From Hydrogenobaculum sp. Y04AAS1 (GTDB lineage: Bacteria > Aquificota > Aquificia > Aquificales > Aquificaceae): a stretch of 64,000 nt of DNA. The stretch is taken from assembly GCF_000020785.1 (NCBI RefSeq), contig NC_011126.1, positions 806,001 through 870,000 on the forward strand, read 5' to 3'. Positions 1 through 64,000 of the stretch are shown in pieces (within the stretch, counting starts at the first letter, position 1; every line of letters starts with the position of its first letter). The position numbers and the translations under genes were made by a program. The notes beneath the pieces are model-generated. The model was not told the origin of the DNA. It did not search any database and worked only from the letters and a program-made list of their open reading frames with translations.

Positions 1-633
1 ATCCTCTAATTCGCTGTTTACCTCTATCCTCAAAGCTTGAAACACTTTTGTGGCGGGATTTATTTTGCTATATTTGTATGGATAACAAGATGACACTATA
101 TCCACCAACTCTTTTGTGGTCTCTATAGGTTTTTTCTTCCTTTTCTCTACGATAGATCTTGCTATTTTTTTTGACAGTCTTTCTTCACCGTACTTATAAA
201 ATATATCAGCTAACTCTTTTTCTTTATAGGTATTTATTACAATATAAGCTGTTTTTTGTTGCCTTTTATCCATTCTCATATCAAGAAAATCTTCCCTTTG
301 AAATGAAAAACCCTCCTCCTCGTCAAGCTGTAAAGACGATACGCCAAAATCAAAAAGGATAGAATCAAAATACAATAAGCCCTCTTCTTTTAGTACAATA
401 TCAAAATCTTTAAAAGAACCATGATAAAACACCGCATTAAAACCTTTTAGCTTCTCTTTAGCTATTTCAATGGCATTTTCGTCTTTATCTATGCCTATTA
501 GAAACGTATCCTTGCAAACTTCTAAAAGCGCTTTTGCGTGACCACCAAGACCTAAAGTAGCATCTATATGTATTTTTGGGCAAGGATTTGAAAGAAAATC
601 TGTAACTTCTTTTAAAAGGACACTTTTATGCAT
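1..633 (-). CDS. rsmH: 16S rRNA m4C1402 methyltransferase RsmH (partial, 3' end outside window)
   Basis: RsmH (MraW) N4-methylates C1402 of 16S rRNA in the ribosomal P site using S-adenosylmethionine. The frame is open from the ATG at 633 to the left edge, 211 codons, so the C-terminus is missing. The SAM-binding motif [10 protein letters not shown] lies near residues 24-33, [11 protein letters not shown] near 94-104, [15 protein letters not shown] follows, and the late conserved stretch [17 protein letters not shown] is at the edge. These together are diagnostic of the family. The start overlaps the stop of the upstream HDAC-like gene by 8 bases, so the two are probably translationally coupled. 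In many bacteria rsmH opens the division and cell-wall cluster, but here it ends a run of unrelated genes. I am sure of the family; only the end cannot be described. Confidence 0.93.
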
Positions 634-1555
634 TTACCATATTGAATATCGTGTCTAATATTCCTTGGGCAGTAGCATTGTAGTTGTATCCCCCCTCTAA
701 CGTAGCTACAACTGGTATATTAAGCTCCTTTGCTGCATCTATGAGTATACTGGTAATCTCTTTTATACTTTGCGAAGTAACTCTCATAGGACCAAGAGGG
801 TCATCTTCGTGTAAATCGTACCCGGCACTTATCAATAGTATGTCTGGTTTAAAAGCTCTAAAACTTCCCAAAAATTTTGTCTGGTACACCTCAATATAAG
901 TTTCATCGCCAGTACCAGCTCTTAGCGGCACATTCAACGTGGTGCCAAAACCTTCTCCAAAACCTCTCTCGTCTGCTGCACCGGTGCCTGGATAAAAAGG
1001 GTAGCAATGGGTAGAGAACAAAAACACAGAACCGTCCTCGTAAAAAGTATGCTGTGTACCGTTTGGATGATGCACGTCAAAATCTGCTATATAAACCTTC
1101 TTATATCCAAGGTTTTGGGCTTTTCTTGCGCCTATGGCTACGTTGTTAAAAATACAAAAACCCATCGCCTTAGCATATTCAGCGTGATGACCAGGTGGTC
1201 TTACCAAGCAAAAAGCAGCTTCTTGTTTAGCGTCTTTTATATCTTCTATAGCCTTTAAAATAGCACCGGCTACCATCATTGCAGCATCGTAGCTATGTTG
1301 ATAAGCGTAAGTATCTGGGTCTAAATACCCACCACCTTTTTTGCAAAATTCGTATATTTCCTGTATATAGTAAGTGTCATGTATTTTCGATACTTCTTCT
1401 ACCGTAGCTTTTCTAGGCTTTTCAAAAGATAAAATATTTTTTATGTCAGATTTATAAATATATTCTAAAGCTACTTTCAATCTGTTGGCATTTTCTGGAT
1501 GTTTTGGTTCGTCATGAAGAAGATATATATCATCATAATACAAAGCTGTTTTCAT
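626..1555 (-). CDS. Histone deacetylase-like amidohydrolase (AcuC/HDLP family)
   Basis: This 309-residue protein belongs to the arginase/deacetylase fold family that includes AcuC, acetylpolyamine amidohydrolases and the Aquifex protein HDLP. The His pair is in RPPGHHAE (residues 119-126), and the zinc-binding Asp and His are in [12 protein letters not shown] (Asp160, His162). A second metal Asp is in [13 protein letters not shown], and the transition-state Tyr is in LEGGYNY near the C-terminus. All catalytic positions look intact. The usual Gly after the His pair is Pro (HHPNG). Family knowledge predicts zinc-dependent removal of acetyl groups from a lysine or polyamine; the substrate cannot be read from sequence. 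The start overlaps rph by 4 bases (ATGA) and the end overlaps rsmH, so it sits in an operon with two RNA-processing genes. A spermidine synthase gene is at 27843, but no link is shown. Confidence 0.88.
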
Positions 1556-2319
1556 AGCTTAGCCTCTTTAACACTTTTCCTCTTCCAAAGGTTTATAGAC
1601 GGCATTTTTTCATAAAAAACATTTTGAAGCTCTGCTATTTGCTTCAAACTCTCCAATCCAAGATCCAGCATAGCTTCAAACTCTTTCCTCGTATAAGTAG
1701 CCTCTTCTCCCAAAGAATGTATCTCCACCATCTCGCCATTTCCAGTTGCCACTATAGTCATATCTACAGCGGCATTTGAATCTTCTTCAAAATCAAGGTC
1801 AAGCATTAATCGATCGTTTACTATTCCCACAGATACAGCTCCTACCGTATCCCTTATAGGTACAGAGTTTATAAGCTTCTGTTCGTTTAACTTTATTATA
1901 GCATCAGTCATAGCTATAAAAGCGCCGACTATTGAAGCGGTTCTTGTACCGCCATCTGCTTGTATAACATCACAATCTATCCATATGGTTCTTTCACCTA
2001 TTTTTGTAAGGTCGATGACAGCCCTCATAGCCCTTCCTATCATTCTTTGGATCTCGTGTGTTCTTCCGCCTATTTTGCCAGTCACCGATTCTCTCATATT
2101 TCTTGTGGCTGTGGCCCTTGGCAACATAGAATATTCTGCCGTTATCCATCCTTGGTTTTTACCTTTTAAAAAAGGTGGCACGCTCTCGGCTATAGACGCT
2201 GTACATATTACCCTTGTATTACCAAACTCTACCAAACAAGAGCCCTCCGCATGTATATTGAAGTCTCTTTGAATCCTTATTGGTCTTAATTCGTCAAGTT
2301 TTCTATTGTTTTTCCTCAT
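1552..2319 (-). CDS. rph: Ribonuclease PH
   Basis: RNase PH is a phosphate-dependent 3'-5' exoribonuclease that trims tRNA 3' ends. The 255-residue length matches the family. Visible signatures are the N-terminal [24 protein letters not shown], the [20 protein letters not shown] stretch (phosphate-binding Arg region), [16 protein letters not shown] and the C-terminal [17 protein letters not shown]. It starts at ATG 2319. A TATAAT hexamer on the minus strand lies 7 bases upstream, overlapping the stop codon of the preceding hydrolase gene, and there is no Shine-Dalgarno, so it may be transcribed leaderless from its own promoter. It is followed with a 4-base overlap by the HDAC-like gene. Confidence 0.96.
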
Positions 2320-2326
2320 ACTTTAT

Positions 2327-2332
2327 ATTATA
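2327..2332 (-). promoter_or_regulatory. -10 hexamer TATAAT, 7 bases before rph start
   Basis: Minus-strand TATAAT is separated by 7 bases (ATAAAGT) from the rph ATG. The transcript would begin at or next to the start codon. It overlaps the stop codon of the upstream gene, so it is an internal promoter candidate. No clear -35 was identified. Confidence 0.5.
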
Positions 2333-2939
2333 ACTCTTTTAGTACTTGTGTAGTAGGAAAATGCCCACCTTTATACAAAAATATATCTATTTTCCCATTC
2401 AATTCCTTTGTCTTATAAGCTTCTTGCATAGGTACCACAATGTCATTTTCTCCTTGTATAAGCTTAATAGAAAAATCAAGATTCTTTACAGCTTCCCTCA
2501 AGTCAAGGTTTATATATTCTTCAAGTATACTTAAAGCTATATCTTTTATTGGATACTCACCGTTAAACTCAGAATGATAGGCATTCTTTCTAAATTCTCT
2601 TATACCTTTGTAAAAATCTTTTTTCATAGTCCTCATAAAAGCCGAAATTGTAATTTTATCATGGGCTTCTTTAAAATAAGGACTAAAGCCTATAAGCTTA
2701 AGGCTCGTTACGTTTTTCAAGTGTTGTGTTAACATAATTCCCAAAGAAGCACCCATAGACCAACCTATAATCTCTATACTTTTAAAATCCTTTAGTAACT
2801 TACTATAAAAGGCGGCTGCTTCTTCAAGAGAATTTATAGCGTTTCCATGTCCTGGCAATTCTAACTTAAAGTCTTCTTCTTTTGATATACCATTAAATAC
2901 ACTATTGTCAAAGCCCCAACCGTGTATAAACACTCTCAC
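2328..2939 (-). CDS. Alpha/beta hydrolase, BioH-like
   Basis: This is a compact 203-residue alpha/beta hydrolase. The oxyanion segment FIHGWGFD is near residue 4. The nucleophile elbow GWSMGAS places Ser61, the acid is Asp166 in GENDIVVP, and the His is His193 in GGHFPT, so the catalytic triad is complete. The HGWG and GWSMG motifs and the overall size resemble pimeloyl-ACP methyl ester esterases (BioH and the shorter BioG/BioK-type substitutes), which release pimeloyl-ACP for biotin synthesis. That role is an inference, since no biotin gene is adjacent. The start is GTG at 2939, with TATAAT 7 bases upstream and no Shine-Dalgarno. The gene is first in the rph-HDAC-rsmH run. Confidence 0.75.
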   Translation of the reverse strand: MRVFIHGWGFDNSVFNGISKEEDFKLELPGHGNAINSLEEAAAFYSKLLKDFKSIEIIGWSMGASLGIMLTQHLKNVTSLKLIGFSPYFKEAHDKITISAFMRTMKKDFYKGIREFRKNAYHSEFNGEYPIKDIALSILEEYINLDLREAVKNLDFSIKLIQGENDIVVPMQEAYKTKELNGKIDIFLYKGGHFPTTQVLKEL

Positions 2940-2946
2940 AATTTTT

Positions 2947-2952
2947 ATTATA
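2947..2952 (-). promoter_or_regulatory. -10 hexamer TATAAT, 7 bases before the hydrolase GTG
   Basis: Minus-strand TATAAT is followed by AAAAATT and then the GTG start codon at 2939. There is no ribosome-binding site between them, which suggests a leaderless transcript for the whole 2939-to-1 operon. Confidence 0.5.
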
Positions 2953-3048
2953 TCAAAATTTTTAGCTTTTATAATAACTTACAATAACTTAATATATTTA
3001 TACTAATTAAAGTTGAGTAAGATATTATCACAAAGTATTATAAAACAC

Positions 3049-3077
3049 TTGACAAACTGCAAAAAAGTTAATATAAT
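3049..3077 (+). promoter_or_regulatory. Consensus sigma-70 promoter of groESL
   Basis: A perfect TTGACA (3049-3054) and TATAAT (3072-3077) are separated by 17 bases and lie about 35 bases before groES. A strong Shine-Dalgarno (GAAGGAGG, 3096-3103) follows. No CIRCE inverted repeat (TTAGCACTC type) is visible, so HrcA control is not indicated. This is the strongest conventional promoter in the window. Confidence 0.85.
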
Positions 3078-3111
3078 TTTTTATAGAAAAACTTAGAAGG
3101 AGGCATGAAGC

Positions 3112-3402
3112 ATGAAGCTAAAACCGATTTACGACAAGATTGTTGTGAAGCGCATGGAAGAAAAGGAACAAAAAACACCATCTGGTATCATTATACCAGA
3201 TACGGCCAAAGAAAAACCTCAAGTAGGTGAGGTAATAGCAGTAGGTAATGGGAAAGTTCTAAACAACGGTGAAATAAGACCGTTGGCCGTAAATGTAGGT
3301 GATAAAGTGCTTTTCAACAAATACGCCGGCACAGAAGTAGAATTGGACGGCGAAAAATATCTTGTAATGGCCGAAGACGAAGTATTAGCTATCATTGAAT
3401 AA
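3112..3402 (+). CDS. groES: Co-chaperonin GroES
   Basis: GroES is the heptameric lid of the GroEL chaperonin in the cytoplasm. The 96-residue protein shows the typical start [20 protein letters not shown], the mobile-loop segment [16 protein letters not shown] near residue 22, and [20 protein letters not shown]. The start at 3112 is set by the GAAGGAGG site 8 bases upstream. A second ATG at 3105 is in another frame. groEL follows after 32 bases, so they form a two-gene operon. Length and sequence look ordinary. Confidence 0.98.
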
Positions 3403-3434
3403 TTTAAAAAAAATTTATAGGAGGTAAGTGAAGT

Positions 3435-5066
<1,632 letters not shown>

Positions 5067-5073
5067 TAAATCT

Positions 5074-6474
5074 TTAAGGCCTCCCCATTTTGGTGGGGCC
5101 TTTATAATCACATATATAAAATTTTTTAAATTTAGAATATTTGATATTACCTTTTCTAAATTTGTAAATATCTTTTAAAAACACCAAAAACCTTGACTCA
5201 GAATCTGTATACACATAACCTTCCCATAAAGGTTTTTTACATGGGGTTTCCGTTATTAAAATACCTGGTTTTGAATTTTTAGTAAATTTTTTAATCGTAG
5301 CATCAGCATAAAACGGTAGCTGATGGATGAAATACCCTTCATAATAAACCGGTTTATTATCTTTATAAAGCCTTATAACATCGCCCATTTCTTTATATGG
5401 TCTATAAGGTTCTATAGATGATAAAACAAAAATAATTAAAACATAGTATATCAAAAGCCCAATACAAAATAGTATCCAAAACATGTATCTAAAGTATTTT
5501 TTAGTCATGGCGTTTATACCCACTATAAAACCCATCGCTGGATAAGCTGGTATAAGATATGTTGGAATCTTCATCTTTATCAAGGAAAACACGATAAAAA
5601 GTGAAAAAAACCATACACTTGCAAGTTTTATAGTTTTTAGGCTTTTAAGATTAAGAAAAAACAAATAAAGTATAATAGAAAAAGGGGCAAAAGACACTAT
5701 CGTATCTTTTAAGTAAAAATACCAAGGGTCAGATTCTAAACCGTTTATTCTCTTTATGTTTTCTACATAAAATTTGTGTATAAGAAGCTCTTTGTAAGGT
5801 GAATTTAAGACTTCTATATACCAAAGCCCACCTATAAAAAGAGCTATAACAAACGCCATATATAGCTTATAATCTTTTAAAAGCTTAGGATTTTCAAACA
5901 CAATATACCAAAAGCCCACAAAACCCACTATCAGAACCCCCACAGGACCTTTGGTAAGCATAGCCAAAGAAGACATAACGATACTCACGATAAGATATAT
6001 AAGCTTTTGGCTTTTAAGATAAAAATAAAGAAAATATATAGAGCTACTTATGAAAAAGCAAAACAGTACTTCGGGAGAAGCGTACCTTGTGTTTGATACA
6101 AACTCAAGAGCCGTACCTGTGGCAATAGCGCCGTATAACCCAAGGTTTTTTGTGATTTTTTCACCAAAGTAATAAGTAAATAAAACACAAAAAGCCCCGG
6201 CAAGGGCGGAGGGTAATCTCAGAGAAAAGCTTGAAACCCCAAACATTTTAAAAGATAACGCTATAAGCCAGTATAAAAGGGGTGGTTTGGCAAGCCTTAT
6301 ATGGTCGTTGTAGATGGGAACTAGATAATTGCCAGTTTTCAACATGTTTAAAGCAGCATCTGCATAAAAAGACTCGTTGGGAGCAAACACTTGATTTGTG
6401 CCCAGGTTTACAAAATAAAGTGCTATTACTAAAAAAAGCAAAAGATAATGCCTACGCGATGTCAAATAATCCAT
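5074..6474 (-). CDS. ArnT-like family 39 glycosyltransferase, integral membrane
   Basis: This membrane glycosyltransferase of the GT39/PMT-ArnT type is about 466 residues from the chosen start. Members move a sugar from a polyprenyl-phosphate carrier onto lipid A, proteins or glycans at the outer face of the inner membrane. The N-terminal signature is NQVFAPNESFYADAALNM followed by LAKPPLLYWLIALSFK. The family usually has Asp-Glu in the first loop; here it reads Asn-Glu (PNES). About ten hydrophobic helices follow. The frame is open to 6516, but ATG 6474 (MDYLTSRRHYLL) leads straight into the first helix and overlaps the dGTPase end by only 23 bases, so I prefer it. The substrate is unknown. 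Confidence 0.8.
   Translation of the reverse strand: MDYLTSRRHYLLLFLVIALYFVNLGTNQVFAPNESFYADAALNMLKTGNYLVPIYNDHIRLAKPPLLYWLIALSFKMFGVSSFSLRLPSALAGAFCVLFTYYFGEKITKNLGLYGAIATGTALEFVSNTRYASPEVLFCFFISSSIYFLYFYLKSQKLIYLIVSIVMSSLAMLTKGPVGVLIVGFVGFWYIVFENPKLLKDYKLYMAFVIALFIGGLWYIEVLNSPYKELLIHKFYVENIKRINGLESDPWYFYLKDTIVSFAPFSIILYLFFLNLKSLKTIKLASVWFFSLFIVFSLIKMKIPTYLIPAYPAMGFIVGINAMTKKYFRYMFWILFCIGLLIYYVLIIFVLSSIEPYRPYKEMGDVIRLYKDNKPVYYEGYFIHQLPFYADATIKKFTKNSKPGILITETPCKKPLWEGYVYTDSESRFLVFLKDIYKFRKGNIKYSKFKKFYICDYKGPTKMGRP
5076..5102. terminator. Hairpin terminator between groL and the convergent glycosyltransferase
   Basis: AAGGCCTCCCCA pairs with TGGTGGGGCCTT (12 pairs with one mismatch and one G-T), followed by TTTATAA on the plus strand. 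It lies between convergent genes and may serve both; the minus-strand gene ends just inside it at 5074. The stem is strong for this AT-rich sequence. Confidence 0.8.
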
Positions 6475-7705
6475 CGTTGCTAGGACTAAACAATCTCCTA
6501 TAAAGCTTAAGCGCAAAGTTATCGGTCATTCCAGCTATGTAATCACAGGCAAGGCGAAAGCGCATTTTTTCATCATGATCACAGTTATTTATATCCCACA
6601 TATATTTAAAATCATCTGGATAATATTTCTTAGCATCTTTTTGGGATAAAAGTCCGAAAAGCTCTTTAATAACAAAACTCAATTTATGTCTTAGCTGTTC
6701 TAGTCTGTAATCGTTTATAAAAAGCTCTTTGCTTATATTTTTCAATATAACAACTTCCCACTTCGCCTCTTCATCTACTTTAAGCTTATAGTCATATCTT
6801 TGAGTATTAGGTCTTCTTTTGTCGTTTTGTTCTATCTTTGTAGCATTTATAAACTTATGTATTCTAAAGGATGTAAAAGACTTTAAAAGTTTTTTTCTTT
6901 CAAAAGCCCCAGCTTTTTGGATTTTATAAAGCTCTTCTTGAAAGTCTTCCAACGTTTTTTCTGCAAAACTTTTGTCTATATTTGACGCTTTTGCATCTTC
7001 TAAAATCTTTTGTCCTATTTTGTCAATAACTATAGAGTTTATTAAAGAAAGCCTTACTCCATCTTCTATATCGTGTACCGAATACGCTATATCATCTGCC
7101 CAATCCATAATTTGGGTCTCTATAGGGACTTGAGCATCTTGATAATAAGGGTCTATAAATTCTAACTCCATTTCATTTTCTTTATACAAGCCTTTTTTAT
7201 TTTCCTTTGTTAAAAAGCCTTTATACTTTATTACACCATCTAAAACTGCCCTTGTTAAATTCAACCCATAGCTTTTGTCGTCTTTTAAGGTTTTTATCTC
7301 AAGATAAGTAAGTATCCTTATATTTTGAGCGTTTGATTCAAACAAACCATGCTCTTTCATCAACTCTCTCAAAGTCTGTTCACCAGAATGGCCCAGCGGT
7401 GGATGACCTATGTCGTGTGCCAAAGATATCGCTTCTACAATAGTACTATCAATACCATGTTTTATTGCCATGCCTTTTGATATCTGGGCTACTTCAAGAC
7501 TATGCGTCAATCTTGTCCTATAAAAATCAAGATAGCCAGGGCTCATTATTTGAGTTTTTCCTTGGAGTCTTCTAAAAGCTGAAGAATGTATAATTCTTGC
7601 TCTATCCCGCTCAAAATCGCTTCTTACATCAGTATCTTTCTTTTTCTGTATAAACTCATCTTCTTTCAAAATCCTTTCTTTATCAAAATCGTTATAGCCA
7701 ATCAT
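6452..7705 (-). CDS. dgt: Deoxyguanosinetriphosphate triphosphohydrolase-like HD protein
   Basis: This is an HD-superfamily dNTP triphosphohydrolase (dGTPase-like), expected to hydrolyse dNTPs to nucleosides and triphosphate. Visible are RDRARIIHSSAFRRLQGKTQ, the metal-binding His in RTRLTHSLEVAQI, the His-Asp pair in SLAHDIGHPPLGHSGEQ, and the second-site Asp in DWADDIAYSVHDIEDG. The length of about 417 residues is typical. The open frame reaches 7768, but MIGYNDFDKERI at 7705 looks like the native start because it begins with the conserved N-terminal acidic segment and clears the divergent hisIE promoter. A TATA-rich stretch (GATATATAAT) sits 4-6 bases before it, without a Shine-Dalgarno. 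Confidence 0.88.
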   Translation of the reverse strand: MIGYNDFDKERILKEDEFIQKKKDTDVRSDFERDRARIIHSSAFRRLQGKTQIMSPGYLDFYRTRLTHSLEVAQISKGMAIKHGIDSTIVEAISLAHDIGHPPLGHSGEQTLRELMKEHGLFESNAQNIRILTYLEIKTLKDDKSYGLNLTRAVLDGVIKYKGFLTKENKKGLYKENEMELEFIDPYYQDAQVPIETQIMDWADDIAYSVHDIEDGVRLSLINSIVIDKIGQKILEDAKASNIDKSFAEKTLEDFQEELYKIQKAGAFERKKLLKSFTSFRIHKFINATKIEQNDKRRPNTQRYDYKLKVDEEAKWEVVILKNISKELFINDYRLEQLRHKLSFVIKELFGLLSQKDAKKYYPDDFKYMWDINNCDHDEKMRFRLACDYIAGMTDNFALKLYRRLFSPSNDGLFDIA

Positions 7706-7747
7706 AGATATTATATATCTTAACATATTAAATATATATAAATTGTG

Positions 7748-7753
7748 TATAAT
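7748..7753 (+). promoter_or_regulatory. -10 hexamer TATAAT, 7 bases before hisIE
   Basis: TATAAT is followed by CTTATCT and then the ATG at 7761. No ribosome-binding site fits in the gap, so a leaderless transcript is predicted. Confidence 0.5.
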
Positions 7754-7760
7754 CTTATCT

Positions 7761-8384
7761 ATGAGCATAGAAGATATAGCTTTTGATGAAAAAGGTCTTA
7801 TACCAGTAATAGCGCAAGACGCTTTTAGTGGCGAGATAAGAATGTTAGCTTACGCAAACAAAGAAGCTATCAAAAAAACGATAGAGACAGGCTACGCACA
7901 TTACTTTTCTCGTTCAAGAAATAGCATATGGAAAAAGGGAGAGACTTCCGGAGAACTCCAAGAGGTGCTTGAGATAAGGCTTGATTGCGATAACGACACA
8001 CTTATATATATGATAAAACAACACAAAGATATCGCTTGCCATACAGGTAATAGAAATTGCTTTTTTAAGGCTTTTGATAAAGAAAAACCTTCTTTGATGC
8101 CCTTTGAGATATTGCCATTTCTAGAAAGACTTATAAAAGATAGAATATCAAATCCAGTAGAAAGCTCATACACTTCTAAGCTTATAAAAGAAGGACTTGA
8201 TAGAATAGTGCAAAAAGTAGGCGAAGAGGCTATAGAGAGCGTTATAGCTTTTAAAAACCAAGATAAAAAAGAGATTGCTTATGAATTGGCAGACTTAATT
8301 TATCATATTTTGGTGGGTATAAAATACTCCAATATGTCCTTTGAGGATGTAGAATTTGAACTTATAAGAAGACATAAATCATAG
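7761..8384 (+). CDS. hisIE: Bifunctional phosphoribosyl-AMP cyclohydrolase / phosphoribosyl-ATP pyrophosphatase
   Basis: This 207-residue fusion catalyses histidine biosynthesis steps 2 and 3: HisE removes pyrophosphate from PR-ATP and HisI opens the purine ring of PR-AMP. The HisI half (residues 1-115) shows RMLAYANKEAI, HYFSRSRNSIWKKGETSG and the metal-binding DCDND and ACHTGNRNCFF. The HisE half (about 120-207) shows KVGEEAIESVIA and YELADLIYHILVG. The frame extends to 7743, but ATG 7761 (MSIEDIAFDEKG) follows the -10 hexamer and matches the family N-terminus. It is not adjacent to hisD (32538), so the his genes are scattered. Confidence 0.95.
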   Translation: MSIEDIAFDEKGLIPVIAQDAFSGEIRMLAYANKEAIKKTIETGYAHYFSRSRNSIWKKGETSGELQEVLEIRLDCDNDTLIYMIKQHKDIACHTGNRNCFFKAFDKEKPSLMPFEILPFLERLIKDRISNPVESSYTSKLIKEGLDRIVQKVGEEAIESVIAFKNQDKKEIAYELADLIYHILVGIKYSNMSFEDVEFELIRRHKS

Positions 8385-8437
8385 CAACTAAGCTATCTTA
8401 ACCTTAGATTAAGATTATCAATTTTAAGGAGGCTTTT

Positions 8438-8791
8438 ATGGAAGCAACTACTTTAGTTTTTACAGTTTCAGAATTGGCTTCTCAGGAAATAGCTAAAATA
8501 GCAGCTGAGAACAACATTGAAAATCCTATGCTTAGAATTAGGGTTGTGCCAGGTGGATGTTCTGGTTTCCAATACGCTATGGGGTTTGATGATAGCGTAG
8601 AAGAGACAGACATCGTATTGGAATCAAATGGCACAAAAATCATAATAGATCAATTTTCTGTGCCTTATATAAACGGTGCAGAGCTTGACTATGTCCAAGA
8701 TTTTATGGGCGGCGGTTTTACCATTAAAAATCCAAACAATTTTGGTGACGGTTGTGGCAGCTGCGGCTCTGGTGGTTGCGGTTCACACTAA
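8438..8791 (+). CDS. Iron-sulfur cluster insertion protein, IscA/ErpA (HesB) family
   Basis: A-type carriers deliver Fe-S clusters to apoproteins. This 117-residue protein has the family fold with the conserved cysteine in VVPGGCSGFQY and the C-terminal Cys pair in GDGCGSCGSGGCGSH. The tail carries one extra Cys beyond the usual Cys-Gly-Cys. The IDQFSVPYINGAELDYVQ segment is also typical. A clear GGAGG site precedes the ATG and a hairpin terminator follows at 8810. It stands alone rather than in an isc or suf cluster. Confidence 0.93.
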   Translation: MEATTLVFTVSELASQEIAKIAAENNIENPMLRIRVVPGGCSGFQYAMGFDDSVEETDIVLESNGTKIIIDQFSVPYINGAELDYVQDFMGGGFTIKNPNNFGDGCGSCGSGGCGSH

Positions 8792-8809
8792 TTAAAATAT
8801 TTCTGTCCC

Positions 8810-8838
8810 AAGCCTGCATAGAGCAGGCTTGTTTTTTC
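8810..8838 (+). terminator. Rho-independent terminator after the IscA-type gene
   Basis: AAGCCTGC pairs perfectly with GCAGGCTT across a 5-base loop (ATAGA), followed by GTTTTTTC. This is a standard intrinsic terminator in the correct position after the stop at 8791. Confidence 0.88.
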
Positions 8839-8919
8839 ATGAAAAGTTAGTTATTATAAACTTATATATATTTCACAATATCTTCATAGTAGTTTCATTT
8901 ATTTCTCATGCGCTTATAT

Positions 8920-8925
8920 TATGAT
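8920..8925 (+). promoter_or_regulatory. -10-like hexamer TATGAT, 6 bases before the barrel gene
   Basis: TATGAT is followed by CTTCTA and the ATG at 8932, with no Shine-Dalgarno. It fits the recurring leaderless spacing in this window. Confidence 0.4.
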
Positions 8926-8931
8926 CTTCTA

Positions 8932-9789
8932 ATGAAAAAAATAATCGTTGCTTTTGGGATATTAAATGGTTTGGCTTTTTCTAAAAGCCTTAGAAACGAG
9001 GTTTATATAAACCTGTTTGCTGGAAGATTACCAGGCATAAGAAGCGTCACGCTAAGACCAGAGCTAAATCTTGGCTATAAGCTTCACTGGGGAATAAAAA
9101 GATTTGATGTTGATTTTAAAGCAGATGGATATTACGGATCTGCTGATACAGGGAGCGGCACACAAAGGAATAAACTTCTACAGTTAAACTTAAAAACTGT
9201 TGGCTTATACAACTTCTACGAAGATAAACATTCAAAAATTGGTATTGGGCTTTTTGCAAAAGATTATCAACCGTTAACATCTTTCGAACCCTCTATAACA
9301 CCATCTCAAGTCATTCAATACGGAGCTGAAGAAAAAGAGATACCAACCAACGACAATTACAACTTTGGTTCAAGATTAAGAGCAAAATACGACTATAAGA
9401 AGATAGTTTCTTCGGTTTTTACCGATATCTATTTTTATGGTAACAGAGTGGCACCAAACTTAGTGCCATACGCTCCCTTACTTAGCATAGGCACAAAAGA
9501 CAAACTGCTTCTCATAGGAGATGTAAACAACCCAAAACTAGCTTTAAACCTTGATATGAGGTTTTATTTTGAAAGAAAGTATGGCAACAAAATATTTACC
9601 TCCCACGATGGGCTTGCTGGTACAAAAAGAGAATTTGATCTAACAGTGGGGGCTATGTACTATATTACCAAAAATCTTGATTTTCACGTAGATACTTACG
9701 GCTTTAACAACCTAAATAGAGGAAATTCCTCTACACTACCAAGTGGATTTAAAGACGGTGTTTATGCTGGTTTTGGCTATAAGTTTTAA
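8932..9789 (+). CDS. Predicted outer-membrane beta-barrel protein, unknown function
   Basis: I do not recognise a named family. The 285-residue protein starts with a signal peptide (MKKIIVAFGILNGLAFSKS) and then alternates aromatic and charged residues in short strands. It ends in Gly-Phe-Gly-Tyr-Lys-Phe, the terminal aromatic pattern of outer-membrane barrels. Repeated Gly-Tyr-x-Leu-type strands such as LNLGYKLHWG and VDFKADGYYG support a barrel exported to the outer membrane. ATG 8932 is chosen over the upstream frame start because it opens the signal peptide and has TATGAT 6 bases before it. It is monocistronic, between a terminator and a convergent gene 8 bases away. Confidence 0.62.
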   Translation: MKKIIVAFGILNGLAFSKSLRNEVYINLFAGRLPGIRSVTLRPELNLGYKLHWGIKRFDVDFKADGYYGSADTGSGTQRNKLLQLNLKTVGLYNFYEDKHSKIGIGLFAKDYQPLTSFEPSITPSQVIQYGAEEKEIPTNDNYNFGSRLRAKYDYKKIVSSVFTDIYFYGNRVAPNLVPYAPLLSIGTKDKLLLIGDVNNPKLALNLDMRFYFERKYGNKIFTSHDGLAGTKREFDLTVGAMYYITKNLDFHVDTYGFNNLNRGNSSTLPSGFKDGVYAGFGYKF

Positions 9790-9797
9790 GGCTTTTC

Positions 9798-10706
9798 TTA
9801 TAAATTTTCTTGTAAAAGCACATAAAAACTCTCTCCCATGCTAAGTATTAGGTTTTTAAGTCTGGAGCATCTTTCGATGGAGTATGCATCCTCCTCCTGG
9901 CATACTTCTTCTATGGTCTTTATAAAATAAGGGATGTCCATAAGGAACTCCCTTTGCCTTTTTAAAAAAATGTTTTTAAAACCAAAATACTCTCCTATTT
10001 TTTGAAGCATAGAAAAATCCACCATGTACGTGATGTCAAATATCTCATCTGAGTATATATTTTGGACAATTTTTGAGTTTTTATAACCTCTTATCGTGTT
10101 TTTATGAGGCGATGTTTTGTACCCATAGTCTATACTAAGTATATACCCTTTTCTTAAAAGCTTTGATATTTTTTGATATATGTAAAAACTATCTATGGGC
10201 AATTCGTAATAAGCGTTATCTAAATTTAGTATATCGATAAGAATTTTGGTATCCTCATGAGGCTCTTGCCATATTTCTTTTGGTGGTTCTATGTAAAGCT
10301 CCTTTTTATCTTTTATGGGGGCTATACCTAAAGCGTCGAAAAATTCGTTCGACAGCACTATGCCCTCAAAAGGCTCTAACATGCTAAGATCATCTATCCA
10401 AATTACATTTTTACATTTGAGGTTTTGTTTTTGGATGTTGGTTAATCTTTGGCTTGTCTCATATATTATATAAGGAATGTTTAAAACATCCAATATATCT
10501 TTAGCCATAATGCCGTTTCCAGCCCCAAGCTCCAATATCTTAGGATTATCAAAAGCACTTATATAATCTTTTATAAAGTAAGCTATGCTTTTTCCAAAAG
10601 TCTCATCAAGTTCTGGTGATGTGAAAAAATCTCCTTTTCCTATTTTGGGGTTTGTAGAATAATAGTTTTGGGCTTTTTGTATAAAAAAATCGTAAAAACG
10701 TTTCAT
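9798..10706 (-). CDS. MidA/NDUFAF7-family SAM-dependent methyltransferase
   Basis: This protein of about 302 residues is a DUF185 (MidA) methyltransferase; mitochondrial NDUFAF7 methylates an Arg of complex I. Evidence is the entry motif GKGDFFTSPELDETFG, SAM motif I in ILELGAGNGIMAKDIL, the acidic LSNEFFDALGI and the YGYKTSPHKNTIRGY stretch. The frame extends to 10793, but MKRFYDFFIQKA at 10706 is the likely start because it lies 6 bases after a minus-strand TATAAT. The upstream extension would run into the divergent acetyltransferase gene. A role in respiratory-complex assembly is an inference from the homologue. Confidence 0.82.
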   Translation of the reverse strand: MKRFYDFFIQKAQNYYSTNPKIGKGDFFTSPELDETFGKSIAYFIKDYISAFDNPKILELGAGNGIMAKDILDVLNIPYIIYETSQRLTNIQKQNLKCKNVIWIDDLSMLEPFEGIVLSNEFFDALGIAPIKDKKELYIEPPKEIWQEPHEDTKILIDILNLDNAYYELPIDSFYIYQKISKLLRKGYILSIDYGYKTSPHKNTIRGYKNSKIVQNIYSDEIFDITYMVDFSMLQKIGEYFGFKNIFLKRQREFLMDIPYFIKTIEEVCQEEDAYSIERCSRLKNLILSMGESFYVLLQENL

Positions 10707-10722
10707 GCTAAAATTATACATC
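10707..10722. promoter_or_regulatory. 16-bp divergent promoter with overlapping -10 elements
   Basis: Only 16 bases separate the MidA ATG (minus, 10706) from the acetyltransferase ATG (plus, 10723). TATAAT for the minus gene occupies 10713-10718 and TAAAAT for the plus gene 10709-10714, so they overlap by two bases. They stand 6 and 8 bases from their start codons. Both transcripts would be leaderless and any -35 would lie inside the opposite coding region. Confidence 0.55.
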
Positions 10723-11157
10723 ATGATAATAATGGAAATGACAAAAGAGTATATAGATGAAGTTATAGAGATAAACAATTTATCTTTTACCACAGATGCT
10801 TGGAACGAGCAAGGATTTTACAGAGAGTTTAATTTAGATTATTCAAAAAAATGGGTGGGCTTGGAAGATGGTAAGGTAATAGCCTATGCGATATTTTGGT
10901 GTCATGGTACAGAAGCTTTTATGATGACATTTGCAATACACCCAGAGTATAGATCAAAAGGAATAGCTTTTAAATTTTTGACAGAGGTTTTCGAGCTCTT
11001 AAAAAAAGAAAATATAAACTATGTAGAGCTTGATGTCAGAAAATCAAACTTACCAGCCATAAAATTGTATAAAAAGCTTGGATTTTCTATCGAAAGGGAG
11101 CGCACTGGTTTTTACTCAGATGGGGAAAACGCTTTTGTAATGTCAAAAAAGTTATAA
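10723..11157 (+). CDS. GNAT acetyltransferase, RimI-like
   Basis: This 144-residue GNAT-fold protein is most like RimI, which N-terminally acetylates ribosomal protein S18. The acetyl-CoA motif is IHPEYRSKGIAFKFL (R/Q-x-x-G-x-A) and the C-terminal RimI-type segment is LDVRKSNLPAIKLYKKLGF followed by RTGFYSDGENAFVM. Three in-frame ATGs cluster at 10723, 10732 and 10738. The first lies 8 bases after the -10 hexamer and is preferred, without strong evidence. It is transcribed alone, divergently from the MidA-type gene. Confidence 0.82.
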   Translation: MIIMEMTKEYIDEVIEINNLSFTTDAWNEQGFYREFNLDYSKKWVGLEDGKVIAYAIFWCHGTEAFMMTFAIHPEYRSKGIAFKFLTEVFELLKKENINYVELDVRKSNLPAIKLYKKLGFSIERERTGFYSDGENAFVMSKKL

Positions 11158-11170
11158 GTTATAGTCTTAT

Positions 11171-11422
11171 TCAAAAAAGATAGTTTTTAAACTTATTAAA
11201 ATTTGCTATGGCTTGGGCTAACCCAAGCCTCTTTTCGCTAGCTATTTCTATTATGTAGTTTAAAATCCTTAAAGATTCCTCTATATCTTCTTTTGACTCT
11301 TTGGAAACATCTAAGTTAGCCAACTCTTCCAAACAAGTTCTAGCTTTATCGTACTCATCGGTTTGAACGTACAACTCACACTGAAGGAGCAGCTTTTTCA
11401 GTGGCGACTGATTTTGATCCAT
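11171..11422 (-). CDS. Small helical protein after fliS, possible FliT-like flagellar chaperone
   Basis: The 83-residue product is all helical and charged, with no recognisable motif. It overlaps the fliS end by 47 bases and has its own GGAG site 6-9 bases before the ATG at 11422. Position directly after fliD-fliS is where many bacteria encode FliT, a small helical chaperone for FliD. Assignment to FliT rests on size and context only. Confidence 0.5.
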   Translation of the reverse strand: MDQNQSPLKKLLLQCELYVQTDEYDKARTCLEELANLDVSKESKEDIEESLRILNYIIEIASEKRLGLAQAIANFNKFKNYLF

Positions 11423-11807
11423 ATTCTCTCCTTTCTAGTTCTTCCCAAGCTTGTTTAACACCAGATAACATCATAATCATATTTTGAAGAAGCTCTTTAT
11501 CGTTTTTTTGATTGGCTATCAAAAGACCTTCTAATATCACCCTGTAAAAGTTTGATAAATCTTTAGCCACTTGCCCGCCTTTTTCAAAGTTAAGCGAATC
11601 ATGAAGTATAGCGACAGCTTCAGTAGCCTTGGTGATATATTCACATTTCTTTATCAAGTTGTCTACATTATCAAGACCTGCATCTATCGCTTCTATAGCA
11701 AGCTCCATAAACTCTATAGCTTTGTCATAAGCTATAATAATAAGTTGCAAAGGGTTTGCGCTGAAAAGCATATTCTCTACATAGCTGTCCTTCAAATCTT
11801 GATACAT
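11376..11807 (-). CDS. fliS: Flagellar export chaperone FliS
   Basis: FliS binds newly made flagellin in the cytoplasm and keeps it unfolded for export. The 143-residue protein begins YQDLKDSYVENMLFSANPLQLI, close to the typical Y-x-x-x-x-V-x-T-A-x-P-x-x-L pattern, and continues LIIIAYDKAIEFMELAIEAI. A short extra tail (GSKSVATEKAAPSV) follows the usual helical bundle and overlaps the next gene. GGAGG precedes the ATG, 12 bases after the fliD stop. It is part of flaG-fliD-fliS. No flagellin gene is in the window. Confidence 0.92.
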   Translation of the reverse strand: MYQDLKDSYVENMLFSANPLQLIIIAYDKAIEFMELAIEAIDAGLDNVDNLIKKCEYITKATEAVAILHDSLNFEKGGQVAKDLSNFYRVILEGLLIANQKNDKELLQNMIMMLSGVKQAWEELERREYGSKSVATEKAAPSV

Positions 11808-11819
11808 AATTTACCTCCT

Positions 11820-13205
11820 TTATCCTAAAAGTGTTTGAAGTTTTGTTATTTCAGCACTAGAACTTGCCATTACAGCCTCTACCTGTGAAAACTGAAGTTG
11901 AAGTTGTTGCTGTTGTAAAAGCAAAGATTGCTGCATTTGATATATCTGATTCTCTGTATATGCATAATTTGAAGATATGTTGTTTTCTTCTGTCATCAAA
12001 GCCCCGTTTGGAGAAATAATATTCATTATAGCCTGGCTCAAACTGCTTACAAAAGCAGTTACAGAGTTGAGTACGGTCTGAGAGCTAGTGCTCAGTAAAT
12101 TTTGAAAGCTATTGGAATCAAACTGCAATTGCCCTGTTTGATAGTTATAGTTTACAACCCCTAAATTTTCTAATGGCTGAACTACACTAAGGAGTTGAGT
12201 TTTTAAGTTTGTTAGCATAAAATTGCCCATAAAATCGCCTGGAACTATAAAAGGATTTGCGGAGGTCAAAGAATTTTGAGAAGGATAAGTGCCAGGTTTT
12301 TCTGTAAGAACATTTATAGGTGTTAAGATGTTGTTTACCTCGTTTATAAGATTTGATACGTTGTTCGCTACTTGTGACGTGTCCTGAGATATGCTAAGAA
12401 TTACAGACCCAGTCCCAGAAAGATTTAACGTAACTCCACTTATTACGTTTTGAATCTGATTTATATTTGATGTAACACTAGCCCCACCAAAATTTATAAC
12501 AGCGTTTTGAGCGTTTTGTATATAGTTTTGGGTAAATATACCTGCGCTATCTTGAGCCACTATCACATGCTGAGTAGTGGAAGGAGATGTTGTGAAAGTA
12601 GAAGCCCCTTGTTTTTCTGCAAGCATAAGACTATATGTATTGCCATTATAAAATATTGAGGCAGTTACATCGGATCCAGCGGTATTATTTATTTCATTTA
12701 CTATATCTTGTAACGTGTTTGTACCATTGTACGTAATATTAAATTCTTGAACACCTGGGGTAGTAGCACTTAAATTGTTGTCGGTGATACCTGAAGAAGA
12801 TGTATTTGATCTAAAAAATAAGCTTATAGTACCGCTTTGACCAAGCTGTGTGTTTGCAGATGAAAAGCTTCCTAATAACGATATTTCTGGTTGTGCCAGT
12901 TGTTGAACAGTGATGTTGTATGTACCAGGAACAGTATTAGGTGTAGCTATTGCATTTAAAACATACGAGTTTGAACTTATAGCTGTCATAGAACCTGTTA
13001 TGGGATTTAATACAAACCCCATCATTGTGGAAAATACAGACATTGATTGATTGTATATGTAGTTTATCTCTTGCATTTGATTTTGCATATAAGCTGCTTG
13101 TTGGCTAAGTGATAAAAGCGGTAAACTACTAGATGACATAACAGCGGCCAAAATACTACCACTGTTAAATAGATTTGAAAATCCAGACAAAGCTATTCCA
13201 GCCAT
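11820..13205 (-). CDS. fliD: Flagellar filament cap protein FliD (HAP2)
   Basis: FliD caps the growing flagellar filament outside the cell. The 461-residue protein has an N-terminal helical segment starting MAGIALSGFSNLFNSG, a Ser/Thr/Asn-rich central part with the typical YNITVQQLAQPE motif near residue 110, and a C-terminal coiled coil rich in Gln (about 405-455) ending TKLQTLLG. This layout matches FliD. The gene follows flaG by 3 bases and precedes fliS by 12, so they share a transcript. Low-complexity composition is normal for surface caps. Confidence 0.92.
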   Translation of the reverse strand: MAGIALSGFSNLFNSGSILAAVMSSSSLPLLSLSQQAAYMQNQMQEINYIYNQSMSVFSTMMGFVLNPITGSMTAISSNSYVLNAIATPNTVPGTYNITVQQLAQPEISLLGSFSSANTQLGQSGTISLFFRSNTSSSGITDNNLSATTPGVQEFNITYNGTNTLQDIVNEINNTAGSDVTASIFYNGNTYSLMLAEKQGASTFTTSPSTTQHVIVAQDSAGIFTQNYIQNAQNAVINFGGASVTSNINQIQNVISGVTLNLSGTGSVILSISQDTSQVANNVSNLINEVNNILTPINVLTEKPGTYPSQNSLTSANPFIVPGDFMGNFMLTNLKTQLLSVVQPLENLGVVNYNYQTGQLQFDSNSFQNLLSTSSQTVLNSVTAFVSSLSQAIMNIISPNGALMTEENNISSNYAYTENQIYQMQQSLLLQQQQLQLQFSQVEAVMASSSAEITKLQTLLG

Positions 13206-13208
13206 ATT

Positions 13209-13622
13209 TTATACCTTCTTACTTACAATAATACCCACTAAATTGTTAATAGCCTCTGCTATTCTTAGCATATATTCTGGTGGAATCTCTTTTATTACTT
13301 GGTTAGTCTTGTTGTCTATTATTTTTATAACTAAGCTATCTGCTTTTTTATCCAACGTAATGTTAAGATGTGTGTTTAGATAAGATAAATTTTTAGTGAG
13401 TTGCTCTATTGCTTTTTGAATTTGCTTTTCTAAATTATCTCTACTTGTATTGCTATAATCTATGCTTTTTTCATCTTGTAGATTTTGTGTATTGGTGGTA
13501 TTTTGATCGCCTTGAGATTGAGGAGCTGTCCTAGGTTGACTCGTTTGAGTATTTTGTATAGTTTGATTATTTAACTGATTTGCCAACACACTATCTAAAC
13601 CTCCAAGTTCAAGCGGCGTCAT
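13209..13622 (-). CDS. flaG: FlaG family flagellar protein
   Basis: The 137-residue protein has a Gln/Asn/Thr-rich N-terminal half and a conserved C-terminal domain (about 85-137) with NTHLNITLDKKADSLVIKI, DNKTNQVIKEIPPEYMLRI and a final helix. This is the FlaG signature; FlaG affects filament length. ATG 13622 is preferred over the frame start at 13637 because a TGGAGGT site lies 7-8 bases before it. It is first in the flaG-fliD-fliS-small ORF operon. Confidence 0.9.
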   Translation of the reverse strand: MTPLELGGLDSVLANQLNNQTIQNTQTSQPRTAPQSQGDQNTTNTQNLQDEKSIDYSNTSRDNLEKQIQKAIEQLTKNLSYLNTHLNITLDKKADSLVIKIIDNKTNQVIKEIPPEYMLRIAEAINNLVGIIVSKKV

Positions 13623-13666
13623 AACAAAAACCTCCAAGCTTTTCTTATAAATAACATATTGCTATT

Positions 13667-14119
13667 TCACCATTTTTCAATGATATTATTATCGGCAATT
13701 CTTATAAAATTTTTAGCTTCTTCTATTTTTATCGTTTGTTCCTCATAAGGCTTTATTTTAATAAAAATTCCCTGCAGACCTTTTTCAACATGCTTTATAG
13801 TATTTATCTCATATATTAGGTTGTCATTTTTTATAACATCGTTTTTTTCCAACACGTCCCAAAGGGTTTTCAACATGTTGTCTATATCTCTTCTTCTTTT
13901 ATCTGGTAAAAATATAATAGCTTCAACAGACACTTTACAAGAAAATGGTTCTTTAAACTTTAGCTTTTTTAGTTGTAAACTTATCTCCCAAGAAGCCTTT
14001 GTCTCCCAAGACGAAATCTTCCAAGGTTTAAATACAGCTCCGCCCTTTTGCCTTATATATCTGTTTGCTTTTCCCTTTGGAGGCTCTGAAATAAATAGAT
14101 ACAGCGTATCATCTTCCAT
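13667..14119 (-). CDS. rusA: RusA-family Holliday junction endonuclease
   Basis: RusA cuts four-way DNA junctions during recombination. The 150-residue protein has FISEPPKGKANRYIRQKG at the N-terminus and the catalytic acidic cluster in DKRRRDIDNMLKTLWDVLEK followed by NDNLIYEI, matching the RusA active-site Asp residues. RusA is usually phage-borne, but no phage gene surrounds it. Aquifex is known to have a chromosomal, active RusA. It is separated from pheT by 16 bases and has TATTAT 6 bases before its ATG. Confidence 0.82.
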   Translation of the reverse strand: MEDDTLYLFISEPPKGKANRYIRQKGGAVFKPWKISSWETKASWEISLQLKKLKFKEPFSCKVSVEAIIFLPDKRRRDIDNMLKTLWDVLEKNDVIKNDNLIYEINTIKHVEKGLQGIFIKIKPYEEQTIKIEEAKNFIRIADNNIIEKW

Positions 14120-14135
14120 GATAAAATAATATACT
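14120..14135. promoter_or_regulatory. 16-bp divergent promoter between rusA and pheT
   Basis: The two start codons are 16 bases apart. TAAAAT (plus, 14122-14127) precedes the pheT ATG by 8 bases. TATTAT (minus, 14126-14131) precedes the rusA ATG by 6 bases. This is the same gap length and the same arrangement of overlapping -10 elements as at 10707-10722. Confidence 0.5.
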
Positions 14136-16403
14136 ATGTTTGCACCTTTATCAATACTAAGCGAATACGTGGAAATAGAGGACGCTCAATATGTAGCTGA
14201 TAAACTTTCTATATCTGGCACTGAGACTACGTTAAAAAGATTTGGTACTGATATAAAAAACGTAAAGGTCGGTGAAATCTTATCTATACAAAAGCCTGAA
14301 AATTTCAATCTATGTAAAGTATTTTTAGGGGATACCACTATCGATGTAATAACAAGCGCTTCCAATGTTTACGTGGGTGCTAAAGTACCAGTAGCTGTAA
14401 AAGGAGCTACTATAGACGGTAAAACCATAGATACAAAAACCTTTAAAGGTTTTGAATCTCAAGGTATGCTTTTGTCAGCCTCAGAGCTTGGCTTGGATGA
14501 TATAGAAGAAGGTATCCTGATACTAGGTAACAACGTTGAAGTAGGCAAAGATGTAGCGTCTTTACTTGATTTTGGAGAATATGTGTTAGAATGCGAGATT
14601 ACACCAAATAGAGGAGATTTACTTTCTATAGTCGGCATCTCAAGAGAGATAAGCGCCATCACAAACAAACCGTTTAATTTCAACATAGAACAAGGCTTAC
14701 CAGAAAAAATAGATATAGATATATCAATTGAGACTCAAGGATGCTATAGATATATAGGTAGCATTGTAGAAGGTTTATCTGTTAAAAGCTCAAAACTTTG
14801 GCTTAAAAAAGCTCTTTGGAAAATGGGTCTTAAAACTATTTCCAACGTTGTGGACATAACAAACTACGTTATGATGATGTTAGGACAACCTCTTCATGCT
14901 TTTGATAAAGACAAAATCGGGGATAAGATTATTATAAGGCAGGCAAAACAAAAGGAAAAGCTTACAGCTTTAGATAAAAAAGAATATGAACTTGATGAGT
15001 CTATCATGGTTATAGCAAACGACAAAGGGCCGATAGCTTTGGCTGGTGTTATAGGTGGATTAGATAGCTCTATATCTTATGACACAAAAAACATACTTTT
15101 AGAATCTGCTCTTTTTGATCCAATTTTCGTAAGAAAAGCCTCAAAGACTCTAAAGTTATCAACAGATGCCTCTTACAGGTTTGAAAGAGGTGTAGATATA
15201 GATATGGCTTTAAAAGCTTCTGTTTTTGCTTTAAAACTCATAGAGAAAGAAGCTGGTGGCAAAGTGGTAGGTTATAATGAAGTAATAAGAGAAACATTGC
15301 CTGTTAAAAAGTTCTTCTTACCCATGAACGACTATGTAAGATATACTGCCCTTAACTTTGAAAAAGAAAAAATATCAGAAATAATAAACAAACTTGGTAT
15401 TCCCAACAAGCCTATGAGATGTGGTATAGAGTTTGAAGCTCCGTCTCACCGATACTACGATATTGACTCTTCCATAGACCTTATAGAAGAAATTGTAAGA
15501 ATAACAGATTTTAACTCCTTTGAAATAGAACCATTAACACTCTTACCAAAGCCAAGCGATAAGAAAGAATATATATACGAAATAAAGAACAAATTGGTAG
15601 CCACCGGATTGAAAGAAGTAATAAATTTAAGCTTCGACAAAATAGAAGACTACGAAGCTCTTGGCTTAGAAAAACCCACTATAGAAATCAAAAACCCCAT
15701 ACTACCTTCTTTTAGGTTTTTAAGAAGATACCTAACGCCATCTATGATAAGATTGGCAGATCAAAATGTTAAAAAGCACATATACGATTTTGCTACATTT
15801 GAAATATCTAATATCTTTAAAGAAGATTCTCAACCTACAAGTATATGCATATTGTTAAGAGGACACAAGAGAATATACCCTAAAACAAAATGGAATATAA
15901 ACCATATAAAGGAGATAGTAAAAACTATAAACAAAGATATTATGTTTGGTTTTTCTAGTTTGCCATTCCTTCATCCTTATCAACAGGGAAGCTTAACATT
16001 TGACAATAAAGATATAGGATTTTTTGGCGTTTTAAAAAGCGATATACTTCAAGATACAATTATATGTGAGTTTGAAATTCCTAATAAAGCAAAATATCAT
16101 GATATAAAAGAAATATCTAAATATCCACCGATAGTTAGAGACATATCACTGATAATGAGCATTGATTTTGATGTTCAAAAGCTTATTATTCTCATAAGAG
16201 AGTTTTTTGGAAGCATGTTAGAGAATGTTTTAGTATTTGATTTTTATAAAGGAGAGCAAATAGAAGAAAATAAGAAGAGCGTAGGTCTAAGACTTAGTTT
16301 AAGGGCCCTTGATAGAAGTTTAGAAGATGAAGAAGTAAATGTTCTAATAGAAAAGCTATTAGGACACCTTAAAGAAGAGGGTATAGAGCTTAGATTTGTT
16401 TAG
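14136..16403 (+). CDS. pheT: Phenylalanyl-tRNA synthetase beta subunit
   Basis: PheT is the beta chain of the alpha2-beta2 enzyme that charges tRNA-Phe. The 755-residue protein has the N-terminal MFAPLSILSEYVEIE, an OB-fold tRNA-binding domain (about 40-150), the B3/B4 editing region with ECEITPNRGDLLSI and FERGVDIDMAL, a B5 domain, and a C-terminal FDX-ACB domain starting near KYPPIVRDISLIM. The length is slightly shorter than E. coli (795). pheS is not in the window. The 6S RNA gene follows the stop by about 10 bases. Confidence 0.96.
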   Translation: MFAPLSILSEYVEIEDAQYVADKLSISGTETTLKRFGTDIKNVKVGEILSIQKPENFNLCKVFLGDTTIDVITSASNVYVGAKVPVAVKGATIDGKTIDTKTFKGFESQGMLLSASELGLDDIEEGILILGNNVEVGKDVASLLDFGEYVLECEITPNRGDLLSIVGISREISAITNKPFNFNIEQGLPEKIDIDISIETQGCYRYIGSIVEGLSVKSSKLWLKKALWKMGLKTISNVVDITNYVMMMLGQPLHAFDKDKIGDKIIIRQAKQKEKLTALDKKEYELDESIMVIANDKGPIALAGVIGGLDSSISYDTKNILLESALFDPIFVRKASKTLKLSTDASYRFERGVDIDMALKASVFALKLIEKEAGGKVVGYNEVIRETLPVKKFFLPMNDYVRYTALNFEKEKISEIINKLGIPNKPMRCGIEFEAPSHRYYDIDSSIDLIEEIVRITDFNSFEIEPLTLLPKPSDKKEYIYEIKNKLVATGLKEVINLSFDKIEDYEALGLEKPTIEIKNPILPSFRFLRRYLTPSMIRLADQNVKKHIYDFATFEISNIFKEDSQPTSICILLRGHKRIYPKTKWNINHIKEIVKTINKDIMFGFSSLPFLHPYQQGSLTFDNKDIGFFGVLKSDILQDTIICEFEIPNKAKYHDIKEISKYPPIVRDISLIMSIDFDVQKLIILIREFFGSMLENVLVFDFYKGEQIEENKKSVGLRLSLRALDRSLEDEEVNVLIEKLLGHLKEEGIELRFV

Positions 16404-16411
16404 TTTAAATA

Positions 16412-16580
16412 AAAGCCTGCCCTACTCGTTAGTGTGAAGATATTTTTGGGGCCTACATGTGAGCTATTAGGGAGCTCGGAAGTTCAGGGGCGTCTCACAG
16501 TAGACCCTCTGACAGGGCGCCCACCTAAAAATAGGAGGCCCGCATGTATGTTTGCACGACGGTAGGGTGGGTAATAAACC
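16412..16580 (+). ncRNA. ssrS: 6S RNA
   Basis: 6S RNA mimics an open promoter and sequesters sigma-70 RNA polymerase. The 218-base gap between pheT and the cyclo-ligase gene holds an island unusually rich in G and C. Its outer ends pair: CCTGCCCTAC (16416-16425) with GTAGGGTGGG (16562-16571), 10 pairs. A second stem is formed by GGGGCCTACATGT (about 16449-16461) with ACATGCGGGCCTCC-type bases near 16535-16547. A largely unpaired middle and a terminal arm complete the rod. The position just before the 5-formyl-THF cyclo-ligase gene is the classic ssrS context. The ends are approximate. Confidence 0.83.
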
Positions 16581-16601
16581 CTTCTTGTCTTTCTTCTTTT
16601 G

Positions 16602-16618
16602 CCTCCTAATTATGGAGG
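16602..16618 (+). promoter_or_regulatory. Hairpin that pairs with the Shine-Dalgarno of the cyclo-ligase gene
   Basis: CCTCC (16602-16606) pairs with the GGAGG ribosome-binding site (16614-16618) across a 7-base loop, 4 bases before the start codon. When folded it would mask the site. The stem is short (5 pairs) but entirely G-C except one pair. Confidence 0.45.
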
Positions 16619-16621
16619 TAT

Positions 16622-17179
16622 ATGTCAAAAAAGGAATTACGAAGTATTTTTTTGAAAAGACGCGACATGCTCTCTGAGGAAGAAGTATGCAATGCTTCCT
16701 TAGAGATAGCAAAGAACCTTTTGCAAGATAGAGATTTTAAAAGGGCTAAGTCTGTGATGGTTTATCTTCCCATAAGAAAAGAGGTAAATCCGTTTATTGA
16801 TATAAGTATATATGAAGGGAAAATTATTTCTTTACCAAAAATTGTTAACGATACCCTTGTGCCTTGTATTTACAGAAGCCCTTTTGTGAAATCCATTTAC
16901 AATACTTTAGAACCAGAAGAGTGCCAGGAAACGAGTATAGATCTTTGTTTGGTACCTGGAGTTTGCTTTGATAAACATCTTTACCGTGTAGGTTTTGGTA
17001 AGGGTTTTTACGATAGGTTTTTATCGGCAAATAAAAACATATTTTCTATAGGTATATGTTATGATTTTCAAATTGTTGACTCTATAGAGAAAGACCCTTT
17101 TGATGTAAAACTTAACAAAATCATTTCTGAAAATTATGTAATAGAAGGAGGTAATTACCAATGGAAACTGTCGTTATAG
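16622..17179 (+). CDS. 5-formyltetrahydrofolate cyclo-ligase
   Basis: This enzyme converts 5-formyl-THF to 5,10-methenyl-THF using ATP. The 185-residue length is normal. N-terminal SKKELRSIFLKRRDML, VMVYLPIRKEVNP and the diagnostic GFGKGFYDRFL (nucleotide and folate loop) near residue 128 are visible. It is preceded by the 6S RNA and by a GGAGG site that can form a hairpin. The end overlaps rny by 19 bases. The 6S-cyclo-ligase pairing is ancient and widespread. Common symbols are fau and ygfA. Confidence 0.93.
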   Translation: MSKKELRSIFLKRRDMLSEEEVCNASLEIAKNLLQDRDFKRAKSVMVYLPIRKEVNPFIDISIYEGKIISLPKIVNDTLVPCIYRSPFVKSIYNTLEPEECQETSIDLCLVPGVCFDKHLYRVGFGKGFYDRFLSANKNIFSIGICYDFQIVDSIEKDPFDVKLNKIISENYVIEGGNYQWKLSL

Positions 17180-18888
17180 GTATCTTATCCATTTTAGTAT
17201 TGGTATTGTCTGGTTTTGGATTTTTAGCTTTTAAAAAGCTAAGCGAAAAACAAGTGGTGAATCTACCAAACACATCCGAAGAGTCAAAAATCCTATTAGA
17301 AGAAGCTAAAAGACAGGCAGATGCCATACTAGAAGAAGCTAAGAAACAGCTAGAGTATTCAAAAGAACTGGCAGAAAGAGAAGCATCCAAGTACATGGAG
17401 TTTATCAAGAAAGAAAACGAAAAGTTAGGGAAAGAAAAAGAAGCCATCAAAAAAGAGCTAGAGCTTAGAAAAGAAGAGTTAGAGAAAGACTACATTAGGA
17501 AACAAGAAGAACTTTCTTCAAAAGAGCAATCTCTTTTACAAAGAGAGAGAAGCTTAGAGTCCAAAGAGATAAACCTAGAAAGAAAGCTACAAAGCCTTGA
17601 GAAAAAAGAAGAGGAGCTTTACGCAAAAGAAAGGGAACTAAGAGAACTAGAAAAAGCTCTTCAAAAGAGAGAAAAAGAGATAGAGCAGCAGTATAAAAAC
17701 GTGGAAACCATTAAAAGCGAAATAGAAGAACTTAAAAACAAGGAACTTCTAGAACTCCAAAGAATAGCATCTTTAACTAAAGAAGAGGCTTACCAAGAGA
17801 TATTAAGAAAAGCCGAAGAAGAGGCTAAGATAGAAAGTATAAGGATAGCAAAAGCCATAGAAGAAAAGGCAAAAGAAGAGGCTGAAAGGGAAGCGAAAAG
17901 AATTATCACCACATCTATTCAAAGGCTATCCCCAGAAATAGCAATAAATTACAGCACGTCTACTATAGAGCTACCAAGCAACGAATTTAAAGGACGTATC
18001 ATAGGAAGGGAAGGAAGAAATATAAGAGCTTTTGAAATATTAACAGGTGTTGATATTATAATAGACGATACCCCAGATACCGTTACGCTTTCATCTTTTG
18101 ACCCTATGAGAAGAGAGATAGCCAAACAAGCCCTTGGAAAACTTATAATTGATGGCAGAATACACCCAGCTCGTATAGAGGAGGTTGTAGAAGAAGTTAA
18201 AAAAGAAATGGACAACAACATTAGAAAGCTAGGTGAAGAAACTGTTATGGAGTTAGGCATCCACGATATGAACCCAGGACTTTATTATTACATAGGTAAA
18301 CTTTACTACAGGACATCTTATTCGCAAAACGTATTGCTCCATTCAAAAGAGGTAGCAACGATAGCTGGGCTCATGGCTGCTGAACTAGGTTTAAACGAAA
18401 AAGCTGCTAAAAGAGCTGGACTTTTGCACGATATAGGGAAAGCCATATCAAACGAAATGGGTGGTTCTCACACAGACATAGGTATAGAATTGTGCAAAAA
18501 GTATAAAGAGCCTGACTATGTTTTAAACGCCATAAAAGCGCATCACGAAGAAGAGCCTGTTAAATATCCAGAGGTAGCTTTAGTATGTGCAGCAGATGCT
18601 CTTTCCGCAGCAAGGCCAGGAGCAAGAAGGGAATCTCTAGAGGCTTATATTAAAAGGTTAGAAAAACTTGAAGAGATTGTGAAAAGTTTTCCAGGTGTAT
18701 CAAACGTATATGCTATGCAAGCCGGCAGAGAAGTAAGGGTTATAGTATCCCCTTCTGAACTCACAGATGAACAAGCTTACGATATGTCTAAGAAGATTGC
18801 CAAGAAGATAGAAGAAGAAATGGATTATCCTGGCAACATAAAGGTTGTAGTTATAAGAGAAAATAGGTTTGTAGAGTATGCAAGATGA
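17161..18888 (+). CDS. rny: Ribonuclease Y
   Basis: RNase Y is a membrane-anchored endoribonuclease that begins mRNA decay. The 575-residue protein has an N-terminal membrane helix (VIGILSILVLVLSGFGF), a long Glu/Lys coiled coil (about 30-240), a KH RNA-binding domain around 274-330 (EFKGRIIGREGRNIRAFE), and an HD domain with LLHDIGKAIS near residue 421 and later KAHHEEEPV. The architecture and length are typical. GGAGG lies within the end of the cyclo-ligase gene, so they are coupled. Confidence 0.96.
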   Translation: METVVIGILSILVLVLSGFGFLAFKKLSEKQVVNLPNTSEESKILLEEAKRQADAILEEAKKQLEYSKELAEREASKYMEFIKKENEKLGKEKEAIKKELELRKEELEKDYIRKQEELSSKEQSLLQRERSLESKEINLERKLQSLEKKEEELYAKERELRELEKALQKREKEIEQQYKNVETIKSEIEELKNKELLELQRIASLTKEEAYQEILRKAEEEAKIESIRIAKAIEEKAKEEAEREAKRIITTSIQRLSPEIAINYSTSTIELPSNEFKGRIIGREGRNIRAFEILTGVDIIIDDTPDTVTLSSFDPMRREIAKQALGKLIIDGRIHPARIEEVVEEVKKEMDNNIRKLGEETVMELGIHDMNPGLYYYIGKLYYRTSYSQNVLLHSKEVATIAGLMAAELGLNEKAAKRAGLLHDIGKAISNEMGGSHTDIGIELCKKYKEPDYVLNAIKAHHEEEPVKYPEVALVCAADALSAARPGARRESLEAYIKRLEKLEEIVKSFPGVSNVYAMQAGREVRVIVSPSELTDEQAYDMSKKIAKKIEEEMDYPGNIKVVVIRENRFVEYAR

Positions 18889-18945
18889 TTTTTGTTGTAT
18901 AGCTTTTAGAAAAAATAGTTTTATATTTAACTGTAGGAGTGTTTT

Positions 18946-20319
18946 ATGTACAAAAATACTAAGATAGATTTTAACCTTATAAAAAAGTATGATAAACCAG
19001 GTCCAAGATACACTAGCTATCCTACAGCGGTAGAGTTTAAGCCTCTGTCCTCTGAGGTTTACAAAAAAGAACTAGAAGATATATTGCACGACGAAAGACC
19101 TCTTTCTTTATATATTCATATACCTTTCTGTGAAAATGCGTGTTGGTTTTGCGGATGTAACGTAATAATTTCTCATAGAACAGATGTGGCAAAACCATAT
19201 CTTAACTATCTCTTTAAAGAAGTTGATATGCTAAAAGATGTTTTGAAAGATTATAAGAAAATTGACCAGTTTCACATAGGCGGGGGCACTCCAAACTTTC
19301 TAGATAATGAAGATTTCTACAATATGATGTCCTTTATCAAAGACAGATTTGATTTTACAGAAGAGCCTGAGGTATCAATAGAAATAGACCCGCGTCATAT
19401 AGATTACAAAAAACTAAAACTCTATAAAGAACTTGGATTCAACAGAATTAGTATGGGGATACAAGACTTTGATAGAAATGTGCAAGAACGCATAAACAGA
19501 GTGCAAGATGAAGAGCTTTTAAAAAATGTAATTTACGATATAAGGAGTTTAGGTTATAAAAGCTTAAACATAGACCTTATGTATGGATTACCGGGCCAAA
19601 CGGTTGATACCTTTAAAAGCACCATAGAAAAAACGATAGAATTTTCTCCAGATAGGGTAGCAGTTTTTAATTTTGCATATGTGCCTTGGCTAAAACCGCT
19701 TCAACGCAAAATTGATGCTACAACTCTGCCAGAAGCATCAATAAAACTTGATATGTTAAAGTTAGCGATAGAGTTGTTTGAAGCCAGTGATTACGCTTTT
19801 ATAGGTATGGATCACTTTGCAAAAAAAACAGACGATCTTTATTTAGCCCAAAAGCATAGAAAACTTTGGAGAAACTTCCAAGGTTATACCACCAGAAAAG
19901 GCGTTCATCTAATAGGAATTGGTGCCACATCTATAGGCATGTTAGACAAAGCTTATTTCCAGAATCATAAAACCTTAAGAGATTACTATAGCGCTTTAGA
20001 TAAAGGCGTTTTTCCTATTATGAGAGGGTATATCTTAAACCAAGACGATATAATAAGAAGAGAAGTGATAATGGACATTATGTGTAATCTTTACGTAGAT
20101 AAAAAGGATATAGCTTCTAGATTTAGCATAGACTTTGATTTATATTTTGAAAAAGAGCTTTTAGAGCTAGAAGAACTAGAAGAAGATGGTCTTATTAGCA
20201 TAAATGAGGATAAGATAGAGGTAAACCCAGAAGGCAGGCTATTGATAAGAAATATAGCTATAGTTTTTGATGTATATTCAAAAGCCAAAGAAAAACCAAC
20301 ATTTTCTAGGACCATATAA
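18946..20319 (+). CDS. hemN: Oxygen-independent coproporphyrinogen III oxidase
   Basis: HemN is a radical-SAM enzyme that decarboxylates two propionates of coproporphyrinogen III without oxygen in heme synthesis. The 457-residue length matches true HemN. The N-terminal YDKPGPRYTSYPTAVEF, the cluster motif CENACWFCGC near residues 64-73 (Cys-x3-Cys-x2-Cys) and FHIGGGTPNFL are visible. The C-terminal HemN domain includes GMDHFAKKTDDL and GIGATSIGML. It has GGAG before ATG 18946. It stands alone after rny. Confidence 0.95.
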   Translation: MYKNTKIDFNLIKKYDKPGPRYTSYPTAVEFKPLSSEVYKKELEDILHDERPLSLYIHIPFCENACWFCGCNVIISHRTDVAKPYLNYLFKEVDMLKDVLKDYKKIDQFHIGGGTPNFLDNEDFYNMMSFIKDRFDFTEEPEVSIEIDPRHIDYKKLKLYKELGFNRISMGIQDFDRNVQERINRVQDEELLKNVIYDIRSLGYKSLNIDLMYGLPGQTVDTFKSTIEKTIEFSPDRVAVFNFAYVPWLKPLQRKIDATTLPEASIKLDMLKLAIELFEASDYAFIGMDHFAKKTDDLYLAQKHRKLWRNFQGYTTRKGVHLIGIGATSIGMLDKAYFQNHKTLRDYYSALDKGVFPIMRGYILNQDDIIRREVIMDIMCNLYVDKKDIASRFSIDFDLYFEKELLELEELEEDGLISINEDKIEVNPEGRLLIRNIAIVFDVYSKAKEKPTFSRTI

Positions 20320-20360
20320 AAAAGATAAAAAATTTTAGAGAAATTTTTATATTATTATGC

Positions 20361-20366
20361 TATAAT
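20361..20366 (+). promoter_or_regulatory. -10 hexamer TATAAT, 7 bases before atpB
   Basis: TATAAT is followed by ATTCCCC and the ATG at 20374. There is no Shine-Dalgarno in the gap, so the atpB-usp-atpE transcript may begin leaderless. Confidence 0.5.
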
Positions 20367-20373
20367 ATTCCCC

Positions 20374-21027
20374 ATGGAACATTATGAGCATGTAATAACT
20401 AGTATAGTAGCCATGGTAGTAGCACTGGGCGTTGTATTAGCTGCTGGCAAACCTAAAATCATGCCATCAAAATTGCAATTTGTAATTGAATCCTATATAA
20501 ATTTTTGCAAATCTATGGTCACTGAAAACATGGGCGAGCAAGGTCTACGCTATTTACCTCTTATAGCCTCTATAGGGCTTTTTGTATTCTTTGGAAATGT
20601 TATGGAGCTTTTACCTTTTGTAGATGCACCCACTGGCAACATAAATACCACTTTAGCACTTACACTTATAGTATTTTTCTTATACCACTTTGAAGGCTTT
20701 AGAGTGAACGGTCTTGGTTATATAAAACACTTTATGGGGCCAATAAAAGCTTTAGCACCCTTCTTCTTTATAATAGAAATCATGTCTCACTTAGGAAGGG
20801 TTGTATCCCTATCTTTACGTCTTTTTGCAAATATGAAAGGTGGAGCTATACTTCTTATTTCAATAATAGGTGTTTTGATAGGGAATCCGTTTACGTTGGC
20901 AGTATCTCCAATAGTACTTGTATTTTTAATAACAATAAAGGTATTAGCCATTGTTTTACAAGCTTTTATTTTTATGATATTAAGCACAATATATATAGCT
21001 GGTGCGGTGGTACACGAGGAACATTGA
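20374..21027 (+). CDS. atpB: ATP synthase F0 subunit a
   Basis: Subunit a forms the proton half-channels next to the c ring in the membrane. The 217-residue protein has five to six helices. The essential Arg is in SLSLRLFANMKGGAILL near residue 148, and FVFFGNVMELLPF is also typical. It is followed by a Usp-like gene and atpE. The other ATP synthase subunits are not in the window, so the F0 genes are split from F1 as in other Aquificales. Confidence 0.95.
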   Translation: MEHYEHVITSIVAMVVALGVVLAAGKPKIMPSKLQFVIESYINFCKSMVTENMGEQGLRYLPLIASIGLFVFFGNVMELLPFVDAPTGNINTTLALTLIVFFLYHFEGFRVNGLGYIKHFMGPIKALAPFFFIIEIMSHLGRVVSLSLRLFANMKGGAILLISIIGVLIGNPFTLAVSPIVLVFLITIKVLAIVLQAFIFMILSTIYIAGAVVHEEH

Positions 21028-21028
21028 T

Positions 21029-21436
21029 ATGAATATAAATAAGATTCTTCTAATAATGGATATGGAAAGCGGTAATTGTCAAAGCTCTACAGGAAAGATA
21101 ATAGACTTTTTGAATGTCTTTAAAACTGAGGTTGATGCGCTTGTAGTTTTAGAGTCTGTTAAAAAAGCTGAGGATATAGCCCTTTCTTTTGGAATGCCCT
21201 TTGATCCTAAGATGAAAGAAGATAGTGTAAATAGAACATTAGATAGATTAAAACATATGTTTCCCAAAGAGCTTAACATAAAGTTTCATGTAAAGGTGGG
21301 TGATTTTGAAGAAGAAGCAAAAGCTTTATACAATAGCATAAATCCAGACATGCTTATAGTGGCTTGTAATAATTTCAACAAAAATATTTCAAAATTTTCA
21401 AAATCAGTAGGTAAACCAGTTTTATTAATAAATTAG
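21029..21436 (+). CDS. Universal stress protein-like, between atpB and atpE
   Basis: The 135-residue product has a Usp/HUP-type alternating pattern: an N-terminal strand [11 protein letters not shown], a middle helix, the strand [26 protein letters not shown] and the terminal strand GKPVLLIN. The usual ATP-binding Gly-x2-Gly-x9-Gly-Ser run is replaced by a short Asn/Lys loop ([17 protein letters not shown]), so it may not bind ATP. The start at 21029 lies one base after the atpB stop, preceded by GAGG. From memory, Aquifex aeolicus carries a structurally characterised Usp-like protein at the same position, so the arrangement may be conserved. Its role for the ATP synthase is unknown. Confidence 0.65.
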
Positions 21437-21446
21437 GAGGATATTT

Positions 21447-21794
21447 ATGAAGCTTAAAACTCTCATGCTTTTAACTCTTGCTAGTAGCATAGCAATGGCT
21501 GACACTGCTAGTTCAAGTAGCTCCGATGCCCATGCAAGAGCGCTTTTTTATGGTTTGATGGCGGTTGCTGCAGGCGTATCTATAGGCCTTGGTGCTTTGG
21601 GTGCTGGTGTAGGTGCTGGTTCTGCTATAAGAGGTGCGGAAGAGGGCATGGCTAGAAATCCAAACATGGCAGGTAAGTTGCAAACTATAATGTTCATAGG
21701 TCTGGCATTCATTGAAACCTTTGCACTTTATGCAATGTTGTTCTCTATAATATTTGTATTTACTGGTATATTCTCAGGAAAAGCTGGATTCTAA
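21447..21794 (+). CDS. atpE: ATP synthase F0 subunit c with N-terminal signal peptide
   Basis: Subunit c makes the rotary ring. The 115-residue frame is longer than the common 75-90. The first 18 residues ([18 protein letters not shown]) form a signal peptide with an Ala-x-Ala-like cleavage site, followed by a Ser/Asp-rich linker and two helices. The ion-carrying Glu is Glu90 in [13 protein letters not shown]. The polar loop is [11 protein letters not shown]. The helix-1 Gln of sodium-type rings is replaced by Ala ([12 protein letters not shown]), which favours proton use. GGAGG precedes the ATG. Signal-bearing c subunits are known from Aquifex. Confidence 0.94.
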
Positions 21795-21805
21795 ACTTTA
21801 AAGCG

Positions 21806-21841
21806 TCGCCTTGGGTAGAGGCGATTATAAATATCTACCCA
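21806..21841 (+). promoter_or_regulatory. Two competing hairpins in the rpmH leader
   Basis: TCGCCT pairs with AGGCGA across a 7-base loop. TGGGTAGA, which overlaps that loop and right arm, can instead pair with TCTACCCA (8 perfect pairs), which ends 17 bases before the rpmH start. The two folds exclude one another. Neither is followed by a full U tract. This could be a regulatory leader or a weak end of the atp transcript. Positions are good to within one base. Confidence 0.45.
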
Positions 21842-21858
21842 TTTAAAAAGAGGTAACT

Positions 21859-21999
21859 ATGACAAATGCTTTAAAACCTCATATTTCAAATAGGAAAAGA
21901 AAACGTGTGAGCGGATTCTTAGCCCGTATGTCTTCAAGGTCTGGTAGAAATGTTATAAAAAGAAGAAGACAAAAGGGGAGAAAGAGACTAGTCCCTTGA
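21859..21999 (+). CDS. rpmH: Ribosomal protein L34
   Basis: This 46-residue basic protein was too short for most gene lists. Translation from ATG 21859 gives [20 protein letters not shown], then [20 protein letters not shown] and RKRLVP. The [26 protein letters not shown] core is the L34 signature (usual form KRxRxHGFRxRMxTxxGRxVLxxRRxKGR). AAAGAGG precedes the start. Its stop overlaps the TTG start of yidD (TTGA). rnpA, the normal next gene, is absent. Confidence 0.95.
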
Positions 22000-22202
22000 A
22001 ATATTTGCTTATAAAATTTGTTAGGTTTTGGCAGATTTGTATATCACCTTTATATCCTAGCTCATGTAGATTTTATCCTACATGTTCTCATTATGCTATT
22101 TTATCCATTGAAAAGTATGGAGCTTTTAAAGGTGGTATGAAAGCTTTCTGGCGCATATTAAGATGCAATCCTTGGAATAAGGGTGGTATAGATTATCCAT
22201 AA
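21996..22202 (+). CDS. yidD: Membrane protein insertion efficiency factor YidD
   Basis: YidD is a small amphipathic protein that aids YidC-dependent insertion. The 68-residue product has the family signature [19 protein letters not shown] and ends [17 protein letters not shown]. The start is TTG at 21996, overlapping the rpmH stop. An ATG start is not available upstream. Its stop overlaps the yidC ATG by one base. The rpmH-yidD-yidC order is typical except for missing rnpA. Confidence 0.95.
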
Positions 22203-23746
22203 TGGAACAGATAGATTTAAAAAGATTAATTGCAATATTTTTTGCAGTATCTATTACTATACTTGCTTATCAATACATCACTGAATACTTTTTTAAAAGC
22301 CCAACAGTAACAACCCCCCAGCAAAAAGCTAAAAAAACAACTGCTAATCAAGCAATTTTTACTTATCAATATCAGGGCGGTATAAACTTATTTCTCAACA
22401 ACCAAAGACAAACCCAGGATATACAAAACGGAGTTTTACTTCATTTTAAAGATGCAGATGTAAAATTTGCTTACAACGGTGGTAGGATAACATACTATTA
22501 TATCAAAAACTTTAAACAAAACCTTATAACCCCCCAAGAATACGCACTAAAGGTTTTTCCTTTAGAAGTTTACACCGGCAACCCTTCTATAGACGAGGCT
22601 ATAAACTTTAGCAACTACAACATCTCGGTAACCAACAACAACGTCGTTATGACACTAAAGCTACCAAACATAAGCGTTGTTAAAGATATATCCTTTGATA
22701 AAGAGGGTTTTATATCAAAAATAAGCGTATCTTTGATAGGTTATAACAAACCCTATTTTGTAATGATTGGCAACAACCTAAACGAAGAGGATTTACATAC
22801 TCACCAAGGACCAGTTTTTGATATAAACGAAAATGTTAAAAGACTAGACAATGATGATATAAAAACTTATAAAGTAATAACCGGCAACATATCTTTTGCA
22901 GGCGAAGAAAGTAGATTCTTCTTTCAAGGAATAAAAGGCCATATAAATTCTATACAGATATACAAAGAAAGACTAGGTAAAGATGACTTTACATTCATGC
23001 TTGTCTCCTTTGATGGTAAAGCTCTTATGTTTTTTGGACCAAAAGAGTATGACTTGCTTAAGAAAGCAAACCTTACTGATGTGCTTGATTTTGGAGACTT
23101 TAGAATAGTGGTAGAGCCTTTGTTTAAATTTTTATATTTTATTTATATAAAAACCGGAAACTGGATAATATCTATTTTTGTTTTGACACTTTTAATAAGA
23201 ATATTGTTCTTCCCGCTAAACTACAAATCTACGTTATCAATGTCAAAACTTTCAGAAGTAGCTCCAAAGATGGAAAAAATCAAAGAAAAATACAAAGACG
23301 ACCCCGTTAAAATGCAAGAAGAAATTATGAAACTATACAAAGAAGTGGGCTTTAACCCAGCTTCGGGATGCTTACCCATACTTGTGCAAATCCCAATATT
23401 TTTCTCCCTTTACAAGGTTATTGTGATAACAGCAGATTTAAAACTGGCTCATTTTCTATGGATACACGACTTAACCCAAAAAGACCCGTATTATATCTTA
23501 CCTATTTTAATGGGTATAACCATGATTATGTCTTTGAGACTAACCCCAAATCCAGACCCAAGACAAAACTCTATCATGTATATAAGTTCTTTATTTTTTG
23601 TATTCTTGTTTGCTTCGTTCCCAGCAGCTTTAGTAATTTATTGGACTATAAACAACATACTTAGCTTTTTACAAACTTACCTCATTAGAAAAGTTTTACT
23701 AAAAGATAAATTAAACCCGCCAACAAAACCCCAAAAAACAAAATAA
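22202..23746 (+). CDS. yidC: Membrane protein insertase YidC
   Basis: YidC inserts proteins into the inner membrane, including subunit c of the ATP synthase encoded just upstream. The 514-residue Gram-negative form has an N-terminal helix (8-25), a large periplasmic beta domain (about 50-295), and the conserved five-helix C-terminal domain with LIRILFFPLNYKST, EIMKLYKEVGFNPASGCLP, and IYWTINNILSFLQTYL near the end. The groove Arg is in LLIRILFFP. Length and layout look normal. Confidence 0.96.
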   Translation: MEQIDLKRLIAIFFAVSITILAYQYITEYFFKSPTVTTPQQKAKKTTANQAIFTYQYQGGINLFLNNQRQTQDIQNGVLLHFKDADVKFAYNGGRITYYYIKNFKQNLITPQEYALKVFPLEVYTGNPSIDEAINFSNYNISVTNNNVVMTLKLPNISVVKDISFDKEGFISKISVSLIGYNKPYFVMIGNNLNEEDLHTHQGPVFDINENVKRLDNDDIKTYKVITGNISFAGEESRFFFQGIKGHINSIQIYKERLGKDDFTFMLVSFDGKALMFFGPKEYDLLKKANLTDVLDFGDFRIVVEPLFKFLYFIYIKTGNWIISIFVLTLLIRILFFPLNYKSTLSMSKLSEVAPKMEKIKEKYKDDPVKMQEEIMKLYKEVGFNPASGCLPILVQIPIFFSLYKVIVITADLKLAHFLWIHDLTQKDPYYILPILMGITMIMSLRLTPNPDPRQNSIMYISSLFFVFLFASFPAALVIYWTINNILSFLQTYLIRKVLLKDKLNPPTKPQKTK

Positions 23747-23752
23747 AAGTGT

Positions 23753-23758
23753 TATAAT
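23753..23758 (+). promoter_or_regulatory. -10 hexamer TATAAT, 6 bases before the PpiD-like gene
   Basis: TATAAT, then AGTGAT, then ATG 23765. It lies just after the yidC stop and lacks a Shine-Dalgarno. Confidence 0.5.
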
Positions 23759-23764
23759 AGTGAT

Positions 23765-25075
23765 ATGTTTGAGTTTATAAGAAAACACAAAGAAACGTTT
23801 GCTATCTTATCAGGTATAGTAACAGCAGCTTTTTTCCTGTGGAACTTTGCGGCTGGTAACATTACGTCTTTGTTTCATTCATCAGAAAACTGCATAGCAA
23901 AAGCAAATGGTGATTGCATAAGTATAGCAGATTTTAGAAGAGTAGCCATGGGAACCAACCAACAAATGACACCCATATTAAAGCAAGAGATTTTAAATTC
24001 TCTCATAGATGATGATCTTTTATACGAACAAGCCAAAAAAGAAGGCTTTTTAGTATCCGATAAAGAAGTGGCAGATATAATATCTCAAGATCCTTCTTTC
24101 CAAGTGGATGGAAAATTCAACTTTGATAGATATAAAGCTGTGTTAGCAGAAGCCGGATATACACCAGAAACCTATGAATCCTATATAAAAAAGCAACTTA
24201 CCATACAAAAATATACCTTGTTTGTCACAAACGCATCTTATGTTAGCGATATAGAATTAAATGCAGCTAATATGATAAACAACACACTTTTATCTGGGAA
24301 AGCCTATATAATAGACCCAAACTCTGTAAACATAAACTATACACCAACAGAACAAGAAATAGAAGACTATTACAACAAACATAAAGATGAGTTTAAAATA
24401 GTAAACCCATCATCTATAATATATTGGGAAACCACAGACAAAAATAAAGCAAGAGAAATATACATGGCTCTTAAATCTGGTAAAATACCACCTGGTTTCA
24501 AAGCTTTTGATGAAAAAACAATGTCAAAAACTTTTGGTGCAGTAGTAAAAGCCCTAAACCCGCAAAATCCTGTGCTAGTAGGAAACGTTGGTAACAACAT
24601 ATACATCTTCACATATCAAAGTACAAAAAACGCTGCTATAATGCCGCTTTCTCAAGCAAAAAACCAAGTGATCCAAGATTTAATAATGGAAAAAAAGATA
24701 TTGGCTTTAAAAGATTTTGCTAAAAATATATACAATAACTTAAAAGCTAAAAAACCTGTAAGTATAAAGCCTGTAGCATTTAACAACCTACCTTTATCTA
24801 AAATATCTACAATGGTGGATATAAAATCTTCCGATATAGTGCCGATGGTTACAGAAAAAACACCTGCATTCTTTGGTCCCTACGTCTCCGCTAGCGGTAG
24901 CGCTTACGTAATAATAGAAGTGGACTCAAGAAGCATAAAAAATCAGCAAAATCCCGAACAGACATTTGTTCAATTGATAAGTCTAAAAGCAAACGTTTTA
25001 ATGAATTACCTTATAAAAGATTTAAGAGCTCATGCCAAGATAGATATAAACAAGAGCTTATACAACAACCTTTAA
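23765..25075 (+). CDS. PpiD/SurA-like membrane-anchored periplasmic chaperone
   Basis: The 436-residue protein has one membrane helix (about 13-30) and then a SurA/PpiD N-terminal chaperone domain: ILNSLIDDDLLYEQAKKEGF, VSDKEVADIISQDPSFQVDGKF split across a loop, and FDRYKAVLAEAGYTPETYESY. PpiD helps newly secreted proteins leave the Sec translocon. The region around 200-320 may be a degenerate parvulin domain, since I cannot see the usual active-site His. The gene directly follows yidC, which fits a role in membrane and periplasmic biogenesis. Confidence 0.75.
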   Translation: MFEFIRKHKETFAILSGIVTAAFFLWNFAAGNITSLFHSSENCIAKANGDCISIADFRRVAMGTNQQMTPILKQEILNSLIDDDLLYEQAKKEGFLVSDKEVADIISQDPSFQVDGKFNFDRYKAVLAEAGYTPETYESYIKKQLTIQKYTLFVTNASYVSDIELNAANMINNTLLSGKAYIIDPNSVNINYTPTEQEIEDYYNKHKDEFKIVNPSSIIYWETTDKNKAREIYMALKSGKIPPGFKAFDEKTMSKTFGAVVKALNPQNPVLVGNVGNNIYIFTYQSTKNAAIMPLSQAKNQVIQDLIMEKKILALKDFAKNIYNNLKAKKPVSIKPVAFNNLPLSKISTMVDIKSSDIVPMVTEKTPAFFGPYVSASGSAYVIIEVDSRSIKNQQNPEQTFVQLISLKANVLMNYLIKDLRAHAKIDINKSLYNNL

Positions 25076-25080
25076 TGTGC

Positions 25081-25086
25081 TAAAAT
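25081..25086 (+). promoter_or_regulatory. -10-like TAAAAT, 6 bases before the DHQ synthase II gene
   Basis: TAAAAT, then AATGTT, then ATG 25093. No Shine-Dalgarno is present. Confidence 0.42.
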
Positions 25087-25092
25087 AATGTT

Positions 25093-26061
25093 ATGGAAGA
25101 GAAAGAATTTATATTGTGGTCTAAAGAGAAGAATGCTATCACAACCGCTTTAGAGTCTGGCGTAAAAGCTATAATAGTAGAATCAGAAGAAGAGGCAAAA
25201 AACGTAAGTAAGTTAGGTAAAATAGAAACGTGGATATTGGGAGAAGATATAGAGTATATCAAGATTTTAAACAAAGAAGATGAGCTAAGGGCTGCTAAAT
25301 CACCAAAAAAGGTACTAGTAGAAACCACAGATTGGACTATAATTCCGTTGGAAAATATCATAGCCCAAAAAGAAGATGTATATGTTATAGTAAAATCCGA
25401 AGAAGAAGCGAAAACCGCCTTAAACATATTGGAAAAAGGTGTAAAGGGTGTCGTTTTAAAAGATCCTGATTTAAATCTTATAAAAAAGATATCAAACGTA
25501 GTGGAACCAAAAGAAAAATTAAACCTTGTAGAAGCTGAAATCTTAAGAGTGCTACCAGTAGGCATGGGAGATAGAGTGTGCGTAGACACAACTTCTATAT
25601 TTAAAAAAGCAGAAGGTATGCTGGTGGGCAACTCTTCGGGTGGAATGCTTTTGGTGGCGGCAGAAACAGAAGAAAACCCTTACGTTGCTTCAAGACCTTT
25701 TAGGGTGAACGCTGGTGCTGTACATATGTATATCAAGGCTCCCAACAACAAAACTATATACTTGTGTGAAGCAGAAGCTGGAAAACCTGTGATGGTGTAC
25801 GATAAAAACGGCAACGGAAGGACAGTTTACGTAGGAAGAGCAAAGATTGAAAGAAGACCTATGCTTTTAGTAGAAGCTATCTCAAACGGCAAAAAACTAT
25901 CAGCGGTGCTTCAAAACGCAGAAACTATAAGGCTTGTAAAACCAGACGGAGAACTTATATCTGTGGTAGAACTAAAAAAAGGTGATAAGGTGTTAGGATA
26001 TATAGAACAAGAAGGAAGGCATTTTGGTATGAAGGTAGACGAAACCATCACAGAAAAATGA
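25093..26061 (+). CDS. 3-dehydroquinate synthase II (archaeal type)
   Basis: This 322-residue protein matches the family of Methanocaldococcus MJ1249, which makes 3-dehydroquinate from an amino-sugar acid by NAD-dependent oxidative deamination, bypassing AroB. Characteristic stretches are VETTDWTIIPLENIIAQ near residue 77, ILRVLPVGMGDRVCVDT near 155, EGMLVGNSSGGMLLVAAETE and SRPFRVNAGAVHMYI. It is unrelated to the bacterial AroB fold. The gene precedes rpe with a 4-base overlap. The presence suggests transfer from archaea or retention in deep-branching thermophiles. Function follows the family; activity is not shown. Confidence 0.88.
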   Translation: MEEKEFILWSKEKNAITTALESGVKAIIVESEEEAKNVSKLGKIETWILGEDIEYIKILNKEDELRAAKSPKKVLVETTDWTIIPLENIIAQKEDVYVIVKSEEEAKTALNILEKGVKGVVLKDPDLNLIKKISNVVEPKEKLNLVEAEILRVLPVGMGDRVCVDTTSIFKKAEGMLVGNSSGGMLLVAAETEENPYVASRPFRVNAGAVHMYIKAPNNKTIYLCEAEAGKPVMVYDKNGNGRTVYVGRAKIERRPMLLVEAISNGKKLSAVLQNAETIRLVKPDGELISVVELKKGDKVLGYIEQEGRHFGMKVDETITEK

Positions 26062-26717
26062 AATACCTTGCTCCTTCAATACTTTCTGCTAATTTTTGGA
26101 ATTTAGGTAAAGATATAGAAGCTACATTAAAAGGCGGGGCAGATATAATACATTTTGATGTAATGGACGGGGCTTTTGTACCAAATATCACAGTGGGACC
26201 TTATGTTTTAGAATGTTTAAAAGAAAAATTGCCAAATGTCACTTTTGACGCTCATCTTATGATAAACAATCCAGATGCCTATATAAAAGAGTTTGTAGAA
26301 GCTGGAGCATCTATGGTGTCTGTTCACATAGAAAACGTACCTCATATTCATAGGACTGTTGAGCTGATAAAAACCCTTGGAGCAAAAGCCGGTGTTGCCA
26401 TCAATCCCGGTACATCTTTGGATAGCATCGATGAGATTGTGCATTATGCCGATTACATACTACTTATGTCTGTAAATCCTGGTTTTGGTGGTCAAAGCTT
26501 TATAGATCGTTCAATTGTTCGTGCTAAAAGCTTAAAACAAAGAATTTTAGAAAAAGGTCTAAATTGTCTTGTAGAAATGGATGGTGGATTGAAATTTAAC
26601 AATTTGCACCTTGTAAAAGAATATGTCGATATATTTGTTATAGGCTCCGGCATATTTAAAGAAAAAGACATAGAATCCATCACTAGAAAAATAAAAGATT
26701 TTATAAGCAATGTTTAA
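26058..26717 (+). CDS. rpe: Ribulose-phosphate 3-epimerase
   Basis: Rpe interconverts ribulose-5-P and xylulose-5-P in the pentose phosphate or Calvin routes. The 219-residue TIM-barrel shows YLAPSILSANFWNLGKDIE, HFDVMDGAFVPNITVGP, the metal His in FDAHLMI, MSVNPGFGGQSFI and EMDGGLKFNN. All metal ligands are present. It overlaps the upstream gene by 4 bases and the aminotransferase by 8. Confidence 0.96.
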   Translation: MKYLAPSILSANFWNLGKDIEATLKGGADIIHFDVMDGAFVPNITVGPYVLECLKEKLPNVTFDAHLMINNPDAYIKEFVEAGASMVSVHIENVPHIHRTVELIKTLGAKAGVAINPGTSLDSIDEIVHYADYILLMSVNPGFGGQSFIDRSIVRAKSLKQRILEKGLNCLVEMDGGLKFNNLHLVKEYVDIFVIGSGIFKEKDIESITRKIKDFISNV

Positions 26718-27807
26718 ACATATAAAACCATTTATCGTAATGGACATTCTAAAAAAAACATCATCTTTTGAAGATGCAATCCATCTTGAAATTGGAGAGC
26801 CAGATTTAGCACCATCTCCAAACGTTTTAAAACATCTTCAAAAAGCCGTAAACAGTGGATATTTTGGTTATACTGAAGCAAAAGGCTTAAAAGCCCTAAG
26901 AGATGCTATATCAACTTACTACAGAAATTTCTACAACATAGAAATATCATCAGAAAGAATCATCATAACTACTGGTTCTTCAGGAGCCTTTTCTTTGATA
27001 TTTGGGCTTTTAGAAGAAAAAAACATAGCCTTACAAGATCCAGGTTATCCTTGTTACGAAAACATAGCTTACGCTTTTGATAAAAATATAGTAAAAATAC
27101 CTGTTTTCAAGGATACAAGCTTCCAAATCACAAAAGAGCACCTTAAAAACGTTGAATTTGATTTACTTTTAATCTCTTCAGTTTCGAATCCCACTGGTGT
27201 TGTATACAGCGAAGATAACCTACAAGATATAATAGAATTTTGTGAAGCAAATAAAAAGATCTTTGTATGCGATGAAATATATCATGGACTTACTTATGAT
27301 AAAAGCATAAAAACTGCTCTTTCTTACAGCGATAATATCTTTGTAATAAATAGTTTCTCTAAGTTCTTTTGTATGCCAGGATTTAGAATAGGTTGGATTA
27401 TAGTACCAGAACGATATATAGAGGACATAGAAAGACTATCTCAAAATATGTTTATAAGTGCTCCTACTCTATCCCAATACGCTGCCTTGGGGGCTTTTGA
27501 CTATGAATATCTCAACTTCGTTAGGAATACTTTTAAACAAAGAAGAGATTTCTTTTACGAGGATTTAAAAAATATATTTAACATACCAGTAAAGCCAGAA
27601 GGAGCTTTTTATATATGGGCAGATATATCAAAATACAATATTCCATCGAAAGAATTTTGCGATTTTCTGTTTGAAAAAACAAGGGTAGCAATTACACCTG
27701 GAATAGATTTTGGTACCAATCAAACCGATAGATTTGTAAGATTTTCTTTTGCAAAGGATATAGCATATTTAAAAGAAGCTATATCTCGCATAAAAAACGT
27801 GCTATAA
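26710..27807 (+). CDS. Class I/II PLP-dependent aminotransferase
   Basis: The 365-residue protein has the fold-type I pattern: EIGEPDLAPSPNVLKHL, TTGSSGAFSLI, ISSVSNPTGVVY, DEIYHGLTYD, and the PLP Lys in INSFSKFFCMPGFRIGW (about Lys217). The Arg that binds the substrate carboxylate is in FVRFSFA near the end. Specificity (aspartate, aromatic, LL-diaminopimelate or other) cannot be decided. Being downstream of DHQ synthase suggests, weakly, aromatic amino acids. It overlaps rpe by 8 bases. Confidence 0.88.
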   Translation: MFKHIKPFIVMDILKKTSSFEDAIHLEIGEPDLAPSPNVLKHLQKAVNSGYFGYTEAKGLKALRDAISTYYRNFYNIEISSERIIITTGSSGAFSLIFGLLEEKNIALQDPGYPCYENIAYAFDKNIVKIPVFKDTSFQITKEHLKNVEFDLLLISSVSNPTGVVYSEDNLQDIIEFCEANKKIFVCDEIYHGLTYDKSIKTALSYSDNIFVINSFSKFFCMPGFRIGWIIVPERYIEDIERLSQNMFISAPTLSQYAALGAFDYEYLNFVRNTFKQRRDFFYEDLKNIFNIPVKPEGAFYIWADISKYNIPSKEFCDFLFEKTRVAITPGIDFGTNQTDRFVRFSFAKDIAYLKEAISRIKNVL

Positions 27808-27842
27808 TTTGAATAAAACTTGTTTAGAGAGGAGAAGAAACT

Positions 27843-28685
27843 ATGAAAGATGTATATTTTATGGAGAGAGACCCTTATGCACCTATAAGACATTGTTATG
27901 GCATAAGCAAAATCCTTTACGAAGGCAAGTCAAAATATCAAGAGATTCAAGTAGTAGAGTCCCATTACTTTGGTAAAATATTGATACTTGATGGTGTAGT
28001 GCAATTTACAGAAAAAAACGAATTTTTCTATCACGAAATGCTAACTCATCCTGTAATGTTTGCTCATAAAAATCCCCAAAATGTGCTAATAATAGGTGGA
28101 GGAGACGGTGGCATCCTAAGAGAGGTTTTAAAACACAAGTCTGTAAAGAAAGCTGTATTGGTGGATATAGATAAAGATGTAGTAGAAGTGTCTAAAAAGT
28201 TTTTCCCCACCGTCGCTTGTTCGATGGATGATCCTAGAGCTATCATACTAAATGAAGATGGTTTTAAATACATTCAAGACTATAAAAATGAGTTTGATGT
28301 TATCATAGTAGACTCTACAGATCCTGTTGGTTTCGCACATGTACTTACCACAGAAGAGTTCTTTAAATATGTGTTTGAAGCTTTAAAAGAAGATGGTATA
28401 TACGTTGGACAATCTGAATCTTTGCACTATCATCTTGATATAGTTGTGCGTTTTCAAAAAGCTTTGAAAAAAAGCTTTCCTATAGTAGACCTTTACACCA
28501 CCGTTATACCAGTATACGCTGGGTATTGGTGGAGTTTTTCAGTGGGTTCCAAAGTTTACAATCCACGAGAAATATCAAGAGAAGTTGATGTAGAAACGAG
28601 ATTTTACTCAGATGAAATACACAAAAACGCATTTTTGCCACCAAACTTTTATCAAAAGATTTTAAACGGTAATTTTAAATATTGA
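27843..28685 (+). CDS. speE: Spermidine synthase (polyamine aminopropyltransferase)
   Basis: SpeE transfers an aminopropyl group from decarboxylated SAM to putrescine or a longer amine. The 280-residue enzyme has LYEGKSKYQEIQVVES, DGVVQFTEKNEFFYHEML, the nucleotide motif IIGGGDGGILREVLKH, IIVDSTDPVG with the catalytic Asp, and YAGYWWSFSVGSK. Thermophiles often make long or branched polyamines, and the substrate range is unknown. A strong GAGGAG site precedes ATG 27843. Confidence 0.95.
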   Translation: MKDVYFMERDPYAPIRHCYGISKILYEGKSKYQEIQVVESHYFGKILILDGVVQFTEKNEFFYHEMLTHPVMFAHKNPQNVLIIGGGDGGILREVLKHKSVKKAVLVDIDKDVVEVSKKFFPTVACSMDDPRAIILNEDGFKYIQDYKNEFDVIIVDSTDPVGFAHVLTTEEFFKYVFEALKEDGIYVGQSESLHYHLDIVVRFQKALKKSFPIVDLYTTVIPVYAGYWWSFSVGSKVYNPREISREVDVETRFYSDEIHKNAFLPPNFYQKILNGNFKY

Positions 28686-28696
28686 TAGGAGAGTTT

Positions 28697-30217
28697 ATGA
28701 GAGTTTTACTGGTAGGATGGGTACCGCCTTCGGAACCACAAAGCGGAGAAGATAAGCACATCTATATTCTTGCTAAAAACCTAAAAAACTTAGGCCACCA
28801 TGTGGAAGTGTTTACTATATTACCACCTTTTATGATAGGCAAGCAAAATGAATTTGATCTTTTAAACGCCCAATACGAAGGTATTACATACAATGTCTTC
28901 ACCAGAAGAGATTGGTTTTTATATCAGCACGGATACTCTCCTATGACCGAAGTCTACGAAGAACCTACTACACAGATATGGTTTAAATTTTTAGCTATGA
29001 AGCCCGATTGGGACTTTATACATTTTCAATCTATTATGCCCCTTTCTATAATAGAAAAAACTAAACAATTTGGATATAAGGTCCTAAACACTATGCATTC
29101 TATGTACTTATTAGAACCCTCTTGGCATATGTTTTCTACTTATAAGTATGAGCAAAACAAATTTCAATGTATAGCCCAAGATGAGTTTACACCAGAAAGA
29201 TTTGTGGAAGAATACAACATCATGATGGGTCTAAACCTTACAGAATCCCAGAAAAAAGTGGTGGCAATAGAGATGAAAAGAAGGCTTGACTACGGAAAAT
29301 ACCTCATGGAAGATGTCATAAACCTAAATATATCAAACGGCGCTTACGGGGCTTATGCTATATTAGATTTTGGCGTAAAACCAGATAACATAATAAACTT
29401 AGTATTACCAGAGCAAGGTTTTGCCGCCAACAAAAGGGATGAAAAAAGATCAAAAGATATCATAGAAAAAACCAAAGCCAAATATTCGAAACCAAGAAAA
29501 AAAACAATCTTTGCATTCTTATCCAACTGGCAAGTAACAAAGGGCCATCACATCATATTAAAAGCAGTAGACTATCTAAGAGATTTGGAAGGTAAGTTTG
29601 AAGTAAGGCTTTACGGCAATCCAGAAATAAATCCAAACTACAAATACTTTATGTTATCCTTGTTTAAGGATAAGTTTATAAAATCTCATGTGAAAGTGAT
29701 GGGTATTTACACTCATGCACAGCTTGATGCCATATGCGATGAAATACATCTTCACATAAACCCCCACGTATGGGCTATGGGTCCTACCACGGCTTTTAAC
29801 GAAACCGCCCAAAGAGGCGTTATGCAAATGTGGACCAAAGCAAGACATGCCGATATATTTGAAAAGTTTCAAGAAGAGCTTATCTTTGGCAGAAAACTTC
29901 TTGATGAAGAGCTAAGCAACAAGCTAAGAAAGGTAAACAGATATTATATCTCTGATATAAATCTAAACTACGAAAGAAAAAGATTTGAGGCTTTTAATAT
30001 TAAAAGCATCGAAGACCAAAACAAAAAATTAGCAAACTATATATTAGAATGCGGAAATCCAGAAGACTTAGCAAAGAAAATGAGATTTTTTATAGAAAAC
30101 ACTGGCTACAATATATTTGACGATTGGTATTTTCTAACAGGTTATAGCATGGAAAATCCACCACCTTTACCAGAAATTGCAGATACCACCAAATATATAG
30201 AGCTTATATACAAGTGA
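28697..30217 (+). CDS. Family 4-like (group 1) glycosyltransferase
   Basis: This GT-B glycosyltransferase has 506 residues from ATG 28697, chosen because AGGAGAG lies 4-10 bases upstream; the frame also opens at TTG 28682. The N-terminal domain begins MRVLLVGWVPPSEPQSGEDK, with the Gly loop typical of synthase-like GT4 enzymes, then LKNLGHHVEVFT. The C-terminal domain shows FAFLSNWQVTKGHHIILKAV and INPHVWAMGPTTAFNE, where the Glu usually binds the sugar nucleotide. The substrate is unknown; glycogen-like or cell-surface glycans are possible. It abuts speE and nth. Confidence 0.8.
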   Translation: MRVLLVGWVPPSEPQSGEDKHIYILAKNLKNLGHHVEVFTILPPFMIGKQNEFDLLNAQYEGITYNVFTRRDWFLYQHGYSPMTEVYEEPTTQIWFKFLAMKPDWDFIHFQSIMPLSIIEKTKQFGYKVLNTMHSMYLLEPSWHMFSTYKYEQNKFQCIAQDEFTPERFVEEYNIMMGLNLTESQKKVVAIEMKRRLDYGKYLMEDVINLNISNGAYGAYAILDFGVKPDNIINLVLPEQGFAANKRDEKRSKDIIEKTKAKYSKPRKKTIFAFLSNWQVTKGHHIILKAVDYLRDLEGKFEVRLYGNPEINPNYKYFMLSLFKDKFIKSHVKVMGIYTHAQLDAICDEIHLHINPHVWAMGPTTAFNETAQRGVMQMWTKARHADIFEKFQEELIFGRKLLDEELSNKLRKVNRYYISDINLNYERKRFEAFNIKSIEDQNKKLANYILECGNPEDLAKKMRFFIENTGYNIFDDWYFLTGYSMENPPPLPEIADTTKYIELIYK

Positions 30218-30221
30218 AACG

Positions 30222-30899
30222 GTGAAAAAAACCGACATACCTAAAGTGTTTAAGATTTTAAAAAAAGATTATGAAGAAAACCATGCACCGGTTGTTACCC
30301 TTATAGCTCATACCACAAAAGACCCTTTTAGGGTGCTTGTATGCGCCCTTCTTTCCACCAGAACAAAGGATGAGACTACCGCAAGGGTTTGTGAAAGACT
30401 TTTTGTTAAGGTAAAATCTATAGAGGATTTGTACAACATCAAAGAAGAAGAGTTAAAGGAGCTTATATACGGCGTTGGATTTTACAACACAAAAGCAAAA
30501 AACTTAAAAGAGCTTTCAAAGATTTTGGTAGAAAAATATAGCGCTAAGATACCAAATACGTTGGAAGAGCTTCTTGAACTTCCTGGTGTAGGGCTTAAGG
30601 TAGCGAATTTGGTATTGGCAGAAGGGTTTGGCATACCAGCCATCTGTGTAGATGTGCATGTGCATCGTATTACCAACAGATGGTGCTTAGTAAAAACAAA
30701 AACCCCAGAACAAACAGAAGAGGCGCTAAAAAACATACTACCTAAAAAATATTGGATTGATATAAATAGATATTTGGTATCCTTTGGTCAGCGTATATGT
30801 AAACCCATAAAACCAAGCTGCAACATATGTCCTATCGAGCGCTTTTGCGGAAAATGTATTGATAAAAAGAACCGATCAAAACAACAAAAAGATTTATAG
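30222..30899 (+). CDS. nth: Endonuclease III
   Basis: Nth is a DNA glycosylase-lyase that removes oxidised pyrimidines. The 225-residue protein shows LLSTRTKDETT, the helix-hairpin-helix LLELPGVGLKVANLVLAEG with the catalytic Lys, VDVHVHRITNRW with the catalytic Asp, and the 4Fe-4S motif Cys-x6-Cys-x2-Cys-x5-Cys (CKPIKPSCNICPIERFC). The start is GTG at 30222, 4 bases after the glycosyltransferase stop. The last 68 bases overlap the convergent symporter gene. Confidence 0.94.
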   Translation: MKKTDIPKVFKILKKDYEENHAPVVTLIAHTTKDPFRVLVCALLSTRTKDETTARVCERLFVKVKSIEDLYNIKEEELKELIYGVGFYNTKAKNLKELSKILVEKYSAKIPNTLEELLELPGVGLKVANLVLAEGFGIPAICVDVHVHRITNRWCLVKTKTPEQTEEALKNILPKKYWIDINRYLVSFGQRICKPIKPSCNICPIERFCGKCIDKKNRSKQQKDL

Positions 30900-32310
30900 C
30901 CAAAGCCGGCAAACCTATAAATATAGGACCAAAAGAAGATGGCATTAGAACGTTTTGTATGATACCAAAATGATTTACTTTTTCAAGCTCGTAGATACCA
31001 AAAATAATACCAGTTACAAGTCCTATCATAAGGCTTTCTTTGTTTAAATGTCTTACAAAAAGCCCTAAAAATATGGAAGGAAGCGTTTGAAGTATGACAA
31101 TACCACCAATTAGCTGCAATGCTATTGCAAAAGTAGGAGGTACTAGAAATACAAAAAGAAGAGGAATTAGTTTAAACAAGAATGAAAACCATTTTGCAAG
31201 CTTTGTCTCGTTTGAAGGATTTGAAATATTTAACTCTCTAAGTACATTTACCATCAGATTTGAGCTTGCTATAGCCATTATAGAAGCTGGCACAAGACCG
31301 CCTATGAATATTCCAAGTAAAGCTATACCGCTAAACCACTGAGGCATTGTGGAAACTATCAACGCTGGTACCACAAAAGAACCTTTAGCAGAAGCTGGTA
31401 TATGGTTTAACATATCCATAGCTGGTTTTACTTCGTATATAAGTACACCAAAAAGCGCCAGAATAGCTAGGCCGATTCCATAAATAGGTAAAAACGCTAT
31501 AGATTTCTTCAAAACTTTCACATCACTTGAACTAAGACAACCCGTTATAGCATGAGGGTATAAGAACAACGCTAAGGCACTCATAACAGATAAACTTATA
31601 TATGCGCTTATAAGTTTTGGATTCAACGTGGCGTATGCTTTTTTTATTTCAAAAGCTTTATAAAAACCATGGTAATGCAAAGGTATATAAAGGCTAAGCA
31701 CTACAACAGTCCCAAGTATGAGAAAGTCTTTAAGCACCGCCGTAAGAGTAGCTCCTCTAAGCCCTGATTTGTAAGTAAACCAAGATAGTATCAAAAACGC
31801 TAAACTAAGAGATATCTCGTTTACAAAGTTTTGATTTATACCTTTAAACTGCATAAGAAGTGTAGATAACACTACCTTCATACCAACGATTTGAAGGGCT
31901 ATATAAGGAAGCTCTGCCGCTATACCAACAAGCGCCACCATAATGGCTAAGCTTTTAGAGTTATACCTATCTTTTATAAAATCCACCGCCGTTATATGAC
32001 ACTTTTCTTTTGAGACTGCAAAAAACTTTGGCATAACCGCCAAAGCCACTCCGAATCCCATAGCCACATAAGGCACTGCAAAGAAAAATATAGGACCTTT
32101 GGCAAATAATCCAGAAGGTACCGCTATAAAAGTATAAGCTGTAAAAAGATCAGCCCCTATTAAGAACCAAAGCAACCACGCCCCAAATCTCTGCCCCCCA
32201 AGAGCCCATTCGTGCAACAGATCGAGATTCCCAGCCCTAAAGTCTTTACCCTTTAAACCAAGGTAAGAAAACACGATAAAAAGTGCCAAAAACACTATCA
32301 GACTAACCAT
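30832..32310 (-). CDS. Sodium:solute symporter family transporter
   Basis: The 492-residue protein has about 13 membrane helices and belongs to the SSS family (PutP/PanF/acetate type). Evidence is the conserved N-terminal GLKGKDFRAGNLDLLHEWAL, the sodium-site region GADLFTAYTFIAVPSGLF, and the HITAVDFIKDRYNSK loop. The solute is unknown. It overlaps the small DUF3311-type gene by 8 bases; such pairs are common and the small protein is likely a subunit or partner. The 3' end overlaps nth by 68 bases. Confidence 0.88.
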   Translation of the reverse strand: MVSLIVFLALFIVFSYLGLKGKDFRAGNLDLLHEWALGGQRFGAWLLWFLIGADLFTAYTFIAVPSGLFAKGPIFFFAVPYVAMGFGVALAVMPKFFAVSKEKCHITAVDFIKDRYNSKSLAIMVALVGIAAELPYIALQIVGMKVVLSTLLMQFKGINQNFVNEISLSLAFLILSWFTYKSGLRGATLTAVLKDFLILGTVVVLSLYIPLHYHGFYKAFEIKKAYATLNPKLISAYISLSVMSALALFLYPHAITGCLSSSDVKVLKKSIAFLPIYGIGLAILALFGVLIYEVKPAMDMLNHIPASAKGSFVVPALIVSTMPQWFSGIALLGIFIGGLVPASIMAIASSNLMVNVLRELNISNPSNETKLAKWFSFLFKLIPLLFVFLVPPTFAIALQLIGGIVILQTLPSIFLGLFVRHLNKESLMIGLVTGIIFGIYELEKVNHFGIIQNVLMPSSFGPIFIGLPALAINLFVVLIGSFYQYIFRKSAR

Positions 32311-32479
32311 CGTCTTTTCCCAAAAACACCGCCAAAGCGTAAAAAATAGATGTTATTACAAGCATCAAGATTTGAAACCAGTAAAAAAATGGCATCCCAA
32401 AAAATTCTGGGCTTTTATGGTTATATAAAAATATAAACATATAAATCAAAGCTGGAATACCAAGAAATATATAATACAT
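32303..32479 (-). CDS. Small two-helix DUF3311-type membrane protein
   Basis: This 58-residue protein has two hydrophobic helices, one at about 3-19 (YYIFLGIPALIYMFIFL) and one at about 31-54, with a short polar link containing FFGMPFFYWFQ. The size and position just before a sodium:solute symporter fit DUF3311. The frame is open to 32761, but the extension is a shadow of hisD. ATG 32479 has a minus-strand TATAAT 7 bases upstream, which supports this start. Confidence 0.75.
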   Translation of the reverse strand: MYYIFLGIPALIYMFIFLYNHKSPEFFGMPFFYWFQILMLVITSIFYALAVFLGKDDG

Positions 32480-32486
32480 AATAAAT

Positions 32487-32492
32487 ATTATA
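32487..32492 (-). promoter_or_regulatory. -10 hexamer TATAAT, 7 bases before the DUF3311-type gene
   Basis: Minus-strand TATAAT is followed by ATTTATT and ATG 32479. It reads away from the hisD promoter 35 bases to the right. Confidence 0.48.
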
Positions 32493-32525
32493 AACAAATT
32501 TTTTATGCTTTTGGAAAAAATCTGA

Positions 32526-32531
32526 TAAAAT
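32526..32531 (+). promoter_or_regulatory. -10-like TAAAAT, 6 bases before hisD
   Basis: TAAAAT, then ATATCT, then ATG 32538. There is no ribosome-binding site in the gap. Confidence 0.42.
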
Positions 32532-32537
32532 ATATCT

Positions 32538-33818
32538 ATGATTGCTATTGAAGATTTTACAATTAAAGATTTTAAAAGCTCAAAAATCTTAGAGAAGATT
32601 TTAAACAGAGCTAAGGTGTTTGAACAGCAGTATCTAGATAAGGTAAGAGAGATAATAGAAAACGTTATAAAATACAAAGATGAGGCTTTATATAAATACG
32701 CCCTTGAGTTTGATAACATTGACCTTAAAAAAGAAGGCATAGAGATACCAAAAGAAGCCATAGAAAACGCTTACAAAGATTTAGACGAGAACACCAAAAA
32801 GGCTCTTCAATTTTCCTATGAAAGAGTGTATAAATTCCATGAAAATCAAAAAGAGAAATCTTTTATGGTAGAAGAAGATGGGATGATATTGGGCCAAAGG
32901 GTATTACCAGTAGAAAGTGCAGGTCTTTATGTGCCTGGAGGCAAAGCCGCTTATCCATCTTCTGTTATTATGAACGCAGTACCTGCAAAAGTAGCCGGTG
33001 TTTCCAATGTCTATATGGTATGTCCAAAACCCACGAAAGAAGTATTGGCTGCTGCTTATATATGCGGTGTAGATAGGATATTTAGAGTGGGAGGAGCTCA
33101 GAGCATAGCAGCATTAGCTTACGGGACTGAGACAATACCAGCTGTAGAAAAGATAGTCGGTCCTGGTAATATATACGTTGCCACTGCAAAAAGATTGGTT
33201 TATGGCATAGTGGGAATAGATATGGTGGCTGGTCCTTCAGAAGTGCTTATTATAGCCGATGCTTCTGCAGATCCAAGCTTTATTGCTATGGACATGCTAT
33301 CCCAAGCCGAGCATGATGAACTAGCTAGTGCTATTTTGATAACAAACTGCGAAGATTTGGCTTACTCAGTGGCCAAAGAGATTGATGTTTTCTTATCACA
33401 GTTAGAAAGAAAAGATATAGCCTCAAAATCTATAGATAACTACGGAGCTATATTTATAGTAAAAAACTTAGAAAAAGCCTGTGAACTATCTAATATGATA
33501 GCCCCAGAGCATCTTGAAATAAATACGGAAAATCCTTTTGAGCTTTTAGGATTTATAAAAAATGCCGGTGCTATATTTTTAGGAGAGTATACTGTGGAAG
33601 CTTTAGGAGACTACTGTCTTGGCCCTAATCATACGCTACCTACCGGAAGAAGCGCAAGGTTTTCATCGGCTTTAGGCGTTTATGATTTTGTAAAACGCTC
33701 TTCCATACTTTACGTGTCAAAAAAAGGCTTTGACAAAGTAAAACACCATGCCCATAACCTTGCAAAAATAGAAGGTCTTCACGCTCATGCATCCTCTATA
33801 GAATTAAGAGGTTTATGA
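32538..33818 (+). CDS. hisD: Histidinol dehydrogenase
   Basis: HisD oxidises histidinol to histidine in two NAD-dependent steps. The 426-residue enzyme shows GLYVPGGKAAYPSSVIMNAV, KIVGPGNIYVATAKRLVYG, the zinc site in AGPSEVLIIADASADP and LSQAEHDE, and LGPNHTLPTG near the C-terminus. It opens a run of overlapping genes: hisD, lipoprotein, folD and ligA each overlap by 4 bases. Confidence 0.97.
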   Translation: MIAIEDFTIKDFKSSKILEKILNRAKVFEQQYLDKVREIIENVIKYKDEALYKYALEFDNIDLKKEGIEIPKEAIENAYKDLDENTKKALQFSYERVYKFHENQKEKSFMVEEDGMILGQRVLPVESAGLYVPGGKAAYPSSVIMNAVPAKVAGVSNVYMVCPKPTKEVLAAAYICGVDRIFRVGGAQSIAALAYGTETIPAVEKIVGPGNIYVATAKRLVYGIVGIDMVAGPSEVLIIADASADPSFIAMDMLSQAEHDELASAILITNCEDLAYSVAKEIDVFLSQLERKDIASKSIDNYGAIFIVKNLEKACELSNMIAPEHLEINTENPFELLGFIKNAGAIFLGEYTVEALGDYCLGPNHTLPTGRSARFSSALGVYDFVKRSSILYVSKKGFDKVKHHAHNLAKIEGLHAHASSIELRGL

Positions 33819-34353
33819 AAAAAATACTTTTTCTTGTTTGTTTTGGGCTTTTAATATACTCTTGTGCTCCTGTTACAAAGTGCAAGCCCTATAAATATCA
33901 AAATGTTTCTATCCCGCAAGATTTTACCACTGAAGGCTACGTTTCTTACGGCATTTTAAAGTATCCTTTTTCTTTGGTAAAAGCCAAAGACAACTATACG
34001 TTGGAAACGTTTATCGGCAATTTAAACTTTAAAAAAGACCTTTGTTTTGGATCTGGTTGCATCAGCCTGCCTATTGATCTATCAAAGCTTTTTTACGGTG
34101 ATGTGATAACCAAAGACGATAAAGTGCTTTGCAAAGACGGTTATACTATATATGAAAGTGAAAACGGAGTCTATAAAAAAATGGTTTACGTAAAAGATGG
34201 AAAACTTTACAAAATGGATATACTTGATAACGCTCACAACAAAGAATTTAGTGTATATTTTAAAGATAGATCTAAAGCTGGGTATTATAAAAACTTAGAG
34301 ATAAAAGCTGATAATCTTGATTTGAATATAAATATAAAGGATTTAAAGAGCGT

Positions 34354-34357
<4 letters not shown>
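33815..34357 (+). CDS. Predicted lipoprotein, unknown function
   Basis: I do not recognise this 180-residue protein. It has a lipoprotein signal (MKKILFLVCFGLLIYSC) with the modified Cys at position 17. The rest is mostly beta-rich and lysine-rich. Cys residues also occur in the middle (CFGSGC), perhaps forming a disulfide. The repeated pattern (YNLxxx strands and LDNAHNKEFSVYFKDRS) resembles outer-membrane lipoproteins of the LolB-like type, but that is weak. It overlaps hisD and folD by 4 bases each. Confidence 0.6.
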
Positions 34358-37289
<2,932 letters not shown>

Positions 37290-37300
37290 GGAGGAGGAAT

Positions 37301-37963
37301 ATGACCGATTTTGATGTTGATTTATTACTTATAAGATTAATAAAACAAAGTACCAACATAACTTTATTTGATTTGATCAAAGTTGTAAAAGAAGCTACTT
37401 CTTTGTTTAACGAAAAAGTCGTAGAGCAACTAAAAGATATAGATATTTTTGACAACATAATAAAGCTTGATGACGAAATACCAGTCTTGGAGTTAAAAAA
37501 GATTTTAATAAACGTTAAAGAAAATCTATATGGTTCTTATCTAAGGGCTTCAAGCATTATGATAGTAGATTCCATCAAAGAACAATTTGTTGACGCTGAA
37601 CATATATCTCAAGAAGAGCTCAAATACATAGATGAGCTTTTTGATAGCCTCCTGGAGATGCAAAGACTCTACAACTTCATCAAACATTTTGTAAAAGCCC
37701 TAAAGGTGCCTAATTTAGCTGAAGAGATTAATCAAAATATTACTCAAGAAAAAATAAGAAAAATGATGGAAGAAAAATCAAACAAAAGGCTAAATATATT
37801 AAAAGAAATAGAAGACATTCAAATTAAAATATTAGATTTAAAAAGAGAGAGGGATAAGATTGTCAACAAAATTACTGGCAAAAGCAAGGATATAGATTTT
37901 CATATAAAAGCCCTAGAAGAAAAACTAGGACTACTAAGAAAACAATTTAAAGATTTAGTTTAA
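37301..37963 (+). CDS. Coiled-coil protein after ligA, unknown function
   Basis: I do not recognise this 220-residue cytoplasmic protein. It is helical throughout, with no membrane segment, and its last 60 residues (KRLNILKEIEDIQIKILDL onward) form a coiled coil rich in Lys, Glu and Leu. A strong AAGGAGGAGG site precedes ATG 37301. It may be cotranscribed with ligA (11-base gap). The stop shares TTAA with the convergent DsrE-like gene. Confidence 0.6.
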   Translation: MTDFDVDLLLIRLIKQSTNITLFDLIKVVKEATSLFNEKVVEQLKDIDIFDNIIKLDDEIPVLELKKILINVKENLYGSYLRASSIMIVDSIKEQFVDAEHISQEELKYIDELFDSLLEMQRLYNFIKHFVKALKVPNLAEEINQNITQEKIRKMMEEKSNKRLNILKEIEDIQIKILDLKRERDKIVNKITGKSKDIDFHIKALEEKLGLLRKQFKDLV

Positions 37964-38415
37964 GGTTTTACGTACATATAGCCTTCTTTTTCAAGCATGT
38001 TCATATCTATCAAAGCACCTCTGACAGGTTTAGCAAAATCTCCCATCATAGCTTTTGTGATGTGGAATTTGTGCATAGTATTTTCACAAACATGAAATTG
38101 TACTCTACCGTCGCTTTGTTTAACAAAGTTCTCAAAATCTTTTTCTTCTTTTGAGTTTTTAAGCATATACTTTATAGTAGGTCCCCATACTTCCACTACC
38201 ACATGGGCTTTTTTGTTTTTAGAAGTATGCTCTAAAATATTATCTACCATTTTAACGCTTTTAGGATTGTGAAAATCCAATATCACGTTAAGAGGCTCTT
38301 CAGACTTGGCCGACTTGTTAACAGCGGAATCTTTTACCGAAGCACCAAAGCCTAAACCCAAATACGCCATTCCAAACACCAATAAAGTTAGTATGTATAA
38401 ACTATCCCTTTTCAT
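37960..38415 (-). CDS. DsrE/DsrF-like protein with N-terminal signal or anchor
   Basis: The 151-residue protein has an N-terminal hydrophobic segment (DSLYILTLLVFGMAYLGLGFG) and then a DsrE-like domain: VILDFHNPKSVKMVDNILE, HVVVEVWGPTIKYML, QFHVCENTMHKF and a C-terminal GALIDMNMLEKEGYMYVKP. DsrE-like proteins handle reactive sulfur on a conserved Cys; here one Cys remains (CENT). ATG 38415 (MKRDSLYIL) is preferred over 38451 because it begins the signal peptide. It is likely periplasmic, and a sulfur role fits the organism. Confidence 0.7.
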   Translation of the reverse strand: MKRDSLYILTLLVFGMAYLGLGFGASVKDSAVNKSAKSEEPLNVILDFHNPKSVKMVDNILEHTSKNKKAHVVVEVWGPTIKYMLKNSKEEKDFENFVKQSDGRVQFHVCENTMHKFHITKAMMGDFAKPVRGALIDMNMLEKEGYMYVKP

Positions 38416-38459
38416 GCTATTTAGTTTACATATAATTTCTATTTTTTCCATGATATATA

Positions 38460-39044
38460 TTACTCACTATAAAGATCTTTTACTAACTCTTCCTTTACTT
38501 CTTGCGGTATCTCTTGTTTTATATTTATATCTTTATGGTTTATCTCTATGAAAGCTTTTTCATTTTTAAAAAGCTCTTTTTGATGGTTGTCAAAATCGAA
38601 TTTTATGAAGTGGATTGTGGCAGCCTTACCAAATTTATAATCCATATCACTTTGCTCGTTGGCTTTTGCTTTTATCTTTTGGTCTTTGAAAGATATAAAA
38701 ATACCATCGTGTATTCCAACAAGTTCTTTTAATTTACGCTTTCTTTCGTTCTCATCTGGTATTTCTATAAAAAGTGTGGCGCTTAGCTGGTTTTGTTCTG
38801 GTATCAAATCGTTGTAAACCTCTATTTCAAAATTTATATCTTCGTCTTTTACCATGCGCTCAGCTCTTATCATTTCCTGGATTTGAAACCATACGCTAAA
38901 TGTATTTTCAAAAAATAAGTGAAATATATCACCTGCAAAAATGCTTCTTTTTTTCTTTATACCTAAAAGCTCTTTCACTTTCTCGGGTCTTGCCTTTTCA
39001 TACTCGTATAAGTTTAATATATTTTCATAGTTTATTTTTTTCAT
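38460..39044 (-). CDS. DUF3501-type protein
   Basis: The 194-residue cytoplasmic protein looks like the DUF3501 family, judged by INYENILNLYEYEKARPEK, KKRSIFAGDIFHLFFENT, VWFQIQEMIRAERM and ELVGIHDGIFISF. No catalytic motif is clear. DUF3501 genes commonly follow rubrerythrin and a GlpC-like Fe-S oxidoreductase, exactly the order here, which supports the assignment. It overlaps the Fe-S gene by 4 bases. Confidence 0.7.
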   Translation of the reverse strand: MKKINYENILNLYEYEKARPEKVKELLGIKKKRSIFAGDIFHLFFENTFSVWFQIQEMIRAERMVKDEDINFEIEVYNDLIPEQNQLSATLFIEIPDENERKRKLKELVGIHDGIFISFKDQKIKAKANEQSDMDYKFGKAATIHFIKFDFDNHQKELFKNEKAFIEINHKDINIKQEIPQEVKEELVKDLYSE

Positions 39045-40330
39045 AACACATCTCCATAAGCCATAGATAATACTTCTATTGGGCTTTTAACTACCCTTGT
39101 GGTATTTAGTTCTATAAAATTTCCCGCCAAAGGACAGTCTGAAACTACCAAATCTGCCTTTTGGTTTAATATATTATCAAACAAAGGCTTTCCTACACCA
39201 ACGGCCATATCAAAAGTATCTTTTTTAACACCAAAAGTACCATCATGTCCAGAGCACATCTCTACTATCCTTACTTTTGTATTTGGTATCATCCTCATTA
39301 GCGCTGCAGATTTATAACCAACTCCTAAAGACTTTAAATGACAAGCTATATGATAATCTATCTTACCCATATGGTTTTTAAAATCTTTATTAAAAAGATT
39401 TTCTTGATTTAAAGAAAACAAATAATCTCCTATTTCATAAACCTTTTCAGATAGCTCTTTAGATTCTGGTGTTCTTAAAAGCAAAGGATACTCATGTTTA
39501 AGTTGCAATGCACACGTTGGTACTGGCACTATCACATCGTAGCCGTTTCTTACGTAGTCTATCATCATATCTACGTTGTATTTGGCTTTTTTGATGGAGC
39601 TATTTAAATCTCCTATATCAAAAAATGGTATACCGCAGCAATTTTGCTCTGGCACTTCTACATGTATACTATTTTTGTAAAGTACATGTAAAAGGGCTTT
39701 ACCTTTTTCAAGAAAGTTGTAATTTAATAAACATGTATAAAATAAAACAGCTTTTCTAACTGGTTTTTTTATCGGCATCAAGTTATCTTTTAAAAAGCTT
39801 TTAAAAGAATGTTCGTTTATAGGTGGTAGCTTTGCCCTTTGGTCAATACCTGCCGTTTTTTCCATTATAAATCTAACTGGTTTTACGTCCATTGTTTTAT
39901 TTACAACTTTTCCAAACGGTACAGACAATTTACCCACCAAATCTGTGTCAAGCATAAGTCTGTCAGTTATTTTAGCAACTTGATTTTTAAATTTTATAGC
40001 TTTATATCTCAAAGATAAATGAGGAAAATCTAATTTCCACTCATGGGGCGGTGTGTAAGGACATTTAAAATAGCATTGCTTGCAATGAAAACAAAGCTCC
40101 AAAGGTTTTGCCAGCTCTTCTTTTGTAAGAGCTTCTATATTATCGTTTTTCTTATCTACAGCGTCAAAAAGCGCCGGAAAAGAAGGACAAAAATTTACAC
40201 ACATCCTACAATCTTTACACTTTAAATAAACTCTCTTAACTTCTTCATAAAGAGCTTCTTCATTGTAAAATTTTGGATCATCCAAATCAAAGTTAAACTC
40301 CTTTAATCCACCTATTGACATTTCAGGCAT
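39041..40330 (-). CDS. GlpC/HdrD-like Fe-S oxidoreductase with two CCG-type domains
   Basis: The 429-residue protein has two N-terminal 4Fe-4S motifs (CKDCRMCVNFCPSFP near residue 35 and CFHCKQCYFKCPYTPP near 80) and two cysteine-rich domains of the heterodisulfide-reductase type. The first holds QNCCGIPFFDIGD; the second reads EMCSGHDGTFG in place of a full CCG. Related proteins pass electrons to quinone or rubrerythrin. AGAGGTG precedes ATG 40330. The upstream GTG at 40336 lies within that site, so 40330 is preferred. It lies 83 bases downstream of rubrerythrin, past the terminator at 40375. Confidence 0.82.
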   Translation of the reverse strand: MPEMSIGGLKEFNFDLDDPKFYNEEALYEEVKRVYLKCKDCRMCVNFCPSFPALFDAVDKKNDNIEALTKEELAKPLELCFHCKQCYFKCPYTPPHEWKLDFPHLSLRYKAIKFKNQVAKITDRLMLDTDLVGKLSVPFGKVVNKTMDVKPVRFIMEKTAGIDQRAKLPPINEHSFKSFLKDNLMPIKKPVRKAVLFYTCLLNYNFLEKGKALLHVLYKNSIHVEVPEQNCCGIPFFDIGDLNSSIKKAKYNVDMMIDYVRNGYDVIVPVPTCALQLKHEYPLLLRTPESKELSEKVYEIGDYLFSLNQENLFNKDFKNHMGKIDYHIACHLKSLGVGYKSAALMRMIPNTKVRIVEMCSGHDGTFGVKKDTFDMAVGVGKPLFDNILNQKADLVVSDCPLAGNFIELNTTRVVKSPIEVLSMAYGDVL

Positions 40331-40374
40331 AAACACCTCTTATAAAACTATAATTTTTTCTGTTAAATTACTTA

Positions 40375-40401
40375 TAAAAAAGGAGGGCTTTGGCCCCTCC
40401 T
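40375..40401 (-). terminator. Hairpin terminator after the rubrerythrin gene
   Basis: On the minus strand AGGAGGG pairs with CCCTCCT across a 7-base loop, followed by a run of T. It lies between rubrerythrin and the Fe-S gene, so the cluster may be partly read through or use separate promoters. Confidence 0.8.
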
Positions 40402-40413
40402 ATTTTGTTATTA

Positions 40414-40848
40414 TTAGCCGTTCTTTACGCTTTCTAGAACCTTTTGGAACCTACCAGCATGAGATTTTTCTGCTTTTGCCAATGTTTCAAACCAAGCTGC
40501 TATATCATCAAAACCTTCTTCCCTAGCGGTTTTTGCAAAACCAGGATACATTTCAGAATATTCGTAAACCTCACCAGCTACAGCAGACTCTAGCATTCCT
40601 TCAAGAGTTGACATCGGCTTATCGGTAGCTGGGTCTACGCCGTTGTATTTTCTTAGATAATCAAGATGTCCAAACGCATGTCCAGTTTCGCCTTCTGCCG
40701 TTTCTCTAAAGTTGTTGGCTACATCTGGATAGCCTTGAATATCGGCTTCTCTTGCAAAATACAGATATCTTCTGTTTGCTTGGGATTCCCCAGCAAATGC
40801 ATGTTTGAGACACTCAAGTGTCTTTGTGCCTTTTAAGTCCTTGCTCAT
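40414..40848 (-). CDS. Rubrerythrin without rubredoxin domain
   Basis: This is a 144-residue diiron protein that reduces peroxide in anaerobes and microaerophiles. The iron ligands are in the helices AFAGESQANRRYLYFAREA, TAEGETGHAFGHLDYLRK, VAGEVYEYSEMYP and LAKAEKSHAGRF. The protein ends in VLESVKNG with no rubredoxin Cys4 tail, so it resembles sulerythrin-type short forms. ATG 40848 follows a strong GGAGG; the frame extends further upstream, but that part is probably untranslated. The Fe-S protein next to it may supply electrons in place of rubredoxin. Confidence 0.92.
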   Translation of the reverse strand: MSKDLKGTKTLECLKHAFAGESQANRRYLYFAREADIQGYPDVANNFRETAEGETGHAFGHLDYLRKYNGVDPATDKPMSTLEGMLESAVAGEVYEYSEMYPGFAKTAREEGFDDIAAWFETLAKAEKSHAGRFQKVLESVKNG

Positions 40849-40982
40849 AAGCCTTACCTCCTTTAAAATAAATTTTAATTTAGAACTATTCTTAATTATA
40901 AAATATAAAATCAAAAAAACAATGATTATATGTCATAAATTTTGTTTTTTAATAAATATATGAAAATTTTATATTGTAATGT

Positions 40983-40988
40983 TAATAT
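40983..40988 (+). promoter_or_regulatory. -10-like TAATAT, 7 bases before the lipoprotein gene
   Basis: TAATAT, then ATTTGTT, then ATG 40996. It is weaker than other examples. Confidence 0.35.
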
Positions 40989-40995
40989 ATTTGTT

Positions 40996-41394
40996 ATGAG
41001 GAAAAAAATTTCAGTTATTTTTGGTGTGGTTGCAACAATAATATTTTTATCTGGATGTTCTCCTCAAACCATAAACAACAATAATCCTGAAACTGTATTA
41101 AAAAACTTTGACAAAGATATAGAAAATGGTGATTTTAAAGACGCTGCAAAACTTCTAAATCCAGATACCGTATCTTCAAGAGGCAAGATATGGGCAGAAA
41201 GATGGGTAAAGCTAAACACTTACAACGTAAAAAGCATAACCATAAAAGATATACGTATTTTGGGAGGCACTGCACACGCAACTGTAAACATAACATATAA
41301 AGACGGCAAAACCCAAAAAAATGCTATAGATCTCATCAAAAACAACGGCACTTGGTATATAAGTCCATCTTTTAGCTTTAAGGAGGGTAAATAA
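40996..41394 (+). CDS. Small lipoprotein, DUF4878-like
   Basis: The 132-residue protein has a lipoprotein signal with lipobox Leu-Ser-Gly-Cys (IIFLSGCSPQ). The remainder resembles NTF2-like DUF4878 domains: PETVLKNFDKDIENGDFKDA, AAKLLNPDTVSSR, ITYKDGKTQKNAIDLIKNNG and GTWYISPSF. The frame opens at 40942, but ATG 40996 begins the signal peptide. The stop overlaps the next gene (TAATG). Function is unknown. Confidence 0.68.
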   Translation: MRKKISVIFGVVATIIFLSGCSPQTINNNNPETVLKNFDKDIENGDFKDAAKLLNPDTVSSRGKIWAERWVKLNTYNVKSITIKDIRILGGTAHATVNITYKDGKTQKNAIDLIKNNGTWYISPSFSFKEGK

Positions 41395-42182
41395 TGAATT
41401 CTATCAGCATATGGGAAATTTTTAAAAGCTTGTTCGATTATACTCAAGCATTTATAACAAAAAAACCTGGCCCAGTTATAATTTATATAACGTTGGTACT
41501 GCTTTTTAGCCTTGTAGATAACTACATACCCAAAGAATTTATCTTTATAAATATAGGATTTTCAATATTTTGGACACTAATTTCCAACGCCTTTTTAATA
41601 CATATAGGCCACATAGTAAAAGATAACAAAGATATTATTTCCTTTGAAAAAGCCATAAAACAAAGGATTACTATAGATTTTTTTACACAACATTGGAAAG
41701 AGTCTTTAGGTATGATGTTTGGCAATGCTATAGTATTTTTCATAATTTTTTTAGGAGAAGCTTTAGTGTTAAATTTTAGTGGCTTCTTAACAGCTTACTA
41801 TGCTACAAAAAATCATGATATCTTTGCTATAAATTATACAGTTCCAGTAGCTTTAGGCCTTATTTTCGTAATAACAACGCTTTCCATGATATCCTACGTA
41901 GCACCTTATGTGTATGCTGGAGTTTATACTGCAGATAGTTTTAAGGAGGCTTTTGCAAGGGTATTTGATCTTATATCCTTTGGAGTTTGGAAAAAAACTC
42001 TGAACCTTCAGTATTTTTTTGATATTAGCATGTGGCTTGTTTACTCTACTATGGTCATTGTTATGATAATACCGCTTATGTTTTACGCTATCGTTGCACC
42101 TTTTGGACTTATAGTACTAGCTATATACATCATACAATTTCCTATGTTTAGTGTTATGATAAGATATTGGAGAAGCGAATAG
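41394..42182 (+). CDS. Polytopic membrane protein, unknown function
   Basis: This 262-residue protein has about six hydrophobic helices, for example PVIIYITLVLLFSLVDNY, the segment around 90-130, and the last two helices near 220-255. It resembles DUF4013-like membrane proteins, which often share the pattern of Phe-rich helices and YVAPYVYAGVYTADSF, but I cannot assign it. GGAGG is present 7-11 bases upstream in the previous gene. It overlaps the lipoprotein gene by one base and precedes the pseudopilin genes by 4 bases, so it may belong to the same transport system. Confidence 0.6.
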   Translation: MNSISIWEIFKSLFDYTQAFITKKPGPVIIYITLVLLFSLVDNYIPKEFIFINIGFSIFWTLISNAFLIHIGHIVKDNKDIISFEKAIKQRITIDFFTQHWKESLGMMFGNAIVFFIIFLGEALVLNFSGFLTAYYATKNHDIFAINYTVPVALGLIFVITTLSMISYVAPYVYAGVYTADSFKEAFARVFDLISFGVWKKTLNLQYFFDISMWLVYSTMVIVMIIPLMFYAIVAPFGLIVLAIYIIQFPMFSVMIRYWRSE

Positions 42183-42186
42183 ACCG

Positions 42187-42621
42187 ATGCTAATTTCTTC
42201 GAACTCATCGCTCAAAGAGCTACACAAAAAGGGATTTACTCTTATTGAGCTTTTAGTAGTAATAGTGATAATAGGTATACTTTCTGCTATAATAATACCG
42301 CGTATCACAAATAGAATTGGAGAAGCAAAAATAAAAGCTACAAAAGTCCAGCTAAAAAATCTTCAGGGAGCTTTAGAACAGTATTATATAGATACTGGCA
42401 TGTACCCTACAACAGCACAAGGGCTTCAAGCTTTAGTAGAAAAGCCTACAATACCACCAATTCCAGAAAATTGGCATCAAGAGCTAGACAAAATCCCCAC
42501 CGACGGCTGGGGACACAAGTTTTACTATATCTCACCAGCTCCCAATCATCCTTACGACCTTTTTGCTAAAACTCCAGATGGTAAAAAAATAGATGTATGG
42601 ACAATGCATCTCAAAAAATAA
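42187..42621 (+). CDS. gspG: Type II secretion major pseudopilin GspG-like
   Basis: The 144-residue product has a prepilin leader ending KKG, cleaved before FTLIELLVVIVIIGILSAII, with Glu at position 5 of the mature protein. The GspG-specific features are the ALEQYYIDTGMYPTTAQGL stretch, LVEKPTIPP and DGWGHKFYYISPAP. GspG forms the pseudopilus that pushes substrates through the outer membrane. ATG 42187 follows the upstream stop by 4 bases. It is followed by two further pseudopilins. Confidence 0.9.
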   Translation: MLISSNSSLKELHKKGFTLIELLVVIVIIGILSAIIIPRITNRIGEAKIKATKVQLKNLQGALEQYYIDTGMYPTTAQGLQALVEKPTIPPIPENWHQELDKIPTDGWGHKFYYISPAPNHPYDLFAKTPDGKKIDVWTMHLKK

Positions 42622-42877
42622 TCAAAAAGGCTTTACGCTTTTAGAAACTATAGCAGCCTTCGTGGTGTTTGTAGTGATGATAGCAGGAGCTTATTCTCTT
42701 CTAATTCAAGCTATAAAACTCCATGAAAGACAACAAACTCTAACAAAAGATGCTTTTATTCTATTCAACAAGCTAAAATATACTTCTAAACATACCTCCA
42801 TAAAACATATTCATCATTTTAACTATCAAGTGATTCGGTACCACAACCTAAAAGTGGTAAAATTTTTACCCCAATGA
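42593..42877 (+). CDS. Minor pseudopilin (GspI-like)
   Basis: This 94-residue product has a prepilin leader with NNQKG followed by FTLLETIAAFVVFVVMIAGA. Glu at mature position 5 is present. The short C-terminal part is His- and Lys-rich with no clear fold. The length and position (after gspG) suggest GspI. It overlaps gspG by 29 bases and the next gene by 4. Its small size is near the lower limit for the family. Confidence 0.72.
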   Translation: MYGQCISKNNQKGFTLLETIAAFVVFVVMIAGAYSLLIQAIKLHERQQTLTKDAFILFNKLKYTSKHTSIKHIHHFNYQVIRYHNLKVVKFLPQ

Positions 42878-43359
42878 AATGTTATAAAGAAAAAGCTTTT
42901 GGTTTTACGCTTTTGGAAATATTGGTGGTTATCGTTATCGTATCTTTGTTTTTCAGTACATTGATAGGGTCTTATTTTTTTATAGTTAAAAAAAGCCTAA
43001 AAACCATGAAAGACTCTAAAAATCTTTATAACTACGCAAAGGCTATATATAATTTAGAAAATGCTATAAAATGCTCAAAAAGTATAAAAATAGACAATTC
43101 AAAAAACTTTTCTACATTATATCTATATACATACTGTGGTATATATAAAGGTTTTTCAAAGGAGGTCTTTTTCGTAAAAGATAATACGTTGTACATTTAC
43201 GCTTATCCGTACGAGTTTGGAGATATCTTTTTTTACGATGAAAAAAAAGCCATAAAGTTAATACCTATAACAAATTTTAGAGCAGAGTTTATTAACAACG
43301 ATTTAATCAAGTTTAATATAAATAACAAACATTTTATAGTGCCTATTTTGATAAAATAA
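42874..43359 (+). CDS. Minor pseudopilin (GspJ-like)
   Basis: The 161-residue product has a short prepilin leader (KEKAFG) and then FTLLEILVVIVIVSLFFSTL. The following domain contains strands and a Cys pair (KCSKS and YCG). The size and position suggest GspJ or a type IV minor pilin. Start overlap is ATGA with the previous gene. Cleavage after Gly9 is predicted. Confidence 0.72.
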   Translation: MKCYKEKAFGFTLLEILVVIVIVSLFFSTLIGSYFFIVKKSLKTMKDSKNLYNYAKAIYNLENAIKCSKSIKIDNSKNFSTLYLYTYCGIYKGFSKEVFFVKDNTLYIYAYPYEFGDIFFYDEKKAIKLIPITNFRAEFINNDLIKFNINNKHFIVPILIK

Positions 43360-43364
43360 AAATT

Positions 43365-44012
43365 ATGTTTAACACAAAAAATGCGATAACAATACTTCTG
43401 ATAGTCTTGGGCTTAACGCTTTTTTACCTTTGGTATAGCACTTGGCACAGAAATATATCTACAAATAGTTTAAACAGACAACTTATCCAAGAGAAAATAA
43501 ACAACCCTCCCACTTACAAGCCAATAAGCAATCAACCTACCAAAGGAGCAAACGCTGAACTACCAAACAACACAATAAACCTAGCTAAAAGCACAAACCA
43601 GACCCAAACATCTACAAACAAAGAACAAAGCAATACAAACAAAGTTAATACTAAAGCCTCGGGAAAAACTATACCAAAAAAACCTTTACATTTAAAAACT
43701 AAAAGAGCTGTTGTTTATAGAAACAAAATTTCAAGACCAATAATAAAAAAACCTAATATAAAGAAGCCTACTAAACCGTACGCAGAAAAATCTTTTTCAA
43801 AATCAAACTCTGGTATAAAGCTTCAGGCCCAGAAAAACTATAAAAACTATGAAAACAATATAAAGGGCATAAAATTGAAAAATGGTACTTACCAAGTAGG
43901 TGCTTTTAAACATCTTTACGATGCTTTGAGCCTCAGCATTGAATTAAAGTCAGAAGGGAAACGTGCAACAATTATCCATCAAAATGGATTTTATAAGGTG
44001 ATCGTTTATTAG
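43365..44012 (+). CDS. Membrane-anchored protein with short SPOR-like C-terminus
   Basis: This 215-residue protein has one N-terminal helix (AITILLIVLGLTLFYLWYS), a long Asn/Gln/Thr/Lys/Pro-rich linker (about 35-165) and a C-terminal domain starting GTYQVGAFKHLYDAL and ending NGFYKVIVY, which matches the SPOR pattern. SPOR domains bind glycan strands stripped of peptides at division sites. The neighbour encodes the amidase that makes such strands. A TAAAAT 7 bases before ATG could be coincidental, since the gap from the previous gene is only 5 bases. Confidence 0.7.
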   Translation: MFNTKNAITILLIVLGLTLFYLWYSTWHRNISTNSLNRQLIQEKINNPPTYKPISNQPTKGANAELPNNTINLAKSTNQTQTSTNKEQSNTNKVNTKASGKTIPKKPLHLKTKRAVVYRNKISRPIIKKPNIKKPTKPYAEKSFSKSNSGIKLQAQKNYKNYENNIKGIKLKNGTYQVGAFKHLYDALSLSIELKSEGKRATIIHQNGFYKVIVY

Positions 44013-45226
44013 CTACCTTTTAAAGCTAAATTGTTTTGTGGTGTTTTGTTGTGCTGACCAAAGAAATAATTTACTATGGCCTCGTACATTGCTTTCGCAA
44101 AAGCCCATTGGTAAGATGGGTTTGTAAGTTCTTTTACATCGTGAGGGTTGCTAATAAATCCAGTTTCCACTAAAACAGATGGTATACCAGGAGTTCTAAG
44201 TACTACAAAATTTCTTCTATGTATGTTGTGAATATCAACATGCTTATGCAAATCTTCGTCTAAGGTATAAGCTAAATCTTTAGCAAATTCAAAGCTTTGG
44301 TTTTTCGTAACATCCAAAGCCAATCTAGCTAACACTTTCTTAGCACTTAAGCTTGGCTCGTATAAAGCATTACCAAACACAAGATGAGAAAAGGCTTCGT
44401 TGTTTACCAACTCGTTGTACTTCATATTTATACCTGGAGTAGATAGAAAATATATGTTAGTGCCATGTGGCCACGTAATATGACCAGGTGCCATGTTGCA
44501 ATGTATGCTTATAAACAAATCCGCTCTATTTTCTATGGCTATCCTAGCCCTTTCTTGAAGCGGTACAAATACATCTTTATCCCTTGTCATTATTACTTTA
44601 AACCTTGGGTCATGTTTCAAGAAAAAATCCAACTTCTTACCTATAGACAATACAATATTTTTTTCTTCTACCCCACCTATTCCTATAGCACCAGAATCCT
44701 TACTGCCGTGTCCTGGATCTATCACCACCACTTTTACCCCATGTGGATGTGGTATATATTTGTAAGTTTTTTGAGGTTTTTCATAATTTTCTATAGCTTC
44801 CAAATACTTTTTATCTACTACGCTTAAAGGATCTTCACCTTTATCGTAAACCGTATTTTCCAAACTTGGTTTTTTCTTTAATAGGTAAGCGTACTTTGGA
44901 GATATTATATTTAAAATACTATCTTGAGAGGCCTTAGGCTTATATATATCTATTACTATTCTTTCTGGATTTTGTAACATAAAGCTTTTTACTGCAGCTG
45001 GTACGTATGTCATAGTATATATAAACTTTCTATCACCTATTTCTATAATAATGTTTCTACCCTCTTGACGTACTTTATATATATTTACATCTTTTACATC
45101 AAATACATAGCGTATTTTATCCTGATATAAACCCTTTCTTACATCTATTATCTTAGACCAAGAAAAACTAACAAAGCTAATCAAAAATATTACTAAAATC
45201 GTCAAGTATTTTTTCACTTTCTTCAT
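44009..45226 (-). CDS. N-acetylmuramoyl-L-alanine amidase (AmiC type)
   Basis: This exported amidase hydrolyses the amide link between MurNAc and the peptide. It has a signal peptide (residues 1-24), an AMIN domain with strands (about 25-115), and a C-terminal Amidase_3 domain: VVVIDPGHGSKDSGAIG, the zinc Glu in GGVEEKNIVLSIG, SIHCNMAPGH and VLVETGFISNP. All zinc ligands are visible. The length of 405 is normal. The 5' end overlaps the HerA-like gene by 50 bases, and the stop overlaps the SPOR gene by 4. Confidence 0.93.
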   Translation of the reverse strand: MKKVKKYLTILVIFLISFVSFSWSKIIDVRKGLYQDKIRYVFDVKDVNIYKVRQEGRNIIIEIGDRKFIYTMTYVPAAVKSFMLQNPERIVIDIYKPKASQDSILNIISPKYAYLLKKKPSLENTVYDKGEDPLSVVDKKYLEAIENYEKPQKTYKYIPHPHGVKVVVIDPGHGSKDSGAIGIGGVEEKNIVLSIGKKLDFFLKHDPRFKVIMTRDKDVFVPLQERARIAIENRADLFISIHCNMAPGHITWPHGTNIYFLSTPGINMKYNELVNNEAFSHLVFGNALYEPSLSAKKVLARLALDVTKNQSFEFAKDLAYTLDEDLHKHVDIHNIHRRNFVVLRTPGIPSVLVETGFISNPHDVKELTNPSYQWAFAKAMYEAIVNYFFGQHNKTPQNNLALKGS

Positions 45227-46892
45227 CGTCTTTCACCTCTTCTTTTCTTGTAGCCCAAGGCGGCATCGGTACACTTACCACGGTAGGAGTGGGTATATCC
45301 GGTTGATAAAGCACCATCGAACCTTTTTTCAGCATGCTTACCCTTTGTTTCAGGCTTTTAGAGAGAAAACCATATTGCTCGCCAGATAGCTCTGCTGTAT
45401 CAAGTCTACCTACCACTTTTACGGCACTGTTTGCCACTATACGCTTTTCTACCTCGCTGGCTGTCTGCTGAGCACCTATTAGTATCACACCAAGACTTCT
45501 GCCTCTTTCTGCTATATCAAGCAAAGTATCTTTTATAGGGCTCCATCCTTCTTTTGGAGCGTATTTATTTAATTCGTCTAAAAGCACAAAAATTTTAGGA
45601 TCAGATACACCACTTTCTTCCCTTTGTTTAAAGATTTTATCCAAAATAACACCAACCACAAACATCTTACCTACGCTATGAAGATCACTTATATCAATAA
45701 CGTTTAACGTATGCATATTTTCTACAAATTCCTTTGTAATGTTTTTAATATGCGTTGAAATCTCTCTCTTTATAAGATTCCTAATATATTTCTTACTAAA
45801 AGCAAACCTTCTCAAAAAAGCATCTATGCTCTGACTACTAGTGTTTCTACCAAACCACGAGTAATATCTTTCTTTATCATCATCCTTTTCATCATACACT
45901 TCTCGTAAAAGCTTATATAAATCATCTAAATCTTTAATCTCTCTTCCAGCTTTATCATCTATCAATGTGTCAATTCCTTTCGAAAGTTCGTAAAGCTTGC
46001 TGGCGACTCTGTCTATTATAAAGTTTAAATTTGATATTTCTTGATCGTTTTCTACAAACATATATTTTAAAAGTCTTTCTGAAGCAAAATCTCCCATACT
46101 AAAGCCATATTTATCTACATCGTATCTTGCAGCACCCATTGGGTTTTGAGAATCTGGTTTCTCTGGAGGACAGTAAAAAGCCACATCTTTAAAGGGCTTT
46201 GGCTCTAAGCCCATAATATCAAATTTTTTCTTATCTTCTCCTTTAAACCTTATATTTTCTTTGTCTAAAAATAATAAATCTTTTCCCTTTACGTTAAAAA
46301 TGACAAATTTTGGTTTATCTTGAGATTTCTGAATTATAGAATTTATCAAAAACAAAGAGTAAGAAGTTTTTGTAGCCACTCCAGACATCCCGCTTATAGA
46401 TATATGAGCACCATCTTTTCCATTTATAAAGTTGTAATTTATATATACTGGTAATCCATCTTGGGATAATCCAGCTGGAATTTTTGTTTCCATAGTGTCA
46501 AAAAATAAACCTTTGTCTCTATCTTCACCAAAAGCTTTAAAAACCTCATCACCGGGTTTTGGGGGTACGTAGTATTGGGGTTCTACGCGGTTTACATTTA
46601 TTTTTGCAAGATATACAGGATGCACTGGTAAAACACCTTCTTTTGCTTTTATCTCCTGGTAAAGTATGTCAACACCTTCCAAATATTTTGTAAGATCAAC
46701 CACAACCCCGTAAAATCTCACTTCTATATTTTCTTCATCTCTTTTAACAATAGACTTACACACCAATACATCATCAAGCTGTACAAAAGAGCTTTCATCT
46801 AAAAGCACATCAAAAGACAAAGGAGAAGCCGTCTTCACTACTATTCCAACTGGTTTATTGGACAAGTTATCCAAGCTTTTATCGGCTTTCAT
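45177..46892 (-). CDS. HerA/DUF87-like ATP-binding protein
   Basis: The 571-residue protein has an N-terminal HAS-barrel-like segment and a central HerA/DUF87 motor domain. The nucleotide loop is GMSGVATKTSYSLF near residue 170; it has Thr where the Walker A Gly before Lys is usual (ATKTS). Walker B is FVLLDELNKYAPKEGW, followed by ERGRSLGVILIGAQQTA, which matches HerA sensor motifs, and VGRLDTAELSGEQYGFL. HerA-type proteins are hexameric DNA translocases, often with NurA, which is not here. It is divergent from the PilT-like gene. Confidence 0.78.
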   Translation of the reverse strand: MKADKSLDNLSNKPVGIVVKTASPLSFDVLLDESSFVQLDDVLVCKSIVKRDEENIEVRFYGVVVDLTKYLEGVDILYQEIKAKEGVLPVHPVYLAKINVNRVEPQYYVPPKPGDEVFKAFGEDRDKGLFFDTMETKIPAGLSQDGLPVYINYNFINGKDGAHISISGMSGVATKTSYSLFLINSIIQKSQDKPKFVIFNVKGKDLLFLDKENIRFKGEDKKKFDIMGLEPKPFKDVAFYCPPEKPDSQNPMGAARYDVDKYGFSMGDFASERLLKYMFVENDQEISNLNFIIDRVASKLYELSKGIDTLIDDKAGREIKDLDDLYKLLREVYDEKDDDKERYYSWFGRNTSSQSIDAFLRRFAFSKKYIRNLIKREISTHIKNITKEFVENMHTLNVIDISDLHSVGKMFVVGVILDKIFKQREESGVSDPKIFVLLDELNKYAPKEGWSPIKDTLLDIAERGRSLGVILIGAQQTASEVEKRIVANSAVKVVGRLDTAELSGEQYGFLSKSLKQRVSMLKKGSMVLYQPDIPTPTVVSVPMPPWATRKEEVKDDEESEKILDDFSNIFD

Positions 46893-46915
46893 AGGAATAT
46901 ATTATAATAGATTTT
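46893..46915. promoter_or_regulatory. 23-bp divergent promoter with palindromic -10 ATTATAAT
   Basis: The palindrome ATTATAAT (46901-46908) supplies TATAAT to both strands. It lies 7 bases before the plus ATG at 46916 and 8 bases before the minus ATG at 46892. Neither gene has a Shine-Dalgarno. Confidence 0.55.
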
Positions 46916-48622
46916 ATGAAGTACAAAGAATATTTGGAAGCAAAGGGATTGCCAGATACGGAAGAATCAAAAAACAAATACTTCGAAGAGTATGGAAACC
47001 AGCTTCATAAATTTTTATATAGAGATTTTTTAGAGAGAGCAAAAGGGCTTTTAAAAGAAAGATATGAAATTTTTCTACAAAAAAGAAGAGAACTTGGAGA
47101 GCATGATTTAAAGGTATTAAATATACTTGGCCTCATCACATTTCAAGAACAAGTTAAACTTTTTATAGAGATAGCTTCATACTATGCGCTTGAGCCAGAA
47201 GATGGTTATAATGTAAACTTTACTATAAAAAGCATAGAAGCGGATAGAATAATAGCTGACGAGGGTATAATAACCTATATCCCAATATATACTAAAGACA
47301 AGAAAAATTATCTTGTTTCTATATCAAAATTTGAGGCTATAAAAAGGGATTACGCAGCTATATCTCAAGAATCACAATTTATCACAGATTTTAAGGATAT
47401 AGTAAAAGTAGCCCTTGCTAAAAATGCTTCAGACCTTCACATAAAACCAAAAGACAACTTTTACTATGTATTTTTCAGGATAAACAAAGATTTTGTAATG
47501 ATGCCAAATATGACTATGCCAAAATCTCAAGGTATTCAGCTTGTTAGAAGCTTAAAAACCCAAGCTTCAAGATATACAAAAGGCTCCTTTAACCCATCCA
47601 TATCTTCCCAAGTTCAAGACGCTCGTATTTCTTACGAAGATCTATCCACCGATGTTAGGCTTGTGTTTGCCCCAATGCCAAATCTAGAAGACGAGATGGT
47701 GGTAGGAAGATTGCTAAGGAAAAGGGGCATCCAAGGTAATCTTTCGAGGCTCGGATATCTTGAAAACGACATAGCAATTCTACAAGATGCCATAAGCAGA
47801 AAAGGTGGGCTTTTTGTCATAAGCGGCATCACAAACTCCGGTAAAAGCATGGCTATAGCTAGCATGCTATCTACAGTACAAGATAAGAATGTGCTCACAG
47901 TAGAAGACCCTGTTGAATACCAGATTATAAACAAAAATATAACGCAGTTTCAAATATTTGAAGCTCAAGTGGAAGAATTAAAATCAACGTTTGTAGATTT
48001 TACAAAAGCCTTCAAAAGAGCGGACCCAGACATAGTTTTTGTAGGCGAGTGGAGAAACGAACAAGAACTTTCAAAGGCTATAGAAGAGCTAGCTTTTGCA
48101 GGTCAGCTTGTTTTTACCACGCTTCATATAAATTCCGCCTTTGTATTTTACGACGCCGTTAGCTCAATATTTCACGTAGATTACGAAAGCTCCGTAAGAA
48201 TGCTTATACTCAGCCTAAACCAGGTTTTAGTCAAAAGCGTTTGTCCTCATTGTGCTATAGAGATGCCTATAAAAGATGCATCACGGACAATCTCTGATAT
48301 AACGCTAAAGACACTCCCATATATCAACAAAGATGAATTTAGAGATTTTATAAACCAAGATTTCCCAATAAAAGTAAGAAACGAAGCCGGCTGTCCAAAA
48401 TGCGGCTTTACAGGATATGCAGGTCTTACGCCGATATACGAATACATGTATCCAGACGTAAACACAAAAGAATGGATAAGAAAAGACAGACCGTCTTCTT
48501 ATGAAATAGAAGACCATATAAGAAGAGAGCGTCTTGGTAAAAACAAATTAGATGTATACATGGAAAAGCTAAAAACTGGTATAGTAGAGTTAAGCCCACC
48601 AGTTTTAAATGCTTTGAGATAG
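46916..48622 (+). CDS. PilT/GspE-like secretion ATPase
   Basis: This 568-residue type II/IV secretion superfamily ATPase powers pilus or pseudopilus assembly or retraction. An N-terminal domain of about 160 residues precedes NASDLHIKPKD. Walker A is GITNSGKSM near residue 308, the Asp box is LTVEDPVEY, Walker B is DPDIVFVGEWRNEQEL and the His box is FTTLHIN. Two Cys pairs (CPHC and CPKCGFTGYAG) fit the GspE/PilB zinc site. It may serve the pseudopilins at 42187-43359, as no other such ATPase is visible here. Divergent to the HerA-like gene. Confidence 0.82.
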   Translation: MKYKEYLEAKGLPDTEESKNKYFEEYGNQLHKFLYRDFLERAKGLLKERYEIFLQKRRELGEHDLKVLNILGLITFQEQVKLFIEIASYYALEPEDGYNVNFTIKSIEADRIIADEGIITYIPIYTKDKKNYLVSISKFEAIKRDYAAISQESQFITDFKDIVKVALAKNASDLHIKPKDNFYYVFFRINKDFVMMPNMTMPKSQGIQLVRSLKTQASRYTKGSFNPSISSQVQDARISYEDLSTDVRLVFAPMPNLEDEMVVGRLLRKRGIQGNLSRLGYLENDIAILQDAISRKGGLFVISGITNSGKSMAIASMLSTVQDKNVLTVEDPVEYQIINKNITQFQIFEAQVEELKSTFVDFTKAFKRADPDIVFVGEWRNEQELSKAIEELAFAGQLVFTTLHINSAFVFYDAVSSIFHVDYESSVRMLILSLNQVLVKSVCPHCAIEMPIKDASRTISDITLKTLPYINKDEFRDFINQDFPIKVRNEAGCPKCGFTGYAGLTPIYEYMYPDVNTKEWIRKDRPSSYEIEDHIRRERLGKNKLDVYMEKLKTGIVELSPPVLNALR

Positions 48623-48631
48623 TAAGATGTC

Positions 48632-51600
48632 ATGAGTGTTATAGTAAAAGTATCAAAAGAACTTTACATAGAAGACTTGAAGAAAACTTTTTTTCCAAAC
48701 AAACTATATGTTTTGCCAAAAGATGTTTACGAATCTTACATAAAATCTGGAATACCTATAGCCTATGTAGATAGCCTAAAGACTGTATTTGATAAAACTA
48801 ACGATTTTAACAATAAAAAAATCTTAATACTAACAATGCAAGCTCTTGGCGATGGGCTTATGTTGACACCATTTTTAAGATTTTTAAAAGAAAATTTTCA
48901 AAATATTTATATTGCCTTTGAAGCAAAAGAACACTTTAACCTTTTAAAAGACTGCCCTTATGTAGACGAATTTGTATACTCCCCTATTGAGTTTTCTTTT
49001 GTTAAAAGCTTTGATATTGTATTAGACCTTTATATGCTTGTGGGCTCTCCTATGTTTGATTTAAATTTAGTAGCCTCTTATTATTTCAAACTCTTTGGCT
49101 TTAAGATACCACCAACCAAAGAAAAGCTTATACCTTATGTATACATAGATGAAGAGATAGATAAAGAGATTAGAAAACTTTTTGATGATTATAGAAATAT
49201 ATATAAAAAACCTATTTTAGGTTTTCATTTTTCCGCTTCATCACCTCATCGCATGCCTCCTGTAGATATATTTTGCGAGGCTATAGACCCGTTGCAAAAC
49301 GATTTTACAATAGTATATTCTTACCCTTCTCAGCATAAAGATTATGCAAAAGAAATACCAAGCTATTTACCAAAAGCCATAGATATATCACCTCACATAA
49401 AAAGCGTGCTACATTTGCCTTCTTATGTAAAAAATCTTGACTTTCTTATATCAGTAGAAACAGTAATGCCTCATATAGCTGCTGCTGTGGGCACTCCTAC
49501 CCTTGTGGTGCTTGGACCAGGCAGTTTTAAAAATATATACGATTATGGAATAAACTTCATAAAAGCCTTAGAAATGAATTATAAGGGACAAGTTTGCTCA
49601 AGTCCATGTCAGCTTCACATATCTATAAAATGTCCAGAAGCTGTTGTAAAACAAACCAACCTTTCTCCCTGTTTCTCAAATTTAAACTCTTTTTCTCTTA
49701 CAAATAAGTTTTTAGAGCTTTTAAAAGCTACAAACAAAAAAGATTTACTAAAACAAATAGAACCCAAAATAACAACAGAAGAAAATATTAATAAAGTTAT
49801 CTTTAGGCTAATATCTACATTACCTGTTAGCTTTTTTTATGAAGAGGGGCTTCCTTTTATTTCAGGTATTCCTTACCTAAAAAGTATAATGAGCTTTGTA
49901 ATAAATTCCTTATTTGTTAAATCCCTCAATTGGAAAGATTTCACACCGATTTTGATAGTAAGAGGATTTGAAAGCATTGGAGCTTCACTGTTTGTAAAAG
50001 AGCTTTGGAAAGATAGGGATTATCTTATATATGTGGAAAATGAACACTACAAAAAGATATTACATTATCTTGATATAGACTCAAATATCCTCGACTACAA
50101 AACTCTTCACATACCTCATCAAGCTCTTGTAATAGATTTATCGCTATCTTCTGAAGAACCCTTTGACTACAAAAAGCATATTGATAAATTATCAAAAAAA
50201 CTAAAAGAAGATACTGTTTTCTTTTCTTTTATATTCAACAAAGACAGATTAAAAAACACCATGCAAAAAGGACAAGATGTCTACCAACCTCCTTTTGATA
50301 ATTATATAAAAGACATATCTTATCAGGAACTATTGGATTTTAAAAATTATTACATAAACTATATTTCTATAAATCCTGCGGATTTTACAAACACTTTTGG
50401 AGATTACTCTATATTTAAAGAAATATCTCCACACAATCAAGCTTTTAGACTTTTAACAAAAAATGACAATCTCTACAAAAGTTATTGCCAAATATTTGCT
50501 ATATCAAACTTAGAACACGAGGATAACTACGAAGATATTACAAGACTTTACTCTTTTATTGAAAAAACGCACCTAAAAGCCGAATATTCAGCTTATACAA
50601 ACGTATCCAATGATAACATTAAAACGTTATGTTTTTTAGATAAAGGTTTATCAAAATATATAAAAGATCACATAAAGACTTACTTTGAAAACACGCTTAC
50701 AATTAAAATGCCTATTTTTGATAAAAATATTGTAGAAAAATATATAGAAAAATATACAGATATTGAAAACATATGGTTTTTAGGAGACAATTTTATAGAT
50801 TATTTCAAACAAGACTTAAATTTTCTTAAAAATATGCTTTTTGGACCATACTTAAACATATTGATAGACAAAAATCCGTTTTTAGATGAGAATTATCTAA
50901 ATACGTTTGTAAGCTTTTTAAGAGATTTTCCCAACATAAATTTTTATACTACTCATAAAGGTGTATACGATATTCTTAGCAAAAAGCATCAAAACCTAAA
51001 ATATTTTGAGATAAGCCTCAACGATATTGAGCCTTCGGGCATCGAAGATAAAAAAACAATAGATATCCTTATAGTAAGCTCTTCAAATTTTATCAAAAAC
51101 ATCAAGCACAGCAGCGAACTTGATACAGAAGAGTTTTACAGCTCTTATATAAACGGCTTCTCCAAGAACCTTCAAAGAACTGTGCTTGATTTTATCAAAG
51201 AAAAGCTTGGTAAAAGAGATCTTTACTATGAGGATAAAGTGTTTTTAGATTTTTACAAAGACATTGTGAATAACAGCGCTAGTTTAAACTACTTTATAGC
51301 CCAAGAAGTAAAAAACATGGCCTCTAAATTTACAAAAAACATAATTCATATAGGCAATCTAAACTTTTTAAAACCAACTTCTTTAAAAGAACTGGCATTT
51401 GAGCATTTAAAAAGCAGTAGATACCTTCCAGATATTTTAATTGCAAAAGAAGATTTTGATTTTATGATTAAAAGCTCTAAACTTATTGTTTATCTTGATG
51501 GTCTTGAGAACTTCCAAAAAATTCCTTACTTTTGTTTAAAAGCTTCAAAATCTGGCATTACATGTATTACAAAATATCAAAAATTCTTAGAAGATATGAA

Positions 51601-51673
51601 AATACCAAATATCATACTCCCAAAAAATATAGAAGAGCTATTAAGAATAATAGCTAATCTTTTCAATCATTGA
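48632..51673 (+). CDS. Large protein with one clear and one probable GT9-like glycosyltransferase domain
   Basis: This 1013-residue protein begins with a heptosyltransferase-like (GT9) domain: ILTMQALGDGLMLTPFLRFL near residue 65, FHFSASSPHRMPPVDIF and SVETVMPHIAAAVGTPTLVV near 270-290, with a Cys-rich segment GQVCSSPCQLHISIKCPE after it. The second half (about 430-1013) restarts with ILIVRGFESIGASLFVKELW, resembling a GT9 start, but later motifs are diverged. It may be a double glycosyltransferase or have a partner domain. No RBS is obvious. It lies 10 bases after the PilT-like gene. Confidence 0.7.
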   Translation: MSVIVKVSKELYIEDLKKTFFPNKLYVLPKDVYESYIKSGIPIAYVDSLKTVFDKTNDFNNKKILILTMQALGDGLMLTPFLRFLKENFQNIYIAFEAKEHFNLLKDCPYVDEFVYSPIEFSFVKSFDIVLDLYMLVGSPMFDLNLVASYYFKLFGFKIPPTKEKLIPYVYIDEEIDKEIRKLFDDYRNIYKKPILGFHFSASSPHRMPPVDIFCEAIDPLQNDFTIVYSYPSQHKDYAKEIPSYLPKAIDISPHIKSVLHLPSYVKNLDFLISVETVMPHIAAAVGTPTLVVLGPGSFKNIYDYGINFIKALEMNYKGQVCSSPCQLHISIKCPEAVVKQTNLSPCFSNLNSFSLTNKFLELLKATNKKDLLKQIEPKITTEENINKVIFRLISTLPVSFFYEEGLPFISGIPYLKSIMSFVINSLFVKSLNWKDFTPILIVRGFESIGASLFVKELWKDRDYLIYVENEHYKKILHYLDIDSNILDYKTLHIPHQALVIDLSLSSEEPFDYKKHIDKLSKKLKEDTVFFSFIFNKDRLKNTMQKGQDVYQPPFDNYIKDISYQELLDFKNYYINYISINPADFTNTFGDYSIFKEISPHNQAFRLLTKNDNLYKSYCQIFAISNLEHEDNYEDITRLYSFIEKTHLKAEYSAYTNVSNDNIKTLCFLDKGLSKYIKDHIKTYFENTLTIKMPIFDKNIVEKYIEKYTDIENIWFLGDNFIDYFKQDLNFLKNMLFGPYLNILIDKNPFLDENYLNTFVSFLRDFPNINFYTTHKGVYDILSKKHQNLKYFEISLNDIEPSGIEDKKTIDILIVSSSNFIKNIKHSSELDTEEFYSSYINGFSKNLQRTVLDFIKEKLGKRDLYYEDKVFLDFYKDIVNNSASLNYFIAQEVKNMASKFTKNIIHIGNLNFLKPTSLKELAFEHLKSSRYLPDILIAKEDFDFMIKSSKLIVYLDGLENFQKIPYFCLKASKSGITCITKYQKFLEDMKIPNIILPKNIEELLRIIANLFNH

Positions 51674-51728
51674 AATTTAAAATTTTTATATTATGATTAC
51701 AATTAATTCATTATAAGAGAGGTGTTTT

Positions 51729-52784
51729 ATGAAAAAAATCAATATTGGAGAGCTTATAGTGGGCCTTAGCATAATAACATTTACAGGCATAGCAACTGTT
51801 TATCATTTTTCTAATGGAGCAGTTTTTTCAAATACAGGTACAACTCCAACTCCTGTAATATCAAACACTCCTCCTTCTAGTGCTACACCAGTAACTATAT
51901 TTGGTGGTGCATTAAATGGTGGTGGTGTAGGTGTGGGCGGTGGAGGTGGAAGCGTTAGCTGTGTTCATAGTAGCACTACTTATCAATACGATGGACAATA
52001 TGGTTGGGACGGCTCGCCACAATATTTTTATATTACCTCAAGCATCACCGCATGTGGTAGTATAAGCTTCACACTTTATGGGGGTGGAGGTGGTGGATCA
52101 GCATATGGCAATGGAGCAGGTGGTTCGGGAGGAATTACCACTGGTATAATTTCAACCAGTACTCTTTCAAGTAGTACATTAACCATAATAGTAGCTGGCG
52201 GAGGACAATACGATAGTGGTGGTGGTGGATCGTTTGTTTGTTTAGGTACACAATGTAGCTTATCAACAGCAATATTAGCAGCTGGTGGTGGTGGAGGGGC
52301 AAACCAAAATTACAACGGTGGAAACGGTGGAGGTGGCAACCAAAATGGCCAAAACGGAAACGTTGGGTGTGGTTCTGTACCGCAAGGAGGAACCTTGAGA
52401 GCCGGTGGTAGAGGCGGTGCTTGTCAAACACGAGTGCAACCTTATAACAACGGTATAGCCGGAGCTGGTGGGGCTGGTGGAAACTACGGTGGTGGGCAAG
52501 GTACTCCTTTTGGTACTGGCGGTATAGATCCCAATGGCAACAACGATAACGGTGGTTATGGAGGTGGGGGTTCTGGAGCTGGTGGATACGATGGAGCTGG
52601 TGGTGGGAGTGGATATTATGGAGGTGGGGGTGATAATAATTCACCAAATTGGGGCTCTGGTGCTGGAGGTTCTGGATACTGTGCATCTATAGTCCAAAGC
52701 TGCGGGGGTTCTCCTGGAGGGGCCCACAACGGTGGCACAAACGGCAATCCAGGAAGTAATGGACAAGTCATAATCTCTTGGTAA
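51729..52784 (+). CDS. Glycine-rich surface protein with pilin-like N-terminus
   Basis: The 351-residue protein starts MKKINIGELIVGLSIITFTG, a charged leader with a Gly-Glu and a hydrophobic helix, somewhat like a type IV pilin start. After a Thr/Pro/Ser linker there is a domain extremely rich in Gly, Asn, Ser and Tyr, with runs of Gly and patterns like GGGYGG and AGGGGG. It ends GNPGSNGQVIISW, matching glycine-rich domains of adhesins and phage tip proteins that form polyglycine II helices. Six Cys residues are scattered. It is likely exported. GAGAGG precedes ATG 51729. Confidence 0.68.
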   Translation: MKKINIGELIVGLSIITFTGIATVYHFSNGAVFSNTGTTPTPVISNTPPSSATPVTIFGGALNGGGVGVGGGGGSVSCVHSSTTYQYDGQYGWDGSPQYFYITSSITACGSISFTLYGGGGGGSAYGNGAGGSGGITTGIISTSTLSSSTLTIIVAGGGQYDSGGGGSFVCLGTQCSLSTAILAAGGGGGANQNYNGGNGGGGNQNGQNGNVGCGSVPQGGTLRAGGRGGACQTRVQPYNNGIAGAGGAGGNYGGGQGTPFGTGGIDPNGNNDNGGYGGGGSGAGGYDGAGGGSGYYGGGGDNNSPNWGSGAGGSGYCASIVQSCGGSPGGAHNGGTNGNPGSNGQVIISW

Positions 52785-52816
52785 TCAAGAGGCTAAATAC
52801 TATAAGATTATTATTG

Positions 52817-52844
52817 TTGACATATCGCTTCAAGATTTTATATT
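52817..52844 (+). promoter_or_regulatory. Promoter TTGACA-16-TATATT, 6 bases before ATG 52851
   Basis: A perfect -35 TTGACA (52817-52822) and TATATT (52839-52844) are 16 bases apart. The ATG at 52851 follows after 6 bases without Shine-Dalgarno. This is the clearest leaderless candidate with both boxes. Confidence 0.6.
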
Positions 52845-52850
52845 TAGTAT

Positions 52851-53642
52851 ATGGAAACTTTAGAAAATAAAATAGAAGAAATTAGAGATATATTAAAAGA
52901 TTTTGCTATTGGCCTTTTAAGGTTAGAACATACCACAGAAAGACTTGGACATGAAATAGAAAGAATAGGACATGAAATAAATAAACTAAAAGATAGCATA
53001 GATGAGGTCAATAGACAGCGAGAAGAAGATAGGAAATATTGGAATGAGCAATGGGAAAAGGCTAAGAAAGAAAGAGAAGAAGATAGGAAATATTGGAATG
53101 AGCAATGGGAAAAGGCTAAGAAAGAAAGAGAAGAAGATAGGAAATATTGGAATGAGCAATGGGAAAAGGCTAAGAAAGAAAGAGAAGAAGATAGAAAACG
53201 CTTTAACAAGGAATGGGGAGCTTTATCAAACAAACTTGGGACCATAGTAGAAGATATCATATTTCCAGCTACAAGACCTGTTTTAGAAAGCTATTTTAAG
53301 TGTAAAATAACAGACTTATCTTTGAACAGAGAAAAAATAAAAGATGATTTACAAGATGAGTTTGACGTAATAGCAGTAAGCGATGAGTGTAAAACTGTAT
53401 TTCTTATAGAGGTAAAATCAACACCAAAGATAGATTATATAGATGATTTTAGAAAAAACAAGATAGAAAGGTTTAGAAAGCTTTTTGATGAGTATAAAGA
53501 CTACAAGCTTGTACCTATATTTGCCTCTTTGAGGCTTCAAGATAACATTATCAACTATCTTACCAAGCACAAGATATACGCTATGGCTTTTAGAGAATGG
53601 GAGTATATGGATTTGTTGAATTTTGATAGTATAAAAAGCTAA
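52851..53642 (+). CDS. Coiled-coil protein with PD-(D/E)xK nuclease-like C-terminus (DUF3782-like)
   Basis: The 263-residue protein begins with a long charged coiled coil (about 1-125) that includes three exact copies of an 18-residue unit (REEDRKYWNEQWEKAKKE). The C-terminal half looks like a PD-(D/E)xK domain: DEFDVIAVSDECKTVFLIEV with Asp and Glu-Val-Lys (IEVKS). Such proteins (DUF3782/DUF3883-like) are common, often multi-copy, in thermophiles and cyanobacteria. Function is unknown; DNA cleavage is an inference. Confidence 0.7.
   Translation: METLENKIEEIRDILKDFAIGLLRLEHTTERLGHEIERIGHEINKLKDSIDEVNRQREEDRKYWNEQWEKAKKEREEDRKYWNEQWEKAKKEREEDRKYWNEQWEKAKKEREEDRKRFNKEWGALSNKLGTIVEDIIFPATRPVLESYFKCKITDLSLNREKIKDDLQDEFDVIAVSDECKTVFLIEVKSTPKIDYIDDFRKNKIERFRKLFDEYKDYKLVPIFASLRLQDNIINYLTKHKIYAMAFREWEYMDLLNFDSIKS
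53022..53183 (+). repeat. Three perfect 54-bp tandem repeats in coding sequence
   Basis: The unit begins GAAGAAGATAGGAAATATTG at 53022, 53076 and 53130, and a fourth, diverging copy starts at 53184. Each unit is 18 codons, so copy change keeps the frame. The copies are identical, which suggests recent duplication or conversion. Confidence 0.9.
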
Positions 53643-53713
53643 AAATATAAGAATTGTTTATAGGATTTTAACTTGAGTAATATTTTATAAAAATATGATA
53701 AACTAATAAAAGT

Positions 53714-54652
53714 ATGGCTCAGCAAAGTGGTTTAGATAGCATTAGAAAAAGAATAGAGCTTGCTCTTAGTGAAAATTTAGATAGTTCTGTAGATACCATA
53801 TTAAAAGCTGGTAATTCTACTATAGAAGCTGGTGGCAAGAGAATTAGGCCACTGCTGTTGGTATATTTGGTGGAAAGCTTGGGCGGTGATGTTGACAAAG
53901 CCATCATTCTTGGATGTGGTATAGAGTACATACACATAGCTTCTTTGCTTCACGATGATGTGGTTGATAAAGCTGATTCCCGAAGAGGGAAACCTTCTGT
54001 AAACAAAGTGTTTGGCCAAGAAGCGGCAGTGCTTACCGGAGATTATCTTTACGCTAAAGCTCTATTTTTATACGCTAACTACGGCAATGCAAAGATGATA
54101 GACATTTTATCAAAAGCTGTTATGAACATGGCAGAAGGGCAACTTTTAGAGCTTAAAAGCATAGGTTCTATAATAGACGAAAAAACATATTTTGACATCA
54201 TAGACGGTAAAACTGCTTACCTTATAGGGGCCTGTTTTGGAGTTGGAGCTTTGATATCAAACTATGAAGAGTACGAAAAATTTTTTGATATTGGTTTAAA
54301 GCTTGGTAGAGCTTTTCAACTTATAGATGATGCCCTTGATTATGAGGTAGATAGCCAAAAACTAGGAAAACCCTCAAGAAACGACTTGAAAGAGGGCAAA
54401 GTAACATACCCAGTTATTTCTATGCTAGACAAATTAGATAAAGAACTTCTCAAAAATATACTGGTCTCTCAAAATCCTTCTCAAGAAGAACTAGATAGTA
54501 TAATTGATACAGTTATTGAAAAAGGTGGGGTTATGCGTACAAAAGAACTTGCTTTTAGGCTTTTAGAAGAGGTAAAACAAGAGTTATCTTATTATCCTAT
54601 CACAGAAAAACTTATGGAGCTTATAGAGAAAACCGTCAAAAGAGATTTTTGA
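53714..54652 (+). CDS. Polyprenyl diphosphate synthase
   Basis: This 312-residue trans-prenyltransferase adds isopentenyl units to allylic diphosphates. Both Asp-rich motifs are visible: LLHDDVVDKADSRRG near residue 78 and LIDDALDYEVDSQ near 206, plus GGKRIRPLLLVYL and GKPSRNDLKEGKVTYP. Product length is set by residues before the first motif; they are small (IEYIHIAS), suggesting a long chain for quinones, but this is not certain. It overlaps the next gene (TGATG). Confidence 0.93.
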   Translation: MAQQSGLDSIRKRIELALSENLDSSVDTILKAGNSTIEAGGKRIRPLLLVYLVESLGGDVDKAIILGCGIEYIHIASLLHDDVVDKADSRRGKPSVNKVFGQEAAVLTGDYLYAKALFLYANYGNAKMIDILSKAVMNMAEGQLLELKSIGSIIDEKTYFDIIDGKTAYLIGACFGVGALISNYEEYEKFFDIGLKLGRAFQLIDDALDYEVDSQKLGKPSRNDLKEGKVTYPVISMLDKLDKELLKNILVSQNPSQEELDSIIDTVIEKGGVMRTKELAFRLLEEVKQELSYYPITEKLMELIEKTVKRDF

Positions 54653-55878
54653 TGGAACTTATAGGCTATATATTAGGAATCATATTTTTTATACTGCTTG
54701 AGGGTTTCTTCTCAGGCTCAGAAATGGCTATCCTATCTTCAAATAAGTCAAGGCTTGAAGCTTTTGTCAAAAAGTCAAATAACTCTTACAAAGACATGGT
54801 TTCAAAGTTTTTGAAAAACCAAGAAGAGTTTCTAACGTTTACGCTATTTGGATACACCATAAGCATAGTGTTTGCAGCAAGCCTTTACACCATAATGCTT
54901 TTTGAAATATCTAAAGATGTACCTATTTTAAAACACACTTACATATTTTTTTCAGAAACCCTTGTTCTAATAACAATAATATTTGGAGAAATAATACCCA
55001 AAATAATATTTCAAAAGCATGCCGATAAAGTCATTTTACCTATTATATTTATTTTGTATAAACTAAGATTCTTATTTGGTTTTTCTTCTTTTTTATCAAA
55101 AGCCATAAAACATATATTTTTCAAATACATGTCAAAACCACACTCTCATGTCAGCAGAAGCACAATTTTAAAAATTATCTCGAAAGAGCTTGATGTAGAT
55201 AAATTTGAATCTTTGATTTTATCAAACATAGTATCTTTTAAGGAAAGAAGAGCCGGTGAGATAGTAAGACCTATTTATGAAGTGGCCATGATAGAAGAAG
55301 GTGCACTTGTAGAGCAAGCTATATATCAGATGAAGTCCAGTGGATATTCAAGATTACCAGTGTTTAGAAATACTGTAAACGATATACTTGGCTATATCAG
55401 AGCTTTTGATATAATAGACAAAGACCCAAACACACCTATAGGCATATCCATAAGGCCTATACAACTTTTTTCAGAGTTTTCATTTTTAAAAGATGTATTA
55501 CATGAGTTTAAAAGAAAAAAAGAACATATAGGGGCTGTGGTAGATGAAAGAGGAGTTATACTTGGCATTATCACATTGGAAGATGTTTTAAAAGAAATTG
55601 TAGGACAGATATCCGACGATGTTAGAAAAGAAGATCAACTTTTAAGAGAAATAGCAAAGAATAAATGGCTTGTAGATGGAAGGCTTGAGATGAGCGAGTT
55701 CTCCAGAATACTTGGCATAGATCTAACGGTTGGGCCTTATACCACAGTGTCTGGCTATATAACTTATTATCTTGGTAGGATACCGCAAAGAAACGAAATA
55801 GTAAACATAGGCAAATTCAAATTTAAAATTATAGATAGCGATAGAAGAAGGATATTGAAAGTTATAGTAGAAATGTAA
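54652..55878 (+). CDS. CNNM/CorC family transporter-like protein (DUF21, CBS, CorC)
   Basis: The 408-residue protein has DUF21 with three to four helices (LEGFFSGSEMAILSSNKSRL near residue 16, then FTLFGYTISIVFAASL), two CBS domains (VRPIYEVAMIEEGALVEQAI and GAVVDERGVILGIITLEDV) and a C-terminal CorC/HlyC domain from about 320 (WLVDGRLEMSEFSRIL). Members export magnesium or other cations. The ATG at 54652 overlaps the previous stop (TGATG). Confidence 0.9.
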   Translation: MELIGYILGIIFFILLEGFFSGSEMAILSSNKSRLEAFVKKSNNSYKDMVSKFLKNQEEFLTFTLFGYTISIVFAASLYTIMLFEISKDVPILKHTYIFFSETLVLITIIFGEIIPKIIFQKHADKVILPIIFILYKLRFLFGFSSFLSKAIKHIFFKYMSKPHSHVSRSTILKIISKELDVDKFESLILSNIVSFKERRAGEIVRPIYEVAMIEEGALVEQAIYQMKSSGYSRLPVFRNTVNDILGYIRAFDIIDKDPNTPIGISIRPIQLFSEFSFLKDVLHEFKRKKEHIGAVVDERGVILGIITLEDVLKEIVGQISDDVRKEDQLLREIAKNKWLVDGRLEMSEFSRILGIDLTVGPYTTVSGYITYYLGRIPQRNEIVNIGKFKFKIIDSDRRRILKVIVEM

Positions 55879-55938
55879 AATCATTGACAATTTTTAATAT
55901 ATTTTTATATTTAGCTTATATCTATTTGGAGGTGAAAT

Positions 55939-56133
55939 ATGCAAAAGAATATGGCAACATGGGACAGAGTAGGAAGAGTTATATTGGGTATTGTGCTCAT
56001 AATCTTGGCTTTTACGCATCATAGCTTACTATTTTATATCCTTGGTCTTGTAGGTCTTGTATTTTTAGTAACCGCCGCTATAGGCTTTTGCCCTCTTTAT
56101 GCTGTGCTTGGTTTTAAGACAGGAGGTAATTGA
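55939..56133 (+). CDS. DUF2892 small membrane protein
   Basis: The 64-residue protein has two helices and the typical DUF2892 start NMATWDRVGRVILGIVLII and end AIGFCPLYAVLGFKT. The FCPLY motif is characteristic. DUF2892 proteins often occur with rhodanese and sulfur metabolism; the next operon is a sulfur-type molybdoenzyme. A TGGAGGTG site precedes the ATG. Confidence 0.85.
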   Translation: MQKNMATWDRVGRVILGIVLIILAFTHHSLLFYILGLVGLVFLVTAAIGFCPLYAVLGFKTGGN

Positions 56134-56143
56134 TATTCATTCC

Positions 56144-56175
56144 AAAAGCCGGGTACTCTTTGTATCTGGCTTTTT
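56144..56175 (+). terminator. Intrinsic terminator after the DUF2892 gene
   Basis: AAAAGCCGGGTAC pairs with GTATCTGGCTTTTT across a 5-base loop (9 G-C/A-T/G-T pairs plus A-T pairs), with a T run. It closes the DUF2892 transcript. Confidence 0.82.
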
Positions 56176-56199
56176 AAAAAAGAAATTATAATCATATAG

Positions 56200-56356
56200 T
56201 CAATAATAAAATCAATAATAAAACTATTAAACCTCATATAAAAATTATCAACTTATAACAACAATCTATAATATAATAAAGAACTCTTATAAGCTTAAAC
56301 TATTCGTTTGTTATATCTTATTTATATAGCTTTAGATTGTTTTGGAGGTTTAATAT
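56200..56356 (+). promoter_or_regulatory. AT-rich leader before the molybdoenzyme operon
   Basis: This is the longest AT-rich non-coding stretch. It contains the 12-base direct repeat TCAATAATAAAA twice (56200-56223) and TATAAT hexamers at 56267 and 56272, and ends in GGAGG before ATG 56357. The 5' leader would be about 80 bases, unlike the leaderless genes. Specific regulator sites were not identified. Confidence 0.4.
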
Positions 56357-57196
56357 ATGGATAGAAGAGGTTTTCTCAAGGCCATAGGCACCGCTATTGG
56401 CGTTGTAGCATCTAAAAAAGCCGCAGAAGCTATGGAAATACCTCATATGCTTACAATACCAGGAAGAGAGGAAAACAATCCTCAGTGGGTAGGCCAAAAA
56501 GGCAAAAAATTTGCTATGGTTATGGACCTAAGGAAATGCATAGGATGCCAAGCTTGCGCATCTGCTTGTGTTATAGAAAACGATGTGCCTACAGACCAAT
56601 ACAGAACATACGTACCTGAATATGAAGTTGGCACTTTCCCAACTGTAAGAAAGGTGTTTTTACCTCAGCTTTGCAATCACTGCGAAAACCCCCCTTGCGT
56701 TCCGGTATGTCCAACCGGTGCCACTTACAAAAGACAAGATGGTATAGTGGTAGTTGACAACACTATATGCTGGGGCTGTGGATACTGTGTAAACGCTTGC
56801 CCTTACGATAAAAGATTTATGAACGACAGGTACCATGTGGCAGACAAGTGTACTTTTTGCGCTCACAGGGTAGATAACGGCATGTTACCAGCTTGCGTAG
56901 AATCGTGCGTAGGCGGAGCGAGAATATTTGGAGATTTAAACGATCCAAACAGTGAAGTTTCAAGGCTTATAAGAACATATCCGGTAAACGTTTTAAGACC
57001 TGAGCAAGGCACTATACCAAACGTATTTTACATAAACCTCTACGGAGAGCTTCAAGATACACCGCCCACTAACTTTGAGAGCTTGGATGACCTTGCCAGA
57101 GAATATTACAAAATAAAATCTGAAGAGTCCGAGTGGATGATTTTAAAGCCACTTCAAGATATAGTAAATGTGGAGGATTATAAACATGATGCTTGA
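56357..57196 (+). CDS. Molybdoenzyme 4Fe-4S electron-transfer subunit (PsrB/TtrB-like) with Tat signal
   Basis: The 279-residue protein starts with a twin-arginine signal (MDRRGFLKAIGTAIGVVASK), so it is exported folded. Four clusters are coordinated by CIGCQACASACV, LCNHCENPPCVPVC, CWGCGYCVNACPY and KCTFCAHRVDNGMLPACVESC. This is the layout of NrfC/PsrB/TtrB. It passes electrons between the membrane subunit and the catalytic subunit. It overlaps the NrfD-like gene by 11 bases. Confidence 0.92.
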   Translation: MDRRGFLKAIGTAIGVVASKKAAEAMEIPHMLTIPGREENNPQWVGQKGKKFAMVMDLRKCIGCQACASACVIENDVPTDQYRTYVPEYEVGTFPTVRKVFLPQLCNHCENPPCVPVCPTGATYKRQDGIVVVDNTICWGCGYCVNACPYDKRFMNDRYHVADKCTFCAHRVDNGMLPACVESCVGGARIFGDLNDPNSEVSRLIRTYPVNVLRPEQGTIPNVFYINLYGELQDTPPTNFESLDDLAREYYKIKSEESEWMILKPLQDIVNVEDYKHDA

Positions 57197-58370
57197 TACT
57201 TACCATGAGATTTTGGTGTTTGCATCTTCTATAACCCCTTCAAGACCTTGGGGTGTAAATATACCAAACTATTTTTGGACAGGTGGTATAAGTGTAGGGG
57301 CTTTCTTTATATACAGTCTTTACACGGTGTTTGGTATAGAAAAATTTAAAAGATTGGCAAGCATGTGCCTTTTAATAGCATTTTCTTTTATAGCCATAGC
57401 TCCTCTAAACTTAGTAGACGATCTAAAACAACCAGGTAGAATGATCCACGTATTTTTATACGGATGGTCTCACTTCCCAACATCTCCCATGAAGTGGGGT
57501 GTTATATTGTTAACCACTTATACGATACTTACTTTGCTTAGCTTGGTAGCTTACTATAGACCGTTTTTTGTAAGCTTATACAATAGTGTTGAAGACAATA
57601 GGTTGAAGCTAGTTTTTAAGCTTCTAACGCTAAATAGATTAGAATTAACAGAAGAAGCAATCAAAAAAGATAGAAAGATATTGTTTTATCTTGGTGCAAT
57701 AGGTCTTTTGTTTGGTATAGGTGTTGAATTTTATACAGGTTATATTGTAGGAATATTAGTGGCTTTCCCACTCGTACATTTTCCAGCGTTACCCCTTGTT
57801 ATGCTCACATCCGCTTTAGCGTCTGGTTCTGGGTTTGTATTGTTTTTTTATCCTATATATCAAAAGCTTATGGGTAAAGAAATAGATAGAGACGATATAG
57901 CCGCAGTAGCTAATATAATGGCTTGGGCCATTGTAGGTGAATTAATTCTGGATCTATTCTGGTACTCTTTTGGTCTTGCTTTTAGTGGTATTACAAAATA
58001 CTTTATGAGAGCTTACTTTAAAGAAGACCTTGTTGGTATACTTGTATTTGATTTAGGGCTATTTTTGTTTGTGCCTATGATTTTGGCTTTTAGTAGATTT
58101 AAAAAATCTGCTTTCTTCATGTTTATAGCTGGTGCTTTGGCAGCTTTTGGAGCTTGGTATTTCAAATACAGCCTTGTAATAGGTGGGCAAAGTTTTCCAA
58201 AGATAATAGGCGGTTTTCTCACCTATACAATGCCAATATTTGGACATAATAGCTTACAATCTTTGATAGCAAACTGGGCTGGTATAATAGGGCTTTTGGC
58301 AGCTACTATAGCTTTGTTACCACATACCGATGATCTTTACAAAGGTTTTGGCAAGGAGGTTAAAGGATGA
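57186..58370 (+). CDS. NrfD/PsrC-type membrane quinone-binding subunit
   Basis: The 394-residue protein has about nine to ten helices and matches the polysulfide-reductase NrfD family: PSRPWGVNIPNYFWTGGISV near the N-terminus, LDLDDLKQPGR-like (NLVDDLKQPGRMIHVFLYG), SHFPTSPMKWGV. This subunit exchanges electrons with the quinone pool. The start at ATG 57186 (MMLDTYHEIL) is supported by GGAGG 10-14 bases upstream; the frame opens at 57168. Confidence 0.9.
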   Translation: MMLDTYHEILVFASSITPSRPWGVNIPNYFWTGGISVGAFFIYSLYTVFGIEKFKRLASMCLLIAFSFIAIAPLNLVDDLKQPGRMIHVFLYGWSHFPTSPMKWGVILLTTYTILTLLSLVAYYRPFFVSLYNSVEDNRLKLVFKLLTLNRLELTEEAIKKDRKILFYLGAIGLLFGIGVEFYTGYIVGILVAFPLVHFPALPLVMLTSALASGSGFVLFFYPIYQKLMGKEIDRDDIAAVANIMAWAIVGELILDLFWYSFGLAFSGITKYFMRAYFKEDLVGILVFDLGLFLFVPMILAFSRFKKSAFFMFIAGALAAFGAWYFKYSLVIGGQSFPKIIGGFLTYTMPIFGHNSLQSLIANWAGIIGLLAATIALLPHTDDLYKGFGKEVKG

Positions 58371-61300
58371 ATACTACTCGTAGAAAGTTTCTTCTTGGTG
58401 TCTCAGCCGCCGGCCTTGGTACGATGGCTTTAGGATATTTAAAAACATTTAAATACCTTTTTACATTTGGAAGAAGAGGTCCAAAACCAAGATTTCCTAT
58501 ATACGGTAACGTACATTTACCAGAATTGTTAAAAGCCAAAACCCCAACAAACGAAAATGGCAACTACATTGTGAACAAAGATTATTATTATGCCAATACC
58601 GTTTGTATAGGCTGCACTACCCAATGTGGAGTACGTATTAAGGTTGACAAAAAAACTGGTAAAGTGGTGAGGGTATTTGGAAATCCTTACAACTTGCTTT
58701 CATCAGACCCATGGCTTGATTACGATAAGCCTGTAAAAGAGAGTATTTTTTGGGTATCTGGTATAAATGAATCTGGCCTCACAAACCGCTCTACGGTTTG
58801 CGCCAGGGGCAATGTGGTATTTGACAAGCTTTACACTAGATACAGAGTTACAAAACCACTTAAAAGAGTAGGACCAAGAGGTTCTCACAAATGGGTAGAG
58901 ATAGAGCCAGAACAGCTTATCCAAGAGATTGTAAACGGTGGTAATTTGTTCGGTGAAGGTTTTGTGGAAGGTCTTAAAAGCATCAGAGACATAAATACGC
59001 CTATAGACCCCAACAACCCAGAATACGGTCCAAAATCAAATCAACTTGGTGTACTTGGTACCAACGACGATGGAAGAAAAACCTTTATAGTCCATAGATT
59101 TGTCAAAGCTTTTGGTACAGTAAACTTTTCCGGACATACTTCTATGTGCGGTCTTGCAATGAGGATAGGTCAGGCAGCTTATTTTGGCGATTTTAAAAAA
59201 CTCCCTCACGCCAAACCAGATTTTGACAACACAGAGTATATACTATCTATAGGCACAGCACCAGCTCAGGCAGGAAACCCCTTCAAACGTCAAGGTAAAC
59301 TTTTAGCCAGGGCTAGAACCGAAGGACCTTTAAAAAAGATAGTGGTGGTAACCCCAACCGCGGTAAATACCGATAATATGTCAATAGGTGCAAAATACGA
59401 ATGGGTACCTATTTATCCGGGTCAAGACTTGGCTTTTGTAATGGGGCTTTTTAGATATATTATTGAAAACAACCTTTATAACGCTCCATATCTATCTATA
59501 CCAAGCGAAGAAGCCATGAAAGCTGCTAACGAAGTAAGTTATACCAATGCCACGCATCTCGTTATCCAAGACGAAGGAGAAGACTACGGTAAAATACTAA
59601 GAGATCAAAATGGTGATCCATACGTCATGGACGCTGCCACAAACTCCCTACAAAACGCCAAAAACGTAAGAACTGGAGTTTTGTTTGTAAATCAGCAAGT
59701 AAGTTTAAATGGAAAAACCTATCATGTAAAAAGTGCTTTTGAGCTTTTAAAAGAAGCGGCTTTTGAATATTCGTTAGATGAGTATTCTCAAATGTGCGGT
59801 GTACCAAAAGAAACCATCGTAAGAATAGCTAAAGAGTTTACCTCTTATGGTAGAAAAGCCACTACAGATATACACGGCGGGGCTATGAACACCGTTGGTA
59901 TGTACACCGCTTACGCTGTGGCTATGCTTGGAGCTATGGTAGGCAATATGAACTACAAAGGTGGTATGGCTGTAAAAGGTGGGGCCTACGACGCTTACAA
60001 GGGTCCTGTTTACGATCTTCTTGATTACGATGGAAAGGTAAAAACCCACGGAGTCAGAATAGATAGAGCTGGCTTTAAGTATCAAGATACTACAGAATAT
60101 AAAAATAAAAAAGCTCAAGGATTAAATCCATACCCTGCAAAAGACAAATGGTATCCATTCTCAAATGCCATTGAATCTGATTGGATAGCCTCGTCTGCTC
60201 ATGGATACCCATATCCTTTAAAAGCTCTTATAACAGTAAACTCAAACCCAGCTTACGCTCAAAGTGGCTTTTCAAATGTTATAGAATATCTGAAAGATCC
60301 GAAAAAGATACCTCTTTTTATAGCCATAGACCCATTTATAAATGAAACAAGCACATACGCAGATTATATTGTACCAGATAACGTGTTGTACGAAGAATGG
60401 GGTGCCATGGCTCCTTGGGGTGCTTATCTTACAAAAATAACCACCATAAGATATCCCGCTATAGAGAGTCCGAATGCAAAGTTTCAAAACGGTGAAGCTG
60501 TTTACGCCGAGAGCTTTTTTATAGAACTTGGCAAAGCTCTAAACCTACCAGGTTTTGGAGACAACGCTATAAAAGGAAAAGACGGCAAAACATATCCTTT
60601 ACATAGGCCTCATGATTTTTATTTAAGAGCTTTTGAGAACTTAGCTATGCAAGATACACCTGTACCAGACGCTACAGATGAAGATATAGAATTAGCGGGT
60701 CTTACAAACTGGGTACCTCTTCTAAAATCCATAAACGGCAACAATTGGCGAAAAGTAGCCACAATCATGAGTAGAGGCGGCAGATATGCACCTTATGATA
60801 CAGCATATGACGGTATGTATGTAAATCATAAATACAAGAAAATACTAAATATTTATAACGAAGAACTAGGAAACACTAAAGATGCCATCACAGGCGAATA
60901 TTATCATGGAGTACCAAAGTATATAGAAGGACCAATATGTGCGGATGGTTCAAGCTTATGGACAAAAGTTGATAGAAACCAATACTCTCTTATAGCCTTT
61001 GGTTATAAATCAAACGTGTTATCATCACCAAACGCCTCTTCTGATAAGCTAAGGGATATAAAACTTTCTACCTACATAGATATAAATTCTAAAACCGCCA
61101 AAGAGTTTGGTATAAAGTATGGTGATTTGGTAAAAGTCTCAAATCCCTTTGGCCAATACATAATAGGTATAGTTAGAGTAAAAGAGGGCATAACACCAGG
61201 TACAATAGGTATAGAACATGGCCTTGGAAGGTTGGCAGAAGGCGCAGATACTATATACATAAACAATAAAAAACTACCGGCTATACCGCTACGCCAAACC

Positions 61301-61435
61301 GGAGTTAATATAAATATGATTGGCATTCAAGATCCGGTACGTCCAAAAGGACATGTACTCACAGATTTTGTCACCGGAGCTACCGCAAGAAACACCATAC
61401 CTGTAAAGATAGAAAAGATAAGAAGTTTAGCCTAA
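58367..61435 (+). CDS. Molybdopterin oxidoreductase catalytic subunit (sulfur/tetrathionate/arsenate reductase type) with Tat signal
   Basis: This 1022-residue CISM-family catalytic subunit carries a Tat signal (NTTRRKFLLGVSAAGLG). The 4Fe-4S motif is CIGCTTQCGVRIKV (Cys-x2-Cys-x3-Cys) near residue 78 with the fourth Cys in TVCARGN near 146. A metal-site region is GHTSMCGLAMRIGQAAYFGD near residue 258, with Cys262 a candidate molybdenum ligand. The size of about 115 kDa fits TtrA, sulfur reductase SreA and ArrA-like enzymes more than PsrA (about 85 kDa). The exact substrate cannot be read; sulfur compounds are most plausible. No TorD-type chaperone gene is next to it. Confidence 0.85.
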   Translation: MNTTRRKFLLGVSAAGLGTMALGYLKTFKYLFTFGRRGPKPRFPIYGNVHLPELLKAKTPTNENGNYIVNKDYYYANTVCIGCTTQCGVRIKVDKKTGKVVRVFGNPYNLLSSDPWLDYDKPVKESIFWVSGINESGLTNRSTVCARGNVVFDKLYTRYRVTKPLKRVGPRGSHKWVEIEPEQLIQEIVNGGNLFGEGFVEGLKSIRDINTPIDPNNPEYGPKSNQLGVLGTNDDGRKTFIVHRFVKAFGTVNFSGHTSMCGLAMRIGQAAYFGDFKKLPHAKPDFDNTEYILSIGTAPAQAGNPFKRQGKLLARARTEGPLKKIVVVTPTAVNTDNMSIGAKYEWVPIYPGQDLAFVMGLFRYIIENNLYNAPYLSIPSEEAMKAANEVSYTNATHLVIQDEGEDYGKILRDQNGDPYVMDAATNSLQNAKNVRTGVLFVNQQVSLNGKTYHVKSAFELLKEAAFEYSLDEYSQMCGVPKETIVRIAKEFTSYGRKATTDIHGGAMNTVGMYTAYAVAMLGAMVGNMNYKGGMAVKGGAYDAYKGPVYDLLDYDGKVKTHGVRIDRAGFKYQDTTEYKNKKAQGLNPYPAKDKWYPFSNAIESDWIASSAHGYPYPLKALITVNSNPAYAQSGFSNVIEYLKDPKKIPLFIAIDPFINETSTYADYIVPDNVLYEEWGAMAPWGAYLTKITTIRYPAIESPNAKFQNGEAVYAESFFIELGKALNLPGFGDNAIKGKDGKTYPLHRPHDFYLRAFENLAMQDTPVPDATDEDIELAGLTNWVPLLKSINGNNWRKVATIMSRGGRYAPYDTAYDGMYVNHKYKKILNIYNEELGNTKDAITGEYYHGVPKYIEGPICADGSSLWTKVDRNQYSLIAFGYKSNVLSSPNASSDKLRDIKLSTYIDINSKTAKEFGIKYGDLVKVSNPFGQYIIGIVRVKEGITPGTIGIEHGLGRLAEGADTIYINNKKLPAIPLRQTGVNINMIGIQDPVRPKGHVLTDFVTGATARNTIPVKIEKIRSLA

Positions 61436-61466
61436 AGTTTTAAAGATGTGGAAACGGAGGGAGGGT

Positions 61467-62171
61467 TTATTTATACAAACTTGATAATTTTAATAAAAGC
61501 CTAAAAACGTTGGTGTTGTATCTCATGTGAAGTCTTTTTAGATTGTAAAGGTTATCACCTCTTTTTATATGACCAGAATCCACGCTAAAAGCTAACTTAT
61601 ATCCAGCCTCTTTCACAGCATCCATTATCCTTTCATCGTAATCCCCGTATGGATAGCAAAAAGTTTTTATCTCTACGTCAAGCTTATCTTCTAGTATTTT
61701 TTTAGATAGCTCTACTTCTTGTTTTAGGCTTTTAGTATCAAGATGAGTAAGAGGCATATGAGTGATCGTATGAGAACCAATCTCAAAACCCTCTTTTAGG
61801 GCAGACTTTATATCTTCCCACGAGGCTATCGGTTTTTTGACATTTAATCTATCTGCATCCCATTTGTTGTATTCCCCTACAAGACCAACCGGCACAAATA
61901 CAATCGCTTTAAAATCATATTTTTTAAGTATAGGTAAGGCGTTTTCAAAAATATCTTTGTAAGCATCATCAAAGGTTATACATACGTTTTTCTTTAAATC
62001 TTTACCTTTTACAAAATCTACAATTTCATCGGAAGTGATACTTTTAAAACCTAAAACTTTTAAGATTTTAATTTGTTTTTCAAAAAGCCTTGGGTTTGTA
62101 TACAAGCTTTTCAGCAAAGCTTCCTTTGGTGGTATTCCTACGCTGTGATACATCAACGCTTTTATACTCAT
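61467..62171 (-). CDS. Polysaccharide deacetylase (NodB family)
   Basis: The 234-residue protein removes acetyl groups from N-acetylglucosamine-like sugars. NodB motifs are KNVCITFDDAYKDIFENALP with the catalytic Asp pair, EIGSHTITHMPLTHLD with the metal His pair, and TFCYPYGDYDERIM. The frame extends to 62327, but MSIKALMYHSVG at 62171 is the family N-terminus and overlaps the TauE-like stop (ATGA). No signal peptide is visible. Confidence 0.88.
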   Translation of the reverse strand: MSIKALMYHSVGIPPKEALLKSLYTNPRLFEKQIKILKVLGFKSITSDEIVDFVKGKDLKKNVCITFDDAYKDIFENALPILKKYDFKAIVFVPVGLVGEYNKWDADRLNVKKPIASWEDIKSALKEGFEIGSHTITHMPLTHLDTKSLKQEVELSKKILEDKLDVEIKTFCYPYGDYDERIMDAVKEAGYKLAFSVDSGHIKRGDNLYNLKRLHMRYNTNVFRLLLKLSSLYK

Positions 62172-62908
62172 ATAATATATATCTTTAAAAAGTAATATAT
62201 TGCCAAAAAATACCCTACTATATTTATGAAAAGCCTGATATACTTTCTCTCTATTTTTTGAGATATCAAAGAAGACATCAATCCACCAACGGCAAAGCCT
62301 ATCATCATAAGTATAGCATAGTGCCATTCTACTTTCCCGTATGCAATAAACAAAAACGCAGCGCTTAAGTTTATCAAAAAAGCCAACGTATTTTTTATCG
62401 TATTTGCTATATGTATATCATCAATGCCAATAGCTGTAATACTTCCAAGCATCACTATACCCATACCGGCACCAAAGTATCCGCCGTAAATAGCAGTTAT
62501 AAGCTGTATTAAAAATACGTATCTAGCTTTTATACGAGAAGTAAATCTTGATATTTTTGGCCCAAAACTAAACAATATCGCAGCAAACAGTATAAGAAAA
62601 GGGACTATGAAGTTAAAAGTTTTTTGAGGTGTATACAAAAGCAAAAAACCACCCAATATACCACCTATCAAAGACGGTATGAAAAGCTTTTTGATATTAG
62701 GCAAGGCATCTTTAAAATAGCTTTTATAACCTATCGCTCCAAGCAGTGAACCAGTCCACAGAGCAACGGTGTTTGTTGTGTTTGATAGCTTTGAAGATAA
62801 GCCAAGTTCTATAAGCGTAGGAAAGCTTATTAAAGTACCCCCACCTGCTACAGCATTGATACCACCGGCAAACAAAGATGAAAAAAATGCTAAAGCGTAA
62901 TGTATCAT
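62168..62908 (-). CDS. TauE/SafE (DUF81) sulfite exporter family protein
   Basis: The 246-residue protein has seven to eight helices and the family start FFSSLFAGGINAVAGGGTLI followed by SFPTLIELGL and a mirrored half with GYFGAGMGIVMLGSI. The family exports sulfite or sulfonates; the ligand is not known here. It is between the deacetylase (4-base overlap) and the APC permease (4-base overlap). Confidence 0.88.
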   Translation of the reverse strand: MIHYALAFFSSLFAGGINAVAGGGTLISFPTLIELGLSSKLSNTTNTVALWTGSLLGAIGYKSYFKDALPNIKKLFIPSLIGGILGGFLLLYTPQKTFNFIVPFLILFAAILFSFGPKISRFTSRIKARYVFLIQLITAIYGGYFGAGMGIVMLGSITAIGIDDIHIANTIKNTLAFLINLSAAFLFIAYGKVEWHYAILMMIGFAVGGLMSSLISQKIERKYIRLFINIVGYFLAIYYFLKIYII

Positions 62909-64000
62909 TTTTTCGGTTTATAAGTACCGGCTCTATATTCTATAAAAAAGTTCCAATTTGGAAATTGTTTTGGCAATTGTAATATGTTGTATACCATAAC
63001 GCCTGTAAATATACGCTCAAACCAAGAAGACAAAGGCCATCCAAAATGTATGTTGAAAACTTTATCTTTATACTGATTGTTTATATCCTCTAAAAGTTTT
63101 TTAGAGCTATAGCCTATCCCCCAAAAAGCATTTACTGGCAATATAAAATGGCTTTTAAAAAGTTTTTTAGGTGGCCTTTTTTGTCTCAGAAAGAAAAATG
63201 TTATATATATCATATTTTCACCTATCTCGTATACATTTTCAGAAGGTCTTCTAAAATATATATGAATTGGCTTATCTTTCGACAAAGAACCTATATAATC
63301 TAATACATCAGCATATTTATCTATCTGGGCCATCTTTTCTTCTTCTTCGGTGGTTTTAATACGAGTTACAATATTTCCAGCTATGATGAAAAATAACACC
63401 ACAGACGTCCACATAAGAGTACCGTAAGGCTTGTGAATGACTATATAAATAAATGTTGATAAAAACACTATAAATAGTATTAAATTTCTAAATATACCAG
63501 TTCTGTATTCTTTGGTTTGTGCGCTTCCTCTTATAACTTTATAAAGTATTATAGTACCTGTGTTTATAACAAACGTTGCTATAAGCCCTATGGCGTACAT
63601 ATCGGCAACTATATCTTGGTTTCCCTGAGTGATTAGCACTATAAATGAGAAAAATACGCTCATAAAGATTATGATGCGGTGATGAGCGTGAAACTTGTTG
63701 GTGGTAGATATCCAATAAGCTTTATGATTATCAGCCATTGTAGATATTAATTCTGTAGCACCTACCAAGGCAGTATTTACAGCAAAAGCAAGGGTCAAGG
63801 AAGCAAGTATAACAACCGCTATAGCCATTATATTTGTTCCCACTAGTTTAGAGTAGTAAGTTATAAGATCATCCACATGATCCAATGGATTTTCTACCTT
63901 TGCCAAAGCTAATGTGCCTATTAAAGGTGTAAATATCCCTACTGTTAACCCAAGCATAATATAAGCTTTATATATAGTTTTCCAATTTTCCACCAACTTG
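62905..64000 (-). CDS. APC-superfamily amino acid permease-like protein (partial, 5' end outside window)
   Basis: The frame remains open to the right edge, so the N-terminus is missing. About 363 residues remain with six or more helices (LGLTVGIFTPLIGTLALA, IMAIAVVILASLTLAFAVN, and others) and a soluble C-terminal part of about 140 residues. ATELISTMADNHKAYWIST and GLIATFVINTGTIILYKVI are typical of amino acid-polyamine-cation permeases. The substrate is unknown. A TTG at 63996 could serve as a start but would truncate the fold, so I treat it as partial. Confidence 0.72.
   Translation of the reverse strand, partial: KLVENWKTIYKAYIMLGLTVGIFTPLIGTLALAKVENPLDHVDDLITYYSKLVGTNIMAIAVVILASLTLAFAVNTALVGATELISTMADNHKAYWISTTNKFHAHHRIIIFMSVFFSFIVLITQGNQDIVADMYAIGLIATFVINTGTIILYKVIRGSAQTKEYRTGIFRNLILFIVFLSTFIYIVIHKPYGTLMWTSVVLFFIIAGNIVTRIKTTEEEEKMAQIDKYADVLDYIGSLSKDKPIHIYFRRPSENVYEIGENMIYITFFFLRQKRPPKKLFKSHFILPVNAFWGIGYSSKKLLEDINNQYKDKVFNIHFGWPLSSWFERIFTGVMVYNILQLPKQFPNWNFFIEYRAGTYKPKK

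Follow-up and report, generated by a model that had tools for sequence, protein, structure and literature searches.

A 16-bp gap between divergent MidA-like and rimI genes of Hydrogenobaculum as a probable bidirectional promoter with a shared −10 box and leaderless transcripts

Hydrogenobaculum is a hot-spring bacterium. In the window analysed here, a stretch of 64,000 nucleotides from Hydrogenobaculum sp. Y04AAS1, the genes for a MidA-like protein and for RimI are divergent, and their start codons are so close that positions 10704-10725 read CAT-GCTAAAATTATACATC-ATG. This arrangement raises the question of how such a short segment could direct the transcription of both genes. The explanation that we favour, with a probability of about 0.78, is that the gap is a bidirectional sigma-A-type promoter associated with rimI, in which a −10 box is shared by the two strands, both mRNAs would be leaderless, and the polymerase would bind in one orientation or the other. 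The features of the junction, which is real, conserved, and probably functional, are collected in Table 1.

Table 1. Features of the MidA/rimI junction (window coordinates)
Feature	Coordinates	Strand	Basis or remarks
MidA/NDUFAF7-like SAM-dependent methyltransferase (PF02636)	9798..10706	−	start ATG 10706-10704; Pfam PF02636 match
rimI, ribosomal protein S18-alanine N-acetyltransferase (GNAT)	10723..11157	+	start ATG 10723; TIGR01575 match
Intergenic gap, 16 bp, the entire inferred bidirectional promoter core	10707..10722		sequence and five-species alignment
Predicted rimI −10, TAAAAT	10709..10714	+	8 nt 5' of ATG (6 nt in species G002); invariant in five species
TGn ahead of the rimI −10, predicted extended −10	10706-10708	+	same form in the genome-wide logo
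Predicted MidA −10, TATAAT	10713..10718	−	6 nt 5' of ATG; invariant in five species
MidA codons 2-12, few synonymous changes in the genus	10671..10703	−	possible upstream contact region of the rimI promoter

Both gene products exceed the cut-offs of their families, with 104.2 bits for the MidA-like protein against PF02636 (gathering cut-off, 23.3) and 109.1 bits for RimI against TIGR01575 (curated cut-off, 86.4). Homologues from outside the genus align with the MidA-like protein from residue 1-4. In-frame start codons farther upstream, with which the two genes would overlap, were rejected because they are lost in species G003 and G002, and the starts at 10706 and 10723 were retained. Two rimI ATGs, at 10723 and 10738, are common to all five congeneric species, and it is possible that rimI starts at the latter, with a leader of 15-17 nt. 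The 16-base spacing of the original prediction is exact (10707-10722), its coordinates are right, and the two overlapping −10 elements that it described, one per strand, are found in the gap. The TAAAAT box on the + strand matches the consensus in five of six positions and is directly preceded by TGC, the TATAAT box on the − strand matches in all six, and both have 2 bp in common within a 10-bp AT-rich core, TAAAATTATA. At the other end of rimI, a strong terminator-like hairpin (GGCTTGGGCTAACCCAAGCC, window 11210-11237) lies 3' of the gene, between convergent genes.

In random 16-mers of the local intergenic composition, a −10 (defined as at least 5/6 matches with TA...T, 5-8 nt from the end) appears near at least one end in 6.7% of the cases and near both ends in 0.45%. 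The conservation in five species places the layout of this junction beyond chance. Alignment of the same junction in related genomes, as had been proposed for checking the prediction, revealed that the two genes are divergent in 5/5 species of the genus, with gaps of 16, 16, 16, 16, and 14 bp and both hexamers kept, while the divergent pair was found in none of the other genera examined. The core TAAAATTATA is identical in the five species, in which both −10s and both ATGs are invariant, and the differences within the gap are confined to position 10708 and to the last four bases ahead of the rimI ATG, including the loss of 2 bp. These data bear on the possibility that the perfect TATAAT of MidA is the single real −10, in which case rimI would be weakly transcribed, or transcribed from elsewhere, and TAAAAT would be kept only through the overlap and the AT-rich nature of the gap. 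That the + box is a 5/6 match, 8 nt from the rimI ATG, agrees with this proposal. Nevertheless, the four bases of TAAAAT outside the overlap are also invariant in the five species, the 12-mer GCTAAAATTATA precedes rimI in another genus where the partner is a different gene, and rimI has no upstream gene on the same strand from which it could be read through, making this option quite unlikely.

The genomic context of this layout was examined in a 464-kb sample of the 1,559,514-bp genome of a member of the Aquificales, in which genes and starts were assigned by a simple home-made codon-usage caller. The −10 boxes peak 6-7 nt before start codons, most strongly for genes in divergent pairs (35 hits among 80 genes), and no −10 peak was observed at that distance from the internal ATGs used as a control. 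When 69 promoters were aligned on their −10 box, the logo obtained was TGnTATAAT, an extended −10, and the best −35 scores upstream of these boxes were the same as those of shuffled sequence. According to this peak and to this logo devoid of a −35, many first genes of this genome are predicted to be leaderless and to have an extended −10 promoter. This is in line with the survey of Zheng et al. (2011, PMC3160421), in which the Aquificae are named as a leaderless-rich group, with 20.7-32.4% of genes predicted to be leaderless in two of five genomes. MidA and rimI both fit this layout, with a −10-like box 6-8 nt 5' of the start and no Shine-Dalgarno sequence, and because of this distance both mRNAs are most likely leaderless. 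At divergent gaps shorter than 40 bp, a Shine-Dalgarno-like 4-mer was found upstream of 0/12 genes. The sample contains 40 divergent gaps, six of them below 40 bp, and the MidA/rimI gap is the shortest one.

The original prediction also held that the −35 elements, if used, must lie inside the opposite coding regions. None is recognisable there, since the best hexamer on each side matches only two of six positions, and the genome shows no −35 signal at such −10s. A −35 in the opposite gene would thus be unneeded, and the same absence explains that a plain −35/−10 scan of the gap returned no promoter. These results also weigh on the idea that the junction consists of two ordinary promoters with their main elements in the opposite coding regions (longer leaders, or −35s in the first codons), the AT-rich gap being incidental. 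In agreement with such an arrangement, MidA has unusually few synonymous changes in its codons 2-12, with a difference of 0.07 versus 0.32 overall. However, an equally low 5' divergence was found in 9/73 control genes and the 5' end of rimI exhibits no unusual synonymous conservation, which, together with the absence of −35-like hexamers at both places and genome-wide, renders two ordinary promoters unlikely. In view of the control genes, the MidA signal is weak and was not accepted as proving that a promoter element is embedded in the gene, and it could at most hint at an upstream contact region of the rimI promoter. Synonymous divergence is low again (0.11-0.16) at codons 241-276 of MidA, near the 3' part of the gene. 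A 30-base repeat of the 5' end of MidA in another part of the genome proved to be a coincidental likeness to a HypB-like coding region.

In the favoured reading, that of a shared leaderless promoter, the AT-rich box TAAAATTATA would serve as the −10 for either strand, positioning the polymerase without −35 contacts, with the TGn extension aiding on the rimI side. Transcription would begin at or within ~2 nt of each start codon, yielding MidA and rimI mRNAs that are translated as leaderless messages. The −10s and ATGs predict starts at ~10706 (−) and 10721-10723 (+), 15-17 bp apart. Given that the + box is a 5/6 match located 8 nt from the ATG in four species, a rimI leader of ~2 nt and a strictly leaderless rimI are equally probable. 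Since the −10s share bases that two polymerases could not melt together, binding must, from this geometry, be either/or, with one polymerase at a time in either orientation. The mutually exclusive binding that had been predicted is therefore sound, but this does not extend to a regulatory effect. In the bidirectional promoters of E. coli, binding is likewise stated to be either/or, and competition is negligible at basal activity, arising only upon activation of one direction (PMC12825309). Consequently, MidA and rimI should not be taken to repress each other strongly, and the effect on expression would be modest unless one direction is strongly active.

The closest known systems are the bidirectional promoters with a shared −10 described by Warman, Forrest, Wade, and Grainger, in which the two transcription start sites are 7-25 bp apart, with 18 bp as the commonest distance (PMC10268837, PMC12825309). 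The MidA/rimI junction resembles them in the overlap of −10s on opposite strands, with the expected competition between polymerases, and in a predicted separation of starts that falls within that range and near its mode. In contrast to them, it has no −35, its −10s overlap by 2 bp instead of adopting the 18-bp register, and the two transcripts are both coding and appear to be leaderless, which makes the entire intergenic region the promoter core. The reciprocal coincidence of −7T and −11A typical of the 18-bp subtype is absent at this junction, where the −11/−7 positions are 10710/10714 on the + strand and 10717/10713 on the − strand; spacings other than 18 bp (7-25 bp) belong by definition to the bidirectional family (PMC10268837, PMC12825309). 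The best reading is that the MidA/rimI promoter is a compact leaderless variant of this known kind. It also resembles the TA-led (leaderless) bacterial genes of Zheng et al. (2011, PMC3160421), with a TAtaaT box ~10-12 bp upstream of the start codon, in a leaderless-rich group. Unlike here, genes are taken singly in the available part of that survey, where two leaderless genes on one box are not described. In Mycobacterium tuberculosis, lysG and lysE are divergent and have overlapping promoters and one leaderless transcript, but they differ in their 108-bp gap, their −35 elements, and their LysR-type regulator (PMC5648196). Within the literature searched, whose coverage is incomplete, no description of two leaderless genes with a common −10 was found.

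Outside the genus, rimI lies in a divergent gap of up to 25 bp in 5/6 sampled genomes of other genera, with five different partners. These are ProC (gap of 18 bp, core AGCTAAAATTATAT; 12 bp with an earlier ATG), MtnP (13-19 bp), PrfB (17-22 bp in three genomes, longer in others), an NfeD-like membrane protein named from reading the sequence (21-24 bp, core TTAATTATAATTT), and Kup (19 bp). The first three pass their NCBIfam cut-offs, and the match to Kup is below its own. In the same six genomes, 20/572 genes (3.5%) are in divergent gaps of 0-25 bp, with starts taken from the caller, those of rimI being judged by eye; a simple binomial by hand gives ~3e-7, for draws that are not independent given the common descent of the rimI promoter. 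MidA, in contrast, is in such a gap in 0/17 cases outside the genus, where it is mostly found in same-strand operons, and the possibility that the junction is conserved on the MidA side was rejected. From this difference it follows that the compact two-way promoter, as predicted from sequence, travels with rimI, and that MidA is its partner in the window genus. The short divergent arrangement of rimI is frequent in the family, not universal, as rimI is behind a same-strand gene in genera g3, g7, and g9, and in part of g6, g10, and g11. In genus g10 (L044, L130, L131, L136), where rimI is opposite proC, GCTAAAATTATA is shared with the window genus.

A promoter owned by rimI would thus have been joined to differing divergent partners across the genera of the Aquificaceae. 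Tentatively, and at less than even odds, it might be a persistent two-way element, leaderless and free of −35, that gives new neighbours a ready leaderless promoter, MidA, ProC, MtnP, the NfeD-like protein, PrfB, and Kup having been swapped repeatedly at distances of 13-24 bp, possibly by recombination in the shared −10.

Divergent gene pairs frequently have a common regulator. This general observation, along with the weak symmetry of the core, would fit a gap that acts as the operator of a regulator, its near-symmetry marking a protein-binding site and not two −10s. Still, neither MidA nor rimI encodes a DNA-binding protein, and the core is not fixed between genera, shifting toward −10 consensus forms (TTAATTATAATTT, TAAAATTATA), so an operator is very improbable.

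Under the shared-promoter reading, the gap illustrates to what size a working divergent promoter may be reduced, as it would consist of one shared −10 and two spacers of 6-8 nt. Leaderless initiation removes the requirement for a leader and a ribosome site, and the extended −10 that for a −35; the best reading is that leaderless initiation strips the shared-−10 bidirectional promoter to its minimum. With its six partners, rimI offers a natural series to test the persistence of bidirectional promoters through gene rearrangement.

The MidA/rimI junction is not unique, and similar junctions recur in the genome and in the family. A second compact divergent gap of 23 bp (window 46893-46915) contains two TATAAT boxes without a mismatch, each at 7-8 nt from its ATG, and it is kept in four species, at 22-24 bp, with the core ATATTATAATAGATT intact. 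The gene at 46916 was unusable as a control, having just distant paralogue-like matches outside the genus. In genome G063, an 18-bp divergent gap between start codons (L165:12813-12830), AGTGATAAAATTTATCAC, is a near-perfect palindrome that may be a shared promoter of still greater symmetry.
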